A DNA stretch of 64,000 bases from Pseudidiomarina marina (GTDB lineage: Bacteria; Pseudomonadota; Gammaproteobacteria; Enterobacterales; Alteromonadaceae), in the NCBI RefSeq assembly GCF_003987045.1, contig NZ_PIPZ01000001.1, positions 744,001 to 808,000 of the forward strand, written 5' to 3'. The position numbers were made by a program, and so were the translations under genes. This document shows positions 1 through 64,000 of the stretch, in pieces. The notes beneath the pieces were generated by a model. That model did no database searches, had not been told where the DNA came from, and saw nothing but the letters and a program-made list of their open reading frames with translations. Position 1 is the stretch's first letter. The number at the start of each line of letters is the position of its first letter.

Positions 1-674
1 GAACCGAAACTGCCAGCGGCAATCTGCGTGCTGGACAATTATTGCTATTACCCGCTGGGCAAGCCCACGCTTATGCTGCTCACAACGAGCAGCCCTGGAG
101 CATCTACTGGGCGCATTTTCAAGGTTCCGCAGCAGCGGCATGCCTCGAATTTCTTGAGCTAACCAACCAGCAACCGGTATTAACGCTAGCTCGTTGGCGG
201 CAACTTGTTCCAGTGGTTACCGATCTACTCAACTTGCAAACCCAGCGTCACCAATTTGCCGCAGCAGTCGTCGCAGCGAGCTTATTGCAGCGAATTATCG
301 CCGAATTGCCGCGCTTAACCGCAACCATGCAAGCACCACAAGGCTTTGATTTGCCAGCGCTGGAGCGCTTCATGTACAACAACTCTCATCGCGACTTAAG
401 CCTAGACGATTTTGCTGATTTTGCTGGTTTATCACGCTTCCATTTCAGCAAAAAATTTAAGCAATTCACAGGCACCAGCCCGATGCGTTACTTTAACCAA
501 ATTCGGGTTAAAATAGCGTGCCAGTTGTTAGATGCCTCAACCGATTCAATTCGTCAAATCAGTCAACAACTTGGCTTCGATGACCCATACTATTTTTCGC
601 GACTGTTTAAGAAAACGATGGGTATTTCACCGCAGTACTATCGCGAAAGTTCTGCCACCAAAAGCACTCAATAA
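1..674 (+). CDS. AraC-family transcriptional regulator (5' end outside window)
   Basis: The reading frame is open from position 3, so the true start lies upstream of the window and only about 223 residues are visible. The visible N-terminal part (LPAGQAHAY, then an aromatic-rich IYWAHF stretch) looks like the end of the cupin-type effector-binding domain of AraC regulators. The last ~100 residues form the double helix-turn-helix domain: a first HTH near LSLDDFADFAGLSRFHFSKKF and a second ending in the family signature (IRQISQQLGFDDPYYFSRLFK, then GISPQYYR). The protein should be a DNA-binding activator responding to a small molecule, probably a sugar. The effector cannot be read from the sequence. 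A DMT exporter starts 14 nt downstream in the same direction and may be co-transcribed. Confidence 0.9.
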   Translation, partial: TETASGNLRAGQLLLLPAGQAHAYAAHNEQPWSIYWAHFQGSAAAACLEFLELTNQQPVLTLARWRQLVPVVTDLLNLQTQRHQFAAAVVAASLLQRIIAELPRLTATMQAPQGFDLPALERFMYNNSHRDLSLDDFADFAGLSRFHFSKKFKQFTGTSPMRYFNQIRVKIACQLLDASTDSIRQISQQLGFDDPYYFSRLFKKTMGISPQYYRESSATKSTQ

Positions 675-688
675 ATAAGGAAAAAATT

Positions 689-1537
689 ATGTGGATACTT
701 TGGGCTGTAACCGCACTGTGGGCTGCAAGCTTTTCACTCATTGGAGAGTTTCTTGCCGGCCATGTCGACGGTTATATCGCCGTATTCATCCGCATGATCC
801 TTGCGTTAGCATTGTTTTTACCGCTGTGGCGCCCTGCTCGTCTTGCGTTTCGCCAGCAGTGGCAACTCGCGGTAATTGGTGCCATTCAAATTGGCGTGAT
901 GTATCTCTTTCTCTACCACGCGTTTCTTTATCTATCTGTTCCTGAAGTGCTTTTATTTACCATTTTTACGCCACTTTACGTGACGCTTATTGACGATGTA
1001 TTTTTCCAACGCCGCCATTTACCGGCTCGTTGGTGGCTCGCTGCGGTTGTCGCAGTCATTGGTGCCGCTGTCATCCGCTTTGAATCACTGAGCGATTCTT
1101 TTGTGATTGGTTTTTTACTGATTCAAGCAGCCAACCTATGTTTCGCTGCCGGACAAGTGTTTTATAAACGCCTTGAACTCGGTAATAGTCGCAATCAAGT
1201 ACACGCCTTCGCTCTATTCTTTATTGGTGCCACCGCCGCATCTGGTATAGCGATGGTACTCTTTGCCGACTTCTCAAAACTACCGACAACCCAGTTAGAA
1301 TGGGGCATTTTATTGTGGCTTGGCCTCGGCGCATCTGGCTTCGGTTACCTTGCATGGAACCTTGGTGCTAAGCGCGTGAACGTTGCGCAACTAGCCACCA
1401 TGAACAATATGCTTATTCCAGCTGGCTTGCTGATAAACTATGCGTTTTGGGGGCAAGCCGTAGACTGGCCACGGCTTGTCCTCGGTGGTGCCATATTGAT
1501 TAGTTCAGTATGGCTCGCGTCGAAACGACCGGATTAA
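689..1537 (+). CDS. EamA/DMT-family membrane transporter
   Basis: This 282-residue, very hydrophobic protein has about ten predicted membrane helices arranged as two EamA halves, the usual layout and length for inner-membrane drug/metabolite exporters. The N-terminus (WAVTALWAASFSLIGEFLAG) and the second-half pattern LGLGASGFGYLAWNLGAKR are typical of the family. The start ATG has an AAGGA ribosome binding site about 9 nt upstream. The gene follows the AraC regulator by 14 nt, so a regulator-exporter pair is plausible. The substrate is unknown; amino acids, amines and nucleosides are transported in related groups. The last codons overlap the 3' end of the convergent thiolase by 4 nt. Confidence 0.88.
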   Translation: MWILWAVTALWAASFSLIGEFLAGHVDGYIAVFIRMILALALFLPLWRPARLAFRQQWQLAVIGAIQIGVMYLFLYHAFLYLSVPEVLLFTIFTPLYVTLIDDVFFQRRHLPARWWLAAVVAVIGAAVIRFESLSDSFVIGFLLIQAANLCFAAGQVFYKRLELGNSRNQVHAFALFFIGATAASGIAMVLFADFSKLPTTQLEWGILLWLGLGASGFGYLAWNLGAKRVNVAQLATMNNMLIPAGLLINYAFWGQAVDWPRLVLGGAILISSVWLASKRPD

Positions 1538-2712
1538 ATCATTTCAACAGCAACAGCAACGGCTTCACCACCACCAATACAGAGCGATGTGACGCCACGT
1601 TTCTTGCCGCGTTGTTTCAACGCGTGTAGTAGCGTCACCAACAAGCGGGCGCCGCTCGCACCGATTGGGTGCCCAAGTGCGCAAGCACCGCCATGCACGT
1701 TCACTTTGTCATGGTCAATATCTAGTTGCTGCATGGCAAGCATCGTTACCATCGCAAACGCTTCGTTAATTTCCCACAAATCAACGTCGTCCTTGCGCCA
1801 TTTAACTTTGTCGAGCAATTTATTCATTGCACCAATTGGGGCCACGGTAAATTCAGCGGGAGCCTGCGAGTGTGTTGCATGCCCTACGACACGCGCTAAT
1901 GGTTTTAAACCACGAGCTTTCGCATCACTTTCGCGCATCAACACCAATGCCGCAGCGCCATCAGAAATCGAACTAGAATTCGCGGCCGTGATGGTGCCAT
2001 CTTTAGCAAAAGCTGGACGCAGACCAGGAATTTTCTCGGGCATCGCCTTACCCGGTTGTTCATCAATTTCAACCGTCACATCACCTTTACGCGTGCTGTA
2101 AGTCACTGGCACAATTTCATCTTTAAACAACCCGTCTTTAATTGCTGTTTGAGCTCGGCTCAAGGATGCTAAAGCAAAGTTATCCATCGCTTCACGACCA
2201 AGACCATACTGATCTGCAGTGCTTTGTGCGTAGCACCCCATTGCTTTGCCTTCATAGGCATCTTCAAGACCGTCCAGCATCATGTGATCATAAATGGCAT
2301 CGTGACCCATGCGGAAACCCGCACGCGCTTTCTTCAATAAATAGGGCGCATTCGACATGCTTTCCATGCCACCAGCAACCACCACATCAGCCGAGCCGAC
2401 ATGAATTAAATCATGGGCGAACATCACCGCTTTCAACCCAGAACCACACACTTTATTAATGGTTGTCGCACCAGCACTGCGTGGTAGCCCTGCATACAAC
2501 GTTGCCTGACGCGCAGGCGCCTGCCCTAAACCGGCCGGCAACACGTTACCCATAATGACTTCCTGCACATCGTCGCCCTGCAACCCACTCTCTGCAAGCG
2601 CCGCTTTAATGGCGATCGCGCCTAAATTGGGGGCGCTCACTTCGGTCAAACTGCCTTGAAAACCACCCATTGGGGTGCGTTTGGCGGCAACAATTACTAC
2701 TGCATCAGACAT
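1534..2712 (-). CDS. Acetyl-CoA C-acetyltransferase (thiolase)
   Basis: A 392-residue thiolase, the normal length of the biosynthetic/degradative acetoacetyl-CoA thiolase group. The nucleophilic cysteine lies in NKVCGSGLKA (about residue 88), the catalytic histidine in GGACALGHPIGASGAR (about 348), and the second cysteine in SLCIGGGEA (about 378). The likely reaction is cleavage of acetoacetyl-CoA with CoA to two acetyl-CoA. It is divergent from the liu operon, which ends with an acetoacetyl-CoA synthetase, so it would complete leucine breakdown and may share the control region with liuR. ACTCCC-type spacing (GGGAG, complementary strand) precedes the ATG. An acyl-CoA thiolase of broader range cannot be excluded. 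Confidence 0.93.
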   Translation of the reverse strand: MSDAVVIVAAKRTPMGGFQGSLTEVSAPNLGAIAIKAALAESGLQGDDVQEVIMGNVLPAGLGQAPARQATLYAGLPRSAGATTINKVCGSGLKAVMFAHDLIHVGSADVVVAGGMESMSNAPYLLKKARAGFRMGHDAIYDHMMLDGLEDAYEGKAMGCYAQSTADQYGLGREAMDNFALASLSRAQTAIKDGLFKDEIVPVTYSTRKGDVTVEIDEQPGKAMPEKIPGLRPAFAKDGTITAANSSSISDGAAALVLMRESDAKARGLKPLARVVGHATHSQAPAEFTVAPIGAMNKLLDKVKWRKDDVDLWEINEAFAMVTMLAMQQLDIDHDKVNVHGGACALGHPIGASGARLLVTLLHALKQRGKKRGVTSLCIGGGEAVAVAVEMI

Positions 2713-2736
2713 AAATACTCCCTTGAAGACCCACTT

Positions 2737-2825
2737 CGATATTAGCTATTGGATATTAGATATTAGCTCTGATGTATCGGGCTTTGGTGTTTTAACTAAT
2801 ATCTAATATCCAATAGCTAATATCG
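2737..2825. repeat. Family 1 heptamer inverted repeat, copy A
   Basis: Two perfect 30-nt arms (2737-2766 and 2796-2825) are exact reverse complements around a 29-nt loop. Each arm is a run of 7-nt units (GATATTA, GCTATTG, GATATTA, GATATTA). Near-identical arms occur at 61387-61466, and an expanded version occurs at 46139-46247. The loop starts with TCTGATGT, as does the loop of the 61.4-kb copy. This copy lies between the divergent thiolase and liuR, 18 nt from the putative LiuR operator, so it could affect both transcripts. It would form a long hairpin in RNA or a cruciform in DNA, and it carries no T-tract. Confidence 0.9.
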
Positions 2826-2843
2826 CTTTCGGGCTTTCTTACC

Positions 2844-2859
2844 TTTACGTTAACGTCAA
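2844..2859. promoter_or_regulatory. Putative LiuR operator (palindrome)
   Basis: TTTACGTTAACGTCAA is a 16-bp palindrome with one mismatch, centred at 2851/2852, 45 nt before the liuR start and about 130 nt before the thiolase start. MerR-family regulators bind such palindromes between -35 and -10 elements, and LiuR sites in gammaproteobacteria are reported as ACGT-containing palindromes. Assignment to LiuR is inference from position and symmetry. I cannot place the flanking -35 and -10 with confidence. Confidence 0.55.
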
Positions 2860-2903
2860 CTTGTTTTAAGCTTAACGCCCTCAACCATGACAAGCAAGCA
2901 AAA

Positions 2904-3335
2904 ATGAACGCAACAACCATCTACAGCATCGGCGAATTAGCCCGTGAATTCGACATCACCACTCGTAGCATTCGGTTCTATGAAGACCAAGGCCTGCTCT
3001 CGCCTAAACGGCAAGGCCAAACGCGACTTTATACGAATAAAGACAGAGTGCGTTTGAAGCTTATTCTAAGGGGTAAACGGCTTGGGTTCTCGTTGGCAGA
3101 AACCAAGAATTTGTTTGACTTGTATGACATGGAAAATAGCAGCGCACGCCAGCTACATACCGTTTTAGCGTTGATTGATGACAAGAAGATGTCACTCAAA
3201 CAGCAACTTGAAGATATTAAGGTTCTTTTAGTAGAACTTACGAACTTAGAAGATCGTTGTCGCGATGAACTTGCCGAAATTGAAGCAAATCAGTCCGCAA
3301 CGAGTTCTACAGCAGAAACTCAGGAGCAGTTATGA
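2904..3335 (+). CDS. liuR: MerR-family regulator of leucine/isovalerate degradation
   Basis: A 143-residue MerR protein. The N-terminal winged helix ([20 protein letters not shown], then [10 protein letters not shown]) is followed by the wing region [24 protein letters not shown] and a coiled-coil dimerisation helix to the C-terminus. There is no metal-binding cysteine set, as expected for a member sensing a CoA-type ligand or other organic effector. It is the first gene of the leucine operon and its stop overlaps the start of liuA by 4 nt (ATGA), the standard liuR position in gammaproteobacteria. It probably represses or activates its own operon through the palindrome at 2844-2859. Confidence 0.9.
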
Positions 3336-4501
3336 TTAGTCAGTATACCACCTTTAATTTCGGCCTCGGCGAAACCGCGGATATGATCCGTGAAACCGTG
3401 AATGCCTTTGCGCGTGATGAAATTGCACCACGCGCTGCGGAAATTGATGAAAAAAATGAGTTTCCTGCTGATTTGTGGCGCAAAATGGGTGATCTCGGCT
3501 TACTTGGCATGACCGTTCCTGAAGAGTTCGGTGGATCGGGTCTTGGTTATCTCGAACACGTTGTGGCAATGGAAGAAATTAGCCGCGCGTCGGCTTCCGT
3601 TGGTTTAAGTTATGGCGCACATTCAAACCTATGTGTGAACCAAATTGCACGCAACGGCACTCAGGCACAAAAAGAACAGTATTTGCCCAAATTATGTAGT
3701 GGCGAGCATGTTGGTGCGCTGGCGATGAGCGAGCCGAATGCCGGCTCTGACGTCGTGAGCATGAAGTTACGTGCTGAATTGCAAGGCGACCACTACGTGC
3801 TAAACGGCAATAAAATGTGGATTACAAATGGTCCTGATGCAGACGTACTTGTGGTTTACGCAAAAACCTCACCAGATAAAAACTCGCGCGGCATTACTGC
3901 CTTTATAATTGAAAAAGATTTCGCTGGTTTTAGCACCGCACAGAAACTCGATAAATTAGGCATGCGTGGTTCGAATACCTGCGAATTGGTATTTGACAAC
4001 TGTAAGGTTCCTGCTGAAAACGTTCTAGGCGAAGTCGATTGTGGCGTTGAAGTATTGATGAGCGGTCTTGATTATGAGCGCGCTGTGCTTGCAGCAGGTC
4101 CATGCGGCATCATGCAAGCTTGTCTTGATGTGGTGATTCCATACGTTCACGACCGCAAGCAATTCGGAAAAGCCATCGGCGAATTCCAGTTAGTACAAGG
4201 TAAAGTAGCAGATATGTACACCCGCACAAACGCAGCTCGTGCTTATGTGTATGCCGTAGCTCAATCATGTGATCGCGGCGAAACCACGCGCAAAGATGCC
4301 GCGGGAGCCATTTTGTATGCTGCTGAATTAGCGACACAATTAGCCCTTGATGCCATTCAATTACTGGGCGGAAACGGTTACATTAACGAGTATCCGACCG
4401 GACGCCTATTGCGCGACGCAAAATTATATGAAATTGGCGCCGGCACCTCAGAAATTCGCCGTATGTTGATAGGCCGCGAGCTATTCAGCGAGTCAGCTTA
4501 A
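3332..4501 (+). CDS. liuA: Isovaleryl-CoA dehydrogenase
   Basis: A 389-residue acyl-CoA dehydrogenase that oxidises isovaleryl-CoA to 3-methylcrotonyl-CoA with FAD and passes electrons to ETF. The family signature [15 protein letters not shown] and the flavin/substrate motif [17 protein letters not shown] are present. The GLDYERAVL motif places a glutamate (residue 249) where isovaleryl-CoA dehydrogenases carry the catalytic base, unlike most short-chain relatives. The C-terminal [19 protein letters not shown] motif is intact. Translation is coupled to liuR by the ATGA overlap, and liuB follows after 32 nt. Confidence 0.95.
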
Positions 4502-4533
4502 TTTTGCGCAACTAATTATCAGGAGTCGCAATC

Positions 4534-6141
4534 GTGACGGTATTAACCAGCACAGTGAACCCAAAAGACGAAACATTTTTGGCCAATCAACAAGCCATGC
4601 AAGAAGTGGTTGATGATTTGTTTGCCAAAGCCGAACAAATTAAGCAAGGCGGCGGCCCAAAGTACCAAGAGCGTCATCTTTCTCGCGGTAAATTACTAGC
4701 CCGCCAACGGATCGAAAAATTACTTGATAGCGGTTCGCCATTTCTAGAGATTGGCCAATTTGCAGCATGGGATTGCTACGAAGATTACGTTCCAGCTGCG
4801 GGAGTGGTTGCCGGAATTGGTCGTGTTGAAGGTGTGCAATGTATGATTGTCGCCAACGATGCAACGGTCAAAGGCGGCACCTATTATCCGTTAACAGTGA
4901 AAAAGCATCTTCGCGCACAAGAAATTGCCGAGCGCTGTCACCTACCCTGTATCTATTTAGTGGATTCAGGCGGCGCTAACTTGCCGCGCCAAGACGAAGT
5001 ATTCCCAGATCGTGATCACTTCGGCCGTATCTTCTTCAATCAAGCCAACATGTCGGCAAAAGGAATTCCACAGATTGCTGTGGTAATGGGCCTATGTACT
5101 GCGGGTGGCGCGTACGTGCCAGCGATGGCCGATGAAAGTATCATCGTCAAGGAACAAGGCACAATTTTCTTAGCCGGACCACCGTTAGTTAAAGCGGCCA
5201 CAGGTGAAGAAGTAAGCGCAGAGGAGCTCGGTGGCGCCGATGTTCATACTCGCATATCTGGCGTAGCTGACCATTTTGCGATGAATGATGAACATGCCTT
5301 GGCTCTCGCCCGTCGCTCAGTCGCGCGCTTAAATTATCGTGGCGCACAACCAGTTCAGCCGAGCGCAGTAAAAGAGCCTCGCTTCGATGCGAAAGAGTTA
5401 TATGGCATCGTTGGTACCGACTTGCGTAAACCATACGACGTGCGTGAAGTCATTGCACGTATTGTTGATGACTCCGATTTTGATGAGTTTAAACAAAATT
5501 ACGGTAACACGTTGGTTACCGGTTTTGCTCGCATTCACGGCTACCCAGTCGGTATTGTCGCCAACAACGGCATTCTTTTCTCAGAATCGGCACAAAAAGG
5601 TGCGCACTTCATTGAGTTATGCGCACAACGCAAAATTCCATTAGTGTTTTTACAGAATATTACTGGCTTCATGGTTGGTAAAAAATACGAAGCTGAAGGT
5701 ATCGCAAAACACGGCGCCAAAATGGTTACCGCAGTAAGTTGTGCTCAAGTACCTAAATTCACTGTTTTAATTGGCGGTAGTTATGGTGCTGGTAACTACG
5801 GTATGTGTGGCCGTGCCTATGATCCAACGTTGATGTTCATGTGGCCAAATGCACGTATCTCGGTAATGGGCGGCGAACAAGCTGCCGGTGTCATGGCGCA
5901 AGTGACTAAAGATAATCTGGCGCGCAAAGGCGAAACAATGAGCGCCGAAGACGAACAAAAGCTTAAACAGCCAATTATCGATACCTATGAAAAGCAAGGT
6001 CACCCCTACTACGCTTCAGCACGGTTATGGGATGATGGCATTATTGACCCAGCACAAACGCGTACCGTTTTGGGGCTTAGCTTAGCCGCTGCCAACAATG
6101 CACCAATTGCCGACACCAAGTTCGGCGTATTCCGGATGTAA
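4534..6141 (+). CDS. liuB: Methylcrotonyl-CoA carboxylase, carboxyltransferase (beta) subunit
   Basis: A 535-residue carboxyltransferase that moves the carboxyl group from biotin on LiuD to 3-methylcrotonyl-CoA, giving 3-methylglutaconyl-CoA. The N-terminal half has the acyl-CoA site ([20 protein letters not shown], then [12 protein letters not shown]). The C-terminal half has the carboxybiotin site with the conserved [18 protein letters not shown] motif and [17 protein letters not shown]. The start is GTG with AGGAG 9 nt upstream. The length matches known beta subunits (about 535). Confidence 0.95.
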
Positions 6142-6150
6142 GGAGGCGAT

Positions 6151-6936
6151 ATGGCTTACCAAGCAATTGATCTGACAGTCAATGGTCATGTGGCTTATCT
6201 GACGTTAAATCGGCCAGAGGTTCACAATGCATTCGATGACGGCATGATCGCTGAACTCTTGCATGCGCTAGGAAGCGTACGCGCAAATGACAATGTTCGC
6301 GTTCTCGTTTTGCAATCGAATGGCAAGAACTTCTCAGCGGGCGCTGATTTGGGCTGGATGCGCTCTATGGCTGCAAAAAATTACGATGAGAATATTGCCG
6401 ACGCGGGTGAACTATCGCGTCTCATGCAAGAGCTCGACGAGCTACCAAAACCAACCATCGCTTTAGTACAAGGCGCAGCATTTGGTGGCGCAGTCGGGTT
6501 AGCGGCATGTTGTGATATAACACTCGCGACGCCAGCTAGCAGCTTCTGTTTGAGCGAAGTAAAAATCGGCCTCATTCCAGCTGTGATTAGTCCGTATGTA
6601 ATGCGCGCCATCGGCACCCGTCAAGCACGTCGCTATATGGTTACCGCCGAGCGCTTTAGTGCCGATGTTGCCCACCAAATTGGATTAGTACACGAAGTCG
6701 TTGACGATCTACAAACCGCGGTGCGTCCATTAATCGATAGTTTGGTAGCCAACAGTCCTGCAGCCGTTACCGCGGCCAAGCAGCTTGCATTAGATATCGA
6801 TCAGCAACCGCTCAACGCAAATACACGACGCGTGACGATTGAACGTATCGCAGAAATTCGGGTTTCGGCAGAAGGTCAAGAGGGCCTCAGTGCATTTTTA
6901 GAAAAACGCGCGCCGAACTGGAAAACCACTCAATAA
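6151..6936 (+). CDS. liuC: Methylglutaconyl-CoA hydratase
   Basis: A 261-residue crotonase-fold enzyme, expected to hydrate 3-methylglutaconyl-CoA to HMG-CoA. The oxyanion-hole segments FSAGADLGWM (about 64-73) and VQGAAFGGAVGLAACCDI (about 106-123) are typical, as is LSEVKIGLIPAVISPYV after them. A GGAGG ribosome binding site precedes the ATG, which lies 9 nt after liuB. The specific substrate rests on the operon position between the two carboxylase subunit genes. By sequence alone the call would be enoyl-CoA hydratase/isomerase family. Confidence 0.93.
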   Translation: MAYQAIDLTVNGHVAYLTLNRPEVHNAFDDGMIAELLHALGSVRANDNVRVLVLQSNGKNFSAGADLGWMRSMAAKNYDENIADAGELSRLMQELDELPKPTIALVQGAAFGGAVGLAACCDITLATPASSFCLSEVKIGLIPAVISPYVMRAIGTRQARRYMVTAERFSADVAHQIGLVHEVVDDLQTAVRPLIDSLVANSPAAVTAAKQLALDIDQQPLNANTRRVTIERIAEIRVSAEGQEGLSAFLEKRAPNWKTTQ

Positions 6937-6949
6937 TTAAGGAACAGCA

Positions 6950-8908
6950 ATGTTGCAAAAATTGCTAATTGCTAACCGCGGCGAAATTGCTTGCCGCATT
7001 ATTAAAACGGCTCGAGAACTGGGTATTCGTACCGTAGCAGTTTACTCAGATGCAGATCGTCACTCCCAACACGTGCAGTTAGCCGATGAAAGTATTCATA
7101 TTGGTGCGGCACCCAGTGCGGAGAGTTACCTCGTCATCGACAAAATTATTGCCGCAGCAAAGAAAACCGGCGCCGACGCCATTCACCCAGGCTATGGCTT
7201 TTTGTCAGAAAACGAAGATTTTGCCGATGCGTGTGCTAGCAACAACATTATCTTTGTCGGGCCACCAACCAGCGCCATTGCTGCAATGGGTTCGAAGAGT
7301 GCTGCCAAGGCAATTATGAGCGAAGCTGGCGTACCACTGGTACCGGGCTATCACGGTAGCGAGCAAAGCGCTGATAAACTGCGCACCGAAGCCGAAAAAA
7401 TTGGTTACCCTGTGCTACTTAAAGCAGCCTACGGTGGTGGCGGTAAAGGCATGCGCGTGGTCGAAAACGCGAAACAGTTTGATGAAGCCTTAAGCTCAGC
7501 CAAACGCGAAGCACAAGCTTCATTTGGCAACGACAAAATGCTCGTAGAAAAATTCATCGGCAACCCGCGCCATGTCGAAATTCAAGTGTTCTGTGATGAG
7601 CACGGCAATGCGGTCTATCTCGCGGAACGTGATTGCTCAGTGCAACGACGCCATCAAAAAGTCATTGAAGAAGCCCCAGCTCCGTCCATGAGTACCAACA
7701 CCCGTCAAGCGATGGGTGAAGCTGCTGTGCGTGCTGCACAAGCCATTGATTATGTGGGAGCGGGAACAGTTGAGTTTTTGCTCGACACTGACAATAAATT
7801 TTATTTCATGGAAATGAATACCCGTTTGCAAGTTGAACATCCGGTCACGGAAATGGTTACGGGCCAGGACTTAGTCGCATGGCAGCTGATGGTGGCTAGT
7901 GGCGAGCCCCTACCACTTGCTCAAGATCAGATTGAAGTAAACGGCCATTCATTTGAAGCGCGAATTTATGCCGAAGACCCTGAGCACGAGTTTTTGCCAA
8001 GTACCGGAACGTTACATGTGCTGCAACCACCAACAAGCAGCGACTATGTACGTGTCGATAGCGGCGTTGTCGCTGGTGATGAGGTGAGCTCATATTATGA
8101 TCCCATGATCGCCAAACTCATTGTTTGGGGCGAAAATCGCACCGTTGCTTTGCGTCGACTGATTCAGGCGCTAAACGATTACCGCGTTGCTGGTGTGCGC
8201 ACTAATATCGACTTCCTACGTCGTATTGCGGGTCACAAGAAATTTGGCCAAGCTGAATTAACCACACGCTTTATTGAAAAGTATGAAGCGGATCTATTCC
8301 CAGACACCAGCCATTTAGTAAACGACTATGCGGTGATGGCAACTTTAGCTGAGCGTTTTACTGAAAAATCAGTTGATAACCAAAACCCATGGTTTACACA
8401 ACATAGTTTTCGTTTAAACCAACCCCGTCAATTTGCACTCAGTCTGCAATATGGTGAAACGCTGCATGATATCCAATTGGTTGAACGAGACCAAGCTTGG
8501 TATCAAATTGACCACAACGATGCGTGGCAAGCTGATCGTATTGGCGAACAATGGTTCTTTAGCAAGAATGGCCACCGCTTCCAAGCGCATATTTTGCGTG
8601 CAGATCACGACATTGTGGTGATGACTGAACATGCCAGTTTGCGGTTCAATCGTCATAACGTTACTGATACGCTTGAACAAGAAAAGGCAGCTGGTAGCCT
8701 CACTGCTCCTATGAACGGTACGGTTGTTCAAGTGATGGTTAAAGCTGGCGATACAGTGACTGCAGACCAAGCACTCGTAATTATGGAAGCGATGAAGATG
8801 GAATATACGATTCGTGCACCACGCGATGGCGAAGTTGCCCAAGTATATTATCAGGCTGGCGATCTTGTCAGCGATGGCGCCGAATTGATTAGTTTGAATG
8901 ATGAATAA
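6950..8908 (+). CDS. liuD: Methylcrotonyl-CoA carboxylase, biotin-containing (alpha) subunit
   Basis: A 652-residue protein joining biotin carboxylase and biotin carrier in one chain. The N-terminus (LIANRGEIACRIIKTARELG) starts the biotin carboxylase domain. The glycine-rich ATP loop is KAAYGGGGKGMRVV (about 160-173), and catalytic segments include FMEMNTRLQVEHPVTE. The C-terminal biotinyl domain carries EAMKMEY with the biotin-accepting lysine at residue 616. With LiuB it forms the ATP-dependent methylcrotonyl-CoA carboxylase. Related acyl-CoA carboxylases look similar, but the flanking liu genes fix the role. Confidence 0.95.
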   Translation: MLQKLLIANRGEIACRIIKTARELGIRTVAVYSDADRHSQHVQLADESIHIGAAPSAESYLVIDKIIAAAKKTGADAIHPGYGFLSENEDFADACASNNIIFVGPPTSAIAAMGSKSAAKAIMSEAGVPLVPGYHGSEQSADKLRTEAEKIGYPVLLKAAYGGGGKGMRVVENAKQFDEALSSAKREAQASFGNDKMLVEKFIGNPRHVEIQVFCDEHGNAVYLAERDCSVQRRHQKVIEEAPAPSMSTNTRQAMGEAAVRAAQAIDYVGAGTVEFLLDTDNKFYFMEMNTRLQVEHPVTEMVTGQDLVAWQLMVASGEPLPLAQDQIEVNGHSFEARIYAEDPEHEFLPSTGTLHVLQPPTSSDYVRVDSGVVAGDEVSSYYDPMIAKLIVWGENRTVALRRLIQALNDYRVAGVRTNIDFLRRIAGHKKFGQAELTTRFIEKYEADLFPDTSHLVNDYAVMATLAERFTEKSVDNQNPWFTQHSFRLNQPRQFALSLQYGETLHDIQLVERDQAWYQIDHNDAWQADRIGEQWFFSKNGHRFQAHILRADHDIVVMTEHASLRFNRHNVTDTLEQEKAAGSLTAPMNGTVVQVMVKAGDTVTADQALVIMEAMKMEYTIRAPRDGEVAQVYYQAGDLVSDGAELISLNDE

Positions 8909-8917
8909 GGATACCCC

Positions 8918-9829
8918 ATGAGTTTGCCGCAACAGGTAAGAATTGTTGAAGTAGGCCCACGCGATGGGCTGCAAAACGAGCAGGCTGTGCCCGTTGAGGC
9001 GAAAATTGAACTCGTGAATGCGTTGGCCCGAGCTGGATTGTCCTATATCGAGACCGGTGCATTTGTCAGCCCTAAATGGGTACCGCAGATGGCCGATAGC
9101 GCCGCTGTATTTACCGGTATCGAGCGCCTCGACGGTCGTACCTATGCCGCTTTAACGCCCAATTTGAAAGGCTTTGAAGCGGCTGTTGCTGCTGGTGCCG
9201 ATGAAGTCGCAATTTTTGGCGCCGCGTCAGAAGCTTTTAGCCAGAAGAATATCAATTGTAGCATCGCTGAGAGTCTTGACCGATTTGCTCCGGTTATCGA
9301 AGCAGCTCAAGCGCAAAATATGAAAGTGCGCGGTTACGTGAGCTGTGTTCTTGGTTGCCCGTATCAGGGTGAAGTTAGTCTTAGTGACGTCGCCTATGTT
9401 GCCGAAAAACTTTGGCAAATGGGCTGTTACGAAATTTCGCTAGGCGATACCATCGGTGTCGGTACCCCACTCCATGCGCAGCGAATGTTGAGCGCCGTAG
9501 CAGACAAAGTGCCGATGCAACAACTCGCATTACACTTCCATAATACTTACGGCCAAGCGCTTGCCAATATTTCTAGCTGCTTACCCATGGGCGTTGCAAC
9601 TATCGATAGCGCGGTAGCTGGGCTTGGCGGTTGTCCATATGCCAAAGGCGCAAGCGGCAACGTTGCCACCGAAGATGTGATTTACATGTTGCACGGTATG
9701 GGTATTGAAACCGGTATTGATCTTAACCAGCTGGTGCATGCTGGCGCGACAATTTGCCAACACTTAAATCATGGCCCGCGCTCAAATGTTGCACTAGCAG
9801 AACTAGCTAAACAGGAACACACAAAATGA
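8918..9829 (+). CDS. liuE: Hydroxymethylglutaryl-CoA lyase
   Basis: A 303-residue TIM-barrel lyase that splits HMG-CoA into acetyl-CoA and acetoacetate. The N-terminal [13 protein letters not shown] carries the metal-binding aspartate. [12 protein letters not shown] carries the metal-binding histidines, and the flexible loop [20 protein letters not shown] contains the active-site cysteine. These are the diagnostic HMG-CoA lyase motifs within the HMGL-like family. It lies 9 nt after liuD, and its stop overlaps the next gene by 4 nt. Confidence 0.95.
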
Positions 9830-11769
9830 CAACGAAAATCATGTGGCAACCTGATTCAAGCCAAATAACAGCCGCACGCATGACGGATTTCATGCAAAAT
9901 GTGAATCGCAAACACGGCGCCGACTTAACGACATATAGCGAACTACATGATTGGTCAGTTCAAAACCACGAAGCGTTCTGGCGCGACATTTGGGATTACT
10001 TTGATGTCATCGGCGATGCCGGTGAGCGCACGCTTGTCGATGGCACTAAAATTCCTGGAGCAAAATGGTTTCCTGACGCGCGACTAAACTTTGCAGAAAA
10101 TCTATTACGCTATCAAGATGATCACATTGCTTTAGTTTTTCGTGGCGAAAACGGCGCTCGGCAACAGTTAACTTACGCCGAATTGCGCCATGAAGTCGCG
10201 GCTTTAGCCGCAGCATTTAAGCAACAGGGTGTTGTCGCCGGCGACCGCATTGCAGCGATGATGCCAAACTGTATTGAAACCATTATTGCGATGCTCGCAA
10301 CCACCAGCTTGGGCGCTATTTGGTCGAGTTGCTCACCGGACTTTGGCGTACAAGGCGTGGTCGACCGGTTTGGCCAAATTGAGCCAAAGCTTTTCATTAC
10401 TGTCGACGGCTATTTCTATAACGGCAAGCAACTCGACATCAGCGAAAAAGTGAACGCTATTCGTGCTGAGCTAACTTCCGTTGAAACCACGGTCGTTGTT
10501 AATTTTGCAGGTTTTAACCATCAATACGACGCCACCTCGGTCGCTTGGAACGACTATTTAGATCGTTCTGCAAACACATTAGAATTTGTGCGTATGCCGT
10601 TTAATGCACCGCTGTACATCATGTTTAGTTCTGGCACGACCGGCGTACCGAAATGTATTGTTCACGGGATTGGCGGCACACTATTGCAGCACATGAAAGA
10701 GCATGCATTGCACACTGATATTGATCGCGACGATGTGTTTTTCTACTTCACAACCTGTGGCTGGATGATGTGGAACTGGCTGGTCTCTGGCCTTGCTCAA
10801 GGCGCCACGCTCGTTCTATTTGATGGCTCACCGTTTTATCCAGAACCGGCGGCACTTTGGCATATTGCCGAACAAGAACAAATAAGTGTTTTCGGTACCA
10901 GCGCAAAATATCTGTCGGCGCTAGAAAAAGCTGAGTATAAACCAGCAACAGTGCACAATTTAACGGCATTGCGAGCCATTCTAACAACCGGCTCAGTGCT
11001 TGCACCGGAGAGCTTTGATTTCGTTTATCGCGACATCAAGTCTAACCTGTGTTTATCATCAATTTCAGGTGGTACCGACATTGTTTCATGCTTTGCTCTT
11101 GGCAATCCAATATTGCCGGTATATCGCGGTGAGCTTCAATGCAAAGGCCTCGGTTTAGACGTGCAAGTATTCAATGACAACGGCCAAGCCGTGGTGCAAG
11201 AAAAAGGTGAGCTTGTGTGTTGTAACAGCTTCCCGTGTATGCCGATCGGGTTTTGGAACGATAACGATGGTCAGCGCTACTTTAAAGCCTATTTTGCGCG
11301 GTTTGAGAATACCTGGGCACATGGTGACTATGCTGAAATTACTGATCATGACGGGGTGATTATTTATGGCCGCTCCGACGCCGTGCTAAACCCAGGTGGC
11401 GTGCGTATCGGCACAGCAGAAATCTATCGCCAAGTTGAAAAGATTGATAGTGTGCTTGAGAGCATTGCCATTGGACAACGCTGGCAAGACGATGAACGTG
11501 TCGTATTATTCGTGCGTTTGCGCGAAGGTTTGAAGCTTGATGATGCATTGCAGCAAGAAATTCGCCAGATAATTCGTCGAAATGCCACGCCTCGTCACGT
11601 TCCTGCGGTCATTGCTCAAGTGACAGATATTCCAAGAACGATTAGTGGAAAGATTGTCGAGCTAGCAGTTCGCCAAGTTGTACACGGTGAAACGGTTAAA
11701 AACACGGATGCATTAGCGAATCCTGAAGCCTTAGAGCAGTTTCGTGACCGCGCTGAGCTAAATCAATAG
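9826..11769 (+). CDS. Acetoacetate-CoA ligase (acetoacetyl-CoA synthetase)
   Basis: A 647-residue acyl-adenylate-forming enzyme that activates acetoacetate, the product of LiuE, to acetoacetyl-CoA with ATP and CoA. The AMP-binding loop is [16 protein letters not shown] (about 268-283). The C-terminal catalytic lysine motif is [16 protein letters not shown]. The N-terminal [15 protein letters not shown] and [20 protein letters not shown] are characteristic of acetoacetyl-CoA rather than acetyl-CoA synthetases. The ATGA overlap with liuE suggests coupling. Together with the divergent thiolase it lets the cell recover all leucine carbon as acetyl-CoA, instead of using a CoA-transferase. Confidence 0.94.
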
Positions 11770-11791
11770 AAATATAATTAGGAACTCTAGC

Positions 11792-14005
11792 ATGAAGCAA
11801 TGGCGCTCTTTGATCATCACCGCAGGCATTGGGCTCGCAATTACAATTGCGGCGACTCTTTTGCTCGAGCAATATGACCATAAGCGCATTGCTGAACGCA
11901 TGCGAGCAGATGCACAAAGTTTAGAAAGTAACGTAAGAGGAAGCTTAATTCGCTTGCTATATGCAGGTGAAATTGCGGGTGAGCTATTGAAGATGAGTGA
12001 AAGTGAACCCGCACAACAACTGCCACAACTTCGCCGCGCGGTGAATTCTTTTTATCAATCCGTACAACACATTACCGTACTTGATGAACAACTTAATTTT
12101 ATTGATCAAGAATTACTAAATGGTTCCGAGCAAATTATTGTAGAGAGTTATCAAGGTAATCCTGAGCAACTACTCAAGCTACAGCAGTCAAATGATGCCA
12201 CGGTATTTATGCCGGCGCACAACCTCTCTCTTAATAAGCATGATTTGGCCTTGTTTTTACCCATTATAAACGTTGAACAGCGTTACTATGTTGCAATGGT
12301 TGTTGCTGTGCAGGAACTCCTCAAAAGCACCATACATCATCATATTATTGAAGGCTATCAAGTTGAAGTTAAGCAAAATAACGAAGCCATCTACGCATTC
12401 GCTGGTAACACCGAATTAAAAAACGAATGGAATGCGGAATTCACGATACGGGTCGCCGACCAGCAGTGGCAATTTTTAGTGTGGCCAACACCTTTAAAAT
12501 TTTCGGAAATGCACGTCGTAAATTCCTATATCGTGCCGTTACTCGGTATGTTTTTAACGGGTTTCTTCATGTTGTTAGTGTTTCGCATGAAGCTACAGCA
12601 ACAGCGCTATGAACAACTCAAAAACAACAATGAAGACTTGTTGCTTCAATTACAAAAACGCGAAGAAATTGAGCAGCAATTAGCTTACCTTTCGGAACAT
12701 GATGCACTCACTGAAGTACCGAATCGAAACGCCCTGCTTCGGTACCTGCACGAGCGCCTACCCGAACTAGCTATTCATCAAGGTCAGTTAGTTGCTATTC
12801 AACTCAACGTGGATCACTTTAAAGAAATTAATAACGCCCTTGGTCATAAAATTGGCGATGAGTTACTGCGTCGCCTTGCCCACCGCATTCAACGCTGTCC
12901 GGTTAAGTTTGATTTTATCGCGCGTATTGGCGGTGATGAATTCCTTGTTGTCAAAGAAGGTGTAACCACCGATCAACAAGCAACAGAAATAGCCGATCAA
13001 TTAGTTAGAATTGTAAAACCTGAGTTTTACATCAATAGCCACGAGGTGTACGCCTCAGCGTCAATGGGTATCGCTTTTGCAAATGATGCAGATTTTGATG
13101 CAGATAATTTATTGCGTCATACGGATGCGGCTTTGAATCAAGCGAAAAAGTCGGATTACCACGGCATCAATATTTACAATCGGTCGCACCAATCGGAGCT
13201 ATCTAAACGTCAATTTTTGTTAGAGCAACTGCATAAAGCTGTGGAAGCGCACCGCGTTGAAGTGCACTACCAGCCAATTTTTGATTTGCGCTCGAAACAC
13301 GTGACTGGACTAGAAGCACTGATGCGTTGGCGTCAGGACGATGGTGAATTAGCACTACCGGAAGAGTTCTTATCGCTCATTGAAGACACGGGTTTAATTG
13401 TGCCGCTTACCGACAACTTGTTAAAACGAGTGTTAAATGATTATCGTGAATGGCTAGCAAGCGATCATACGCAATTAACGATTCACATCAATTTATCAGG
13501 CAAGCAGTTAGCATTACCTGAATTACCAGAGTTATTGCAAACCAACTTGCGTCGCTACAATGTGCCGGCAGAGAATTTATACATTGAAATTCGAGAAGAT
13601 TTGTATTGTAGCCATGCTTGTCAAGAAGACGGGGTACTCGCGAAATTGAAGGCCATTGGCGTTAAACTAACAGTTGATGGCACTGGCCTAAACTTTATTA
13701 CAATGAAGGCGATGCAATTATGCCCGCCTTATCTATTAAAGATTAGCCACGCATTGCTTTCAGAAATACCGCACAATAAAGTGCAGGCGTTAATTGCCGA
13801 CACCATGATAAAATTTGCCCATGAACGCGGTATTCACATATGTGCTGTCGGTGTAGAAACACAACAGCAAATTGATTTTTTATTGCAGCGTGATTGTTTA
13901 TCTGCGCAAGGTTACTTCCTCGCGCGCCCTGTTCCTGCAGAACAAGTTCAAGGTATGCTCGAACATCCTGATCAAACAAATAATGACACGCCTTACCAGG
14001 AGTAA
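11792..14005 (+). CDS. Membrane GGDEF-EAL protein with an apparently inactive EAL domain
   Basis: A 737-residue protein. A membrane helix (about 7-25), a ~215-residue extracytoplasmic region of unrecognised type, a second helix (about 246-267) and a coiled coil lead into a GGDEF domain (about 305-460) and an EAL domain (about 475-730). The diguanylate cyclase motif RIGGDEF is intact (about 376-382). The inhibitory RxxD site upstream reads VKFD, so product feedback is probably lost. The EAL domain keeps EALMRW, but DDFGTG reads DGTGLN, KID reads KIS and the glutamate of AEGVE is valine. Several metal ligands are therefore missing and phosphodiesterase activity is unlikely. It sits between acetoacetyl-CoA synthetase (22 nt) and ETF-QO (3 nt), which suggests c-di-GMP output tied to leucine catabolism; that link is inference. 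Confidence 0.92.
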   Translation: MKQWRSLIITAGIGLAITIAATLLLEQYDHKRIAERMRADAQSLESNVRGSLIRLLYAGEIAGELLKMSESEPAQQLPQLRRAVNSFYQSVQHITVLDEQLNFIDQELLNGSEQIIVESYQGNPEQLLKLQQSNDATVFMPAHNLSLNKHDLALFLPIINVEQRYYVAMVVAVQELLKSTIHHHIIEGYQVEVKQNNEAIYAFAGNTELKNEWNAEFTIRVADQQWQFLVWPTPLKFSEMHVVNSYIVPLLGMFLTGFFMLLVFRMKLQQQRYEQLKNNNEDLLLQLQKREEIEQQLAYLSEHDALTEVPNRNALLRYLHERLPELAIHQGQLVAIQLNVDHFKEINNALGHKIGDELLRRLAHRIQRCPVKFDFIARIGGDEFLVVKEGVTTDQQATEIADQLVRIVKPEFYINSHEVYASASMGIAFANDADFDADNLLRHTDAALNQAKKSDYHGINIYNRSHQSELSKRQFLLEQLHKAVEAHRVEVHYQPIFDLRSKHVTGLEALMRWRQDDGELALPEEFLSLIEDTGLIVPLTDNLLKRVLNDYREWLASDHTQLTIHINLSGKQLALPELPELLQTNLRRYNVPAENLYIEIREDLYCSHACQEDGVLAKLKAIGVKLTVDGTGLNFITMKAMQLCPPYLLKISHALLSEIPHNKVQALIADTMIKFAHERGIHICAVGVETQQQIDFLLQRDCLSAQGYFLARPVPAEQVQGMLEHPDQTNNDTPYQE

Positions 14006-14008
14006 ACT

Positions 14009-15652
14009 ATGCAACGCGAAAGTATGGAATTTGATGTCGTCGTCGTAGGTGCAGGCCCTGCCGGTTTAAGTTGCGCCATACGTCTTGCTCAGCAAGCGCA
14101 AGAGAGCAATCAAGAGTTAATGATTTGCGTAGTCGAAAAAGGCTCAGAGGTTGGTGCCCACATCTTATCAGGAGCGGTTTTCGAACCACGCGCATTAAAT
14201 GAATTAATTCCCGATTGGAAAGAACGTGGCGCGCCGCTCAAAACAGAAGTAACTGGCGATGAAATCATGTTGTTTAAAAACGCTGAGAAAGCGACTAAAT
14301 TGCCAGGCTTCATGGTACCTAAAACATTCCACAACAAAGGCAACTACATCACCAGCATGGGGAATGTCTGCCGTTGGTTAGCAGAACAAGCTGAACAACT
14401 TGGTGTCGAAATATTTCCCGGATTCCCGGCTGCCGACATTATTGTCGAAGACGGTCGCGTTGCTGGCATCATTACTGGTGATATGGGGCTTGATAGTAAA
14501 GGGGAACAAAAACCTGGATTTGAACCTGGAATGGAACTTCGCGCTAAATACACTGTATTTGCCGAGGGCTGCCGAGGCCATCTAGGTAAACGTTTACAAC
14601 AGCAGTTCAACCTCGCCGAAGGGAAATCACCGCAACACTATGCGATTGGATTCAAAGAAATCTGGGACATCCCGGCAGACCAGCATCAGCCCGGCTTAGT
14701 GGTTCATACAACAGGCTGGCCTCTTGCAGATGAGGCGAGTGGCGGTGGCTACTTGTACCACGCTGAAGATGGGCAAGTGTACGTTGGTTTAATCGTCGAC
14801 TTGAATTACAGCAACCCGTACTTAAACCCATTTGGCGAATTCCAGAAATTCAAGACACATCCTGAAATTGCTAAAACTTTAAAAGATGGCAAACGAGTAA
14901 CTTATGGCGCGCGAGCAATTACAAAAGGTGGATTCTACGCACTGCCGAAAATGACGTTTGCCGGAGGTGTGCTTGTTGGGTGTAATGCCGGGACGCTTAA
15001 CTTTGCCAAAATCAAAGGAAATCATACGGCAATGAAATCTGGCATGATAGCTGCTGAAAGCATCTTTGCTGCGTTACAAAACACTGATACACCGGCTGAG
15101 CTGCCTGATTTTGCCGAACGCTTTGAAAAATCATGGCTCTATGAAGAGCTTTATTGCTCACGTAATTTTGGTCCAGCTGTGCACAAGTTTGGCACCATCT
15201 TGGGCGGAGCGTACAACACCATTGATCAGAATCTGTTTGGCGGCAAACTACCGTTCACCATCAAAGATGAGAACACCGATCACGGGCAAATGCGCAAAGC
15301 CAATGAATGTAAACCGTTGGAATATCCAAAGCCCGATAATAAATTAACTTTTGACCGTTTATCGTCGGTATTTTTATCAAATACTAACCATGAAGAAGAT
15401 CAACCATGTCACCTTCAGTTAAAAGACAGTTCAATTCCATTGAAGGTGAATCTTCCTGAATATGCCGAACCTGCGCAACGGTACTGCCCTGCTGGCGTTT
15501 ATGAAGTGGTGGAAGAAAATGGTGAGGCTGTATTTAAAATAAATGCTCAGAACTGTATTCATTGTAAAACTTGCGATATTAAAGATCCGTCGCAAAACAT
15601 TACGTGGGTAACACCAGAAGGTACTGGCGGACCTAATTACCCGAATATGTAA
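14009..15652 (+). CDS. Electron transfer flavoprotein-ubiquinone oxidoreductase
   Basis: A 547-residue flavo/iron-sulfur protein that takes electrons from reduced ETF to ubiquinone at the inner membrane. The N-terminal FAD fold is VVVVGAGPAGLSCAIRLAQQ, and the family-specific HILSGAVFEPRALNELIPDW and GFYALPKMTFAGGVLVGC are present. The C-terminus has the 4Fe-4S cysteines (C of RYCPAGVYE, then CIHCKTCDIKDP). The length equals that of bacterial ETF-QO. The start at 14009 gives MQRES before the fold; ATG 14024 is also possible. It closes the putative liu transcript and accepts the electrons made by LiuA. The ETF subunits are not in this window. Confidence 0.95.
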   Translation: MQRESMEFDVVVVGAGPAGLSCAIRLAQQAQESNQELMICVVEKGSEVGAHILSGAVFEPRALNELIPDWKERGAPLKTEVTGDEIMLFKNAEKATKLPGFMVPKTFHNKGNYITSMGNVCRWLAEQAEQLGVEIFPGFPAADIIVEDGRVAGIITGDMGLDSKGEQKPGFEPGMELRAKYTVFAEGCRGHLGKRLQQQFNLAEGKSPQHYAIGFKEIWDIPADQHQPGLVVHTTGWPLADEASGGGYLYHAEDGQVYVGLIVDLNYSNPYLNPFGEFQKFKTHPEIAKTLKDGKRVTYGARAITKGGFYALPKMTFAGGVLVGCNAGTLNFAKIKGNHTAMKSGMIAAESIFAALQNTDTPAELPDFAERFEKSWLYEELYCSRNFGPAVHKFGTILGGAYNTIDQNLFGGKLPFTIKDENTDHGQMRKANECKPLEYPKPDNKLTFDRLSSVFLSNTNHEEDQPCHLQLKDSSIPLKVNLPEYAEPAQRYCPAGVYEVVEENGEAVFKINAQNCIHCKTCDIKDPSQNITWVTPEGTGGPNYPNM

Positions 15653-15769
15653 TTTATTTAAATGAATTAACTTTGTGTGTAAGATATTTAAGACAAATTT
15701 TTAAGATTGTCGTCTTAATAAACTCTGTATTAAATTAATTACACACATTGTTAATAAATTGGAATAAAT

Positions 15770-16174
15770 ATGAGCGAGTTTTTGAAAATTTTAAACCATG
15801 GACGACGTTTAAAGGCAGCAGTAAAGGAATTATCTGTCACTGAGTTAGAAGAAGTAAGAGAAAAATTAAATAAAGTAATCGAAGAGCGTCGCGAAGAAGA
15901 AGCGGAACTTAGAAAGCTTGAAGCTGAAAAACAACGAAAAATCGAAGAAGTAAAACGCTTTATCGATGAAGCTGGTATTGATTTAGCTGAACTTGTTGGC
16001 GAACCTTCAATTACAACAAAAACACCGAAAAAACGTGCTCCTAAACCACCTAAATACGAAATTACCGACACTGAAGGTAATCGAGTGACTTGGACCGGAC
16101 AAGGTCGCATGCCAAAAGCATTAAAGGCCGCAGTTGACTCAGGTAAATCGTTAGAAAGTTTTCTCATTAAGTAA
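15770..16174 (+). CDS. H-NS-family nucleoid-associated protein
   Basis: A 134-residue protein with the H-NS layout. An N-terminal coiled-coil oligomerisation region (about 1-65, rich in Glu, Lys and Arg) is followed by a linker with TPKKRAPKPPKY and the C-terminal DNA-binding domain. The core in that domain is TWTGQGRMPKAL, matching the TWTGQGRxP motif that binds the minor groove of AT-rich DNA. It has its own AT-rich upstream region (15653-15769), which contains small inverted repeats (AAGAC/GTCTT) and may be autoregulatory. A strong terminator follows directly. H-NS and its paralogue StpA cannot be told apart here. Confidence 0.93.
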   Translation: MSEFLKILNHGRRLKAAVKELSVTELEEVREKLNKVIEERREEEAELRKLEAEKQRKIEEVKRFIDEAGIDLAELVGEPSITTKTPKKRAPKPPKYEITDTEGNRVTWTGQGRMPKALKAAVDSGKSLESFLIK

Positions 16175-16175
16175 C

Positions 16176-16205
16176 AAAAAGCCCCGCCAAGCGGGGCTTT
16201 TTATT
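16176..16205. terminator. Bidirectional Rho-independent terminator
   Basis: The stem AGCCCCGC / GCGGGGCT with a short CAA-type loop is flanked by A-run and T-run on the two sides. It lies between the H-NS-like gene and the convergent DUF4097-like gene, so it can serve both strands. Confidence 0.92.
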
Positions 16206-16222
16206 TGAGTTTGTTGATACAA

Positions 16223-16870
16223 TTAATGCACAGTAATATCGATATCACCCACACCAGTATCAACACTCACTCGATGCTTACCTGAAGAATTAGCACGGCT
16301 ATTGGCAGTCATCAGAAAACGATTATTTTCAATATTGCCTAACCCTTTAATTGTGCTGTCACCAACACCAACATCTGTTTTAATGGTCTTATAGTCGCCA
16401 TAAATATCTAAATCAACTTCACCAACACCTAAATCAATTTGTATATCAGTGGTCCACAAATCGCCATTAATTTCACCAACGCCTAAATCGGTTTCAACAC
16501 GATTAACTCGCGGTAATTTAATAACCCAATCCAATTGAATACCATCTTGGTTCGAAACTCGCAGTGTTAACTGATTTCCAGCTTGCTCGGCAACAAGTTC
16601 AGCATCTTCAACATTACCGTCTTTGTTAAATACAGTGTCATCATCTTTGTAGGCACGAATAGAAACTTCCATAACATCGCCTTCTGTGCGCTCAAACGTA
16701 ATGGTTCCCACGCCAGAATCAAAGCTCAGTTCTGTTTCAGCGGAAACGCTGTATTCCGCATTGATGTGCTTTTCATGCTGCTGTGCATTTGCGGTAAATG
16801 GCAAGCTGATCACGGTAATACCTGCGATCATTCCTAGGGCAATACTCCAAGTGGTGCGTTGACGGTTCAT
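16223..16870 (-). CDS. Secreted DUF4097-like beta-repeat protein
   Basis: A 215-residue protein with a signal peptide (basic MNRQR, hydrophobic core, cleavage near ANA|QQ). The mature part contains five GVG repeats: SGVGTI, LGVGEI, LGVGEV, VGVGDS and TGVGDI. Spacing of about 20-30 residues and alternating polar/hydrophobic residues suggest a right-handed beta-solenoid, as in DUF4097/head-GIN 'putative adhesin' proteins. It is expected in the periplasm or outer envelope. GGAGA lies about 8 nt before the ATG. No enzymatic residues are evident and no function is claimed. Confidence 0.82.
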   Translation of the reverse strand: MNRQRTTWSIALGMIAGITVISLPFTANAQQHEKHINAEYSVSAETELSFDSGVGTITFERTEGDVMEVSIRAYKDDDTVFNKDGNVEDAELVAEQAGNQLTLRVSNQDGIQLDWVIKLPRVNRVETDLGVGEINGDLWTTDIQIDLGVGEVDLDIYGDYKTIKTDVGVGDSTIKGLGNIENNRFLMTANSRANSSGKHRVSVDTGVGDIDITVH

Positions 16871-17103
16871 TGTTGTTGTCTCCGTAATGATTCATGTTGT
16901 CATCGTCGTTATAGGACGTAGAAAATTCACTCGAAGTTTATAAAGCAATTATCATGCCAATTATTTATCCTTTATTATTCAATATGTTATAAATTTATCC
17001 GGCATTCGTTTTTCATCATAAAATAGTCAAATTCACAAAATTATGCTCAAATATCACAAATTTGATTCGACCAGATACATTCACCATGCCCAAGCATACA
17101 AAT

Positions 17104-17814
17104 ATGACTTCTCATAGCATTGAGCCGATAGGATTCATTGAATCCCCCTATCCCGAGAAGTTTGCCGTACCGCGACAACCAGGACTCGTTTCTGCAGCAA
17201 AGGCTCGAATCGTATTGCAAGGTGATTATGGACATCCTGATTGTGTTCGGGGTTTGAAGGAGTTCTCCCATATTTGGGTTTTATTTTTATTTCACCAAAC
17301 CACAGCTCAGGGTTGGAAACCTCTGGTACGCCCTCCACGTCTGGGTGGCAACGAAAAACGCGGCGTATTTGCAACTCGCTCGACGTTTCGTCCCAATAAT
17401 ATCGGTTTGTCGGTGGTTCAAATGATCAATATCGAACATCAAAACAAGCAGACGATTATTGACGTGCAAGGTGCTGATTGGGTAAATCACACACCGGTGG
17501 TTGATATTAAGCCTTACGTGCCCTACGCCGATGCCATAGCAGAGGCAACTGGCGGCTTTGCGCCAACCGCGCCAGAAAAAAATTTGATGACTACCTTCAG
17601 TGATCAAGCACTATATGAACTGCAGCATCTAATGCCGCAATATCCGGAATTACAAGCGCTAATAACCCAAGTACTTGCGCAAGATCCTCGCCCCGCCTAT
17701 CAGCAACACGACGATGATGAACGCGAATACGGCATGACGTTATACAACGTGAATATTCGTTGGCGCGTGCTGAATCAACAAAATCATGTAATAAGTATCA
17801 GTAAAGGCTTTTGA
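17104..17814 (+). CDS. trmO: tRNA (m6t6A37) methyltransferase
   Basis: A TrmO/TsaA/YaeB-family protein that N6-methylates threonylcarbamoyl-adenosine 37 in tRNA-Thr using SAM. The hallmark [12 protein letters not shown] and the SAM-site motif [14 protein letters not shown] are present. The frame is open upstream to TTG 17062 and ATG 17086. The start at 17104 gives 236 residues and begins like the E. coli protein, so it is preferred, although no strong ribosome binding site is seen at any candidate. The stop codon lies inside the -35 element of the proS promoter. Confidence 0.92.
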
Positions 17815-17837
17815 CACAGCGCCGCTACTGATAGAAT
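17811..17837 (+). promoter_or_regulatory. Candidate sigma70 promoter for proS
   Basis: TTGACA (17811-17816) is followed after 15 nt by TAGAAT (17832-17837) with an upstream TGA that could act as an extended -10. It ends about 47 nt before the proS start. The -35 overlaps the trmO stop codon. The spacer is short, so the -10 assignment is uncertain. Confidence 0.5.
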
Positions 17838-17884
17838 TTCACGGTAATCACACCATTGGAATTTTGCTGGAATTTGAGGATCAC

Positions 17885-19591
17885 ATGCGTACCAGCCAAT
17901 ATTTATTAGGAACATTAAAAGAAACACCTGCCGATGCAGAAGTTATCAGTCATCAATTGATGCTGCGCGCCGGTATGATTCGTAAAGTTGCCGCCGGACT
18001 CTATACGTGGACACCGACAGGTTTACGTGTGTTACGTAAAGTTGAGCGTGTCGTTCGCGAAGAGATGGAACGCGCTGGTGCTCTAGAAGTTCTTATGCCA
18101 ATGGTTCAACCCGCTGATTTGTGGGAAGAGTCAGGTCGTTGGAATGACTACGGCCCTGAGCTACTTCGTTTACACGACCGAAATAACCGTGACTTCGTAT
18201 TAGGCCCAACTCATGAAGAAGTCATCAGTGAATTAGCACGCAAAGAGATTAGCAGCTACAAACAGTTGCCGTTGAACATGTTCCAAATTCAAACCAAATT
18301 CCGTGACGAAATTCGCCCACGTTTTGGGGTGATGCGCTCACGCGAGTTCATCATGAAAGATGCGTACTCATTCCATCTAGATCAAGACAGCCTACAGCAA
18401 ACCTATGACGTGATGCATGCAGCTTACTGCCGCATCTTCGAGCGCCTCGGTCTCGATTATCGTCCGGTTATTGCCGACACTGGCTCAATTGGTGGTAGCT
18501 CATCGCATGAGTTTCATGTGTTAGCGAGCTCAGGTGAAGACGACATTGCGTTTTCAGACAGCTCCGACTACGCCGCCAACGTTGAAATGGCTGAGGCTGT
18601 AGCGCCTGCAACACAACGCCCTGCGCCGTCGGCTACAATGGAAAAAGTTGCCACCCCTGATGCTAAAACAATTGCTGCATTAGTTGAGCAGTTCAAGTTG
18701 CCCGTTGAAAAAACCGTCAAAACACTGATTGTGCACGGCGCTGAAGAAGGTCAACTGGTTGCCTTGATTATTCGAGGCGATCACGAACTCAACGAGATTA
18801 AAGCTGCGAAACATCAGTTGGTCGCTAGCCCGCTGGTATTTGCAACGGATGAAGAAATTCGCGCGGCTATCGGCGCTGGCCCGGGCTCATTAGGCCCAGT
18901 TAATTTGCCAATGCCATTGGTTATTGATCGCAGTGTCGCAGTCATGGCGGATTTCGCTGCTGGTGCCAACGAAGATGGCTTCCACTACTTTAATATCAAT
19001 TGGGAGCGAGATGTCGCCCTGCCAGAAACCTTTGATCTGCGTAATGTGGTGGCCGGTGATCCAAGCCCCTGTGGTCAAGGCACTCTGCAAATCAAACGTG
19101 GCATTGAAGTGGGTCATATTTTCCAACTCGGTAAGAAGTATTCTGAAGCCATGAAAGTTGGTGTATTGACCGAAACCGGTAAACACGAAACCTTAACAAT
19201 GGGTTGTTACGGTATCGGCGTATCCCGTATTGTTGCGGCTGCCATTGAACAGAACCACGATCAATACGGCATCATTTGGCCTGACGCTTTGGCACCGTTC
19301 CAAGTAGCATTGGTACCGATGAATATGCACAAGTCAGCTCGAGTGCAAGATGTTGCTGAGAAGCTCTACACCGAGTTAACGGCGGCCGGTATTGATGTAT
19401 TGTTTGATGATCGCAAAGAGCGCCCAGGCGTGATGTTTGCCGATCTTGAGCTTATCGGAATTCCACATCAGATCGTGATTGGTGAGCGTAATCTTGATGA
19501 GCAAGCGGTTGAATACAAATCGCGGCGCAGTGGCGAGAAAGAAAAACTTGCCATTGACTCAGTTCTGCAGCATTTGCAGAGCAAATTTTAA
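17885..19591 (+). CDS. proS: Prolyl-tRNA synthetase
   Basis: A 568-residue bacterial-type class II synthetase charging tRNA-Pro. The N-terminus [19 protein letters not shown] is the conserved beginning, so ATG 17885 (with GAGGA 5 nt upstream) is preferred over a TTG-type start at 17864. Motif 2 lies around [18 protein letters not shown] YbaK-like editing domain for mischarged Ala-tRNA-Pro is inserted at about 225-385 ([14 protein letters not shown], then [17 protein letters not shown]). Motif 3 and the anticodon-binding domain follow. The length is normal and a terminator follows the gene. Confidence 0.97.
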
Positions 19592-19615
19592 CTCCTATAA
19601 CTGTCTAAATAGTAT

Positions 19616-19652
19616 AAAAAAAGCCCGAATAAGTTAATTCGGGCTTTTTTTA
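19616..19652. terminator. Bidirectional Rho-independent terminator
   Basis: The stem AAAGCCCGAAT / ATTCGGGCTTT has a loop of about 6 nt (AAGTTA) and is flanked by A- and T-runs. It lies between proS and the convergent gpt and can end both transcripts. Confidence 0.92.
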
Positions 19653-19677
19653 TTCGTCGTATGACTGAGCTTAGCGA

Positions 19678-20163
19678 TTAACTCTCAGAACCCGCTAGTG
19701 GCTCCACATAGTGCAAATGCATATCCCATGGGAAGTGAATCCATGTTTCTTGCTCAAGGTCAGCAACAAAATCATCAACTAATTGCATACCTGCTGGCTT
19801 TGCATAAACCGTGATAAATTTAGCTTTTGGAAAACGCTCGCGTAAAAACTTCAAGGTATTACCGGTATCAACGAGGTCATCAATAACCAAGAAGCCTTCG
19901 CCATCTTCGGTTGCGTTCACATCTTTGAGCATGGTTACGCTGTCGCGTTGGCTGTCGTGATCGTATGAACTCACACAAACTGAGTCGACAACACGTACAT
20001 TCAGCTCACGTGCAACAATTGCTGCAGGCACTAAGCCGCCACGACTTACCGCAATAATGCCGCGCCATTGTTCAGCTGGTAACTGGCGGCGCGCCAGTTC
20101 CTTAGTTGCCCGATGCAACTCTTCCCACGATACGAAAAACTCGCGATTTGAATGCCATCCCAT
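19678..20163 (-). CDS. gpt: Xanthine-guanine phosphoribosyltransferase
   Basis: A 161-residue type I phosphoribosyltransferase that salvages guanine, xanthine and hypoxanthine with PRPP. The PRPP-binding motif [15 protein letters not shown] (about 90-104) and the early flexible [19 protein letters not shown] stretch are typical. The C-terminal WIHFPWD matches Gpt. The start at 20163 gives [13 protein letters not shown], close to the E. coli start; an upstream TTG at 20181 is less likely. It lies 5 nt after a purine permease gene, so the two form an uptake-and-salvage operon. Confidence 0.94.
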
Positions 20164-20168
20164 AATGA

Positions 20169-21470
20169 TTACCCCAACCAAATAAATTTAGCGACAAACA
20201 GCGCTGCTAATACCGCAACACTCCAATTTAATTCACGGACTTTGCCTCCAAGCGCTTTCACGACAACGTAGCTAATAAATCCAAGCGCAATACCGTCAGC
20301 AATTGAGAAGGTTAATGGCGTCATCAATAGCACAACAGCGACTGGAGCCGCTTCCGTAATATCGTCCCAATCCACTGAACGAAGTGTAAACAGCATCAGT
20401 ACCGAGACGTAAATAATAGCGCCGGCGGTCGCATAAGCCGGAACCATGCCCGCCAACGGCGCGAAGAATATAGCCAAAACGAACAATAACCCCACCACCA
20501 CTGCGGTTAGTCCAGTCTTACCACCAGACGCAACACCAGATGCTGATTCAACGTAACTGGTAGTGGTCGACGTACCTAATGCGGCACCTGCAATGGTAGC
20601 GGTACTGTCAGCCATCAACGCGCGTTCAAGACGCGGTAATGAACCATCTGGCTTCGCTAAACCAGCGCGTTGTGCGACGGCCATTAAGGTGCCCGACGTA
20701 TCAAATAAGTCGACAAATAAGAACGCAAAAATCACGCTCAACATGGCAACATCGAACGCAGCGGCAATGTCCATTTGCATAAACGTTGGTGCCAAGCTTG
20801 GTGGCGCTGCAACGATGCCATTATACTGAACATCGCCAAGCAAAAATCCGGCTAAGGTCACTAAAAGTATACTAATCAGCGCGGCACCTTGAATACCCCG
20901 TGCAACCAAACCAATAATCAGAAAGAATCCCGCGCCAGCGAGTAGCACAGACAGTTGCGACATGTCTCCCAACGACACTAAAGTGGCATTGTTCGCGACA
21001 ATAATGTTGGCATTCTTTAGGCCTATAAGCGCTAAGAAAGCACCGATACCTGCGGCGATTGCGAGTCGAAGCGTTACTGGTATGGCATTAATGATCCACG
21101 AACGCACACGCAAAGCAGAGAGTAAGAAGAATAAAATACCGGAGAAGAAAACCGCACCGAGCGCCGTCTGCCACGTGTACCCCATACCGAGTACAACACT
21201 ATAGGTGAAAAAAGCGTTGAGCCCCATCCCCGGAGCCAAAGCTACAGGATAATTCGCCCATAAGCCCATCACCAAACAGCCAATAGCAGCAGCTAAACAG
21301 GTGGCGACAAAAACAGCACCATAGTCCATCCCCGCTTCGCTAAGCATTGAGGGATTGACGAAAATAATATACGCCATGGTTAAAAACGTCGTGATACCCG
21401 CAACGATTTCACGTTTTACCGTACTTCCTTGCGCTTTGATTTGAAACAATCGCTCCAATAAAGCCTGCAT
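20169..21470 (-). CDS. NCS2-family guanine/hypoxanthine permease (AzgA type)
   Basis: A 433-residue polytopic protein with 12-14 predicted membrane helices. [24 protein letters not shown] near the N-terminus and the substrate-site regions [14 protein letters not shown] and [22 protein letters not shown] are characteristic of the AzgA/PbuG/GhxP branch of purine permeases. It should import hypoxanthine, guanine or adenine by proton symport. It is directly upstream of gpt on the same strand. No clear PurR palindrome was found in the 135-nt divergent gap with the ferredoxin gene. Confidence 0.93.
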
Positions 21471-21605
21471 AAGCCCCCACTCTCGCTCTGCTGATTAAAA
21501 AATTGCGGTATTCTACAATAATTTCATCGCTTTTGCCGCACTATTATGTGGTAACCTGTTCGCCTTCAATGCACTTCGCAACCATTATTCAAGGAGTTTT
21601 TAGTC

Positions 21606-21926
21606 ATGCCTCGAGTCATATACATTGATGCCCAAGGCGGCGAATTTGAAGCTGAAGTTGAGGTTGGTCAAAACCTGATGGAAGGTGCGGTTGATCACAT
21701 GATCGACGGTATTCTTGGCGAGTGTGGTGGCGTCATGTCATGTGCAACGTGCCACTGCTATGTTGATCCAGCCTGGGTTAACAAAATTCCACCCGCGAGT
21801 GAAATGGAAGAAGACATGTTGGACATGGTGATCGACCCGCAAGATAACAGTCGTCTCAGTTGCCAAATCGAAATGACCGAAGAGTTAGATGGAATTGTAG
21901 TTCGTTTACCGAAATCGCAATTTTAA
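21606..21926 (+). CDS. 2Fe-2S ferredoxin, adrenodoxin/putidaredoxin type
   Basis: A 106-residue electron carrier with the vertebrate-adrenodoxin-like layout. The cluster cysteines are in ECGGVMSCATCHCYVD (spacing C-x5-C-x2-C) and LSCQI. The acidic stretch EMEEDMLDMVID before the last cysteine is the usual partner-docking region. An AAGGAG ribosome binding site lies 8 nt before the ATG. The gene is monocistronic, divergent from the purine permease and convergent with the kinase-like gene (4-nt overlap). Its redox partner cannot be told from context. Confidence 0.92.
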   Translation: MPRVIYIDAQGGEFEAEVEVGQNLMEGAVDHMIDGILGECGGVMSCATCHCYVDPAWVNKIPPASEMEEDMLDMVIDPQDNSRLSCQIEMTEELDGIVVRLPKSQF

Positions 21927-23065
21927 GCGCTTTCAATCCGCACGAATACTTCATCATGGTAGCCGGTTGTCACGCGCATGAGCCCGGACAATTCGGCATC
22001 CAATTCAGGTTCTCCAGTATCTACAAGCAGCGGACGCTGGCCTAGCGCTTGTAACTTCGCTTTGGTTGCCACAATTTGAATGTTCTCTTTACCAATACTG
22101 CGAATCACTGCTGGGCTCAATTGTTGATTACCGCGTCCAAAAATATGGCCTTGCCCACCAATCACGGTAATAATCAACCGCACAGGGCCTTGATGCTCGT
22201 GGATGAGTTGTTCAAGCTGTGAAGCTGTCACGTCGCTAGCAATCACCTTTCCTGCTAGCACCACATCGACACCTAATAGCGTATTTGGCAGGTTTAATTC
22301 CTCCATGATAAACGCCACTGTTGAGCCTGAACCCATGATATACAGCGTATCATCGTCCATGCTCTCAATCACATCGGCGGCGATGTCTGCGAGTACAAGT
22401 TCATCGCTTTCTTTACCACCCATTTTTACTGCTTGTACATAACGCAGCTCCGCTGGAACTAGCATTTCACCATATCGACGCGCTCTTACCGTCCCCTGAC
22501 GAAACGCATCTTCATCAATATCCATTACATCCGCATTGGTCACGCTGGTCAGTTGACCTTGAATAAGTTGCTCAAGCACCTTGCCCGCAGCAGTGGGTGA
22601 TATCGCATAAACGCCTGAGTGAATTTTCACGCCGGCAGGAATACCAAGCACAGGTCGGTGGGCCGGATAGACCGCGCAAACGTCGCGCGCGGTGCCATCG
22701 CCGCCCGCAAACAAAAGTAAATCGATATCATCTCGCTTAGCTAATAACTGAGCTAGCTCGCGCGTATCGTCCGCCGATGTGAGCGACTGTTCTGGGGTAT
22801 ATATGACGTCATAGGCAAAGCCGCGCTCACGCACCATCTCCTCACCGAGGCCATTTGCACCGGTGACAAACTGAACGTGATTCGAATAGGCTTGAATAAC
22901 CTGAAGTGCTTGGTTTACGCGTAGCGGCGCTTTCGGCGTTGCGCCCAACTCAAGTGCTCGCTTCGCCGTGTCGGCGCCGTCACTCCCTTTTAAAGCAACG
23001 GAGCCGCCCAAACCTGCGTATGAATTGACAATGAGACCAATACGAAACAACGGAGTCTTATTCAC
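21923..23065 (-). CDS. ATP-NAD kinase-like protein
   Basis: A 380-residue protein of the ATP-NAD/AcoX kinase family. The N-terminal FRIGLIVNSYAGLGGSVALKGSDG and the nucleotide-binding LLLFAGGDGTARDVC (the GGDGT motif of NAD kinases and diacylglycerol kinases, about 112-116) are clear. GIPAGVKIHSGVYA follows. I prefer GTG 23065 because the frame upstream of it (to 23140) overlaps a different small gene in another frame and is not family-like. Its start overlaps the stop of the entericidin-like gene by 8 nt, suggesting coupled translation. The substrate is unproven. This branch differs from the housekeeping NadK. Confidence 0.87.
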   Translation of the reverse strand: MNKTPLFRIGLIVNSYAGLGGSVALKGSDGADTAKRALELGATPKAPLRVNQALQVIQAYSNHVQFVTGANGLGEEMVRERGFAYDVIYTPEQSLTSADDTRELAQLLAKRDDIDLLLFAGGDGTARDVCAVYPAHRPVLGIPAGVKIHSGVYAISPTAAGKVLEQLIQGQLTSVTNADVMDIDEDAFRQGTVRARRYGEMLVPAELRYVQAVKMGGKESDELVLADIAADVIESMDDDTLYIMGSGSTVAFIMEELNLPNTLLGVDVVLAGKVIASDVTASQLEQLIHEHQGPVRLIITVIGGQGHIFGRGNQQLSPAVIRSIGKENIQIVATKAKLQALGQRPLLVDTGEPELDAELSGLMRVTTGYHDEVFVRIESA

Positions 23066-23192
23066 CTTTATCGCGGGTACCTTCTTGAATGGCTTCGCCG
23101 GCACTCTCAAGATCCTTGCCGATGCCTTCAATAGTGGCACAGCTACTCAAACCTAACGCGACTAAAAGCATAATAAAATGGCGATTCTTCAT
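23058..23192 (-). CDS. Entericidin-type small lipoprotein
   Basis: A 44-residue reading frame whose ATG overlaps the stop of epmC (ATGA, 4 nt). GGAA lies about 7 nt upstream. The translation begins with MKNRH and a hydrophobic core and has a lipobox LSSC with Cys18. ATIEGIGKDLESAGEAIQ follows, which matches the conserved body of the EcnA/EcnB entericidin family (C-x-T-xx-G-x-G-x-D-xx-x-x-G). It should be a short envelope lipoprotein anchored by the modified cysteine. In E. coli EcnB is a bacteriolytic lipoprotein and EcnA its antidote, but most genomes carry a lone member of unknown role. It is easily missed because of its size and overlaps. Confidence 0.87.
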   Translation of the reverse strand: MKNRHFIMLLVALGLSSCATIEGIGKDLESAGEAIQEGTRDKGE

Positions 23193-23725
23193 GTTATGTT
23201 CCATTTAGTTATTGTTGTTGCGGGCCAAGGCTGTTGATAAAACTCAGCCAAAGCTCGGGCAAATTTCTCCGCTCGTGGCGGAATGCCTTCAATTATATAG
23301 CGAGATAATTGTTCTTGAACAGCTTTTGTAAACGCTATTCTATCTACCTCAATACCGCCTAAGTTATCTACGCTGACCTGAAATGGCACACCCGCGCACA
23401 ACGAAAACAGCCACTCTAATGCTTGGGGTTTGCGCTCCACTTGCTCAAATTCAGCTTGTTGCTTTGCATCACGGCCATCTGGTTCATACCAATAACCATA
23501 ATCAAATAGTTGCCGACGCTGTTCACCGGCAATGCACCAGTGAGCGATTTCATGTAAAGCCGAAGCAAAAAAGCCATGCGCAAAAACTATCTGATGATAA
23601 TCATCTGCGTGTTGCATAGGTTGATAATAGGGCTCATGGGTTCCAGCGACCAATCGGGTTTTGTAGTCACTATAAAAACACTGGTCAAACAGCTCAATGA
23701 GTTGCTGATAATGATGTTGTGGCAT
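23189..23725 (-). CDS. epmC: Elongation factor P hydroxylase
   Basis: A 178-residue YfcM/EpmC protein, which hydroxylates the beta-lysylated lysine of EF-P. The metal-binding motif HEIAHWCIAG, the following FDYGYWYEPDGRDAKQQ, and KPQALEWLFSLCAGVPFQVS are diagnostic. ATG 23725 begins close to the E. coli start; a GTG at 23740 is an alternative. It lies 30 nt after aroC on the same strand, and its stop overlaps the small lipoprotein gene. EF-P and EpmA/EpmB are not in the window. Confidence 0.92.
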   Translation of the reverse strand: MPQHHYQQLIELFDQCFYSDYKTRLVAGTHEPYYQPMQHADDYHQIVFAHGFFASALHEIAHWCIAGEQRRQLFDYGYWYEPDGRDAKQQAEFEQVERKPQALEWLFSLCAGVPFQVSVDNLGGIEVDRIAFTKAVQEQLSRYIIEGIPPRAEKFARALAEFYQQPWPATTITKWNIT

Positions 23726-23755
23726 ACTTCTCAACAGCACCTAGATAGAACAACG

Positions 23756-24859
23756 TCATAATTCAATATTTGGAACGCAAGCGTGCACGTCGCCATTTTG
23801 CGCCCGCTGACGTAACCAATGATCCATGATCACCAACGCAGCCATCGCTTCGACCACCGGTACACCGCGGATTCCAACACAAGGATCATGGCGGCCACGC
23901 GTCACAATTGAGCTTGTTTCGCCGCGAATATCAATCGTCTCACCAGCAATGGTGATGCTTGACGTTGGTTTAAACGCAACTTCGGCGATAATTGGCTGAC
24001 CACTGCTAATGCCACCCAGTACCCCACCAGCATGATTACTAGCAAAACCTTTCGGCGTTAAGGCATCGCGATGTTCACTGCCGCGCTGACCGGCAACCGC
24101 GAATCCATCCCCGATGCTCACTGCTTTTACCGCATTGATACTCATCAACGCTTTCGCCAAATCAGCATCCAGACGATCAAATACCGGTTCACCTAAACCA
24201 ACGGGTACGCCGGTCACCTCAAGACGTACGCGCGCGCCAACAGAATCGCCATCTTTCAACAACTGTTTGAGGTACTCTTGTGCCGCTTCTGACATCGTTC
24301 GGTCTGGGCAAAATAATGGATCGCTAGCGACATGTTGCCAAGCAAAATCTGGCTGACCAGGGTCGGTACAATGTGGACCTATTTGAACCACGCCCGCGTG
24401 AAACTTAATACCGAACTTTTCGACTAAGTATTTTTGCGCAATAGCGCCAGCGGCAACTCGCATCGCCGTTTCGCGCGCCGAAGAACGACCACCGCCGCGA
24501 TAATCGCGCACGCCATATTTGTGGGCATAAGTATAATCAGCGTGGCCTGGTCTGAATTTATCTTTTATATCACCGTAATCTTTACTGCGCTGATCGGTGT
24601 TTTCAATGAGTAGCCCAATCGGCGTTCCGGTCGTTTTCCCTTCGAATACGCCTGAGAGAATCTTTACGCTATCCGCCTCACGACGGGCGGTCGTAAATCG
24701 ATTTTGCCCAGGTTTCCGACGATCAAGGAACGGTTGAATATCTGCTTCAGAAAGCTCTAGGCCTGGCGGGCAGCCGTCAACAACAGCGCCAATTGCAGCG
24801 CCGTGGCTTTCGCCAAAAGTTGTGACCCGAAATAATTCACCCCAAGTATTTGCTGCCAT
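23756..24859 (-). CDS. aroC: Chorismate synthase
   Basis: A 367-residue enzyme catalysing the last shikimate step, EPSP to chorismate, with reduced FMN. The signatures [19 protein letters not shown] at the N-terminus, [19 protein letters not shown] and the C-terminal [18 protein letters not shown] are intact. The product feeds the trp operon 4 kb away. ATG 24859 is chosen over the adjacent GTG at 24862. It lies in the minus-strand run prmB-aroC-epmC, the same neighbourhood as in enterobacteria. Confidence 0.97.
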
Positions 24860-24907
24860 CACTCTGTCTCAGTCGTTGTTGTTACGTTCTAGTCGTGTGG
24901 TTTCGCG

Positions 24908-25816
24908 CTAAAATTTTTCGCGATGCGCAACGAGGTCGGCATACGTCAGCACAAATACACCGTCGCCACCGCGCTCGAATTCAACCCAATCAAACGGAAC
25001 TTCAGGAAACTCTTCGGCCAAAGCGACCCATGAGTTGCCTACCTCACAAACCAAAACACCGTGCTCGGTCAAGTGTTCCGGTGCTTCACGTAAAATGGTA
25101 CGAACTAAATCTAAGCCATCATCACCAGCTGCGAGACCAAGTTCTGGTTCATGTCTAAATTCGTCTGGTAGATCCGCCATATCCTCGGCATCGACATACG
25201 GTGGATTCGTCACAATAAGATCATAACGTTGCTTCGGCACACCATCATACAAATTCGACTGAATAGGAATAACGCGCTCTTCTAAACCATGCATCGCGAT
25301 GTTCTCTTCAGCAACAGCAAGCGCATCTAACGATAAATCCAACGCATCAATATCGGCCTCATCAAATGCATAGGCACAAGCAATAGCAATACAACCACTT
25401 CCTGTACATAAATCAAGAATCCGCTTCGGTTCTTGCGCTAGCCACGGTGTAAAACGCTTCTCGATCAACTCCGCAATCGGCGAACGTGGTACCAGAACGC
25501 GCTCGTCAACAATAAATGGCAGCCCAGCAAACCATGCTTGGCCAATTAAATAAGCCGCTGGCTTCCGCTCTTCAATACGTGTCGTCACCAACGACACAAA
25601 CTCATCCAGTTCGTGTTCTTGCAAGTGGGCCTGCTCAAATATAGCGAGTTGCTCAAAATTTAACTGAGTCACATGCCCTAACAAAAGTTGCGCTTCGCTG
25701 TAGGCGTTATCGGTGCCGTGGCCAAAATAAACATCTGCGCTCTGCATCGCGGTGACAGCCCAACGCAGCGCATCATGTAAATTGGTTTGCGTAAATGTGA
25801 CATTTACCTGTGACAA
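24908..25816 (-). CDS. prmB: Ribosomal protein L3 N5-glutamine methyltransferase
   Basis: A class I SAM methyltransferase with the NPPY motif (DLIVTNPPYVDAEDM) used to methylate glutamine side chains. The glycine-rich SAM loop is ILDLCTGSGCIAIACAYAF. The domain FGHGTDNAYSEAQLLL near the N-terminus is PrmB-specific, which separates it from the release-factor enzyme PrmC. The start is uncertain. TTG 25816 (GGAGA 7 nt upstream) gives 302 residues, near the usual ~310. The frame continues to a TTG at 25906. It is divergent from smrB, as in E. coli. Confidence 0.93.
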   Translation of the reverse strand: MSQVNVTFTQTNLHDALRWAVTAMQSADVYFGHGTDNAYSEAQLLLGHVTQLNFEQLAIFEQAHLQEHELDEFVSLVTTRIEERKPAAYLIGQAWFAGLPFIVDERVLVPRSPIAELIEKRFTPWLAQEPKRILDLCTGSGCIAIACAYAFDEADIDALDLSLDALAVAEENIAMHGLEERVIPIQSNLYDGVPKQRYDLIVTNPPYVDAEDMADLPDEFRHEPELGLAAGDDGLDLVRTILREAPEHLTEHGVLVCEVGNSWVALAEEFPEVPFDWVEFERGGDGVFVLTYADLVAHREKF

Positions 25817-25917
25817 GGTAGGTTCTCCGAAGTTGTTCCGTTCTTTGCCATAAGATACCCTAATAGCACTAAGTTCGCATCCAAAGATGTACGTTGATAG
25901 ATACAAATCGAGTGGTT

Positions 25918-26421
25918 ATGAGTGAAGATTCAGACGATTTCGCACTGTTTCGTGAGCAAGTAAAGGTCGATCGCCGCATTCGCAGCGAAACCGTGCAAGC
26001 GCCGCGCCCCAAACGAGCCAGGAAACCTTCAGGCTCGAATACCCCTGAACGCCAACAGCAGGCGGAGTTTTTCTTTTCTGATACCTTTCGAGCGCATTTC
26101 CCCGAAGGTCCCGTACGCTATTGTGCAGAAGGCGAATCATCGCACTTACTCAAGCAGCTTCGCCGCGGCGATTATCCACCCGAATTATTTCTTGATTTAC
26201 ACGGTATGACGCAAGCCGAGGCCAAGCGCGAAATCGCCGCGCTACTGCATGCTTGTACAAAACAGAATATTGACTGTTGTTCCATTATGAGTGGTCACGG
26301 GAAGGGTATTTTAAAGGAGAATTTACCGCATTGGTTGGTACAGCATCCGGCGGTGCGAGCGTTTCATCAGGCGCCTGCGGCTCACGGTGGCAACGCCGCC
26401 CTCCTCATCCTCATTCGTTAA
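25918..26421 (+). CDS. smrB: SmrB ribosome-rescue endonuclease, C-terminus altered by a repeat
   Basis: A 167-residue Smr-domain protein. E. coli SmrB cuts mRNA at collided ribosomes. The DLHGMTQAEAKREI motif (about 98-111) and the SGHGKGILK loop (about 128-136) are the two Smr signatures; the N-terminal half is basic. ATG 25918 has an upstream GAGTGG. The C-terminus ends AALLILIR, with the last codons (ATT CGT TAA) formed by the heptamer repeat that starts at 26416. E. coli SmrB, as I recall it, continues about ten residues further (EEWLPPELP type), so the repeat seems to have replaced the original end. Confidence 0.93.
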   Translation: MSEDSDDFALFREQVKVDRRIRSETVQAPRPKRARKPSGSNTPERQQQAEFFFSDTFRAHFPEGPVRYCAEGESSHLLKQLRRGDYPPELFLDLHGMTQAEAKREIAALLHACTKQNIDCCSIMSGHGKGILKENLPHWLVQHPAVRAFHQAPAAHGGNAALLILIR

Positions 26422-26570
26422 TCGTTAATCGTTATTCGTTATTCGTTATTCGTTATTCGTTATTCGTTATTCGTTATTCGTACGTTCGCTTCGCTCACTG
26501 TTCGTCCGTGCTTCGCACTGTTCGAAGAGCGCAGCGGACGAACAGCGTAGCGCACGAATAACGAATAACG
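26416..26570. repeat. Family 2 heptamer element, copy B
   Basis: The left arm is nine tandem 7-nt units: two CGTTAAT then seven CGTTATT (26416-26478). The right arm has only two AATAACG units ending at 26570. Between them is a GC-richer core containing nested inverted repeats, for example CTGTTCGTCCG (26498-26508) with CGGACGAACAG (26535-26545). The first 26 nt of the core (26479-26504) match 47091-47116 at 25 of 26 positions. CGAACAGCGTAGCGCACG (26539-26556) occurs exactly, inverted, at 42083-42100. The element overlaps the smrB stop and ends 5 nt before the sixA stop. Confidence 0.92.
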
Positions 26571-26574
26571 GTTT

Positions 26575-27066
26575 TTAAGGAACGACCATGCGGATGAAGT
26601 CGGCTCGCTGCATCGCCACATCCAACTTCAACTCCGCCATCCCAGCCGTCGGAAACAACAACGGCGGCGTTTTCTTATCCAGCGTCGCCACAAGATAGCT
26701 CACAAACGGCATATGCGACACCAACACAATGGTTTCAGCGTTCGGATAGCGGCTTTGCAACATTGCAAAAAACCAATCACAGAATTCTTGCGGATCGCTT
26801 TCAGGAATCGCATCATCAGCAACATCGCGGTGACTGGCGGGAGTAATGGATTCAACAATGGTCGCGGTTTGCTGGGCACGAATAAATGGGCTGGCTAATA
26901 ACCAATCGAATTGCGTTCCCTGTTCTTGCATGTAGCTTTTCAGCCAATCGGCACTTGCCAACACCTCACTCTCACCGAGCGTGCTTAGCGGGCGTATTGC
27001 ATCAGCTTTTAATGCCTGCGCTGGTTCAGCATCACCATGGCGCATAATAAACAGGGTAACAGCCAC
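26575..27066 (-). CDS. sixA: Phosphohistidine phosphatase
   Basis: A 163-residue histidine-phosphatase-superfamily protein. The catalytic RHG motif is LFIMRHGDAEP (His about residue 10), followed by RPLSTLGESEV and LASPFIRAQQTA. A second histidine lies in VLVSHMPFVSYL. This is the SixA arrangement; E. coli SixA removes phosphate from histidine in phosphotransfer proteins, notably NPr of the nitrogen PTS. It is the last gene of ratA-rnfH-sixA (3-nt gap) and is convergent with smrB across the family 2 repeat. Confidence 0.9.
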   Translation of the reverse strand: MAVTLFIMRHGDAEPAQALKADAIRPLSTLGESEVLASADWLKSYMQEQGTQFDWLLASPFIRAQQTATIVESITPASHRDVADDAIPESDPQEFCDWFFAMLQSRYPNAETIVLVSHMPFVSYLVATLDKKTPPLLFPTAGMAELKLDVAMQRADFIRMVVP

Positions 27067-27069
27067 GAC

Positions 27070-27441
27070 TTATTCGTTCTCCTCAGCTGAATCAGCTGAT
27101 TCATCTTGGCGTCGACGTCGACGTCCACCAGTAACCGGATCGGCTCGCCCCTCATCTATAGCTTGATCCGCACGACGGCGTCTAACCGCTTTAGGATCAG
27201 CAATAAGTGGGCGGTAAATTTCGATACGATCACCTTCTCGTAATTCATGATCGAGCTTAACCGCTTTACTCCAGATACCAACCTTTTGTTCCGAGAGATC
27301 AATTTCTGGGAAATATTGTTTGATCTGTGAACGCTCAATCGCATCTTCAACTATCGTACCGACAGGAACTCGCAGCGGAATAATTTGCTGACGTTCAGGC
27401 GTTGCGTACGCTACTTCAATTTGAATTTGTTGCGGTGCCAT
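27070..27441 (-). CDS. RnfH-family ubiquitin-like protein
   Basis: A 123-residue protein. The first ~95 residues match the RnfH/UPF0125 beta-grasp family (IQIEVAYATPERQQIIPLRV, then KVGIWSKAVKLDHELREGDRIEIYRPL and DPKAVRRRRA). The C-terminal tail is arginine-rich, then acidic (GGRRRRRQDESADSAEENE), and probably disordered. It is 3 nt downstream of ratA, the common ratA-ratB order. The biochemical role is unknown; proposed links to Rnf or to RatA are based on gene neighbourhood. Confidence 0.88.
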   Translation of the reverse strand: MAPQQIQIEVAYATPERQQIIPLRVPVGTIVEDAIERSQIKQYFPEIDLSEQKVGIWSKAVKLDHELREGDRIEIYRPLIADPKAVRRRRADQAIDEGRADPVTGGRRRRRQDESADSAEENE

Positions 27442-27444
27442 TAT

Positions 27445-27882
27445 TTATTGTGACCCATACACTTGTTGTGCACGCTGTACAAACGCATCAACCATGCGGC
27501 TTTGCAGCTCATTAAAAATTTTACCAAATGCCATGCCGAGCAGACGATTCGCAAACTCGAATTCCAGCTTTAACACAATTTTGCAGGCCTGTTCATCAAG
27601 CTTATGGAAACTCCAGCCACCACGCAAATACTGAAACGGTCCATCCACAAGCACCATATCAATTCGTTCAAACGGTACAAGCGTATTACGTGTTGTGAAC
27701 GATTTACTGATTCCGGCTTTAGAAATATCGAGACGGGCGACTTTATTTTGCTCATCGCTCTCTAGCACCGATGCACTGCGGCAACCTGGCACAAACTCCG
27801 GATAACGATCGACGTCATTCACCAATGCGTACATTTGCGCATCGCTGTATGGTACTAAAGCACTCCGTTCAATAGTCGGCAT
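27445..27882 (-). CDS. ratA: RatA/COQ10-family START-like protein
   Basis: A 145-residue START/Bet v1-like protein. The start ATG 27882 (GAGGA 6 nt upstream) gives MPTIERSALVPYSDAQMYAL, the conserved beginning. The frame is open to 27933, but that part is not family-like. FVPGCRSASVLES and GPFQYLRGGWSFHKL are family segments. The homologous eukaryotic COQ10 binds ubiquinone. E. coli RatA/PasT has been described as a ribosome-association inhibitor when overproduced. The conserved operon with rnfH and position divergent from smpB favour a housekeeping role. Confidence 0.9.
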   Translation of the reverse strand: MPTIERSALVPYSDAQMYALVNDVDRYPEFVPGCRSASVLESDEQNKVARLDISKAGISKSFTTRNTLVPFERIDMVLVDGPFQYLRGGWSFHKLDEQACKIVLKLEFEFANRLLGMAFGKIFNELQSRMVDAFVQRAQQVYGSQ

Positions 27883-28009
27883 CGCAGTCCTCGTTTGGTT
27901 AAAATGATGCGCATGATAGCGCATTTCATACATTGAATCACCCTCTCAAATTGAGCAAATAAACCCGTGATTTTGCAATAAAACAAATTTTAATTTTTCC
28001 TGCCATCGG

Positions 28010-28015
28010 TATAAT
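28010..28015 (+). promoter_or_regulatory. TATAAT -10 element placed for leaderless smpB
   Basis: A perfect TATAAT ends 7 nt before the smpB ATG, which would put transcription start at or next to the A of the ATG. No Shine-Dalgarno sequence is visible in the preceding 20 nt. No good -35 hexamer is present at 17±1 nt, so the promoter may need an activator, or the match may be chance. Confidence 0.45.
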
Positions 28016-28022
28016 ACGGCGC

Positions 28023-28502
28023 ATGAGCAAAACTAAAAAAAATCAAAATTCAAATACCATCGCGTTGAATAAAAAAGCGCGGCACGAATATTTCCTCGAA
28101 GATAAATTTGAGGCCGGCTTAGCCCTGCAAGGTTGGGAAGTAAAAAGTATCCGTGCTGGTAAGGTCAACATTAGCGACACCTACGTCATCATCAAAAATG
28201 GCGAAGCCTATCTACTTGGTGCGCAAATTCAACCACTTATCTCAGCCTCAAGCCACGTTGTGTGCGACCCTGAACGCACCCGCAAGCTCTTATTAAAAAA
28301 GCGCGAGCTCGACAAACTAATCGGTGCCAGTGAACGCGAAGGTTACGCCATTGTCGCCACGGCAATGTATTGGAAAAAGCATTTGGTGAAGTTAGAAATT
28401 TACCTCGCCAAGGGTAAGAAGTCTCACGATAAGCGCGACACCATTAAAGAACGCGATTGGCAGCGTCAAAAGGCGCGCATTATGAAGCACAACGTTCGTT
28501 AA
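28023..28502 (+). CDS. smpB: SsrA-binding protein SmpB
   Basis: A 159-residue SmpB, the partner of tmRNA in trans-translation. The family signature [20 protein letters not shown], the KVNISDTYV strand and the C-terminal tail [18 protein letters not shown] that folds as a helix in the mRNA channel are all intact. It is divergent from ratA, the usual arrangement. The tmRNA gene ssrA, often nearby, is not in the window. The mRNA may be leaderless (see the -10 element directly upstream). Confidence 0.97.
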
Positions 28503-28523
28503 TAGCGACTGTCAATTGAGCGT

Positions 28524-28552
28524 TGACATCACTTTTTAATCGCGATACATTC
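28524..28552 (+). promoter_or_regulatory. Promoter of the trp operon
   Basis: TTGACA (28524-28529), a 17-nt spacer and TACATT (28547-28552) form a near-consensus sigma70 promoter. Transcription would start near 28559, about 48 nt before the leader peptide. I looked for a TrpR operator and found only a weak CTAGT/TTAGT arrangement around 28570-28585, so repression by TrpR is not supported. Confidence 0.8.
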
Positions 28553-28606
28553 GACTCATCAATTAGACAAGCTAGTCATTTAGTTTACAAAATAAAGGAA
28601 GCAGCC

Positions 28607-28669
28607 GTGATAACAATGGCACAGCAATCACAACTACGTAAAAACTGGTGGTGGCATTTCCCGAGCTAG
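28607..28669 (+). CDS. trpL: trp operon leader peptide
   Basis: A 20-residue reading frame starting at GTG (AAGGAAG 6-7 nt upstream) and reading MITMAQQSQLRKNWWWHFPS. The three consecutive TGG codons (28646-28654) near its end are the tryptophan sensor of a ribosome-mediated attenuator. An in-frame ATG at 28616 is an alternative start. The stop TAG overlaps the antiterminator strand. When Trp-tRNA is scarce the ribosome stalls at the Trp codons and allows readthrough into trpE. Confidence 0.93.
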   Translation: MITMAQQSQLRKNWWWHFPS

Positions 28670-28735
28670 CGGGCGATGTATCTGTGCGTGTTAATCACGT
28701 TTGCTACAAACCCGCTTCGATAAGCGGGTTTTTTT
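28668..28735 (+). terminator. trp attenuator (terminator plus competing antiterminator)
   Basis: The terminator hairpin AAACCCGCTT (28708-28717) / AAGCGGGTTT (28722-28731) is followed by a T-run to 28735. AGCGGG at 28668-28673, at the leader stop codon, is complementary to CCCGCT of the terminator's 5' arm. It can therefore form the competing antiterminator when the ribosome stalls upstream. This is the standard layout for trp attenuation in gammaproteobacteria. Confidence 0.9.
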
Positions 28736-28832
28736 ATTCACGCTTATCGATATCAAGCGGCAAAAGAAAGTTATACAACTTTGAACAACCAAAAGTTATC
28801 GACTATCACTCAACAAGAAAGAGTACTGTAGC

Positions 28833-30449
28833 GTGAATATTATTGAACAACCGGGCTTCTTGACGAGTTTACGCATGAAGCTACCGTATCAAGCCGATAC
28901 GCTTGCCGTATACGAAAGGCTCTGCTCGCCGCAGCAGCCAAGTTTATTGCTCGATTCTGCCGAAATTCAGTCGCGGCAGAATCTCAAAAGCTTGCTCATG
29001 GTGAATGCCGCCGTGCAATTTACCTGTCACGGCCAAACCGTCATCATTAAAGCGCTTACCAATAATGGCGCAGCGCTATTACCATGGTTAGCGCAACAGC
29101 TTGACGCACTTGGTAGCGATGTTTGCGAGGTCACGGCAACCAACCGACAGTTGCAGTGTGAGTTCAAACAAACAAAGGCCGTTGCAGACGAAGATTCGCG
29201 GTTACGTGCTCCTAGCAATGTCGAACCGTTACGAATTGTTCAGCAAAAACTACAAACCAAAGCGCAACTTGGTGCACCGCATGCCATGGCGATATTTATC
29301 GGCGGTGTGTTTGCCTATGACTATGTGGCAACGTTTGAGCAATTACCCTACGTTGAAACAGCTGAAAATAGCTGTCCTGATTATCAATTCTACCTCGCTG
29401 AAACTTTGCTTGTTATTGATCACCAACGGCAAACAACCGAGCTTCTAGCTAGTCTTATTAGCGGACCACAGAGTGCGGAATATTATGCGGATATAGCGGC
29501 GCAAGTGGGTCAAATTGCTGCCTTATGCCAATTTCCGTCAATGCAAAAGCAAAGCAAAAACCAAGGTGTTGATGACGCTTTGAAGGTAACCCCTTCGGCC
29601 AAAGCGTTTGCCCAACAAGTTCTGCAGCTGAAAGAACACATCAGTGCTGGCGATATCTTTCAAGTGGTGCCTTCGCGGCGTTTTCAACTGCCATGCAGCG
29701 ATAGTTTATTAGCCTATGCAGAGCTTAAAAAGGCCAATCCGTCGCCATATATGTTTTACCTGCGTACCGATAGTTTCGAGTTGTTCGGCGCGTCCCCCGA
29801 ATCGGCGCTCAAATACACGGCAGCAACTAATCAAGTTGAGTTATACCCGATTGCCGGCACTCGTCCACGCGGTAAAAATGCCGATGGTACGATTCACGCC
29901 GATCTAGATAGTCGCTTAGAGCTTGAATTGCGTTTAGATCAAAAAGAACTCTCTGAACATATGATGCTGGTGGACCTCGCACGCAACGATTTGGCTCGTA
30001 TTGCACAGCCGGGTACACGCTACGTCGCCGATTTGCTGCAAGTCGACCGTTATTCGCATGTCATGCACTTAGTTTCTCGGGTAGTCGCGCAATTGGCTGA
30101 CGATTTAGATGCGTTCCATGCTTATCGCGCCTGCATGAATATGGGCACCTTAGTAGGTGCACCTAAAATTAGCGCAGCAACGCTGATTCGCCAAGTTGAA
30201 CAGCAACGGCGTGGTAGCTACGGCGGTGCCGTCGGCTATGTCAATGGTGCTGGTGATATGGATACCTGCATTGTGATTCGTTCGGCCTTTGTCAAAGATG
30301 GCTTAGCGACCATTCAAGCTGGCGCTGGTGTTGTGCATGATTCCGACCCTGCCGCAGAAGTTGCCGAAACCGAAAACAAAGCGCGTGCAGTCATCGAAGC
30401 CGTACGTCATGCCAATAAACGTATTCAGGAGGCTGCGAATGCTCGCTAA
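28833..30449 (+). CDS. trpE: Anthranilate synthase component I
   Basis: A 538-residue chorismate-utilising enzyme that makes anthranilate from chorismate and ammonia supplied by TrpG. The N-terminal LLLDSAEIQSR is the region of the tryptophan feedback site (LLESA type). The catalytic domain has FQVVPSRRF, NPSPYMFYLRT, GASPESALKY, LYPIAGTRPRG and the C-terminal GSYGGAVGYVNGAGDMD. The start is GTG after a GAAAGAG. It overlaps trpG by 11 nt. Confidence 0.97.
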   Translation: MNIIEQPGFLTSLRMKLPYQADTLAVYERLCSPQQPSLLLDSAEIQSRQNLKSLLMVNAAVQFTCHGQTVIIKALTNNGAALLPWLAQQLDALGSDVCEVTATNRQLQCEFKQTKAVADEDSRLRAPSNVEPLRIVQQKLQTKAQLGAPHAMAIFIGGVFAYDYVATFEQLPYVETAENSCPDYQFYLAETLLVIDHQRQTTELLASLISGPQSAEYYADIAAQVGQIAALCQFPSMQKQSKNQGVDDALKVTPSAKAFAQQVLQLKEHISAGDIFQVVPSRRFQLPCSDSLLAYAELKKANPSPYMFYLRTDSFELFGASPESALKYTAATNQVELYPIAGTRPRGKNADGTIHADLDSRLELELRLDQKELSEHMMLVDLARNDLARIAQPGTRYVADLLQVDRYSHVMHLVSRVVAQLADDLDAFHAYRACMNMGTLVGAPKISAATLIRQVEQQRRGSYGGAVGYVNGAGDMDTCIVIRSAFVKDGLATIQAGAGVVHDSDPAAEVAETENKARAVIEAVRHANKRIQEAANAR

Positions 30450-31080
30450 TCCAACAACGCATACAACGGCCCCTGATCGCATTGTGATGCTCGATAACTT
30501 CGATTCATTCAGCTACAACCTCGTAGATGAATTGCGCCAGCTTGGCTACCCATTGGTGGTTTATCGCAACGATATCGACGTGCAGCAGTTGATAGCGAAC
30601 ATGCGCGACTATTCTGGGCGGCAGCTCTTATGTTTATCGCCAGGGCCGGGTCACCCTGCTCATTCCGGCAACTTGCTGGCGTTGATAAAAGCCGCTCAAG
30701 GCCATTTCCCTATGCTTGGCATCTGTCTTGGCTTTCAGGCGCTCATCCATGCCTCGGGCGGCGAGGTGGACCGGTGCCCTGATATTGTGCATGGCAAAAA
30801 AGCACTGATCGAAACTCGCCAACATTGCATATTTGAACAGTTGGATAATCCATTAACTGTGGCTCGCTATCATTCATTGTGTGGCTACAAGTTGCCCGAC
30901 TCAATTAAAGTTCTTGCGGCAACGGGGGCAATTCCGATGGCGGCAGAATTCCCAGAATTTCAGGCTATCGGCTTTCAGTTCCATCCGGAATCTATTTTGA
31001 CCAGCCGCGGTACGCAGCTATTAGCGCAAACCGTCGCCTACTTATTTCAACAATACCGATCTGAGCCGTACGGGGGTTAA
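30439..31080 (+). CDS. trpG: Anthranilate synthase component II (glutamine amidotransferase)
   Basis: A 213-residue class I glutamine amidotransferase. The catalytic cysteine is in MLGICLGFQALI (the usual GVCLGHQ has Phe for His here), and the His-Glu pair is in IGFQFHPESIL. The start ATG 30439 has AGGAGG at 9 nt and lies within the last codons of trpE, so translation is coupled. The longer frame upstream is only the trpE region in another frame. It is not fused to trpD, unlike E. coli. Confidence 0.96.
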   Translation: MLANPTTHTTAPDRIVMLDNFDSFSYNLVDELRQLGYPLVVYRNDIDVQQLIANMRDYSGRQLLCLSPGPGHPAHSGNLLALIKAAQGHFPMLGICLGFQALIHASGGEVDRCPDIVHGKKALIETRQHCIFEQLDNPLTVARYHSLCGYKLPDSIKVLAATGAIPMAAEFPEFQAIGFQFHPESILTSRGTQLLAQTVAYLFQQYRSEPYGG

Positions 31081-31082
31081 TC

Positions 31083-32087
31083 ATGCAGGCACTTCATTCT
31101 TTACTCAACGGTGAGCCATTAACCCTGCAACAGGCAGAAAAGCTGTTCGACCATTTGGTTAAGGGCGAGCTTAATGACATTCAAATAACCGCCGCATTAA
31201 CGGCAATGAAACTTCGTGGCGAACAGCCCGAAGAAATGGCCGGTGCTGCACAAGCATTACGACGTGCGGCAAAGCCATTTAAGCGCCCTACCCGAGCCGT
31301 TATCGATAGTTGTGGTACCGGTGGCGACGGTAGTAACACCATGAATATTTCGACCACCGCCGCGTTAGTTGCTGCCAGCATGGGCTTAGCTGTGGCTAAG
31401 CATGGTAACCGTAGCGTGTCATCGCGGTCTGGCTCAGCAGATGTTCTCGAGAGCCTCGGCTTATCAGTAACGCAAGATCCTGAGATTGCCGAGCAGCAAC
31501 TCGATACGTTTAACTTTTGCTTTCTATTTGCACCGCATTATCACCCAGGCATTCGCTATGCCATGCCAAGTCGACAAACGCTTAAAACTCGCACTTTATT
31601 CAACTTGCTAGGGCCGCTGGTTAACCCTGCACGCCCTGATGCACAAGTGCTCGGAGTGTATGATCCAAGCTGGTGCCGGCCGATGGCAGAAACTTTGAAG
31701 TTATTGGGTTGTCGGCGAGCCATGGTCGTCCACGGTTCGGGGCTTGATGAGATTGCCTTACATGGTCCGACCCATGTGGTTGAATTACGTGATGGCGAAC
31801 TGACCGAATACACGCTCAATGCCGCTGATTTTGACGTACAGCCAGCGCAAGTGGCTGAGTTAGTTGGCGGCGACGCGGATTATAATGCGCAATTACTCAA
31901 GCAGGTTTTAGCGGGCGCAGCAACGCCAGCGCAAACCAATGCTGTTGCCGTCACCGTTGCAGCCATGCTCTATGTGACTGACCAGTATGCCGACTTAAAA
32001 CAGGCAACAGCGGCTGTACAAGACCATCTGGCATCAGGCGCCGCGTTAACGCACTTAGAAAAACTTCAGGAGTTTAATCGTGGCTAG
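31083..32087 (+). CDS. trpD: Anthranilate phosphoribosyltransferase
   Basis: A 334-residue type IV phosphoribosyltransferase joining anthranilate to PRPP. The PRPP loop is IDSCGTGGDGSNTMNIST (about 74-91), followed by KHGNRSVSSRSGSADVLESLG. NLLGPLVNP and VVHGSGLDEI are further family motifs. It starts 2 nt after the trpG stop. The length (330-345) is normal for the stand-alone form. Confidence 0.97.
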   Translation: MQALHSLLNGEPLTLQQAEKLFDHLVKGELNDIQITAALTAMKLRGEQPEEMAGAAQALRRAAKPFKRPTRAVIDSCGTGGDGSNTMNISTTAALVAASMGLAVAKHGNRSVSSRSGSADVLESLGLSVTQDPEIAEQQLDTFNFCFLFAPHYHPGIRYAMPSRQTLKTRTLFNLLGPLVNPARPDAQVLGVYDPSWCRPMAETLKLLGCRRAMVVHGSGLDEIALHGPTHVVELRDGELTEYTLNAADFDVQPAQVAELVGGDADYNAQLLKQVLAGAATPAQTNAVAVTVAAMLYVTDQYADLKQATAAVQDHLASGAALTHLEKLQEFNRG

Positions 32088-33492
32088 TTCAATACTTAAC
32101 GAAATTGTAGAAACTCGCCGCAGCTCGGTACAAACGTTCTTGGCGCAATTGGATATCGCGTCAATAGAAAAGCAGTTGGCGCCAAGCCAACGCAGTTTAT
32201 ACCAAGCACTGGCGCAGCCACGAGCTAGCTTTATTCTTGAATGCAAAAAAGCATCGCCATCGAAAGGCTTGATTCGTCCCAACTTTAATCCAGTGAATTT
32301 GGCGCAAACCTATAGTCGATATGCCGACGCCATTTCGGTACTCACTGAGCCCGATTACTTTCAAGGCGATTATCGCTATTTAGCTGCCGTGGCTGCTGCT
32401 GTGCCGCAGCCGGTGCTCTGCAAAGATTTCATCGTGATGCCAGAGCAGGTTATTTTGGCTCGCCATTTTGGCGCCGATGCCATTTTATTAATGCTGTCCG
32501 TATTAACTGATGACGAGTACCGCCAATTAGCCGAACTCGCTGCGGAATTGCAGCTTGATGTACTCACCGAGGTGGCCACGGAACCAGAACTTGAGCGCGC
32601 GTTAGCCTTAAACGCAAACATCATCGGTATTAACAATCGCAACCTGCATGACCTATCCATCAATCCGCAGCGCAGTATTGATATGAGTCAACGTATTCCC
32701 GAAGGTGTTTTAGTTGTGGCTGAATCGGGGTATTCGAATCATGCGCAAATTCAACAAGCGGCCGCCCATGTCGACGGCTTTTTGATTGGAAGCGCATTGT
32801 CACAGTGCGACAATGTCGATCAAGCCTGCCGTGAGCTAATTTACGGAAAGCACAAAGTTTGCGGCCTAACCGAGCCGGCCGATGCGACCGTCGTCCGTGC
32901 TGCCGGTGCAGCGTATGGTGGATTAATTTTTGTTGAACACTCACCGCGCTATGTCAGCTTAAAACAAGCTCAGACTATTGTGCACGCAGAGCCGCTCTTG
33001 AATTTTGTTGGCGTGTTTGCCGATCAACCGCTGGCGCAAGTCATCGAAATAGCTCAATCCATAGAATTAGCGATTGTGCAGTTACACGGTCAAGAAGACA
33101 TTGATTACATTAGCGAGTTACGCAAAGCGCTGCCAACTACAAAGATTTGGAAAGCCATTGGTGTGGATGAGCCACTCATCTTGCCACACCTCGAAGTGGA
33201 TGCATTTTTACTCGATAATCGCTTTGGTGGTAGCGGCCAGCCGTTTGATTGGTCACTGCTCAAAGGATTAAGTGAACAACAATTAAGTCAGTGTATATTC
33301 GCCGGTGGATTAAGCCTTGCGAACTTGAGCGAGGCGCAAACAACAGGAATTTCGCAACTCGATGTCAATTCGGGCGTTGAGTACGCCAAAGGCCGCAAAG
33401 ACGCCGGTAAAATCTTAAAATTTTTCGAACACATTCGTACTTACGGTAAATCAGAAAACCAGATCCAGCCGGATCAGGAGGCAGTATCATGA
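32080..33492 (+). CDS. trpCF: Fused indole-3-glycerol phosphate synthase / phosphoribosylanthranilate isomerase
   Basis: A 470-residue two-domain protein. The TrpC domain occupies roughly residues 1-255 ([47 protein letters not shown]). The TrpF domain occupies about 258-455 ([70 protein letters not shown]). Fusion of the two steps is usual in gammaproteobacteria. It starts with GTG inside the end of trpD (8-nt overlap). Confidence 0.97.
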
Positions 33493-34694
33493 CCCAATCA
33501 ACTGAGAAACTATCCGCTTACTTTGGCGACTTTGGTGGCCAATTTGTACCTGAAATTTTGTTGCCGGCCTTGGATCAGCTCGAACAAGCTTTCATTGATG
33601 CTCAGCAAGACTCTGAGTTTCAGGCCGAATTCGCCGACCTGTTGAAGAATTACCTAGGACGTCCTACTCCTGTATCGCTTTGTCGCAATTTGCCGTTGCA
33701 TTCGCCCAATGGCACGCAAATTTATCTGAAACGCGAAGATTTGCTGCACGGCGGTGCCCACAAGACGAACCAGGTATTGGGCCAAGCCTTGCTGGCAAAG
33801 CGTATGGGCAAAAAACGCATCATCGCCGAAACCGGCGCAGGTCAGCATGGCACAGCAACCGCGCTTGCATGTGCGCTATTAGACCTCGAGTGTATTATTT
33901 ACATGGGCGCTAAAGACGTTGCGCGCCAACAACCGAATGTATTTCGGATGGAACTCATGGGTGCCAAAGTGGTGCCAGTCGATACCGGCAGCGGCACCTT
34001 AAAAGACGCCGTAAACGAAGCGATGCGCGACTGGACTGCCAGCTATAGTACGACCCATTATTTGCTCGGAACTGCGGCTGGTCCGCATCCATTCCCAACC
34101 ATTGTGCGTGAGTTTCACCGCATGATTGGTGCCGAAGCCAAAGCACAAATGCTCGAACGCATTGGCCGCCTACCTGACGAAGTCATTGCCTGTGTTGGCG
34201 GTGGCTCCAATGCCATTGGTATGTTCGCCGAGTTTATCGACGAATCCGATGTGGCTTTAGTTGGTGTTGAACCGGCCGGTAAAGGCGTTGAAACAGCACA
34301 TCATGGCGCAACACTAACCGCTGGTAAACCCGGCATTCTGCATGGCTGCCGATCATTCCTGATGCAAACCGACGAAGGTCAAATTGAGGAAAGTTATTCG
34401 GTATCAGCTGGTCTCGATTATCCTGGCGTGGGTCCACAGCATGCTTATTTAAGGGAAATTGGGCGTGCACGTTATGAGTCAGTGACCGATCAAGAGGCAT
34501 TGGATGCATTCCAAATTCTTGCGCAACATGAAGGAATTATACCGGCTCTCGAATCAGCCCATGCGCTCGCTTACGCGCTTCGTCGCGCAGCAGAACCTGA
34601 TGCACCAAAAGTATTACTGATTAACCTATCTGGTCGTGGCGATAAAGACATTGACCATGTGCGCCGTATTTTCCAGCAAGGAGAGCAGGCATGA
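33489..34694 (+). CDS. trpB: Tryptophan synthase beta chain
   Basis: A 401-residue PLP enzyme that condenses indole with serine. The PLP lysine lies in [22 protein letters not shown]. The phosphate-binding loop is [14 protein letters not shown]-like ([16 protein letters not shown]), and [15 protein letters not shown]-type sequence begins the protein ([18 protein letters not shown]). It overlaps trpCF and trpA by 4 nt each, so expression of the TrpAB pair is coupled. Confidence 0.98.
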
Positions 34695-35500
34695 ATCGCT
34701 ATCAACATATGTTTGAGCAGTTAAAATCGAAACGGCAAGGCGCGTTTGTCCCATTTGTGACCTTGGGCGATCCAACACCTGAGTTAAGCCTCAAAGTTAT
34801 CGAAGCTCTTATTGACGGCGGCGCCGATGCACTCGAGTTGGGATTACCGTTTTCTGATCCAGTGGCCGATGGCCCGACCATTCAAAAAGCGAACATTCGC
34901 GCACTTGCTGCGGGTACGCGCATATCTGATGCTTTTGCGGTCATTCAACAAGTTCGTTCAAACTACCCTGAACTACCTATCGGTTTATTGGTTTACGCGA
35001 ATCTTGTTGTCAGTAACGGCACCGAGTCATTCTATCAGCGCTGCGCCGAGGCTGGTGTCGATTCTGTACTCATTGCCGACGTACCGGTGCGCGAAGGATT
35101 AAAATTTGCTGAAGCCGCCAAACGACATGGTGTAGCACCTATTTATATCGCGCCACCCGATGCATCCGAGCAAACATTGGCAAATGTTGCTAAGCACAGT
35201 GAAGGCTATGTTTATTTGTTAAGCCGTGCCGGTGTCACTGGTGCTGAAACACAAATGCAAGCTCCGGCAAGTGCTGTGATTGAGCACTTACGACATAATC
35301 AAAGTGCCCCGCCGTTACTCGGTTTTGGCATCGCTAAACCAGAACACGTTAAATCGGCGTTAGACGCTGGCGCAGCAGGTGCTATCTGTGGTTCAGCCAT
35401 CGTCAAAATTCTGGAGCAGCACCAACACGACGAGCACCAATTAGTGAATGAACTCACTCAGTTTGTTCAAACTATGAAGGCGGCAACAAGCATCGTTTGA
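34691..35500 (+). CDS. trpA: Tryptophan synthase alpha chain
   Basis: A 269-residue TIM-barrel protein that cleaves indole-3-glycerol phosphate to indole, which is channelled to TrpB. The catalytic glutamate is in [19 protein letters not shown] and the loop region is [23 protein letters not shown] and the phosphate-binding [10 protein letters not shown] follow. It ends the operon; its last 29 nt overlap the 3' end of the convergent epimerase gene. I see no terminator for the trp transcript. Confidence 0.97.
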
Positions 35501-36377
35501 GTGCAGCCTCAACGTTTGGATATTTAAATTGATAACCGGCCTGTTGCAGACGCTCAGGAATAACCAACTGGCCGGTTAGTAACATGTGTGACATCTCGCC
35601 AAGCATTAGCTTTAAAGTCCATGCTGGCACCCGCATAAAGTGTGATTTTCGTAACACTTTTGCCACGGTTTTACTGAACTCTCTTTGCTCAACCGGCTGT
35701 GGCGCTGTTGCATTATAGATACCACGCGTATTTTCGTTGGCGAGCAAAAATAAAATAATTCCCACCATGTCGTCTAACTGAATCCAACTAAACCCTTGTT
35801 TGCCGTCTCCTAAAGGACCGCCAAGGCCAAGTAAATAAGGTGGTAACATCTTTTGTAGCGCACCGCCTTTTGGCGCTAAAACGACGCCTGTTCGCACGAC
35901 ACAAACACGGGTTTGTTCTGACTCAGCGGCTAATGCTAACCGCTCCCATTCGGCACATAAATGATGAGCAAAGTCATCTTTCTCTACTTTGGTTGCCTCA
36001 GTAACAGGCGTATTCCCTTGGGCACCGTAATAGCCAATTGCGGAGCCACTGATAAATACTTGCGGCGGTTGCGCTGCTGCTTGAATCGCTTCGGTCAACT
36101 GCCGAGTGATATTCCAACGACTTTGCTCAATTCGCAGTTTTTGTCGAGAGCTCCAACGTTTGTCCGCAATCCCCTCACCTTGCAAGTTGATCACCGCAAA
36201 ATAATCACTGATATCCGTTACTTCATCCAAGCTTCGGATCACATGAACTTGCGAGCCTAGACGTTGAATGGCGCGCTGCGGATTACGACTAATGACGGTA
36301 ACCTGATAATCCGTCAATAAATGTGGAATTAATGCTGAACCGATTAAACCCGTGCCACCTGTAATCAAAATTTTCAT
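35472..36377 (-). CDS. TIGR01777-family NAD(P)-dependent epimerase (YfcH-like)
   Basis: A 301-residue extended SDR protein. The nucleotide-binding motif [17 protein letters not shown] starts the protein. [29 protein letters not shown] (with the catalytic tyrosine) and the C-terminal [18 protein letters not shown] are features of the YfcH/TIGR01777 group. The substrate is unknown. It is monocistronic and convergent with trpA, with its stop codon inside the trpA coding sequence. Confidence 0.9.
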
Positions 36378-36513
36378 GCTGGCCTCTCGCTGTAGAAAAA
36401 CTATACTTGTACCTTATTTCGCTCACTTACTTGGCTTAAGTGTAGTCACTGAATCTAGTACCTAACAAACTTTTCTGGCACACTGCGGGAACAAGAATAA
36501 ATCGGGCATCATC

Positions 36514-37068
36514 ATGTTGTTAGTACTTGAATATTTACCAATCATTTTATTTTTTATTTTTTACCTGCTTGGCGATATTTTCATCGCGACTGGCGTTTTA
36601 ATGATTGGCACCGTCATGCAAATCATCGTCATGAAATTTATGCGTGAGCCGGTCACCACACGCCACTGGATAATCATGTGGGCGGTACTGATTTTCGGAA
36701 GTATTACCTTGTTTTTACGTGATGAATGGTTCGTGAAGATCAAAGTCACCGTCATTTACGTTGCTATTGCTCTATTTTTGCTCATTGGCATGTGGTGGAA
36801 AAAACGTAGTCCACTCCAGAGCATGCTAGATAGCGAGATTAATTTGCCGCTATTTGCGTGGCGACGGCTGACTTACGCATGGGTCATATTTTCTCTCTCG
36901 CTGGCGATTATCAACGTTTATATTGCTGAAATGATGAGTTTAGATGCGTGGGTAAATTTCAAAGTTTTCGGCACACTCGGAGCGACACTTATTTTTAGTG
37001 TGTTCTCTGGCGCCTATATGTTTAAACATCACACTGACCGTGAAAAAGATGCAGAGGAAATTGAATAA
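36514..37068 (+). CDS. yciB: Inner-membrane septation protein A (YciB/IspZ)
   Basis: A 184-residue protein with five or six predicted membrane helices. The beginning [26 protein letters not shown] and [19 protein letters not shown] match the YciB/IspZ/DUF septation protein A family. E. coli YciB interacts with envelope and division machinery, and its loss alters envelope properties. Its stop overlaps the start of the YciI-family gene by 1 nt, the conserved yciB-yciI pair. Confidence 0.93.
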
Positions 37069-37367
37069 TGTGGTTTGTTATTTGGGCTGAAGATGCGCCA
37101 AACTCGTTAGATGCGCGACGTGCAACCCGTCCTGCGCATTTAGAACGTCTGCAACAACTTCAAGCCGATGGTCGACTGCTTGTTGCGGGCCCATGCCCTG
37201 CCATTGCCTCGAGTGACCCGGGTGATGCTGGATTCACCGGCTCGATGGTTGTCGCGGAATTCGATTCATTAGAAGAAGCAAAACGCTGGGCTGATGCCGA
37301 CCCTTATTTTGCTGCTGGTGTATACGCCAAAGTTACCGTAAAACCCTACATCAAAGCATTACCTTAG
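37068..37367 (+). CDS. yciI: YciI-family protein
   Basis: A 99-residue dimeric alpha/beta-barrel (ferredoxin-like fold) protein. Family features are the [22 protein letters not shown] region with the conserved histidine and the [17 protein letters not shown] end. The ATG is the last base of yciB plus two, so translation is coupled. Relatives include dehydrochlorinase-like enzymes, but the role of YciI itself is not known. Confidence 0.92.
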
Positions 37368-37373
37368 CACCCT

Positions 37374-38231
37374 ATGGAAAATCCACGACGCGTCAGTATT
37401 CAGTCGGCGCCCGCACGAACGATTATTGCCTACCATTGGCACGCCCGAAATCCGCGGGGTGTCATCATCATGGCGCCAGCGATGGCGGTACCACAGGCGT
37501 TCTATCAACATTTTTGTCAGTGGCTCAATGAACAGCAATTTGATGTCATCAGTTTCGATTATTACGGAATAGGCGCATCAATTGATAAGCCGCTAGGGCA
37601 CGTCCAAACCACGGTAACCGATTGGGCCACCTACGATGCCGCCGCTGTTATCGACTACGCAATCGCTCAACAACCGTCGTTACCCTTACTCTGGTTCGCA
37701 CATAGCATTAGTGGTCAATTGTTTGGCATGATCCCAAATAATCAAAACGTTCGACAAATGCTCACCGTCGCTACCGGAACCGGTTTTTGGCGAGACACAA
37801 AGCCACAACTGAAATACAAATCATGGATATTATGGCGAGCGATTACGCCATGGTTAATACCGCTGAGTGGTTATTTCCCAGGCCGAAAACTGGGGATTGT
37901 AGGAGATGTGCCAGCCGCAGCCATGCAACAATGGCGTCGCTGGTGTTTGCATCCCGATTATTTGGTGGGTGCAGAACAGCTATATGATCACTATGCCAAT
38001 ATTCGTACACCGATCACATCAATAAGCTTTACTGATGATGAAATGCTAACCGCGCACAACATTCGTGCCATGCACGATTTTTACGCCAATGCACCTCAAC
38101 AAAGACATGTTATTTCCCCCAATAACCTACAGCTAAAACGTATTGGGCATTTTGCGGTGTTCCGAAAAGACTACCAACCATATTGGCAGCAGCTTTTCGG
38201 AAAATACATTGACCAAGCGATCGACTCTTAA
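37374..38231 (+). CDS. Alpha/beta hydrolase
   Basis: A 285-residue predicted alpha/beta-fold hydrolase. The nucleophile elbow is WFAHSISGQLFG (Ser about residue 107), replacing the usual G-x-S-x-G with H-S-I-S-G. A PAMAVPQAFY stretch forms the likely oxyanion region and GHFAVFR near the end provides the catalytic histidine. It resembles the 'predicted alpha/beta hydrolase' group often annotated as serine aminopeptidase S33-like. The substrate is unknown. It follows yciI by 6 nt and may be in the same transcript. Confidence 0.82.
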   Translation: MENPRRVSIQSAPARTIIAYHWHARNPRGVIIMAPAMAVPQAFYQHFCQWLNEQQFDVISFDYYGIGASIDKPLGHVQTTVTDWATYDAAAVIDYAIAQQPSLPLLWFAHSISGQLFGMIPNNQNVRQMLTVATGTGFWRDTKPQLKYKSWILWRAITPWLIPLSGYFPGRKLGIVGDVPAAAMQQWRRWCLHPDYLVGAEQLYDHYANIRTPITSISFTDDEMLTAHNIRAMHDFYANAPQQRHVISPNNLQLKRIGHFAVFRKDYQPYWQQLFGKYIDQAIDS

Positions 38232-38236
38232 TGTCA

Positions 38237-38265
38237 CAAGCTCGCGTTAAAGTTACGCGAGCTTG
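38237..38265. terminator. Stem-loop between convergent genes
   Basis: CAAGCTCGCGT (38237-38247) and ACGCGAGCTTG (38255-38265) form a perfect 11-bp stem with a 7-nt loop. It lies at the junction of the hydrolase and the convergent ABC permease and includes the permease stop codon. No T-run follows on either strand, so intrinsic termination is uncertain; RNA 3'-end stabilisation is the alternative. Confidence 0.55.
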
Positions 38266-40778
38266 CGAATTAACTGCGCAGTGTTACGTCGTACTAATCG
38301 AGCACAAGCCAATCGCCCTAATGTTCCAACGACAATAGCACCAGCCAGCGGACCAACTAACCAGAAACGCCAGTGAATGGTTGCCGCCATTTCAAATACT
38401 TGTGTTTGTAAAATCCACAACGACAATTCCATTGCAAGGGTTGCGATTAAGCCGCTAATTGCACCGAGGATCAGAAACTCGTAAGTAACACTACGGCTAA
38501 GTAGCTTCGCCGGTGCCCCTAATGTGCGCAAAATCACTAATTCTTGCTGGCGTTCTTCCATCGACGCCTGTACCTGAGCCAACAACACTAATATCCCAGC
38601 AATCAATACCAGTACGAGTACAAACGCAATGGCAATGCTGACTTGGTCAATCACCTCACGTAATTGCTCCATAATCGCATCGAGATCAATTAATGAAACT
38701 TCAGGGAACGGCTTAAACAGCTCATAAAGTTCACTTTGGCGTTCTTTCGGTAGATTAAAGCTCGAAATAAACGTCGCTGGGAAATCTTCTAACGTGCTGG
38801 TGTTAAATATCATGAAGAAATTCGGCTGCAACGATCCCCAGTTTACCTTACGGATGCTGGTTACCGGCACCGTGAATGTATTGCCGCCGATATTAAATTC
38901 CAGCTCGTCGCCAATCGACAAACGCATCCGCTCAGCAACTTCTTCTTCAATAGATACTTGTGGCTGAGGATTGTCACCCCACCACTCACCAGCAACAATG
39001 GTATTGTTCGGTGGTAGATCATCTCGCCAGGTCAGCGAAAGTTCGCGCCCAAAGCCTTCGCGTTGCTCGGCATTATTGGTTTGCGTATCTGCTTCATCGC
39101 CGCCGGCCTCTTTGGTCACCTCATCACGAACTGGAACACCATTAACTGCTGTCATCCTTCCCGGCACCACCGGATACATATCATTTGATTCGATATCGCG
39201 TGCGGCAAAACGCTGCTCCAATTGCGCCACATCACCTGGCGCAACATTCACAATAAAATAGTTTGGCGCATCATCAGGAAGTTGGCGTTCCCAATCGGCC
39301 AATAATTCATTGCGTAGCGCTAATACTAATAGCAGCAACATAATCGCGGTCGAGAAGCTTAACATTTGCACGCTATTGGCCTGCGCACGTCGCTGCAAGC
39401 CAGCCATCGCTAAACGCCATGCACTACCAGCTTGCATACCAGCCTGTCGGCTCGCCCGAATAAATAAGCGACCTACGGCCAATAGCAAAACGGCAGCCAC
39501 TGCACCACCGGCAAATAGCGCTGTTGAAAGTAACCATTGTTGACTGTAAATCAGCAATAACGCATAGATGGTTCCTGCCGATGCAATCCAATGCAACCAA
39601 CGTAGTTTATCCGTGCCGGTAAGCTCTCGATTTAATACCCGTAGCGGTGGAATGGCGATCAAACGTAGCAATGGATAGAGGGTAAACATGACCGCACTAA
39701 CCAGACCTGTTGCCGATGCTAACACGTAAGGTTTCAGGCCTGCCGCAGGTAGCTCCGCACCCAACTGCGCGGCAACAAACTCAATCACTTGCGCTTGGAT
39801 TACCCACCCAAGCAATAAACCGACGCCAATACTGATGAAAGTCAGTAGTAACAAATGCAGAATAAAAATCCGCTGAATTTGTCGACGTTCAGCACCAAGG
39901 GTTTTGAAAATAGCGACCACATCGTAGTTCCGCTGGCAATATCGTTGAGCGGCCACAGCCACCGCGGTGGCGGCCAATACCACTCCCAATAAACTTGCCA
40001 GCAACATAAACCGTTCAGCGCGTTGCAAACTGCGAGCCAGTGGGCTATCACCATCCTCGATACTTCGCCAGTTATGCGTGTCATCATTAAGTTGCGGTGC
40101 CAACCACTCGTAATAACCATCGAGTTGCTCAGCGGTACCGGCAAACAGCACGTTATAACGCACCCGTGAACCCGGCTGTATCAAGCCCGTTTGTTCGAGC
40201 TGATCATAATGAATGAGCACATTGGGACTATCCGTAAATACCGAGAAACCGACGTCTGGCTCATACGTCAGCACTCGAGAAACCTTAAATTTACTTTGCC
40301 CAATTTCAAGCGTATCACCAACTTCGAGATCCAACTCTTGAAACAAGGCGGCAGCAACCCAAGCCTCGCCCTCGCCTGGCAACTGATTAATGACTGTCGT
40401 TTCGTCACCAAAGGGTTCAGAGGCTGTGCGTAAACTACCCCGCAACGGATAGCCATCGCTCACGGCTTTAATATCTACGAGTGCCAAATTATCGTCGGCA
40501 AAAGCCATACTATTGAATACAACCCGATTTGCGGTATCTAATCCGCGTTGCTGAGCTTGCTCCAACCACTCATCCGAAATTGGTCGGCGCGAACTTAATA
40601 CCCTGTCAGCTGCGAGAAACTCAGCGCTGCGAGCCAACAAACCCGATTGCAAACGCTCGGTGAATAACGACAACGACAACACCGCAGTCACTGACAGCAC
40701 GATAGCCGCAGCCATAATTGTCAACTCGCCGCGCTTAAGCTCGTGGCGTAATAATCGCCATGAAATCTTATGCCACAT
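38253..40778 (-). CDS. FtsX-like ABC transporter permease (YbbP type)
   Basis: An 841-residue membrane protein with an N-terminal helix and large periplasmic MacB-PCD-like segments. Its helix groups lie near residues 255-425 and 720-830, a double FtsX permease arrangement as in E. coli YbbP (about 800). Conserved permease stretches are VVAIFKTLGAERRQIQRIFI and LVILRTLGAPAKLLSRSV. It overlaps the ATPase gene by 11 nt. Such pairs are thought to move lipophilic compounds or work on the envelope; the neighbouring tesA-type lipase suggests a link, but the substrate is not established. Confidence 0.92.
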   Translation of the reverse strand: MWHKISWRLLRHELKRGELTIMAAAIVLSVTAVLSLSLFTERLQSGLLARSAEFLAADRVLSSRRPISDEWLEQAQQRGLDTANRVVFNSMAFADDNLALVDIKAVSDGYPLRGSLRTASEPFGDETTVINQLPGEGEAWVAAALFQELDLEVGDTLEIGQSKFKVSRVLTYEPDVGFSVFTDSPNVLIHYDQLEQTGLIQPGSRVRYNVLFAGTAEQLDGYYEWLAPQLNDDTHNWRSIEDGDSPLARSLQRAERFMLLASLLGVVLAATAVAVAAQRYCQRNYDVVAIFKTLGAERRQIQRIFILHLLLLTFISIGVGLLLGWVIQAQVIEFVAAQLGAELPAAGLKPYVLASATGLVSAVMFTLYPLLRLIAIPPLRVLNRELTGTDKLRWLHWIASAGTIYALLLIYSQQWLLSTALFAGGAVAAVLLLAVGRLFIRASRQAGMQAGSAWRLAMAGLQRRAQANSVQMLSFSTAIMLLLLVLALRNELLADWERQLPDDAPNYFIVNVAPGDVAQLEQRFAARDIESNDMYPVVPGRMTAVNGVPVRDEVTKEAGGDEADTQTNNAEQREGFGRELSLTWRDDLPPNNTIVAGEWWGDNPQPQVSIEEEVAERMRLSIGDELEFNIGGNTFTVPVTSIRKVNWGSLQPNFFMIFNTSTLEDFPATFISSFNLPKERQSELYELFKPFPEVSLIDLDAIMEQLREVIDQVSIAIAFVLVLVLIAGILVLLAQVQASMEERQQELVILRTLGAPAKLLSRSVTYEFLILGAISGLIATLAMELSLWILQTQVFEMAATIHWRFWLVGPLAGAIVVGTLGRLACARLVRRNTAQLIRKLA

Positions 40779-41448
40779 CGTTGCTTACCTCGGTTAATCG
40801 CCCCGCATCCATCTTCAAAATACGCTGACAACGCTTCGCTAACTCAGGGTCATGCGTGACCATAACCAGCGTTGTGCCTGATTCCTTGTTCATTTCAAAC
40901 AATAAATCTTCAACTTTATGCCCGGTAGTAGCATCTAAGTTTCCTGTTGGCTCATCAGCGAACAATATTTTCGGCGTACCGATGAAAGCGCGCGCAATCG
41001 CGACCCGTTGTTGTTCACCGCCAGATAATTGGTTTGGGTAGTGCTTTAAACGCTCTCCTAATCCAACTTTGGTTAACAGCTCTCGCGCCTGTTGCTCAGC
41101 ATTTTTATGTCCGGCTAGTTCAGCTGGTAACATCACATTTTCTAGAGCAGTCAAACTCGGGATTAATAAAAACGACTGGAAAATGAAGCCAATTTTGTCA
41201 GCGCGCACTTTTGCACGTTGCTCCTCATCCAAATCTCCCAAATTTACGTTATCTATGGAAACATCACCGCCACTTGCAAGGTCTAACCCCGCAAGTAAAG
41301 ACAGTAAGGTCGATTTACCTGAGCCTGATGCGCCCACGATAGCAACGGTTTGGCCCGCTTCAATAGACAGGTCAATTGGCTGTAAAATGTGTAGAATACC
41401 GTCTTGAGTCGTAACTTTTTTTTCTAATTGAGTGGTTTGAATAAGCAT
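40768..41448 (-). CDS. ABC transporter ATP-binding protein (YbbA/LolD-like)
   Basis: A 226-residue ATPase. Walker A is GASGSGKSTLL (about 39-49), the signature is LSGGEQQRVAIARA, Walker B is ILFADEPTGNLD, and the switch histidine lies in VMVTHDPELAKRC. The group is MacB/LolD/YbbA. It precedes its permease with an 11-nt overlap. Its start codon is only 2 nt from the start codon of divergent tesA, the same pairing as ybbA/tesA in E. coli. Confidence 0.94.
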   Translation of the reverse strand: MLIQTTQLEKKVTTQDGILHILQPIDLSIEAGQTVAIVGASGSGKSTLLSLLAGLDLASGGDVSIDNVNLGDLDEEQRAKVRADKIGFIFQSFLLIPSLTALENVMLPAELAGHKNAEQQARELLTKVGLGERLKHYPNQLSGGEQQRVAIARAFIGTPKILFADEPTGNLDATTGHKVEDLLFEMNKESGTTLVMVTHDPELAKRCQRILKMDAGRLTEVSNDVA

Positions 41449-41450
41449 TT

Positions 41451-42074
41451 ATGAAAAACTTCCTAGCTAAATTGTTAGTAATCGTCGCATTGTTCGTTGT
41501 TATACGTCCAGTTTCGGCAAATGTCTCACTTGTTGTTTTAGGTGATAGCCTAAGTGCCGGTTATGGCATGGCGCAAAGCGAGTCCTGGGTGGGTGTATTG
41601 CAACAACGCTGGGCCGAAAAATATCCCGACATTACGCTCATTAATGCCAGTATTAGCGGCGACACCACCCAAGGTGCATTAAATCGTTTAGCTGGGGTTA
41701 TTGAGCGTCATCAACCCGATGCCGTATTCGTCGAACTTGGCGGTAATGACGGTCTTCGTGGTTTTAACCCAGCCACTATTTCAGACAATTTGGTACAGAT
41801 TATCATGCAATTGCAACAGCAGGACGCTAAAGTTGCGTTAAGTCAGGTGAGAATTCCGCCGAACTACGGCCAGCGCTACAGCGAAATGTTCGCTGACATT
41901 TTCCCAAACTTAGCTGAGCAGCATCAAGTTCCACTCATTCCTTTCTTTATGGAACAAATTATTGAGAATGAAGATTTGATGCAGGGTGATGGTATTCATC
42001 CGAATCGCGAGGCACAGCCGCTCATCGCCGATATTATGGAACCGCATCTACTGGAATTGATTGACAAGCGTTGA
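41451..42074 (+). CDS. tesA: Periplasmic acyl-CoA thioesterase/arylesterase (GDSL lipase)
   Basis: A 207-residue SGNH hydrolase with a signal peptide (cleavage near VSA|NVS). Block I is VVLGDSLSAGYG with the nucleophilic serine, block III is ELGGNDGLRG, and block V DGIHPN has the catalytic Asp and His. This is the TesA multifunctional thioesterase/protease I/lysophospholipase L1 family. Its last codons AAG CGT TGA merge with the start of a family 2 repeat at 42069, which provides the stop codon. Confidence 0.95.
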   Translation: MKNFLAKLLVIVALFVVIRPVSANVSLVVLGDSLSAGYGMAQSESWVGVLQQRWAEKYPDITLINASISGDTTQGALNRLAGVIERHQPDAVFVELGGNDGLRGFNPATISDNLVQIIMQLQQQDAKVALSQVRIPPNYGQRYSEMFADIFPNLAEQHQVPLIPFFMEQIIENEDLMQGDGIHPNREAQPLIADIMEPHLLELIDKR

Positions 42075-42238
42075 TCGTTGTTCGTGCGCTACGCTGTTCG
42101 GAAAGACGTTACTAGTTATTCGTTATTGGTTATTCGTTAAAGATAGAAAGAAGCACTAACGACTTAGGTTTTGGTTTTGGTTTTGATTTTGATTTTTCGA
42201 AGAGTGAGCGAATCGAACGTTCGAATAACGAATAACGC
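42069..42238. repeat. Family 2 heptamer element, copy C (composite)
   Basis: Starts with CGTTGAT CGTTGTT at the tesA stop, followed by CGTGCGCTACGCTGTTCG (42083-42100), which is the exact inverse of 26539-26556. CGTTATT-type units follow around 42114-42138, and the right end has CGAATAACGAATAACG (42222-42237). Inside, 42167-42197 is a separate hexamer run, GGTTTT three times then GATTTT twice. The element fills the convergent gap between tesA and the tRNA-Glu genes, where no ordinary terminator is visible. Confidence 0.85.
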
Positions 42239-42254
42239 TTTTGCTTTTAAGAAG

Positions 42255-42330
42255 TGGCGTCCCCTAGGGGATTCGAACCCCTGTTACCGCCGTGAAAGGG
42301 CGGTGTCCTAGGCCTCTAGACGAAGGGGAC
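42255..42330 (-). tRNA. tRNA-Glu(TTC), copy 3 of the operon
   Basis: A 76-nt cloverleaf with encoded CCA. The acceptor is GTCCCCT...AGGGGAC plus GCCA, the anticodon loop CTTTCAC gives anticodon TTC, and the T-loop is TTCGAAT. It is nearly identical to E. coli tRNA-Glu. It is last in the minus-strand order Ala-Glu-Glu-Glu. Confidence 0.97.
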
Positions 42331-42353
42331 AAGGACTGAAAAAGCTAGTTACT

Positions 42354-42423
42354 CGTTATTCGTTATTGGTTATCGTTTTACTCTTTCGAATAACCAATAA
42401 CGAATAACGAATAACGAATAACG
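42354..42423. repeat. Family 2 heptamer element, copy D
   Basis: A perfect 20-bp inverted repeat, CGTTATTCGTTATTGGTTAT (42354-42373) with its complement at 42390-42409, surrounds a 16-nt loop. The right side continues with two extra AATAACG units to 42423. The loop sequence CGTTTTACTCTTTCGA is almost the same as in copy E. It lies between two tRNA-Glu genes, so the hairpin would be in the precursor RNA. Confidence 0.9.
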
Positions 42424-42441
42424 CTTTTGCTTTTAAAGAAG

Positions 42442-42517
42442 TGGCGTCCCCTAGGGGATTCGAACCCCTGTTACCGCCGTGAAAGGGCGGTGTCCTAGGC
42501 CTCTAGACGAAGGGGAC
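42442..42517 (-). tRNA. tRNA-Glu(TTC), copy 2 of the operon
   Basis: Identical in sequence to the neighbouring copy (76 nt, anticodon TTC, CCA encoded). Its 3' flank (CGCTTTTGCTTTTAA, then GAAG) is shared almost exactly with the 42255 copy, showing that gene plus flank were duplicated together. Confidence 0.97.
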
Positions 42518-42531
42518 CCCGGACAAACATT

Positions 42532-42610
42532 CTGGTTACTCGTTACTGGTTATTCGTTATTGACCTTCGTTTTGCTCTTTCGAGTAACGAAAAACGAATA
42601 ACGACTAACG
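42532..42610. repeat. Family 2 heptamer element, copy E (diverged)
   Basis: Degenerate CGTTACT/GGTTATT/CGTTATT units (42532-42560) are followed by a loop containing CGTTTTGCTCTTTCGA. The right arm is CGAGTAACGAAAAACGAATAACGACTAACG in type (42580-42610). It is the most diverged of the family and lies between tRNA-Glu copies 1 and 2. The loop shared with copy D indicates common origin. Confidence 0.8.
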
Positions 42611-42620
42611 TTCTATAGAG

Positions 42621-42696
42621 TGGCGTCCCCTAGGGGATTCGAACCCCTGTTACCGCCGTGAAAGGGCGGTGTCCTAGGCCTCTAGACGAAGGGGAC
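42621..42696 (-). tRNA. tRNA-Glu(TTC), copy 1 of the operon
   Basis: A 76-nt tRNA identical to the other two Glu copies, with anticodon TTC and encoded CCA. It lies 49 nt downstream of tRNA-Ala on the minus strand. The spacing of the three copies is 179 and 187 nt start to start. Confidence 0.97.
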
Positions 42697-42745
42697 GCAC
42701 CAGAACAAATCACTATCAAGTTTTCACTACTGTAAAGCGCAGCTT

Positions 42746-42821
<76 letters not shown>

Positions 42822-42872
42822 ACACCAACACTGAAATTCGTGTGCTGCATCAGTACCCTGACAGCGGGGCGA

Positions 42873-42902
42873 ATTCTAGGGTAATTGGCGCACTACCGTC
42901 AA
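42873..42902 (-). promoter_or_regulatory. Promoter of the tRNA-Ala/Glu operon
   Basis: On the minus strand, TTGACG (42897-42902), an 18-nt spacer and TAGAAT (42873-42878) are followed by the GC-rich discriminator TCGCCCCGC. GC-rich discriminators are typical of stringently controlled stable-RNA promoters. Confidence 0.8.
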
Positions 42903-42962
42903 CCTTTTTTTTGGTAATTTTGTTTGTTTGCCGAATTTTGCGTCAGTTCGAACAAATCCCGA

Positions 42963-43574
42963 TCAATTTCGTCTAAGTACGCAGTAATTAAACTTTTGTT
43001 CAGACCCGTTCGGGGTTTTGTGAATTTCACGCTCGGTATGCACTAAGGTGAAGTGTTCAGCAAAAACTTCAGCCAATTGTTGCGCCGAATAGCGCTGTAC
43101 GGGTAGCCCACTACATTTTTCTGGGCCATCTTCAGCGAATGTTGCAATAATCGCATAACCGCCCTGCTCTAAAGCTTTTGCTGCTTGAGTAACATAAGAC
43201 TGTTGTTGTTCTGGGGTCATTAAAAAATGAAACACCGCGCGATCATGCCAAATTGAAAATTGCGCTTTAGCAAATGCCGTGGTGAGTACATCGCCCACCA
43301 ACCACGTTACATTCTCTGCTTTCGCTTTTAAACGTTTTTTCGAAGTCGCTAATGCACTTGCTGATAAATCAAGCGCGGTGATATTGGCAAAGCCTGCGGC
43401 CAGTAGGTTATCGATTAACCGCGACGCCCCGCTCCCCACATCAATAATCGCGGCTTCGTGACTCATACCGGTATCGGTAATCAGTCGCAGCGAAGTTTCA
43501 GCCCTTGACTGGTACCAACTAACACGATCCACTGCCTTTGTTTTATAAACGTCTTCCCAATGATTATCTGCCAT
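42963..43574 (-). CDS. Class I SAM-dependent methyltransferase
   Basis: A 203-residue methyltransferase. SAM motif I is IIDVGSGASRLIDNLLAAG (about 43-61), the acidic motif II is ITALDLSASAL, and NVTWLVGDVLT is motif III. The N-terminus HWEDVYKTKAVDRVSWYQ and HDRAVFHFLMTPEQQQSYV are typical of a small group near thiopurine/tellurite-type methyltransferases. The substrate is unknown. It lies 19 nt downstream of the carbonic anhydrase gene and is probably co-transcribed with it. Confidence 0.85.
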   Translation of the reverse strand: MADNHWEDVYKTKAVDRVSWYQSRAETSLRLITDTGMSHEAAIIDVGSGASRLIDNLLAAGFANITALDLSASALATSKKRLKAKAENVTWLVGDVLTTAFAKAQFSIWHDRAVFHFLMTPEQQQSYVTQAAKALEQGGYAIIATFAEDGPEKCSGLPVQRYSAQQLAEVFAEHFTLVHTEREIHKTPNGSEQKFNYCVLRRN

Positions 43575-43593
43575 ATGGTATGTCGCCTATGTG

Positions 43594-44226
43594 TTACTCA
43601 TCGAAGTGATAAATTCGCTCTAATGATGCACGATCACGCACCGTCACTTCCATGTCTCGCACTAAGCCGTCCTCAATACTATAAACCCAGCCATGAATAG
43701 CTAACTCTTGGCCACGATCCCATGCCTGTTGGACAATTGTCGTCTTTGCCAAATTTCGCACCTGTTCAATCACGTTCAGTTCGCAAAGTCTATCCAAACG
43801 CTCTTTGTCACCGACAATGCTTTCAAGTTCGTCATGGTGAATACGATAAATATCTTTAATTGGAAACAACCAATGGTCAACTAAACCGTGGCTACAACTC
43901 TCCGTGGCGGCTCGCACGCCACCACAACCATAATGTCCAACAACTAAGATGTGCTTTACAAAGAGTGTTTCAACCGCATATTGCACCACCGACAAGCAGT
44001 TAAAATCCGTTTGAATGACTTGATTTGCCACGTTACGGTGCACAAACAGTTCACCCGGTGCCATGCCAACAACTTGATTGGCAGGAACTCGGCTATCTGA
44101 ACAACCAATCCACAAATATTCTGGCGTCTGTTGCGCGACCAAATTATTAAAAAACGTGGGATCTTGCTCGAGCATCCGTTTCGCCCAAGCTTGGTTGTTA
44201 GCCAACAACTTATCAATTTCTAGCAT
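43594..44226 (-). CDS. can: Beta-class carbonic anhydrase
   Basis: A 210-residue beta carbonic anhydrase interconverting CO2 and bicarbonate. The zinc ligands are in WIGCSDSRVPANQ (Cys, with the Asp-Arg dyad) and VVGHYGCGGVRAA (His and Cys). FVHRNVANQVIQTDFN is also typical. The length and sequence match E. coli Can. Bicarbonate made here would serve biotin carboxylases such as LiuD, but no regulatory link is visible. Confidence 0.95.
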   Translation of the reverse strand: MLEIDKLLANNQAWAKRMLEQDPTFFNNLVAQQTPEYLWIGCSDSRVPANQVVGMAPGELFVHRNVANQVIQTDFNCLSVVQYAVETLFVKHILVVGHYGCGGVRAATESCSHGLVDHWLFPIKDIYRIHHDELESIVGDKERLDRLCELNVIEQVRNLAKTTIVQQAWDRGQELAIHGWVYSIEDGLVRDMEVTVRDRASLERIYHFDE

Positions 44227-44250
44227 GCTTTAATTCTCTGAGAGATATAG

Positions 44251-44278
44251 AAAAAAGGCGCCAAGTTGGCGCCTTTTC
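44251..44278 (-). terminator. Rho-independent terminator of gltX
   Basis: Read on the minus strand, the stem AAGGCGCCAA / TTGGCGCCTT with a 1-2 nt loop is followed by a run of T residues. It lies 5-32 nt after the gltX stop and separates it from the carbonic anhydrase gene. Confidence 0.88.
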
Positions 44279-44282
44279 CGAG

Positions 44283-45692
44283 TTACTGCGCTTGCTCACG
44301 TTCAATAATAAACGAAATAGCACGAGCAATACGTCCTACCACTTGTTCTTGCGACAATAATTCTAACGTCACATCAAGTGATGGTGAATTACCCGAACCG
44401 GTTACCGCTACACGCAATGGCATGCCGACTTTACCCATGCCAACGCCGAGGTCATCGGCCGTTTGCTGAATAGCAGCCTGAATACTCGCCGCGTTCCAAC
44501 TATCAACGCATGCAAGACGATCTTGGACAGCTTCAAGAGCTTCGCGCGCTACCGGACGCAAATGCTTCTTGGCGGCGGCTTCGTCAAATTCCTCATACTC
44601 TTCATAGAAGTAACGGCTTTGCTCGGCCATTTCTTTTAGCGTTTTCACACGATCGGCCATCAACGGAATTAGCTTCTCAAGCGCTGGACCGCGACTCACA
44701 TCAATTGCTTGATCGGTAAAGTGCCATTGTAAATAAGGAACAACGCGCTCAACAGGGAGTGACTTCATATAATGCTGGTTCAACCAATTCAGTTTCTCAG
44801 TGTTAAATGCCGATGCCGCTTTATTTACATCATCAAGGCTAAATAGCTTCACCATTTCATCAACACTAAAAATCTCTTGGTCACCGTGCGACCAGCCTAA
44901 GCGTACTAAATAGTTCAATACCGCTTCAGGCAAATAGCCGTCATCGCGATATTGCATGACGCTAACCGCACCATGACGCTTTGATAATTTCTTACCATCA
45001 TCACCTAAGATCATCGATACATGCGCATACTCTGGCACCGGTGCGCCAAGCGCTTGTAAAATATTAATCTGACGCGGCGTATTATTAATGTGATCTTCAC
45101 CACGCACCACGTGCGTAATATTCATTTCCCAATCATCGATAACCACACAGAAGTTGTACGTAGGCGTACCGTCGCTACGCGCAATAATTAAGTCATCCAG
45201 TTCGGTGTTCGCAAATTCAATTGGCCCGCGAATATGATCATGAAACTTCACACTACCTTGTTGCGGGTTACGGAAGCGCACCACATATTTGTCGCCAGAT
45301 ACATTCGGGTTATCGCGGCAATGACCATCATAGCGAGGCTTCTCACCACGAGCCATTTGGTCTTCGCGCATTTTTTCCAACCGCTCAGTTGAGCAATAAC
45401 ACTTGTATGCTTTATCTTCTTCTAACAGTTTATCGATGTAATGCTCGTAGCGATCAAAACGCTTGGTTTGATAGTACGGACCCTCATCCCAATTCAAACC
45501 TAGCCATTCCATACCTTCTAAAATGGCATCAATGGCTGGCTGAGTTGAACGCTCACGATCCGTATCTTCAATACGCAGTACGAACTTTCCGCCAGCCGCT
45601 TTAGCAACCAACCATGAGTACAAAGCGGTGCGTGCACCACCAACGTGAAGGTAACCAGTAGGACTTGGGGCAAATCGGGTGACCACTGTCAT
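44283..45692 (-). CDS. gltX: Glutamyl-tRNA synthetase
   Basis: A 469-residue class I synthetase. The HIGH-type motif is [18 protein letters not shown] and the KMSKS-type motif is [13 protein letters not shown] (about 238-250). [10 protein letters not shown] and the C-terminal helical anticodon-binding domain are present. The length is standard for a discriminating bacterial GluRS. It is located between its cognate tRNA-Glu cluster and the tRNA-Val pair. The ATG lies about 200 nt from the divergent tRNA-Val promoter. Confidence 0.97.
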
Positions 45693-45890
45693 AATTCTTG
45701 CTTTCTCCGCATTATTCGGGTTATTTTGCAGTTTCGTTAGGTGTGTATTCTACCAAGAAGCAGCGGCAGACGCATTAGACGAAAGCATAGATTATTGCGT
45801 TTTTAGCAAGTAGGTACAAAGCAGGATGTTGATTTTTACGGCAAAGCGGGGAAAAAATCAGCAGTCGAACAAATCAAGTGAGATTTCCTG

Positions 45891-45918
45891 TTGACAGTAT
45901 CGTTAAGCACCCTATAAT
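45891..45918 (+). promoter_or_regulatory. Promoter of the tRNA-Val genes
   Basis: TTGACA (45891-45896), a 16-nt spacer and a perfect TATAAT (45913-45918) are followed by the GC-rich discriminator ACGCCCCGC. The consensus elements plus GC-rich discriminator indicate a strong stable-RNA promoter under stringent control. Confidence 0.92.
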
Positions 45919-45940
45919 ACGCCCCGCAACGCAGAGAAAA

Positions 45941-46016
45941 GGATGGTTAGCTCAGCTGGGAGAGCACCGCCCTTACAAGGCGGGGGTCACTGGTTCGAAC
46001 CCAGTACCATCCACCA
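45941..46016 (+). tRNA. tRNA-Val(TAC), copy 1
   Basis: A 76-nt cloverleaf: acceptor GGATGGT/ACCATCC plus ACCA, anticodon stem CCGCC/GGCGG with loop CTTACAA (anticodon TAC) and T-loop TTCGAAC. Confidence 0.97.
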
Positions 46017-46043
46017 CTTCTTCATTTTCTCTGTCTCCCTGAT

Positions 46044-46119
46044 GGATGGTTAGCTCAGCTGGGAGAGCACCGCCCTTACAAGGCGGGGGTCACTGGTTCG
46101 AGCCCAGTACCATCCACCA
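46044..46119 (+). tRNA. tRNA-Val(TAC), copy 2
   Basis: A 76-nt copy differing from copy 1 only at one T-loop base (TTCGAGC instead of TTCGAAC). It is 27 nt after copy 1 and on the same transcript. The family 1 hairpin repeat begins 20 nt downstream. Confidence 0.97.
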
Positions 46120-46138
46120 CTTCTTAGAAATGCAAAAG

Positions 46139-46247
46139 CGATATTAGCAATTGGATATTAGATATTAGTTCTAATAGCCCAAGCGTTTCCTAATATCCAA
46201 TATTCAATATCCAATATCCAATATCCAATATCCAATATCTAATATCG
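46139..46247. repeat. Family 1 heptamer inverted repeat, expanded copy
   Basis: The left arm (46139-46168) matches the 2737 copy at all but one position. The right arm (46190-46247) is longer because CAATATC-type 7-nt units are repeated about eight times, against four units in the left arm. This difference between arms is what replication slippage would leave. The element follows the tRNA-Val pair and touches a family 2 run at 46259-46281. Confidence 0.9.
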
Positions 46248-46258
46248 TCGTTGCTCTT

Positions 46259-46281
46259 CGATTAACGAATAACGATTAACG
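46259..46281. repeat. Family 2 heptamer run at the DUF2919 gene end
   Basis: Three 7-nt units, on the minus strand CGTTAAT, CGTTATT, CGTTAAT. They encode the C-terminal residues LIVIR and the stop (CGT TAA) of the minus-strand gene at 46262-46732. It lies 11 nt from the expanded family 1 element, so both families occur side by side. Confidence 0.85.
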
Positions 46282-46732
46282 CTGTGAAGCGCTTCAGGTG
46301 ACGTGAAAATAGCAACATCCAGCCGGCTGCAAGCCAACCAAATAATAAGAATGCCTTTACCAACGAAAACGTCGGCCAGAGATTACTGATCAAGCTTAGT
46401 AACAACACGCCATCAATGAGCCAGCTAGCCCATAATAAAATTGGCACAACGGCAAATGAGCGAGCCACCCACTCCGGAATGTCCGCCTTTAATTGCGTGA
46501 GCAGTATAAATACAAAAAGAGCAGGTAAGCCGACGAGCAAGGCTAAACCAAATTGTTCAGTGCTGGTATAGAAGAACTTAAGAAGCCGCGAACGATCTTC
46601 CATGAACGTTAACGAAATAATCCACGCAGCATAGCCACGTAGAAAAAATAGCAAGATAAAAAGCAGGCTCAACGGCATTTTTAATTTGCCGTCTGGCGTT
46701 ACATAGCGTTCATCACCAGGCAGTAATTGCAC
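46262..46732 (-). CDS. DUF2919-family inner-membrane protein (YfeZ-like)
   Basis: A 156-residue protein with four predicted membrane helices. The N-terminus YVTPDGKLKMPLSLLFILLFFLRGY is the recognisable DUF2919 signature (Y..P.G.L..P..L...LL.L.R.Y), and an aspartate-containing loop ADIPEW follows. The function is unknown. The last residues (LIVIR) and the stop are encoded by a family 2 heptamer run, so the natural C-terminus may have been altered. Confidence 0.85.
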   Translation of the reverse strand: MQLLPGDERYVTPDGKLKMPLSLLFILLFFLRGYAAWIISLTFMEDRSRLLKFFYTSTEQFGLALLVGLPALFVFILLTQLKADIPEWVARSFAVVPILLWASWLIDGVLLLSLISNLWPTFSLVKAFLLFGWLAAGWMLLFSRHLKRFTALIVIR

Positions 46733-46763
46733 GTCTCATCTCTAACTCAAACCAAAAGTGTCG

Positions 46764-46973
46764 CTATGCTACGTGCACCGCATCATTTTGTCGACTCTGC
46801 CGACGCATTTGCCGTGCAGCCCAAAATTTTTCATGAAAATAATAGGCCACAGTGTTAACCACTGGCTCGATCAATGCCACGGCGCCACCCAATACAATAT
46901 CTCCAGTCATCAACCATACTAGGGTGAACGCTACGCTAACGTGCATCACACCAAAAGAAACTGTTTTTGCCAT
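46764..46973 (-). CDS. DUF2061-family small membrane protein
   Basis: A 69-residue protein from ATG 46973 (GGGGGA about 10 nt upstream); the frame extends to 47000. AKTVSFGVMHVSVAFTLVWL, then the second helix GGAVALIEPVVNTVAYYFHE followed by KFW, matches the DUF2061 family: two membrane helices and a conserved E-P-x-x-N-x-x-x-Y-x-x-H-E segment. The C-terminus is basic. The function is unknown. It lies upstream of the DUF2919 gene by 31 nt. Confidence 0.85.
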   Translation of the reverse strand: MAKTVSFGVMHVSVAFTLVWLMTGDIVLGGAVALIEPVVNTVAYYFHEKFWAARQMRRQSRQNDAVHVA

Positions 46974-47058
46974 ATCGGTATCCCCCATGAATTCGTTCAT
47001 GGATAGATAATATCAATTACCATATATTTATCTAACCGAAATAACCGATAACCATAAC

Positions 47059-47153
47059 AGCGTTATTCGTACGCTCCGCTGTTCGTAATTCGTACGTTCG
47101 CTTCGCTCTCTGTTCGAACAGCGCAGCGCACGACTAACGAATAACGAATAACG
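47059..47153. repeat. Family 2 heptamer element, copy G
   Basis: The outer arms AGCGTTATTCGT (left) and ACGAATAACGCT (right, preceded by another AATAACG unit) flank a core. The core's first part, 47091-47116, matches 26479-26504 at 25 of 26 positions. Its second part, 47115-47132, matches 26539-26556 at 17 of 18. In this copy the core is a simple palindrome around CTGTTCGAACAG, so it may be closer to the ancestral form than copy B, which has an insertion there. It starts 4 nt after the uvrB stop. Confidence 0.9.
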
Positions 47154-47156
47154 CTC

Positions 47157-49172
47157 TTAAAGCAGTTTAAGTTGTTCGCGGAGTTTCGCTACATCATCTC
47201 GCAACGCCGCCGCCTTCTCGAATTCCAGATCTTTGGCCGCCTGATACATCGCCTTTTCAGTTTGCTCAATCTTTTGAACCAACGCTTTTGGATCATACAT
47301 TGCTGGATCGTAAGCCACGTCGGGCTCAGATACGCGCTGTTTCTCGCGACGCGGTGCCCGAATGCCACCACCGAGGTCCATCACGTCGGTCACACGTTTG
47401 TTCAAGCCTTTCGGGGTGATACCGTGCTCTTCGTTATATGCAACTTGCTTGGCGCGGCGGCGATCGGTTTCGTCAATGGCTCGCTGCATCGAGCCCGTGA
47501 TGCGATCCGCATAAAGTATGGCGCGACCGTTGAGATTACGAGCGGCGCGACCAATGGTTTGGATCAATGAGCGATCCGAGCGAAGGAAGCCCTCTTTGTC
47601 GGCATCAAGAATAGCGACGAGAGACACTTCAGGCATATCCAAGCCCTCACGTAGTAAGTTAATGCCGACTAATACATCGAACTCACCCAAACGCAAATCT
47701 CGAATAATTTCCATGCGCTCGACCGTATCGATGTCTGAATGCAAATAACGCACACGAATGCCATGTTCGTCCAAGTAATCAGAAAGATCTTCTGCCATTT
47801 TTTTGGTTAAAGTCGTGGCAAGAACACGTTCGTTACGTTCGACACGCAAACGCACTTCCGACATTAAGTCATCAACCTGTGTAGCAACCGGACGAATCTC
47901 GATTTCGGGGTCAATCAGTCCAGTTGGGCGAACAACTTGTTCCACCACTTCGCCTGCCGATTTTTCAATCTCATACTTGCCTGGTGTCGCTGAAACATAG
48001 ATGGTTTGCGGTGCAATGGCTTCAAATTCTTCAAACTTTAACGGTCGGTTATCTAAGGCCGACGGTAAACGGAAACCATAATTGACCAAGTTTTCTTTGC
48101 GCGAACGGTCGCCTTTGTACATCGCACCAATTTGCGACACGGTCACGTGTGACTCATCTATAATGAGCAACGCGTCGTCTGGCAAGTAATCTAAGAGCGT
48201 TGGTGGTGGCTCGCCCGGCGCACGCCCTGATAAATAGCGTGAATAGTTTTCGATGCCCGAGCAATAACCAAGCTCTAGCATCATTTCAATATCATATTGA
48301 GTGCGTTGACTTAATCGCTGCTCTTCTACCAATTTATTAGAATCCAGAAGCTGTTGCTTACGCTCTTTCAACTCTTCTTTAATACGCTCAATGGCATTTA
48401 AGATGGTTTCGCGCGGCGTAACGTAATGCGTTTTAGGATAAACGGTTGCACGTGCAACATCGGCTTCGGTCACCTGCCCTGTCAACGGTTCAAAAAAGCT
48501 AATACGATCAATTTCATCGTCAAACAATTCAACGCGAATGGCTAACTGCTCTGATTCAGCAGGGAATATATCAATCACTTCACCACGCACACGATACGTA
48601 CCACGCTCAAACGCAGCATCGTTACGCTTATATTGCAATTGTGCCAAGCGTCGAAGAATATCCCGCTGATCAATCAAATCGCCGCGCCGCAAATGCAGCA
48701 TCATTTTCATGTATGACTCAGGGTCACCTAAGCCATAAATACATGACACCGAAGCCACCAACACAACATCACGACGCTCCATTAATGCTTTCGTCGCCGA
48801 CAACCGCATTTGCTCAATGTGATCGTTAATTGACGCATCTTTCTCAATAAATGTATCCGTGGTGGGAACGTACGCTTCTGGTTGATAGTAATCGTAATAA
48901 GACACGAAATACTCAACCGCATTATTTGGAAAGAATTCTTTCATCTCGCCATATAACTGCGCAGCAAGTGTTTTGTTATGCGCAAGAATGAGCGTTGGTC
49001 GTTGGATTCTTTGAATCACATTGGCCATGGTGAAAGTTTTACCAGAGCCAGTAACGCCTAATAAGGTTTGATGGGCTAACCCCGCATCCAAGTTATCAAC
49101 CAAGCGCTCGATGGCTGCAGGCTGATCGCCGGCTGGCTGATAATCAGACTTGAGTTCAAATGCTCGACTCAT
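47157..49172 (-). CDS. uvrB: UvrABC excinuclease subunit B
   Basis: A 671-residue nucleotide-excision repair helicase-like protein. Walker A is [14 protein letters not shown] (about 40-53), the DNA-inserting beta-hairpin is [14 protein letters not shown], the DEAD-like box is [10 protein letters not shown], and motif VI is [10 protein letters not shown]. The C-terminal UVR motif ([18 protein letters not shown]) binds UvrC. The length matches E. coli (673). It overlaps the upstream MATE gene by 4 nt, an unusual operon partner, and family 2 repeat G follows the stop directly. Confidence 0.98.
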
Positions 49173-50587
49173 TTGGTTGCTCCTTCTGCCGCACCGTCTG
49201 CCACGCCTTCTGGCGCATCATGTGCATGTTCTTTCCGTTCATGCATTGTCTCAAGGCGTAAACCACGATGGAACCAGAACCATGCAATAACGCCGGTGAT
49301 CACGTTAGCGATCACGCCGCCAACGAATAACCCAGGAATGTCATAAATAATGGCACCTAACCAACTCAGCGGCACGAACATCACAAATAAGCGGACAATA
49401 CTCAATGCCAATGCATTCATCGGACGGTGCAGCGCATTCAAACTCGAATTAGTTAAAATAATCACGCCCTGCACCCCGTAGCCAAGTGGCATGATGTAGA
49501 TAAACAACCGAATCAGTCGTGCCACTTCTGGATCATCCGTAAACGCAGCCGCAATCCATGGTGCTGTTGCAACCAACACTCCATAAATAAATAGCTGAAC
49601 AATGAGCACACTGCGCACCGCCACCCGATAAGCAGCACCAACGCGATCAAACGAGTGTGCACCAAAATTTTGACTAATCAACGGTGGTAACGACATAGAT
49701 AGCGCCAGAATTATCACGCTTGCTAGTGATTCAAGTCGGGTACCGACACCAAATGCAGCAACCGCCGGAGCCCCGTAAGCCGCAATAATTGCAGTAATAA
49801 CCGCCATAGCCAATGGGGTTAGCATGTTGGCACCAGCCGCTGGTATCCCGATATTCAAAATTTGCCGCGCTGAGCGCAACCAACTAGCATCAGCCGGCGC
49901 TTTGAGTGATAACAACTCTTTGTAGCTGAGATACCACAGCACCAATGCCGAACCAATAATCCAGGAAATTAAACTTGCGAGCGCTGCGCCTTGCACGCCC
50001 ATCGCCGGAATCGGCCCTATACCGAATATCAATATTGGATCAAAAATAGCGTTAAGTAGCCCGCCAGATGCCATGATCAACGACGGTGTTCGGGTATCAC
50101 CTGCGGCGCGTAATACAGCATTGCCAACCATTGGGGTCACCAACAATACAGCACCTAAAAACCAGATTGTCATGTAGTCATGAATGTACGGTAACAAGCG
50201 CTCTTGGGCGCGTAGCGCAGCGAAGATTGGATCCATGGTGAGGTAGCCAATGACCGACAAGATAATGACTAATAGTGCCGACACGGATAACGCCGTTGCG
50301 CCATCGAATTTGGCATGTTCCTCTCGGCCGGAGCCCCGCTTGCGCGCAATAACAGCGGACGTACCAATTCCTAAACCAATGGCTAAACTCACAATGGTGA
50401 AGGTGACTGGAAAAGTAAAACTAACGGCTGCCAACGGGTCTGTGCCCAACATACCGACGAAAAAAGTATCAACCACGTTAAAGCTAATTAGCGTCAACAC
50501 ACCAATGATCACCGGCCAAGTCATCCGCCAGAGAGTGGGCTGAATAGGATCGTGCAGTAATGATTTTGCCGCTACAGCTTGGCTCAT
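49169..50587 (-). CDS. MATE-family multidrug/Na+ exporter
   Basis: A 472-residue protein with 12 predicted membrane helices in two MatE halves. [36 protein letters not shown] is the first half's conserved region and [17 protein letters not shown] begins the second. The C-terminal tail is hydrophilic with His and Glu ([14 protein letters not shown]), a feature not needed for transport. It should export cationic compounds with a Na+ or H+ gradient. It lies directly upstream of uvrB (4-nt overlap). Confidence 0.93.
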
Positions 50588-50741
50588 GTGTATCTAATAC
50601 CGGTATTGAAAAAAGAAGCCGTAGTGTAACGAATTTTGCGCTTTTTCGCTATGTTATAAGCAGCGCCTCAATAGACAAAATTCCGTGAAAACGATATAGT
50701 AGCCGCAACATTTTCACCCCATCTATGTTTAGGATCGCACT

Positions 50742-51929
50742 GTGAAATACCAACTATCTGACCGTGTTAACGCTATTCAACCATCGCCAACGCTTGCTGT
50801 CTCGCAAAAAGCTGCCGAACTCAAAGCTGCTGGCCATGATGTGATTGGTTTGGGTGTGGGTGAACCTGATTTCGATACCCCCGAATTTGTCAAAACAGCA
50901 GCAAAAGCTGCGATTGATGCTGGTCATACGAAATACACTGCTGTTGACGGTATACCGCAACTCAAGCAAGCCGTGGTCGATAAATTTAAGCGCGATAACG
51001 GCTTAACCTATGAAACCAGCGAAATTCTCATTTCCGCTGGCGGTAAGCACAGTATTTTTAATTTATTGAGCGCTTGGCTTAATCCTGGTGACGAAGTACT
51101 CATTCCAGCGCCGTATTGGGTTTCGTACCCGGATATGTCCATCTTAGTGGGCGCCGTGCCGAAATTCATTGAGGCAGGTATTGAGCAACGCTATAAAATT
51201 ACTGCCGAGCAATTAGCTGCAGCAATTACCCCGAAAACACGTTTAATGTTTTTGAATAGCCCATCAAACCCGACTGGAACAGCTTATACCAAAGCTGAAT
51301 TAGAAAGCCTTGCCGAAGTATTGCGTCAACATCCGCAAATTCTGATCGCCACCGACGATATGTACGAGCACATTTTATGGAGTGACGAGAGCTTCCATAA
51401 CATTGCGATGGTTGCGCCAGATTTGAAAGACCGCATTGTGATTTTGTCAGGCGTATCGAAAGCGTACGCCATGACCGGTTGGCGAATTGGTTATGCGGCT
51501 GGTCCAAAACCACTGATTGCCGCGATGAAGAAGATTCAATCGCAAAGCACCTCAAACCCAGCCAGCATCAGCCAATGGGCTGCGCTTGCTGCACTGGAAG
51601 GTGACCAGAGCTGTATCACCGATATGGTTAAAGCGTTTAAACAGCGCCACGATTATCTCGTAGAAGCCCTTAATGAAGTTCCTGGCATGAAATGCATTGC
51701 TGGTGACGGCACCTTCTATACATTTGCTAATATTGATGAGCTAATCAGCCAAAAAGGCGCCAGTTCAGACGTTGAATTGTGCGAGATGATTTTGAATGAA
51801 GCCAAAGTGGCATTAGTACCAGGTACCGCCTTTGGTGCGCCAGGCCACTGCCGCTTCTCATTCGCCTGTAGTCTCGACACGTTAAAAGAGGCAGTAAAAC
51901 GTATTAAAGCGTTTGCCGAAAACGCTTAG
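50742..51929 (+). CDS. Class I PLP-dependent aminotransferase (aspartate aminotransferase type)
   Basis: A 395-residue fold-type I aminotransferase of the Igamma (AspC/AAT1b) kind. LGVGEPDFDTPEFVKTAAK starts the family and LNSPSNPTGTAYTKAEL is the substrate region. The PLP lysine is in SGVSKAYAMTGWRIGYAAG (about 240), and the C-terminal RFSFACS has the arginine that binds the substrate carboxylate. The start is GTG. It probably transaminates aspartate and glutamate, though related enzymes accept aromatic acids. A terminator follows. Confidence 0.94.
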   Translation: MKYQLSDRVNAIQPSPTLAVSQKAAELKAAGHDVIGLGVGEPDFDTPEFVKTAAKAAIDAGHTKYTAVDGIPQLKQAVVDKFKRDNGLTYETSEILISAGGKHSIFNLLSAWLNPGDEVLIPAPYWVSYPDMSILVGAVPKFIEAGIEQRYKITAEQLAAAITPKTRLMFLNSPSNPTGTAYTKAELESLAEVLRQHPQILIATDDMYEHILWSDESFHNIAMVAPDLKDRIVILSGVSKAYAMTGWRIGYAAGPKPLIAAMKKIQSQSTSNPASISQWAALAALEGDQSCITDMVKAFKQRHDYLVEALNEVPGMKCIAGDGTFYTFANIDELISQKGASSDVELCEMILNEAKVALVPGTAFGAPGHCRFSFACSLDTLKEAVKRIKAFAENA

Positions 51930-51953
51930 AGTCAGTATCAAATCATACCAACG

Positions 51954-51983
51954 AAAGCCGCATCTCAAAAATGCGGCTTTTTT
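51954..51983 (+). terminator. Rho-independent terminator of the aminotransferase gene
   Basis: The stem AAAGCCGCAT / ATGCGGCTTT with a CTCAAAA-type loop is followed by TTTTTT. It lies 25 nt after the stop codon. Confidence 0.93.
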
Positions 51984-52499
51984 CATGAAATATTCATGTG
52001 ACATGACGATGACAGCGTTGCGAAAACACCTGTTTAAAATATATTCGTCACAAAAAATTAATCTTCGCAAAAACACTGGTTTATAAGCGCCCTATTAGCG
52101 TCGCTTTTGTGTACAAATCAGGTAAGAAATACACAATCGTTGCGTCAAAATGCGACGGACGACATGTCGCCTTAAAAAACTTTAAAGGCTCTGTAAAGGT
52201 CGCATATAAATATTTGTTATATATACACTTTTAATTTCATAGTCAATTTTTAAGCAATCGCTAAATCAGCCCGAAAAGCCCACCGTTAAAAGCAACTCAC
52301 ACAGTTTCCCACAAGGTTATCCACAGATTTAGTGGATAAGATTGTCTAGCCTTTGAAACACGTGCGATCGGCTTCCATGTGGATAACCAAGGACAACTCA
52401 AACATATATCATTTGGTATATAGACAAGGATTGTGACTACTTGACTTTAATTTTTTCATAGGGTTTGCGCACAAAACAAGCAAACAGCATTTTTTAGTA
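51984..52499. other. Long AT-rich intergenic region
   Basis: About 515 bp without a convincing gene on either strand; the few short frames are under 30 codons and lack ribosome binding sites. The part from 52200 to 52260 is very AT-rich with TATATA-type runs. 52315-52388 holds three DnaA boxes. 52406-52424 is an imperfect AT palindrome. The region precedes the tRNA-Asn promoter at 52500. Confidence 0.7.
52315..52388. promoter_or_regulatory. Cluster of three DnaA boxes
   Basis: TTATCCACA (52317-52325) and TGTGGATAA (52378-52386, reverse orientation) are exact matches to the strict DnaA box. AGTGGATAA (52331-52339, reverse orientation) differs only in its last-equivalent position. The outer two extend to an 11-bp inverted pair, GGTTATCCACA and TGTGGATAACC. 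TTTCCCACA at 52305 is a weaker look-alike. Three high-quality boxes within 70 bp outside a replication origin are unlikely by chance. Possible roles are DnaA titration (datA-like), DnaA reactivation (DARS-like) or DnaA control of the downstream tRNA promoter. Confidence 0.75.
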
Positions 52500-52528
52500 T
52501 TGACAGAGGCCGCAACCGCCTTTAACAT
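52500..52528 (+). promoter_or_regulatory. Promoter of the tRNA-Asn genes
   Basis: TTGACA (52500-52505), a 17-nt spacer and TAACAT (52523-52528) are followed by the GC-rich TCGCACCCG discriminator. It starts the tRNA-Asn pair 22 nt downstream. Confidence 0.85.
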
Positions 52529-52550
52529 TCGCACCCGTTGTCAGATGTGT

Positions 52551-52627
52551 TCCCCAGTAGCTCAGTTGGTTAGAGCGGTGGACTGTTAATCCATGTGTCG
52601 TTGGTTCGAATCCAACCTGGGGAGCCA
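52551..52627 (+). tRNA. tRNA-Asn(GTT), copy 1
   Basis: A 77-nt cloverleaf: acceptor TCCCCAG/CTGGGGA plus GCCA, anticodon stem GTGGA/TCCAT with loop CTGTTAA (anticodon GTT) and T-loop TTCGAAT. Confidence 0.97.
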
Positions 52628-52663
52628 AGACATCTACAACACCCCCGAATACCCCTTAAGTAT

Positions 52664-52740
52664 TCCCCAGTAGCTCAGTTGGTTAGAGCGGTGGACTGTT
52701 AATCCATGTGTCGTTGGTTCGAATCCAACCTGGGGAGCCA
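52664..52740 (+). tRNA. tRNA-Asn(GTT), copy 2
   Basis: A 77-nt exact copy of the first tRNA-Asn, 36 nt downstream. Its last base is 1 nt from the stop codon of the convergent glycosyltransferase gene, so there is no room for a terminator between them. Confidence 0.97.
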
Positions 52741-52741
52741 C

Positions 52742-53800
52742 TTAATAACTCTTCAAACATTCCAAGTAGTCTTCAAATTCTGTACGTTGCCAAAGTCGTG
52801 CACTTAATTGGTGAACTGGCTCTTCAGCGCCATCGCTTAACCACTCCGCAACAGCTTGAGCCACATTCGGCCAGCGACAATAATTGCCTTTTTGCAACTG
52901 TAAGAACTGTGATACCGCATCAGTATCTAATGACCACATTACCTGCGCTAAACGCGAACGTTCCAAGCATTCAGCATTAGCTACCTGCTCAAATTGGCCT
53001 GCTAACGGTTTAACCAATAGCTTTTTGCCAGTCGCCAGCGCTTCGCTAGACGTTTCAAAGCCGGCATTGCTGATAATTCCCTCTGCGCGTGCTACAACCT
53101 CTGCAAAACCAATGCGCGATGGCGCAAAATACCGAATATGCCCGACTTCTCGTTGCTCAGCTTGCGGATGAAATACATCAAATGTCGCATTCTCAAAAGG
53201 TTGTAATAACTTATGTACAGCTGCCAGTGGTTCAAACGGCAAGTACACAACATAATGCCGCGGTCGAACAACGGCATCGCGACCCCGATGATGAATAATT
53301 GGCGGAAGTACGTGTGACGCATCATCAAACCAATGCATTCCTACGGCAATATCTGCCGGCGCAAACCAGCGCAACATTTGTCGATGTGCCGCTGCAATAG
53401 GTAAACTTGGTGTTGGTTTGTAGAAGGCATACTGACGCCCTAAACCAATCACTTTTTTGCGTTGTAAGCGTCCAGCCCATGCCGTTATCGGTTCATAATC
53501 ACTGACGACCAAATCATAATCACTTAAATCCAGCTCACGTGCGTCTTTCCAGAACTGTTGCCATTGATTGCGCCGCACAGTTTCAAACAAATTTACTTTG
53601 CCGTGCTCAACTACAAACGAAAGGCCCTGCCGCCATTGCCAATCCCCAAAAGCGTCCATATCAAATAATTGACTTTTTTCACGACCTGAAATTAAAAACT
53701 GCACTTGAATATCAGGATAGTTACTAAGCGCCTCAGCCAATGCAGAGCATCGACTTAAATGGCCGTTCCCGGTTCCTTGAACACCAATTAAAATTCGCAT
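52742..53800 (-). CDS. MJ1255/VC2487-family glycosyltransferase
   Basis: A 352-residue GT-B-fold glycosyltransferase-like protein. The N-terminal LIGVQGTGNGHLSRCSALAEAL is the signature of the MJ1255/VC2487 family. The C-terminal donor-site region IISNAGFETSSEALATGKKLLVKPLAGQFEQVANA resembles MurG and UDP-glycosyltransferases. It is probably cytoplasmic or membrane-associated; donor and acceptor are unknown. A PAP2 phosphatase gene starts 27 nt upstream on the same strand, so a role in lipid- or envelope-glycan metabolism is possible. Confidence 0.87.
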   Translation of the reverse strand: MRILIGVQGTGNGHLSRCSALAEALSNYPDIQVQFLISGREKSQLFDMDAFGDWQWRQGLSFVVEHGKVNLFETVRRNQWQQFWKDARELDLSDYDLVVSDYEPITAWAGRLQRKKVIGLGRQYAFYKPTPSLPIAAAHRQMLRWFAPADIAVGMHWFDDASHVLPPIIHHRGRDAVVRPRHYVVYLPFEPLAAVHKLLQPFENATFDVFHPQAEQREVGHIRYFAPSRIGFAEVVARAEGIISNAGFETSSEALATGKKLLVKPLAGQFEQVANAECLERSRLAQVMWSLDTDAVSQFLQLQKGNYCRWPNVAQAVAEWLSDGAEEPVHQLSARLWQRTEFEDYLECLKSY

Positions 53801-53827
53801 ACTACCTCCATGAATTTTATGACGACG

Positions 53828-54373
53828 TTAAACTGCCAGACTAATTGCGTAACCACTAATGACATAACCAAGCACGGCACCAGCTAGAATATCCCCCGGA
53901 TAGTGCACTCCAAGTAGTACGCGTGAAGCACCTATGGCGCTTGCCCAGATATAAAGAAGCCACGACCATGTTGGAAAGAATGAGCTCATGATACCCGCAA
54001 ACAAAAATGCAGCGGTTGTATGCCCTGACGGGAAACTGAACTGATCATGCGCTAATATAACTGAGGAAAACTGCGGGTTCTTTTGGTATGGGCGCTGACG
54101 CTTTAATATACGTTTAATCAATGAAAATAACGGCACTTCAATCGCAAAACCGATTATCAAAGCCGTGATCGGAATCACACTGTCGGCCTCAAGATAAATA
54201 GCCATAATCAAGGCAATCAGTGCGTACACATAACCATCACCTGAGCGAGAAATCCAACGTACGAGTTGATGGCGACACCATCGTTCTAGTCGAAGGTTTA
54301 ACCAACGAAAACTGCGTTGATCAAACTGACTAAACTTATCAATCCATCGAGCCATTAATGTGGTCATATTCAA
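53828..54373 (-). CDS. PAP2-superfamily membrane phosphatase
   Basis: A 181-residue membrane protein with all three PAP2 motifs: KRILKRQRPY (KxxxxxxRP), FPSGHTTA (PSGH) and SRVLLGVHYPGD (SRxxxxxHxxxD). There are about five membrane helices. It is expected to dephosphorylate a lipid phosphate such as undecaprenyl pyrophosphate or phosphatidate in the inner membrane. It is directly upstream of the glycosyltransferase gene and divergent from rsxA. Confidence 0.91.
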   Translation of the reverse strand: MNMTTLMARWIDKFSQFDQRSFRWLNLRLERWCRHQLVRWISRSGDGYVYALIALIMAIYLEADSVIPITALIIGFAIEVPLFSLIKRILKRQRPYQKNPQFSSVILAHDQFSFPSGHTTAAFLFAGIMSSFFPTWSWLLYIWASAIGASRVLLGVHYPGDILAGAVLGYVISGYAISLAV

Positions 54374-54553
54374 GGCCTCAAGTGGCTTGCCGTTACTGGC
54401 TTGGTTGAAATTTAGACAGTTGTCGTAACAGCACCATGACAGTTTTATGAATATTCAATGACAAACTTGAATAACACTACAGTTCATCGGTTGTTTCAGA
54501 GCGCTAAAAATTCGATAATAGGCACTATTCAAAGTAATGGGACGGATTTTCGC

Positions 54554-55138
54554 ATGGGTGACTACTTGCTGCTGTTGGTAGCAACGGTACTAGTCAACAA
54601 TTTCGTATTGGTTAAATTCCTCGGCTTATGCCCGTTTATGGGAGTTTCCAATAAGCTCGAAACCGCTATCGGTATGTCCGCTGCAACCACGTTTGTACTG
54701 ACATTAGCATCGGTCTCGAGCTATTTGGTGAATCAATATATTTTGGCGCCACTCGATTTGATGGCGTTGCAAACGTTGAGTTTTATTTTAGTGATTGCAG
54801 TTGTTGTGCAATTCACCGAAATGGTCGTGCACAAAACCAGCCCGACGTTATATCGCCTGCTAGGTATATTTTTACCACTTATCACCACGAACTGTGCGGT
54901 ACTTGGCGTGGCCTTATTAAACATTAATGAACAGCATAATTTTATCGAATCAATCGTTTATGGCTTTGGTGCCGCTCTTGGCTTCTCCCTTGTTCTTATT
55001 TTATTCTCAGCGTTACGTGAGCGCTTAGCTGCGGCTGATGTTCCCATTCCTTTTAAAGGCGCGGCTGTGGCAATGATAACCGCAGGCTTAATGTCGCTCG
55101 CATTTATGGGCTTTAGCGGCTTGGTGACCACCTCATGA
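54554..55138 (+). CDS. rsxA: Electron transport complex subunit RsxA/RnfA
   Basis: A 194-residue membrane subunit with six helices. The start ATG 54554 (GACGG 8 nt upstream) gives [20 protein letters not shown], the conserved beginning; the frame extends upstream to 54458 without family similarity. [11 protein letters not shown] and [16 protein letters not shown] carry the two cysteines that hold an intramembrane iron-sulfur cluster with RsxE. First gene of rsxABCDGE, which couples NADH:ferredoxin redox to ion flow or keeps SoxR reduced. Confidence 0.96.
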
Positions 55139-55698
55139 CCGTTGTAACCGCTCTCATTGTATTTGGCGTTCTTGCGCTTATTTTTGGTCTTATTCTCGGC
55201 TTCGCCGCGGTACGATTCCGTGTGGAAAGCGATCCAATTGTTGACCAAATTGACGCTATTTTGCCGCAAACACAGTGCGGTCAATGTGGTTATCCGGGCT
55301 GTCGCCCGTATGCTGAAGCCATTGCCAATGGCGATGAAATAAATAAGTGCCCACCCGGTGGTCAATCGACCATCAATGCACTCGCCGACTTGATGGGTGT
55401 CGAAGCGAAACCGCTGGATTCTGCCCACGGCGAAGAAGATGTGAAGAAAGTCGCTGTCATTCGCGAAGACGAATGTATCGGTTGTACGAAATGTATTCAG
55501 GCCTGCCCAGTTGATGCCATCCTCGGTGCAGCAAAACAAATGCATACCGTGATTGCGCACGAATGCACGGGCTGCGACCTTTGTGTTGAGCCATGCCCAG
55601 TTGATTGTATTGACATGGTTCCGGTGCCAGTGCGACCGGATAATTGGCAGTGGGATCTTCAACAGATCCCTGTTCGAGTTGTGGAGTCGTCAAACTAA
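55135..55698 (+). CDS. rsxB: Electron transport complex subunit RsxB/RnfB
   Basis: A 187-residue iron-sulfur protein with one N-terminal membrane helix. The first cluster motif is [18 protein letters not shown] with a distal KCPPGG. Two ferredoxin clusters follow in [13 protein letters not shown] and [13 protein letters not shown]. It overlaps rsxA by 4 nt and rsxC by 1 nt. It passes electrons between RsxC and the membrane subunits. Confidence 0.97.
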
Positions 55699-57296
55699 TG
55701 TCAGTAGCAACCAAAGCTATCGAAGCCGGCCATATTTGGACGTTTCCTGGCGGTATTCATCCGCCGGAGCGAAAAGAGATTTCTAATCAAACCCCAATAG
55801 CGCCCCTAGCCCTAGCACAAGAATATTATTTGCCGGTGAAGCAACACTCAGGTGCACCCGGAGAATTATTGGTGCAGGTGGGTGATTACGTCAAAGCTGG
55901 CCAGGTATTGACTCAAGTTGGAGCGAATAACGGCTTGCCAGTGCATGCCCCGACTTCCGGGACCATTGCGGCTATTGGCCCAGGCATCATCGCACACCCA
56001 TCTGGTTTAGCTGATACGGTGATTACCATTCGTGCCGATGGCAACGATGAGCACGTTGCTCTCGAACCATTAACTGATTACACGCAACTCAGTCGCGCTG
56101 AATTACTTGATCGAATTAAAAATGCAGGCATTGCCGGTTTAGGCGGCGCTGGCTTTCCAACCGCGCAAAAATTGGCGTTACAACGTCCTTTAGATTACCT
56201 GATTATAAACGGTGTGGAGTGCGAGCCTTATATAAGTGCCGATGACCGTCTCATGCGTGAGCATGCGCAAACAATCATCGATGGGACTGAAATTCTGCTG
56301 CACATTGCCGGCTGTGAAAAAGCCTTAATCGCCATTGAAGCCAACAAACCTGAAGCAATCGCGGCATTCGAAGCTTTGTTAGATAAACACCCACAACTCG
56401 CACTGCGCGTTGTGCCTGTGAAATACCCATCAGGCGGCGAAAAGCAACTGATTCAACTGCTAACCGGTCGTCAGGTACCAAGCCGCGGCTTGCCAATTGA
56501 TATTGGCTTAGTCATGCAAAACGTCGGTACGGCGTTTGCCGTTGCGCAAGCAGTACTGCAAGGCAAACCGTTGATAGAACGAGTGGTTACCGTCACCGGC
56601 GAAAATGTTGAAAAGCCAGGAAACTACTGGGTTCGTTTAGGTACGCCAGTTGCATACTTATTGGCACAATGTGGTTTTAAACCTGAACCAGAGCAACGAG
56701 TGATTATGGGCGGCCCGATGATGGGCTTTACCCTCGCTGATTTGTCTGTGCCGGTAGTCAAAATTACTAACTGTATTTTAGTGCCAAGCAGTCAAGAACT
56801 TGCACCCGCACAAGATGAAATGGCTTGTATTCGTTGTGGTGCCTGCGCGGACGTGTGCCCTGCTCAGCTACTTCCGCAACAATTGCAATGGTTAGCAAAA
56901 GCGAAAGACTATGACGGTTTAGAGCAGCAAAACCTATTCGACTGTATTGAATGCGGTGCCTGTGCTTATGTGTGTCCAAGCGAAATTCCGCTGGTCCATT
57001 ACTACCGTAAAGCGAAAGCGGAAATTCGCAATATCGCTCGTGAAAAGGCCAAAGCAGAAGTTGCACGCGAACGTTTTGAAGCGCGTCAAGAACGCCTTGA
57101 GCGCGAAAAGCAAGAGCGTCTCGAGCGTCATCGTAAAGCCGCCGAAGCGCGTAAGAAAGCCCAAGCTGAAGCTGTGGCGCAAGGCGGCGATAACCCGCAA
57201 GATGCGGTACAAGCAGCTATTGCCCGAGCTAAAGCACGAAAAGCGGCACAAGCTGCGGCGGCTCAACAAAAGAATAAAGAAGGTGACGACGCATGA
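55698..57296 (+). CDS. rsxC: Electron transport complex subunit RsxC/RnfC
   Basis: A 532-residue subunit with NADH/FMN-binding regions and two 4Fe-4S motifs (CIRCGACADVCPAQLLP and CIECGACAYVCPSEIPL). The start ATG 55698 overlaps the rsxB stop (TAATG) and gives HIWTFPGGIHPPERKE near the N-terminus, as in the family. The C-terminal ~80 residues are a charged helical Arg/Glu then Ala/Lys-rich tail, much shorter than the repetitive tail of E. coli RsxC (740 residues). Confidence 0.96.
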   Translation: MSVATKAIEAGHIWTFPGGIHPPERKEISNQTPIAPLALAQEYYLPVKQHSGAPGELLVQVGDYVKAGQVLTQVGANNGLPVHAPTSGTIAAIGPGIIAHPSGLADTVITIRADGNDEHVALEPLTDYTQLSRAELLDRIKNAGIAGLGGAGFPTAQKLALQRPLDYLIINGVECEPYISADDRLMREHAQTIIDGTEILLHIAGCEKALIAIEANKPEAIAAFEALLDKHPQLALRVVPVKYPSGGEKQLIQLLTGRQVPSRGLPIDIGLVMQNVGTAFAVAQAVLQGKPLIERVVTVTGENVEKPGNYWVRLGTPVAYLLAQCGFKPEPEQRVIMGGPMMGFTLADLSVPVVKITNCILVPSSQELAPAQDEMACIRCGACADVCPAQLLPQQLQWLAKAKDYDGLEQQNLFDCIECGACAYVCPSEIPLVHYYRKAKAEIRNIAREKAKAEVARERFEARQERLEREKQERLERHRKAAEARKKAQAEAVAQGGDNPQDAVQAAIARAKARKAAQAAAAQQKNKEGDDA

Positions 57297-58351
57297 CCTT
57301 TAAAATAGCGGCCTCACCCCATGCACATCAACGCAGAACCACGCAACAAGTGATGCGTTGGGTCTACTTGGCGTTAATTCCTGGGGTTCTGGTACAAACC
57401 TATTTCTTCGGTTTTGGGGTTTATGTGCAACTGGCGTTGGCATTGTTAACCGCTTGGGTTGCTGAAGGGCTTGCCATGCGCATGCGAGGTCGCCCGGTTG
57501 CCCATGCATGGCAAGATCATACGGCCATTGTCACCGCCGTACTGCTTGCCATTAGCATTCCTGCCCTTGCCCCGTGGTGGATTATTGTGATGGGTACCGC
57601 CTTTGCCGTCATCGTGGTGAAGCACGTATACGGTGGCGTGGGACAAAACCTGTTTAATCCGGCAATGGCTGGCTACGTGTTGCTGCTTATTTCATTCCCC
57701 GTTCAAATGACCAGTTGGCCAATACCGAATGAACTTGCCCAACTGCAAGTCTCGTTGAACGACACTGTGAGTCTAATTTTCAGCGGTTATACGCAAGCTG
57801 GTTACAATCTTGAACAGCTGCGTATGGGTGCAGACGGCATCACTATGGCAACGCCATTAGATAGCCTGCGCAACGATTTGAACCATCAGTTGACGCTAAG
57901 CGAAGCATTAACTAAACCAATATTTGATGACCTTGCGGGCATAGGTTGGGCATGGATCAACATCGCCTTTTTACTCGGTGGCCTTGTACTCATCAAACAA
58001 AAGATCATTAGTTGGCATATTCCTGGTGGTATGCTCGTTGGCCTGTTGGTACCGGCCGCTATTTACTGGCTATTTAACCCAGACCAAGCGATAACACCCA
58101 TGTTACACGCTTTAAGTGGCGCCACCATGCTCGGCGCGTTTTTTATTGCGACGGATCCAGTCACTGCGGCCACCTCGAACAAAGGGCGCTGGGTATTTGG
58201 GTTATTGGTTGGCTTCTTGGTATTCGTTATTCGCACCTGGGGAGGCTACCCCGATGCTGTTGCCTTTGCCGTGTTATTGGCGAATATGACGGTGCCAGTC
58301 ATTGATAAATACACCCAGCCGATTGCCTATGGTCACGGAGGTCGCTCATGA
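57293..58351 (+). CDS. rsxD: Electron transport complex subunit RsxD/RnfD
   Basis: A 352-residue membrane subunit with about nine helices. SPHAHQRRTTQQVMRWVYLALIPG begins the protein as usual for RnfD. YGGVGQNLFNPAMAGYVLLL and LSGATMLGAFFIATDPVTAATS are conserved; RnfD carries a covalent FMN on a threonine of an SGAT-type motif. It overlaps rsxC and rsxG by 4 nt each. Confidence 0.96.
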   Translation: MTFKIAASPHAHQRRTTQQVMRWVYLALIPGVLVQTYFFGFGVYVQLALALLTAWVAEGLAMRMRGRPVAHAWQDHTAIVTAVLLAISIPALAPWWIIVMGTAFAVIVVKHVYGGVGQNLFNPAMAGYVLLLISFPVQMTSWPIPNELAQLQVSLNDTVSLIFSGYTQAGYNLEQLRMGADGITMATPLDSLRNDLNHQLTLSEALTKPIFDDLAGIGWAWINIAFLLGGLVLIKQKIISWHIPGGMLVGLLVPAAIYWLFNPDQAITPMLHALSGATMLGAFFIATDPVTAATSNKGRWVFGLLVGFLVFVIRTWGGYPDAVAFAVLLANMTVPVIDKYTQPIAYGHGGRS

Positions 58352-58995
58352 TTTTCAAAAGTATGGGACGCAACGGACTGATTTTGGCCGGCTTTGCCAT
58401 TGTCGCGACGTTTTTAGTGATCATGACCTCGCTCGTGACCAAAGAGCCGATTTCACGTCAACAAGAACAAGAGTTACTACGGGTATTGAATCAAATCATT
58501 CCACCTAATCTGCATGACAACGACTTGTATCAAAGTTGTACCGTTATTCGTCATCCTGATCTTGGCTCAGCACCGCGTCGTGTTTATCGCGCTTATGTGA
58601 ATAATGAGCCCACAGCAGTTGCTGTAGAAGTAACAGCGCCTAACGGTTATAGCGGGGCTATTCATTTGTTAGTGGCACTGAACGCTGATGCATCAATTGC
58701 TGGCGTACGCACTCTGCAGCACCAAGAAACTCCGGGACTCGGCGACAAAATCGAAATTCGAAAAAGTGATTGGATCACCAGCTTTAATGGTCAGCGCGTG
58801 AATGGTGAAGACGACCCGCGCTGGGCTGTCAAACGTGATGGCGGCATGTTCGACCAATTTACCGGCGCAACCATTACTCCCCGCGCAGTGGTTCAAGCGG
58901 TGAAACGTACAGCCCTGATATTTGAAAAAAACCAGCAGCAATGGTTCGCTGCACCAGCAAACTGTTATGCCGATAGCTCAGGAGCATCATCATGA
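58348..58995 (+). CDS. rsxG: Electron transport complex subunit RsxG/RnfG
   Basis: A 215-residue protein with one N-terminal membrane helix and a periplasmic FMN domain. The covalent FMN site is the threonine of [12 protein letters not shown] (near residue 175). [14 protein letters not shown] is the other conserved stretch. It overlaps rsxD and rsxE by 4 nt, so the whole complex is translationally coupled. Confidence 0.96.
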
Positions 58996-59693
58996 GCAAC
59001 GAAGTAAACACATACAAAGAACTCACATGGCAAGGTTTGTGGAACAATAACCCAGCGCTAGTGCAATTATTAGGGCTATGTCCGCTGTTGGCAGTCACCG
59101 CAACGGTGACCAACGCACTTGGCCTTGGTTTAGCCACGTTATTAGTGCTGGTTGGTTCTAACATTACCGTAAGCTTGGTACGTGAATTTGTACCGAAAGA
59201 AATCCGTATTCCTGTGTTTGTTATGGTTATCGCAACCTTTGTAACGGTCATTCAGTTGCTCATGAACGCATACGTGTACGGTTTATACCAAGCACTTGGC
59301 ATTTTCATTCCACTGATTGTTACCAACTGTGCCATTATTGGGCGTGCCGAAGCCTACGCTTCGAAAAATCCATGGCATCACGCGGCATTTGATGGTTTGA
59401 TGATGGGGCTTGGATTTACCTCGATATTGGTATTGTTAGGCGGTATTCGCGAGGTACTCGGTAACGGTACGCTATTTGATGGTGCGAACTTATTACTCGG
59501 CGAATGGGCAGCCAACCTACGGGTTGAGTTGTTTAGCGTCGACTACCCGCTACTGCTTGCCATATTGCCACCAGGGGCCTTCATTGTGATGGGCTTCATT
59601 ATAGCCGGCAAGAACTGGATTGATAATTATCGTGCTGCCCATGCGGAGAAACCGGAGAAACAGGTGACTCGTGCTCGAGTGACGTCACAATAA
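58992..59693 (+). CDS. rsxE: Electron transport complex subunit RsxE/RnfE
   Basis: A 233-residue membrane subunit homologous to RsxA in inverted topology. [21 protein letters not shown] and [20 protein letters not shown] carry the cysteines for the shared iron-sulfur cluster. The hydrophilic tail ([12 protein letters not shown]) is cytoplasmic. It is followed after 5 nt by nth, the same order as in E. coli. Confidence 0.96.
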
Positions 59694-59698
59694 GAGCT

Positions 59699-60337
59699 AT
59701 GAACAAACAAAAACGCGTTGAAATATTAGAGCGCTTACGCGCAAATAATCCTAATCCAACAACAGAGTTGGAATACAACTCAACCTTTGAGTTGCTGATT
59801 GCTGTACTGCTTTCAGCACAAGCAACCGATGTGGGCGTGAATAAAGCGACACGTAAATTATTCCCCGCTGCTCCAACGCCACAGGCAATGTTGGATTTAG
59901 GCGTGGATGGCGTCAAAGATCACATCAAAACCATCGGCCTATTTAACGCCAAGGCTGAGAATGTCATCAAAACCTGCGAAATTCTGGTGAATCACTACAA
60001 TGGTGAAGTGCCTGAAGATCGCGCAGCCCTTGAAGCGCTGCCGGGTGTCGGTCGTAAAACTGCCAACGTGGTGTTAAATACTGCTTTCGGTTGGCCAACC
60101 ATTGCGGTCGACACCCATATTTTCCGCGTCTCAAACCGCACCAAGTTTGCCCCTGGCAAAACAGTACGCGCCGTCGAAGATCGTTTAGAGAAAGTTATTC
60201 CTACAGAATTTAAAGTGGATGCACACCACTGGTTCATCTTGCACGGTCGTTACACGTGCATTGCACGCAAACCACGTTGCGGCAGCTGCATTATTGAAGA
60301 TTTATGCGAATTTAAAGACAAAACCTCGGACGAATAG
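59699..60337 (+). CDS. nth: Endonuclease III (DNA glycosylase/AP lyase)
   Basis: A 212-residue base-excision repair enzyme that removes oxidised pyrimidines. The helix-hairpin-helix is LEALPGVGRKTANVVLNTAF with the catalytic lysine, and the catalytic aspartate lies in IAVDTHIFRVSNR. The 4Fe-4S cysteines are at the C-terminus in the C-x6-C-x2-C-x5-C pattern (CIARKPRCGSCIIEDLC). The length equals that of E. coli Nth (211). It is the last gene of the rsx transcript or its continuation. Confidence 0.98.
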   Translation: MNKQKRVEILERLRANNPNPTTELEYNSTFELLIAVLLSAQATDVGVNKATRKLFPAAPTPQAMLDLGVDGVKDHIKTIGLFNAKAENVIKTCEILVNHYNGEVPEDRAALEALPGVGRKTANVVLNTAFGWPTIAVDTHIFRVSNRTKFAPGKTVRAVEDRLEKVIPTEFKVDAHHWFILHGRYTCIARKPRCGSCIIEDLCEFKDKTSDE

Positions 60338-60346
60338 GAGCATCAC

Positions 60347-60751
60347 ATGCGTTTATTACATACCATGTTACGCGTTGGCGATATGCAGCGCTCAATTGAT
60401 TTTTACACCAAAGCCTTAGGCATGAAATTGCTCCGCACTGCCGACAACGAAGAATACAAGTATTCCTTGGCTTTTGTGGGTTATGGCGATGAAGCTGATC
60501 ATACCGTGTTAGAGCTCACCTACAACTGGGGTGTCAGCGACTATGAGCATGGCGGCGCATTTGGTCACATCGCGATTGGTGTTGAAGATATTTATGCTAC
60601 CTGTGACAAATTGAAAGAAGCTGGTGCCGATGTTTACCGCGAGCCAGGCCCGGTTAAAGGCGGTAAAACCATTATTGCATTCGTTCGCGATCCGGACGGC
60701 TATGCCATTGAATTAATTGAGCGCAGTGCCAAGAATCCTGGGGATTTATGA
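60347..60751 (+). CDS. gloA: Lactoylglutathione lyase (glyoxalase I)
   Basis: A 134-residue metal-dependent glyoxalase I that detoxifies methylglyoxal as its glutathione hemithioacetal. [20 protein letters not shown] begins the first beta-alpha-beta unit with its metal-binding histidine. [24 protein letters not shown] gives the Glu and second His, and [11 protein letters not shown] the last Glu. An AGGAG site precedes the ATG. It overlaps rnt by 4 nt. Confidence 0.97.
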
Positions 60752-61380
60752 GTAACGACAACGCCAATGCGTTAATGCAACAGCGCTTTCGCGGCTACAT
60801 GCCGGTAGTTATTGACGTTGAAACCGCCGGTTTCAACGCCAAAACCGATGCACTTTTGGAAATTGCCGCCGTCACCTTGAAATTCAATGATGACGGCTTG
60901 TTGGTACCTGACCAGACCTTGCATTACCACATTGAGCCGTTTGAAGGCGCGAACATTGAGCAAGCCGCCATAGACTTCAACGGTATTGATCCGCACTCGC
61001 CCTTACGCGGAGCGGTGGAAGAAGGCAGCGCCCTCAAAGAAATGTTCAAACCGATTCGTAAAGCGCAAAAAGACGCCGGTTGCCAACGTTCCATCTTAGT
61101 TGGCCACAACGCCACCTTTGATCATGGCTTCGTTATGGCTGCCGCTGAGCGCGCGAATCTAAAACGCAACCCGTTTCATCCGTTTGTTACCTTCGACACC
61201 GCAGCCCTCGCCGCCGTGTTCTTAGGCCAAACTGTGTTGATTAAAGCCTGCCAAGCGGCGGGCATTGAGTTTGACAATAAGCAAGCGCACTCAGCGGTAT
61301 ACGACACGGAGCGTACGGCTGAGCTGTTTTGTTTTATGGTCAATCGCTACCAAGCCCTCGGCGGCTGGCCACTTAAATAA
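60748..61380 (+). CDS. rnt: Ribonuclease T
   Basis: A 210-residue DEDDh exonuclease that trims the 3' ends of tRNAs and other stable RNAs. ExoI is [20 protein letters not shown] (Asp and Glu), ExoII is [13 protein letters not shown] and ExoIII is [16 protein letters not shown] (His and Asp). The length is close to E. coli RNase T (215). It is coupled to gloA by ATGA. A family 1 repeat begins 7 nt after the stop. Confidence 0.97.
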
Positions 61381-61386
61381 CAAGAA

Positions 61387-61466
61387 CGATATTAGCTATT
61401 GGATATTAGATATTAGCGCTGATGTTTCAGGTTTTTCTAATATCTAATATCCAATAGCTAGTATCC
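61387..61466. repeat. Family 1 heptamer inverted repeat, copy H
   Basis: The left arm (61387-61416) is identical to the 30-nt left arm at 2737-2766. The right arm (61437-61466) complements it at 28 of 30 positions. The 20-nt loop begins CGCTGATGT, resembling the TCTGATGT of the copy at 2.7 kb. It lies between rnt and the porin gene on the same strand. Confidence 0.9.
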
Positions 61467-61488
61467 AATTTTTAAAAACGAGATGACA

Positions 61489-62184
61489 ATGAACAAGACC
61501 TTACTTAATGCCGCCATTGCTGGCAGCCTCCTATTTTCCGCAACCGCGAACGCTGAAATCTTCTGGCAAGACATTAGCGCAACCTACTTGAATGGTTCCA
61601 ACTACGAAGTTGGTGACACCGACCGTCAAGTATTTACCTTTGAACATGCCGGCGGTTATAGCTGGGGCGACTCGTTCTTATTCGTTGACCGCTTGAAATC
61701 AGACGATGGTTTTACTGAAACCTACGCTGAAATTTCACCGCGTTTTAAAGTGTACGATTTTGCGGAAGGAAGCTTGGTTAAAGCGGCATACATTGCAACC
61801 ACATGGGAAGTCGGGCAAGGATTCGATAACTACTTAGTGGGCGTGGGGACTGACCTGAATGTAACCGGTTTTGATTACTTACAACTCAACGCCTATCGCC
61901 GTAGCAACGAATTTTATGAGAGCAACTACCAGCTAACTGCAGTTTGGGGCATTCCGTTTGCGGAAAACTTCTATTACGACGGATTCTTAGACTGGTCATC
62001 AGCCAGCGAAGGCCATGCCGCTGAAATGAACTTCACCTCACAGCTGAAATATGACATTGGTCCAATGGTTGGCTACGACAGCCGTTTGTATGTTGGTGTT
62101 GAGTACGCGCACTGGAATAATAAATTTGGCATTGACGGTGTTGATGAACGTAACCTAAATTTATTGGTGAAAATTCACTTATAA
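61489..62184 (+). CDS. OmpK/Tsx-like outer-membrane channel
   Basis: A 231-residue outer-membrane protein with a signal peptide ending FSATANA|EIF. The mature part is a beta-barrel pattern of alternating residues with aromatic girdles and the family segments FTFEHAGGYSWGDSFLFVDR and YAEISPRFKV. It ends in a C-terminal aromatic-type strand (LNLLVKIHL). The family includes the nucleoside channel Tsx and Vibrio OmpK. GAG lies 6 nt before ATG 61489; ATG 61483 is the alternative. Nucleoside uptake is possible but not shown. Confidence 0.88.
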   Translation: MNKTLLNAAIAGSLLFSATANAEIFWQDISATYLNGSNYEVGDTDRQVFTFEHAGGYSWGDSFLFVDRLKSDDGFTETYAEISPRFKVYDFAEGSLVKAAYIATTWEVGQGFDNYLVGVGTDLNVTGFDYLQLNAYRRSNEFYESNYQLTAVWGIPFAENFYYDGFLDWSSASEGHAAEMNFTSQLKYDIGPMVGYDSRLYVGVEYAHWNNKFGIDGVDERNLNLLVKIHL

Positions 62185-62217
62185 CGCTCAACGAAAATAA
62201 TTAAAAAGGACGCGCTC

Positions 62218-62814
62218 ATGGCTTGGCAACAAAGAATTCCTCATATGCTTGCGGTAGTGATTGTTGCCACCATGGTGTGGTCGTTTATTAATCCGTACGA
62301 TATGCGCGTATGGTGGGCTGAAATGACGCCGATTTTAGCCATATTTATCGGCCTTGTTGCCACCTATCGTCAATTCCAGTTCAGTAACACCAGCTATGTT
62401 TTGATGAGTGTTTTACTCATCTTGCACACCATTGGCGCACACTACACGTTTGCGCGTGTACCGTTTGAGTGGGTCACTGAGTTCTTTGATTTCGAACGTA
62501 ATCATTACGACCGAATTGCACATTTTACTGTCGGTTTCTATGCCTATGCAGCCGCAGAATTACTCGTACGAAAAAATTGGGCCCGCCCTATCACTGCCAT
62601 GCTGTTTGGACTGTTTTTTATTATGGCCGTCGCCGCTGGATACGAGATTATCGAGTGGCAATTTGCAGTCATTGAAGGTGGCGACGCCGGCATTGAATTT
62701 CTCGGCTCACAAGGTGATGAATGGGACGCCCAACAAGATATGCTCGCTGATACGCTAGGTGCATTGGCGGCATTGGTGCTATTCTGGTTCTCCAAATACC
62801 GCCAACGAACCTAA
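62218..62814 (+). CDS. DUF2238 (YjdF-like) membrane protein
   Basis: A 198-residue protein with about six membrane helices. LHTIGAHYTFARVPF and NHYDRIAHFTVGFYAYAAAELL, then GYEIIEWQFAVIEGGDAGIEFLGSQGDEWDAQQDM, are the conserved DUF2238 motifs, rich in His, Asp and Glu near the membrane. An AAAGGA site precedes the ATG. The function is unknown. It follows the porin by 33 nt and may share its transcript. Confidence 0.88.
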   Translation: MAWQQRIPHMLAVVIVATMVWSFINPYDMRVWWAEMTPILAIFIGLVATYRQFQFSNTSYVLMSVLLILHTIGAHYTFARVPFEWVTEFFDFERNHYDRIAHFTVGFYAYAAAELLVRKNWARPITAMLFGLFFIMAVAAGYEIIEWQFAVIEGGDAGIEFLGSQGDEWDAQQDMLADTLGALAALVLFWFSKYRQRT

Positions 62815-62824
62815 CTTTTCGTGG

Positions 62825-63262
62825 TTATTCGCCGATATCTTCGTTCCAGAGTTCTGGGTTGTTAGCTATGAACGTATTCATCAACTCGATACACGTAGCA
62901 TCTTGCAGTACGTCAACCTTCACACCGGCTTGACGCAAGCGTTCTTCGGCACCCATAAAGGTTTGATTTTCGCCGACCACCACATGCGGAATACCGTACA
63001 GTTCGATAGCGCCCGAACACATGCAGCATGGTGATAGCGTGGTATAAATGGTGCACTCACGGTAAACCTTAGCAGGCTGACGCCCAGCATTTTCAAACGC
63101 ATCCATTTCCCCGTGTAAAATCGGGCTGCCGCTTTGCACACGGCGGTTATGCCCTCGACCGATGATTTTACCGTTGTGCACAATGACCGAACCAATCGGC
63201 ACACCGCCCTCTTCCATCCCTTTCTTGGCTTCCTCTATGGCGGCCTGCATAAATTTATCCAT
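62825..63262 (-). CDS. Cytosine deaminase of the yeast (Fcy1) type
   Basis: A 145-residue zinc deaminase. The catalytic HxE is LHGEMDAFEN (His and Glu about 50-52), and the other zinc ligands are in TLSPCCMCSGAIELYGIPHVVVGEN. EEGGVPIGSVIV, GRGHNRRVQSGSPILHGE, the YGIPxxVVGEN segment and the terminal W-x-E-DIGE all parallel yeast cytosine deaminase closely, more than tRNA adenosine deaminase TadA or bacterial CodA. It should deaminate cytosine to uracil. It is monocistronic and convergent with the YjdF-like gene. Confidence 0.87.
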   Translation of the reverse strand: MDKFMQAAIEEAKKGMEEGGVPIGSVIVHNGKIIGRGHNRRVQSGSPILHGEMDAFENAGRQPAKVYRECTIYTTLSPCCMCSGAIELYGIPHVVVGENQTFMGAEERLRQAGVKVDVLQDATCIELMNTFIANNPELWNEDIGE

Positions 63263-63331
63263 TTTTTTATTCCTTGTTGCTCCTAATTATTCAGAAATAT
63301 CGCACGCGAAACAGCCAGTTACAAATGCTAT

Positions 63332-63526
63332 TTGCGAAGCAAACTCGTCGTCAGTTGTTATTTTAATCGCTCTGGATTAGACATCCACATACTTGGCGTT
63401 TACTCCGATTCTGATATAGTCCTTTTACATAGAGTTCAAACCGAAACCGAGTACGAGTTCGATCAGCAAGATCTCTACAAAATAATCGGACAAGTATTCG
63501 GCGCACTGGAAGAGTCAACGAGATAG
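63332..63526 (+). CDS. Possible small gene or gene remnant
   Basis: A 64-codon frame from a TTG, without a good ribosome binding site, ending 3 nt before the esterase start. The second half (GVYSDSDIVLLHRVQTETEY and later KIIGQVFGALEE) reads like ordinary protein and has no repeats. I recognise no family. It could be the tail of a decayed gene or chance coding. The rest of 63263-63530 shows nothing else. Confidence 0.2.
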   Translation: MRSKLVVSCYFNRSGLDIHILGVYSDSDIVLLHRVQTETEYEFDQQDLYKIIGQVFGALEESTR

Positions 63527-63529
63527 TCT

Positions 63530-64000
63530 ATGAACTTTCGATTCTCACTTATTTTTATTGGAGCAATGACTTGCCTTCTAGCGGCCTGCTCTTCCACGCC
63601 ACCTAAAAATTCAGCAATTATTCAGGATTCTGAACAAGTACATAAAATATCACCCATTGAATACCTTCCTGCACTCGCCGGAGATTATTTCAAACTACAG
63701 TCAACTGCCGTTGGACGCCCTTATCATATCTTTGTTCGCTTACCTGAAGGGTACGATGCCAACACAAAACAATATCCGGTGGTTTACCTACTGGACGGTG
63801 ATAGCCTTTTTCCATTACTTGCACCTACCCACCTATTTTTGACCTATGATGAAAATTTGCCTGAAGCGATCATAGTCGGGATTGCATACGGCGGCTTTGG
63901 CGACATCAACAAACGTGATATTGATTTTACTGCGCCAGCCGCAGACGGAAAACTAGGAATAGACGGTGCACCGCAGTTTTTAAAATTCTTGAAAACCGAA
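63530..64000 (+). CDS. Lipoprotein esterase, alpha/beta hydrolase (3' end outside window)
   Basis: Open from ATG 63530 to the window end (157 codons seen). A lipoprotein signal MNFRFSLIFIGAMTCLLAAC with lipobox LAAC (Cys20) is followed by a hydrolase core: GRPYHIFVRLPEGYD, then YPVVYLLDGDSLF and EAIIVGIAYGG. This matches the COG2819/esterase D-like (IroE-related) predicted hydrolases. The nucleophile elbow G-x-S-x-G would lie beyond the window. It is expected to be anchored in the envelope. The substrate is unknown. Confidence 0.82.
   Translation, partial: MNFRFSLIFIGAMTCLLAACSSTPPKNSAIIQDSEQVHKISPIEYLPALAGDYFKLQSTAVGRPYHIFVRLPEGYDANTKQYPVVYLLDGDSLFPLLAPTHLFLTYDENLPEAIIVGIAYGGFGDINKRDIDFTAPAADGKLGIDGAPQFLKFLKTE

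Follow-up and report, generated by a model that had tools for sequence, protein, structure and literature searches.

Inverted heptamer arrays between genes keep their sites while their repeat unit changes among related species

The window analyzed here, a stretch of 64,000 nucleotides (C1:744001-808000) from a genome of 2.41 Mb in 10 contigs that is 99.97% complete (G000), contains an Smr-domain gene (25894-26421, plus strand), a convergent histidine-phosphatase gene, a tesA-like GDSL gene (tesA, 41451-42074, plus strand), a DUF2919 gene (46262-46732, minus strand), and uvrB, each of which ends at or in tandem arrays of 7-nt units. Two families of elements are distinguished by their unit, which is GATATTA (GATATTR) in F1 and GTTATTC (GTTATTS) in F2. 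Each element opens with a few A-rich letters (AAAAGC), followed by about four units in tandem and a short spacer, after which the array and then the end recur in mirror image. The canonical F1 element has four units, a spacer of approximately 23 or 31 nt, and four mirrored units, while the canonical F2 element has a spacer that is often approximately 76-86 nt between the same numbers of units. The elements fill many intergenic gaps, flush against genes, and within 42222-42696 three tRNA-Glu genes alternate with F2 elements. Positions are listed in Table 1. Single-strand folding produced long hairpins, with z from -7.2 to -11.3, in four of five stretches, the fifth of which comprises a right arm only. 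An Rfam scan of 26000-48000 returned tRNAs and one Trp leader, and nothing else; the Trp_leader match (28640-28737) scores 42.4, scarcely above the gathering threshold of 41. Several F2 spacers (26477-26558, 47085-47130) also harbor a second type of repeat, built around GTTCGTGCGCTTCGCTGTTCG, that has a small hairpin of its own. Species differ in the second unit of the F1 element near 2739, which reads GCTATTG in this genome and GCTACTA in the relative G011; the opposite arm shows the corresponding mirror-image change, and the arms look as if they were correcting each other.

Table 1. Heptamer elements and arms in the window, with neighboring gene ends and counterparts in related genomes
Feature	Position	Strand	Remarks
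F1 element, long perfect hairpin	2739-2825	.	z -10.5; also F1 in G011 and G020
F2 left arm, 9 units (GTTAATC twice, then GTTATTC)	26417-26479	+	first unit gives the Smr-domain gene stop, 26419-26421 TAA; F1 element here in G023 and G011
Right arm of the F2 element whose left arm is 26417-26479	26559-26572	-	abuts the convergent histidine-phosphatase gene, stop 26575-26577, offset -8
Decayed F2 units CGTTGATCGTTGTTCG	42070-42085	+	give the tesA stop, 42072-42074 TGA; intact CGTTAATCGTTATTCG in G023
F2 element, tesA to first tRNA-Glu	42108-42239	.	arms 42108-42142 and 42226-42239; F1 element there in G011
F2 element between tRNA-Glu copies 1 and 2	42348-42425	.	long hairpin, z -9.3
F2 element between tRNA-Glu copies 2 and 3	42535-42612	.	
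F1 element, arms (GATATTA/G)n and (TAATATC)n	46141-46247	.	z -7.2
F2 half-element, 3 units	46260-46283	-	encodes the last residues of the DUF2919 gene, ALIVIR, and its stop, 46262-46264; also in G023 and G011
F2 element abutting uvrB	47078-47155	.	uvrB stop 47157-47159, offset -7; F1 here in G023, G011, and G020
F1 element, long hairpin	61389-61469	.	z -11.3

The anatomy of the elements was analyzed in 393 kb of element-rich sequence from the same genome (53 pieces, 345 called genes, 16% of the genome), with gene ends set by a simple caller that combines open reading frames with a codon score; the sampled stretches are the surroundings of pattern matches and are therefore biased towards well-preserved copies. 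Intergenic arms numbered 129 for F2 and 61 for F1, and inverted pairs 54 and 21, respectively. The number of units per arm varied between 2 and 12, with exactly four in 32 of 42 F1 arms and 51 of 108 F2 arms. The heptamer preceding F2 arrays has the consensus (T)AAAAGC, and since AAAAGC is also found on arms that face no stop, it is part of the element end. Terminal inverted repeats of the kind that characterize MITEs of DDE transposons are thus present, formed by the mirrored arms and the AAAAGC ends. Furthermore, 25 of 46 F2 spacers resemble the spacer at another F2 locus and none resembles an F1 spacer, implying that copies have spread.

The original prediction was that the Smr-domain gene, tesA, and the DUF2919 gene all end in the same phase of the first unit of an F2 repeat, which may result from a preference of the element for stop codons as targets or from selection acting once it had inserted. 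The stops are real, but their placement in the first unit fails for the DUF2919 gene and the unit at tesA is decayed. The Smr-domain gene does end as CGT TAA TCG, its stop falling at offset +2 from the start of the unit that opens a nine-unit F2 arm. The end of tesA, CGT TGA TCG, is also confirmed, but the recognizable array begins 36 nt downstream of the stop; in G023, the nearest relative with approximately 87% DNA identity, the array is intact and sits directly on the TAA stop (CGT TAA TCGTTATTCGTTAATCG). The DUF2919 gene ends as stated, CGT TAA TCG, but its stop lies in the third unit, at offset +16, which is the same phase as +2. It reads two units (GCG TTA ATC GTT ATT) and then CGT TAA, and its last residues are repeat-encoded. 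Two further gene ends in the window, uncounted before, abut F2 arms without overlap, namely those of the histidine-phosphatase gene (26575, at -8) and uvrB (47157, at -7). Regarding the Smr-domain gene, which had been called smrB, it may be a different member of the Smr family; its orthologues are absent from about half of the genus, and a second Smr-domain gene is located at C1:1034025-1034555.

The identical phase at the three genes is not beyond chance, and is forced by the sequence of the repeat. Genes enter the arms in sense orientation because the arms are mirrored, and F2 stops fall in one phase because sense-strand units make stops almost only at unit positions 3-5, where 86 of 99 possible F2 sense stops (87%) are found. 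It had also been argued that a unit containing TAA provides stops in all three frames. This is valid for runs of GTTAATC and for genes entering antisense, but not for the common sense-strand units: the stop-free GTTATTC, which when in tandem is open in all frames, accounts for 304 of 613 F2 units, and only 16% of F2 units carry a sense stop. Most F1 units contain TAG, and 77% have a sense stop. Outside the window, at C3:97687 (L060:1168-2580 in G000), a 471-aa gene reads through an F2 array as VSRYSLFVIRYSLFVIRYSLF; because the array precedes the stop, its tail, VSRYSLFVIRYSLFVIRYSLFVTRKNEKPK followed by the stop (VIRYSLF), is repeat-encoded.

A strong peak at overlap, in one phase, was expected for the distances between stops and first units if the prediction held. 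In the 393-kb offset table no such peak appears. Gene 3' ends were met by 76 arms (47 F2, 29 F1), with the stop inside the array in 4 of the 47 F2 arms (three at +2, one at +16) and in 4 of the 29 F1 arms. Nor is the distribution flat, as coincidence would have it: F2 offsets peak at -7 (11 arms), followed by -8 (4) and -6 (3), and 11 of the 32 F2 offsets between -16 and -4 are at -7 (P = 1.6e-5 against a uniform spread). At this peak the stop sits just outside the array, in the (T)AAAAGC that precedes GTTATTC. The F1 offsets peak at -13 to -15; five F1 values of -27 are artefactual, a degenerate second unit having shifted the register, and by eye the true offset is approximately -13. The closeness of arms to stops is real, with 32 of 47 F2 arms within 13 nt, and the F2 arms lie at a median of 7 nt from stops and 17.5 nt from called starts. 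Gene starts, however, were faced by 74 arms. With starts faced as often as ends, the data give no support to a targeting of stop codons, and most abutting stops moreover occupy the same codon in orthologues with another element or with none. A role purely as terminators was rejected in view of the arms that face starts, which are as common as those facing stops, and of the elements found in divergent regions. The genes that adjoin or end in elements include uvrB, assigned by Pfam, and hisS, ribF, murJ, and hscB, assigned by sequence resemblance.

Sites were compared with those of relatives along contig C1, with the species ordered by protein and DNA identities rather than by a tree: G000 and G023 are closest, followed by G011 and then G020. 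The named relatives with the same arrays are Pseudidiomarina species, so that the genus is probably Pseudidiomarina or Idiomarina. Orthologous intergenic regions of G000 and G011 were compared for 24 regions with an element in G000 and 24 without. The element-bearing regions were occupied in G011 in 22 of 24 cases (23 with a degenerate F1 copy) and the element-free regions in 0 of 24 (Fisher 2e-11 or lower). At 16 sites, F2 in G000 corresponds to F1 in G011. In 23 of 26 comparisons of switched sites, the array borders lie no more than 15 nt apart, and some flanks are identical right to where the unit begins. The three tRNA-Glu spacers hold F1 arms in G011, with matching outer flanks (e.g., GCTTTTGCTTTT). 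Moreover, F1 is found in both G011 and the outgroup G020 at six sites where G000 has F2, and in both G023 and G011 at the Smr and uvrB sites. The presence of F1 in relatives and outgroup at these F2 sites implies that F1 came first and that F2 took over its place in this lineage. Sites persist between species, and the occupying unit changes from F1 to F2 at several of them with borders nearly unchanged. This conservation of sites with a swap of unit is more surprising than the shared phase of stops, and the literature searched, a limited collection, held no description of sister species exchanging the unit type in place.

The ownership of the stop was examined in those C1 genes that have an orthologue in G023, G011, or G020. 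Stops outside arrays are mostly the same codon across species, even where one species has F2 beside the stop and another has F1 or no element. For example, a protein ends KTPTTCWQ-stop beside an F1 element and KTPAECWQ-stop where there is no element, and the uvrB stop has F2 at -7 in one case vs F1 at -13 in the other. As the position of the stop codon is kept whatever the neighboring element, outside stops are mostly native. In a minority of genes the end itself has passed to the array. The stop of the Smr-domain gene is TAA in G000 (F2), TAG in G023 (F1), and TGA in G011 (F1), that of tesA is TGA, TAA, TAA, and TAG across species, and a 337-aa gene ends GLGKD-stop in G000 vs GKGKDDISN-stop in G011, where the stop comes from an F1 unit. 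Of the arms adjoining a gene 3' end, about one in ten has an array that replaced the last codons and contributes the stop. Preservation of an in-frame stop with a changed unit and codon fits selection after replacement, not stop targeting, and so the suggestion of selection in the original prediction is retained for the smaller group of genes in which the array encodes the final codons.

It is probable, on the balance of these comparisons, that dispersed hairpin elements are overwritten in place, with stops kept by selection, the elements being dispersed non-coding hairpins of a genus-wide superfamily. The units would be swapped while DNA is repaired or replicated, with hairpin copies interacting through ectopic gene conversion or template switching, and of the replacements purifying selection would let only those persist in which an in-frame stop remains close to the native stop. 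No transposase dedicated to the elements was identified. It should be noted that F1 and F2 arms match at approximately 5-6 of 7 bases over approximately 28 nt, which is short for RecA-type recombination, and that gene conversion itself is what we infer. The main alternative is that F2 inserted beside or into an existing F1 and the older copy was then deleted. Composite loci demonstrate that this course can start: an F1 element and an F2 half-element lie together at 46141-46283 in three species, and at C3:241294-241417 of G000 F1 arms are located within the spacer of an F2 element, which is nested or composite. Such composites are few, however, and many switched sites have borders within a few nucleotides on both sides without an F1 remnant; turnover through composites is the less likely of the two courses.

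It is unlikely that the repeat "dialect" changed throughout the genome at fixed sites, through a trans-acting copying machinery that writes the present heptamer of a lineage over the hairpins at conserved intergenic positions and carries gene 3' ends and stops with it; on this reading the sites at gene edges would be inherited and their sequence replaceable. Transposons that prefer stop codons or gene 3' ends, each family having inserted independently at the same favored sites, would account for the stop peaks at -7 (F2) and -13 to -15 (F1) from the first unit, and for the tesA-tRNA-Glu junction, where heptamer elements with several different units occur in approximately 11 of 26 species. The frequency of arms at starts nevertheless speaks against this, as do the 24 of 24 element-free regions of G000 that are also free in G011, the exactness of some borders, and the F1 spacer at C1:859521 common to G011 and G020 where G000 has F2, which indicates that the site was occupied before F2 came; independent insertion is thus rather improbable. 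Clean recent empty sites that would display target-site duplications were sought against G011 and none was found, the sole element-less G011 counterpart being C1:861754.

Still less credible is the spread of elements by a RAYT (Y1 transposase) or by a DRT10-like repeat-synthesizing reverse transcriptase, in which a change of specificity or template switched the unit throughout the genome. DRT10 copies an RNA template into tandem-repeat DNA (PMC12632851), and the occurrence of different units at the same sites in different species would be consistent with such an enzyme. G000, however, has no Y1_Tnp or RVT_1 match, yet contains the most F2 copies by the pattern used. RAYT as the mover was rejected for want of a PF01797 match in G000 and because its presence across the genus does not track element number, and a reverse transcriptase as the source for want of a PF00078 match in G000. 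Finally, replication slippage that builds arrays in place, without copying between sites, is very improbable, in spite of the variable unit number and of the over-representation of heptamer simple repeats in many bacteria described in PMC4692102, since mirrored arms of typically four units, spacers common to distant loci, and the conserved AAAAGC end point to copying.

Heptamer palindromes have been reported from several bacterial groups, their origin being unexplained. Rehm et al. (2015; PMC4692102) described heptamer repeats of GGGAATC in Xanthomonas and GGGGA(C/T)T in Nostoc. These repeats share with ours the 7-nt unit, four units as the commonest number, frequent inverted pairs, and an intergenic location, and in Xanthomonas they also lie on the coding strand closely downstream of open reading frames, some overlapping stops. 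Gene contexts are common to two sister Xanthomonas species in 83%, compared with 22-23 of 24 for our elements in G011, and our elements resemble the Xanthomonas ones in form and working. In contrast, our units GTTATTC and GATATTA have no G run and are incapable of the quadruplex suggested there; the published repeats are under-represented between divergent genes, whereas 7 of 22 compared F2 sites are divergent; and an in-place change of unit type is not described in the sections consulted. The formula G-N-N-A-N-T-N fits GTTANTN (F2), GATATTN (F1), GGGANTN (Xanthomonas), and, when rotated, GGGA(T/C)TG (Nostoc), which may be chance.

The intergenic TAACTGA direct repeats of marine Beggiatoaceae (MacGregor 2015; PMC4679880) are likewise tandem heptamers that overlap gene ends, and that study had already pointed out that the unit gives stops in every reading frame and that gene ends are overlapped in 13 cases. 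They differ from ours in being direct and almost never inverted, in lying mostly just upstream of start codons, and in their unit. REP/REPIN sequences, small palindromic repeats, and MITEs (PMC3116915, PMC3733652) resemble our elements as short, gene-less intergenic palindromes with dispersed related copies, but the arms of ours are tandem heptamers and the genome lacks a RAYT/Y1 gene. Literature searches for such repeats in Idiomarina or Pseudidiomarina gave nothing relevant.

The genus constitutes a natural experiment, in which close species keep the sites and change the unit, and it follows that conversion, transposition, and slippage are separable by comparative genomics. Elements that rewrite protein C-termini and stop codons also matter for gene annotation and for judging the tolerance of protein ends. 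GTTATTC arrays of other phyla were excluded as a comparison, inverted pairs being present at 3 of 80 loci under a strict test of two perfect units. Inverted pairs of GTTATTC arrays can be observed in Saprospiraceae genomes (L076:7319-7420, L133:7084-7191), and the array in L076 begins directly after a TAA.

What the first reader, a model, noticed from the sequence alone, without database searches (positions are those of the whole stretch)
52315..52388. Three DnaA boxes in an intergenic region before tRNA-Asn genes
Two exact strict boxes and one near match within 70 bp, with an 11-bp inverted outer pair, lie far from any recognisable origin gene. E. coli regulates initiation with non-origin DnaA-box loci (datA, DARS1, DARS2), and datA lies near tRNA genes. 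This could be a functional equivalent in this lineage.
Basis: partly seen in the sequence, partly recalled or inferred. Interest (0 to 1): 0.6.

Follow-up and report, generated by a model that had tools for sequence, protein, structure and literature searches.

The report
DARS1-type DnaA-recharging site near uvrB
This short stretch of non-coding DNA is the marine-bacterial counterpart of E. coli's DARS1, a landing pad that very likely recharges the replication-starting protein DnaA, and its relatives point to a further such site that E. coli appears to lack.

Summary
On the minus strand the sequence is TTATCCACT-N5-TGTGGATAA-N3-TGTGGGAAA (52339 down to 52305): box I facing boxes II and III, spacing 9-5-9-3-9. 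That is exactly the core layout of E. coli DARS1 and DARS2. The third core box (52305-52313) lies outside the reported interval. The reported outer box (52378-52386) is an extra, fourth box.

Identity is settled by position. The core lies upstream of uvrB, in the same orientation, in 54 of 58 genomes tabulated from 14 families, and in 22 of 80 loci fetched through UvrB alone. E. coli DARS1 is the bioD-uvrB site. So this is a DARS1 orthologue, not a datA analogue; the tRNA-Asn neighbours are incidental.

In this genus the core lies about 3 kb from uvrB and has an invariant fourth DnaA box 38 bp from box I (23 of 23 loci). The genome shows no DARS2 core at mutH. It carries a second DARS-like core at dapE, which in other families adjoins pta: a candidate for the "speculated DARS3". 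No function was tested.

The parts
52305..52339 (-). DARS core (boxes I, II, III; spacing 9-5-9-3-9)
   Evidence: 0 of 300 shuffles
52331..52339 (-). DnaA box I, TTATCCACT (one mismatch; identical to E. coli DARS1 box I)
52317..52325 (+). DnaA box II, TTATCCACA (strict), opposed to box I across 5 bp; invariant in 23 of 23 genus loci
52305..52313 (+).
52378..52386 (-). Accessory fourth DnaA box, strict, 38 bp beyond box I; same sequence and offset in 23 of 23 genus loci, not in loci outside the genus
52238..52266 (.). Partly conserved AT-rich block of unknown role (possible protein site; IHF test inconclusive)
47157..49172 (-). uvrB, the deeply conserved neighbour; the core lies upstream in the same orientation
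49169..50587 (-). MATE-family transporter gene, overlaps uvrB by 4 bp
50742..51929 (+). Aspartate-transaminase-like gene between the MATE gene and the core
52551..52740 (+). Two tRNA-Asn genes beside the site (present in 23 of 23 genus loci)

Best explanation
The site is the DARS1 orthologue of this bacterium: a cis-acting, non-coding DnaA-reactivating sequence. ADP-DnaA binds boxes I and II head to head, with box III next to box II stimulating the complex. Contact between the two AAA+ domains loosens ADP, apo-DnaA leaves and picks up ATP, and the rise in ATP-DnaA promotes the next initiation at oriC. In this genus an extra strict box 38 bp beyond box I, fixed in position, probably recruits or anchors a further DnaA molecule. 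Shown here: sequence, layout, conservation, synteny and conservation of the DnaA protein. Inferred from E. coli biochemistry: DnaA binding, ADP release and the effect on initiation. A guess from invariance only: the role of the fourth box.
For: (1) Layout identical to E. coli DARS1 and DARS2: 9-5-9-3-9, box I opposed to II and III; a review states that this spacing and orientation are shared by both DARSs (PMC5742627, passages). (2) Synteny: core upstream of uvrB, same orientation, 238 to 3150 bp away, in 54 of 58 genomes of 14 families; in 3 of the 4 misses uvrB lies on another contig, and in one (G047) no uvrB-linked core was seen. (3) Independent of any box search: of 80 loci fetched through UvrB, 22 have the core upstream in uvrB orientation; facing box pairs with a 5-bp gap number 22, all other facing gaps from 0 to 40 bp together 5. 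(4) Genus: 22 of 23 relatives match (the other, G023, is 88% complete in 280 contigs); of the 20 with uvrB on the same contig, 19 have it 2.9 to 3.2 kb away and one at 22 kb. (5) Positive control: the 9 genomes of family f18, whose cores resemble those of E. coli, show cores at both uvrB and mutH in 9 of 9. (6) The organism's DnaA matches E. coli DnaA at 329 of 461 aligned residues and at 78 of 94 in the DNA-binding domain; R227, D269, R285, L290 and R334 are kept.
Against: No binding or nucleotide-exchange data exist for this organism. Box III is weak and variable in the genus (up to 3 mismatches). In E. coli the same site also represses uvrB transcription (PMC6015884, passages), so conservation beside uvrB need not come from DnaA reactivation alone. 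DnaA residues listed for DiaA contact differ here (E21 to N, F46 to Y) and R245 is G. 40 of 197 genomes of the order have no core at 3 mismatches or fewer.
Confidence: 0.9

Rival explanations
1. A DnaA-dependent operator: DnaA bound here regulates transcription of uvrB, as reported for E. coli uvrB, and reactivation of DnaA is secondary or absent.
For: In E. coli DnaA represses uvrB promoters through boxes that include DARS1 (PMC6015884, passages). The core keeps its orientation and linkage to uvrB across families.
Against: In this genome the core is 3150 bp from uvrB, with a MATE gene overlapping uvrB and an oppositely oriented aminotransferase gene in between, so it is not in a uvrB promoter; yet the core is intact in the genus. 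The same layout recurs at mutH, dapE and pta.
Confidence: 0.05
2. A datA-like sink that titrates DnaA or hydrolyses its ATP, placed near tRNA genes.
For: Several DnaA boxes away from dnaA, beside tRNA-Asn genes in 23 of 23 genus loci, with an extra fourth box.
Against: The layout matches the DARS cores exactly and the deep synteny is with uvrB. Some titration is compatible with a DARS.
Confidence: 0.03
3. Regulation of the tRNA-Asn operon by DnaA.
For: tRNA-Asn lies beside the core in all 23 genus loci and in G110, G055, G028, G038 and G024.
Against: The outer box ends 164 bp before the tRNA. E. coli DARS1 has no annotated tRNA neighbour, and none was found beside the uvrB-linked cores of G027 (L072) and G033 (L092).
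Confidence: 0.01
4. Chance cluster of boxes.
For: Two strict boxes within 70 bp occur in 15 of 300 shuffles.
Against: Core layout in 0 of 300 shuffles; conservation across the genus and across families.
Confidence: 0.01

Closest known systems
E. coli DARS1 (bioD-uvrB intergenic region)
   Same: Box I 9-mer identical (TTATCCACT), box II identical, spacing 5 and 3 bp identical, orientation relative to uvrB identical.
   Different: Separated from uvrB by two genes (3150 bp), flanked by tRNA-Asn instead of bioD, and carries an invariant fourth strict box 38 bp outside box I that E. coli DARS1 lacks.
E. coli DARS2 (upstream of mutH)
   Same: Same core layout.
   Different: Different gene neighbourhood. 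DARS2 has IHF and Fis sites (PMC4245941, PMC8682772, passages), of which no convincing counterpart was shown here. No core was found at mutH in this genome.
E. coli datA
   Same: A non-origin chromosomal DnaA-box cluster (PMC5742627, passages).
   Different: datA promotes ATP hydrolysis with IHF through its own box set (PMC5742627, passages); its sequence was not aligned here.

Membership tests
DARS (DnaA-reactivating sequence) | Three DnaA boxes, I opposed to II and III, spacing as in E. coli DARS1 and DARS2 | tested here: met
   feature stated in PMC5742627 (passages)
DARS (DnaA-reactivating sequence) | Stimulates ADP release from DnaA and raises ATP-DnaA | not testable with these tools
   Needs biochemistry.
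DARS (DnaA-reactivating sequence) | Bound by DnaA in vivo | not testable with these tools
   Needs ChIP-seq; E. coli DARS1 is a ChIP-seq peak (PMC11317965, passages).
DARS1 | Located upstream of uvrB in the same orientation | tested here: met
   Own genome 3150 bp; 54 of 58 genomes; 22 of 80 UvrB-led loci
DARS1 | Only a minimal accessory flank beside the core | tested here: inconclusive
   A fixed fourth box is present; IHF-consensus matches at 2 mismatches or fewer in 22 of 23 loci against 0.78 expected per shuffled locus say little.
DARS2 | Upstream of mutH | tested here: not met
   mutH lies on contig C3 and the site on C1; no core at mutH
datA | datA box set with IHF site; DnaA-ATP hydrolysis | not tested
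   datA was not aligned; layout and synteny match DARS1 instead.

The most novel reading that the evidence does not exclude
The order to which E. coli belongs ancestrally carried three DARS-type loci, not two: uvrB-linked (DARS1), mutH-linked (DARS2) and a pta/dapE-linked DARS3. The lineage of this window lost or degraded DARS2, kept DARS3 (here beside dapE, in a genus in which no pta was found), and armed DARS1 with a fixed fourth DnaA box, so that DnaA recharging runs on a different pair of sites than in E. coli.
Probability: 0.45. Interest if true: 0.65.

Novelty: new member of a known kind. Interest (0 to 1): 0.5.

Why it matters
It turns a vague cluster of boxes into a named control element with a testable biochemical activity in a lineage away from the Enterobacteriaceae. 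It shows that the core stays intact even where two genes separate it from uvrB, so the element itself, and not only uvrB regulation, appears to be under selection. The related loci give a concrete candidate for the third DARS that has been speculated about (PMC4585315, one passage), and let one ask why some lineages lack the mutH-linked site that dominates in E. coli.

Tried and rejected
Rejected: the datA and tRNA-control readings (see rivals). Tried without result: distant DNA similarity to E. coli gave, in the rows shown, only tRNA-Asn. An IHF site in the flank: matches are hardly commoner than in shuffles. A DARS-like core at E. coli pta or yffB-dapE: none at 5 mismatches or fewer in total. 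For 40 loci around cores from other Gammaproteobacteria (cores from some of the 123 genomes with a match), tblastn found no UvrB, MutH, Pta, DapE or DnaA gene. Literature: searches listed no paper in this library on DARS in Idiomarina or Alteromonas, nor on a pta- or dapE-linked DARS; the original DARS papers behind the reviews (for example Fujimitsu 2009) were not read.

Limits of the counts: one search covered 197 genomes, 157 with a match, but printed only part of the matches. One search uses printed genomes minus 10 that I dropped to meet the 80-handle limit (G193, G214, G088, G133, G146, G154, G129, G096, G180, G060), plus four genomes whose matches came (G024, G028, G033, G038); it is therefore conditional on a core being present. 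From the typed list I left out hits that overlap a core on the other strand, and some additional 2- and 3-mismatch hits, for example beside DARS2. In one search the label 'opp' for rows taken is an artefact of the query strand; for G024, G028, G033 and G038 the core and uvrB point the same way. In one search pta was sought in 49 genomes only, 5 of them of this genus.

Full report
What is there. On the plus strand the window reads, from 52305: a box TTTCCCACA (52305-52313), 3 bp, TTATCCACA (52317-52325), 5 bp, AGTGGATAA (52331-52339, i.e. TTATCCACT on the minus strand), and 38 bp further TGTGGATAA (52378-52386). Read on the minus strand the first three are TTATCCACT-AAATC-TGTGGATAA-CCT-TGTGGGAAA. 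The same scan of E. coli K-12 gives TTATCCACT-ATTCC-TGTGGATAA-CCA-TGTGTATTA upstream of uvrB (DARS1) and TTATTCACC-TTTTC-TGTGGATAG-AGT-TGTGAAGAA upstream of mutH (DARS2). All three share 9-5-9-3-9, with box I opposed to II and III. A review names equal spacing and this orientation as common to both DARSs (PMC5742627, passages only); [quoted passage not shown]

More than chance. The core layout arises in 0 of 300. Genome-wide a relaxed core is found at two places, with 0 for the reversed pattern.

Conservation in the genus. The 221-bp region matches in 29 of 40 genomes including the own one; of the 23 other genus members, 22 match. A pattern search of the genus finds at least one core in 24 of 24 genomes; G023 (88% complete) shows only the second, dapE-type core and G016 (86%) only the one of this site. 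In the 23 genus loci box II and the TGTG of box III are invariant; box I has one mismatch to the consensus in 22 and none in one. The fourth box is an exact TTATCCACA starting 47 bp before box I in 23 of 23, while the spacer and most flanks diverge. No strict box sits at that offset in the loci outside the genus, and a box with at most one mismatch near it is seen in 2 of 30. It is therefore a feature of this genus.

Synteny across families. In the order, 157 of 197 genomes have a core at 3 mismatches or fewer; family f24 (genomes of 0.2-0.3 Mb), family f7 and nearly all of f3 have none. Of the 58 genomes tabulated, 54 have a core upstream of uvrB. The UvrB-led test does not depend on any box search: 22 of 80 loci carry the core upstream, all in uvrB orientation. 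They include Vibrio, Photobacterium, Aeromonas, Shewanella, Pseudoalteromonas, Colwellia, Paraglaciecola, Rheinheimera, Rodentibacter and several Enterobacteriaceae; one is labelled only uncultured Gammaproteobacteria. The other 58, mostly other orders and phyla and also two Ursidibacter, have none upstream; some of those have short upstream stretches, so absence there is not proven. The block uvrB - (MATE-type gene) - core - tRNA-Asn - rsxA-like gene recurs in other genera of the family and in other families (the MATE and rsxA names in those loci are read by eye, not tested). In this genus an aminotransferase gene lies between the MATE gene and the core.

Which organism. The window's family includes G186, whose contig has the same length as one of Alteromonadaceae bacterium BrNp21-10 (815,152 bases).

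How it most likely works. In E. coli, ADP-DnaA molecules on boxes I and II meet head to head through their AAA+ domains, box III stimulates, ADP leaves, and apo-DnaA reloads with ATP (PMC8682772 and PMC10380432, passages). The DnaA of this organism matches E. coli DnaA at 329 of 461 aligned residues and keeps R227, D269, R285, L290 and R334. Three differences are told: E21 to N and F46 to Y at the DiaA/DnaB contact, and R245 to G. Binding and exchange at this site are inferred. The fourth box may hold another DnaA molecule near the core; this is a guess from its invariance.

Against a uvrB operator as the main role. In E. coli DnaA represses uvrB through this site among others (PMC6015884, passages). 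Here a gene overlapping uvrB and an oppositely oriented gene separate the two, yet the core is intact.

Other DARS-like loci. In this genome a second core (TTCTCCACA-N5-TGTGGATAA-N3-TGTGAGTTA) lies 424 bp upstream of dapE. In the genus, 22 of the 23 genomes with this core have dapE on the same contig, 423 to 957 bp away; the 23rd (G023) had not been searched for dapE. In the rest of the family 12 of 13 second cores are dapE-linked, and the 13th (G208) is pta-linked. In three family members the core lies between pta and dapE, which ties the two positions together. In families f9 and f12, 13 of 14 third cores lie 110 to 3744 bp downstream of pta, all in the orientation opposite to pta; in the 14th pta is on another contig. 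No pta was found in the own genome and four other genus members searched. E. coli has no such core at either place. None of the 15 tabulated genomes of this family outside one search's genus relatives (own genome included) shows a mutH-linked core at 3 mismatches or fewer; a relaxed scan of 8 mutH loci found a diverged one in G075 only. A third DARS has been speculated for E. coli (PMC4585315, one passage). Beyond the order, 123 of 184 genomes of the class sample have a core at 2 mismatches or fewer, with 0 for the reversed pattern in every row. Of 40 loci fetched there, 37 cores lie outside predicted genes and 9 lie within 150 bp of a priA-family gene (family named from one member).

Verdict. 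A DARS1 orthologue with high confidence; function inferred; a new member of a known kind, with a genus-specific fourth box. The larger novelty lies in the pta/dapE-linked cores.

Noticed in passing
own genome C1:322833-322867 (L066 7834-7868); also L067-L071, L076-L080, L082-L086: A second conserved DARS-like core upstream of the arsC-like/dapE genes in this family and downstream of pta in families f9 and f12: candidate third DARS locus, not found at the two E. coli positions.
   Followed up: partly
own genome C3:82000-86500 (L175) and 7 other mutH loci of the family (L177-L183): No DARS2 core at mutH in the own genome and in 6 of 7 other loci; G075 (L181) has a diverged one 217 bp upstream of mutH.
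   Followed up: partly
L186, L192, L196, L205, L207, L213, L216, L218, L221: In other Gammaproteobacteria a DARS-like core lies within 150 bp of a priA-family gene (replication restart helicase) in 9 of 40 loci, in several of them with argS further along.
   Followed up: partly
own genome dnaA on C3 (L001): DnaA has G at the position of the E. coli B-motif Arg245, and N and Y at the DiaA/DnaB contact residues E21 and F46.
   Followed up: no
L016 (G014): One genus member has the core and its tRNA-Asn pair 22 kb from uvrB instead of about 3 kb; an insertion or rearrangement is likely.
   Followed up: no
window 42255-46119: Further tRNA clusters (three tRNA-Glu and one tRNA-Ala; two tRNA-Val) within about 10 kb of the site.
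   Followed up: no
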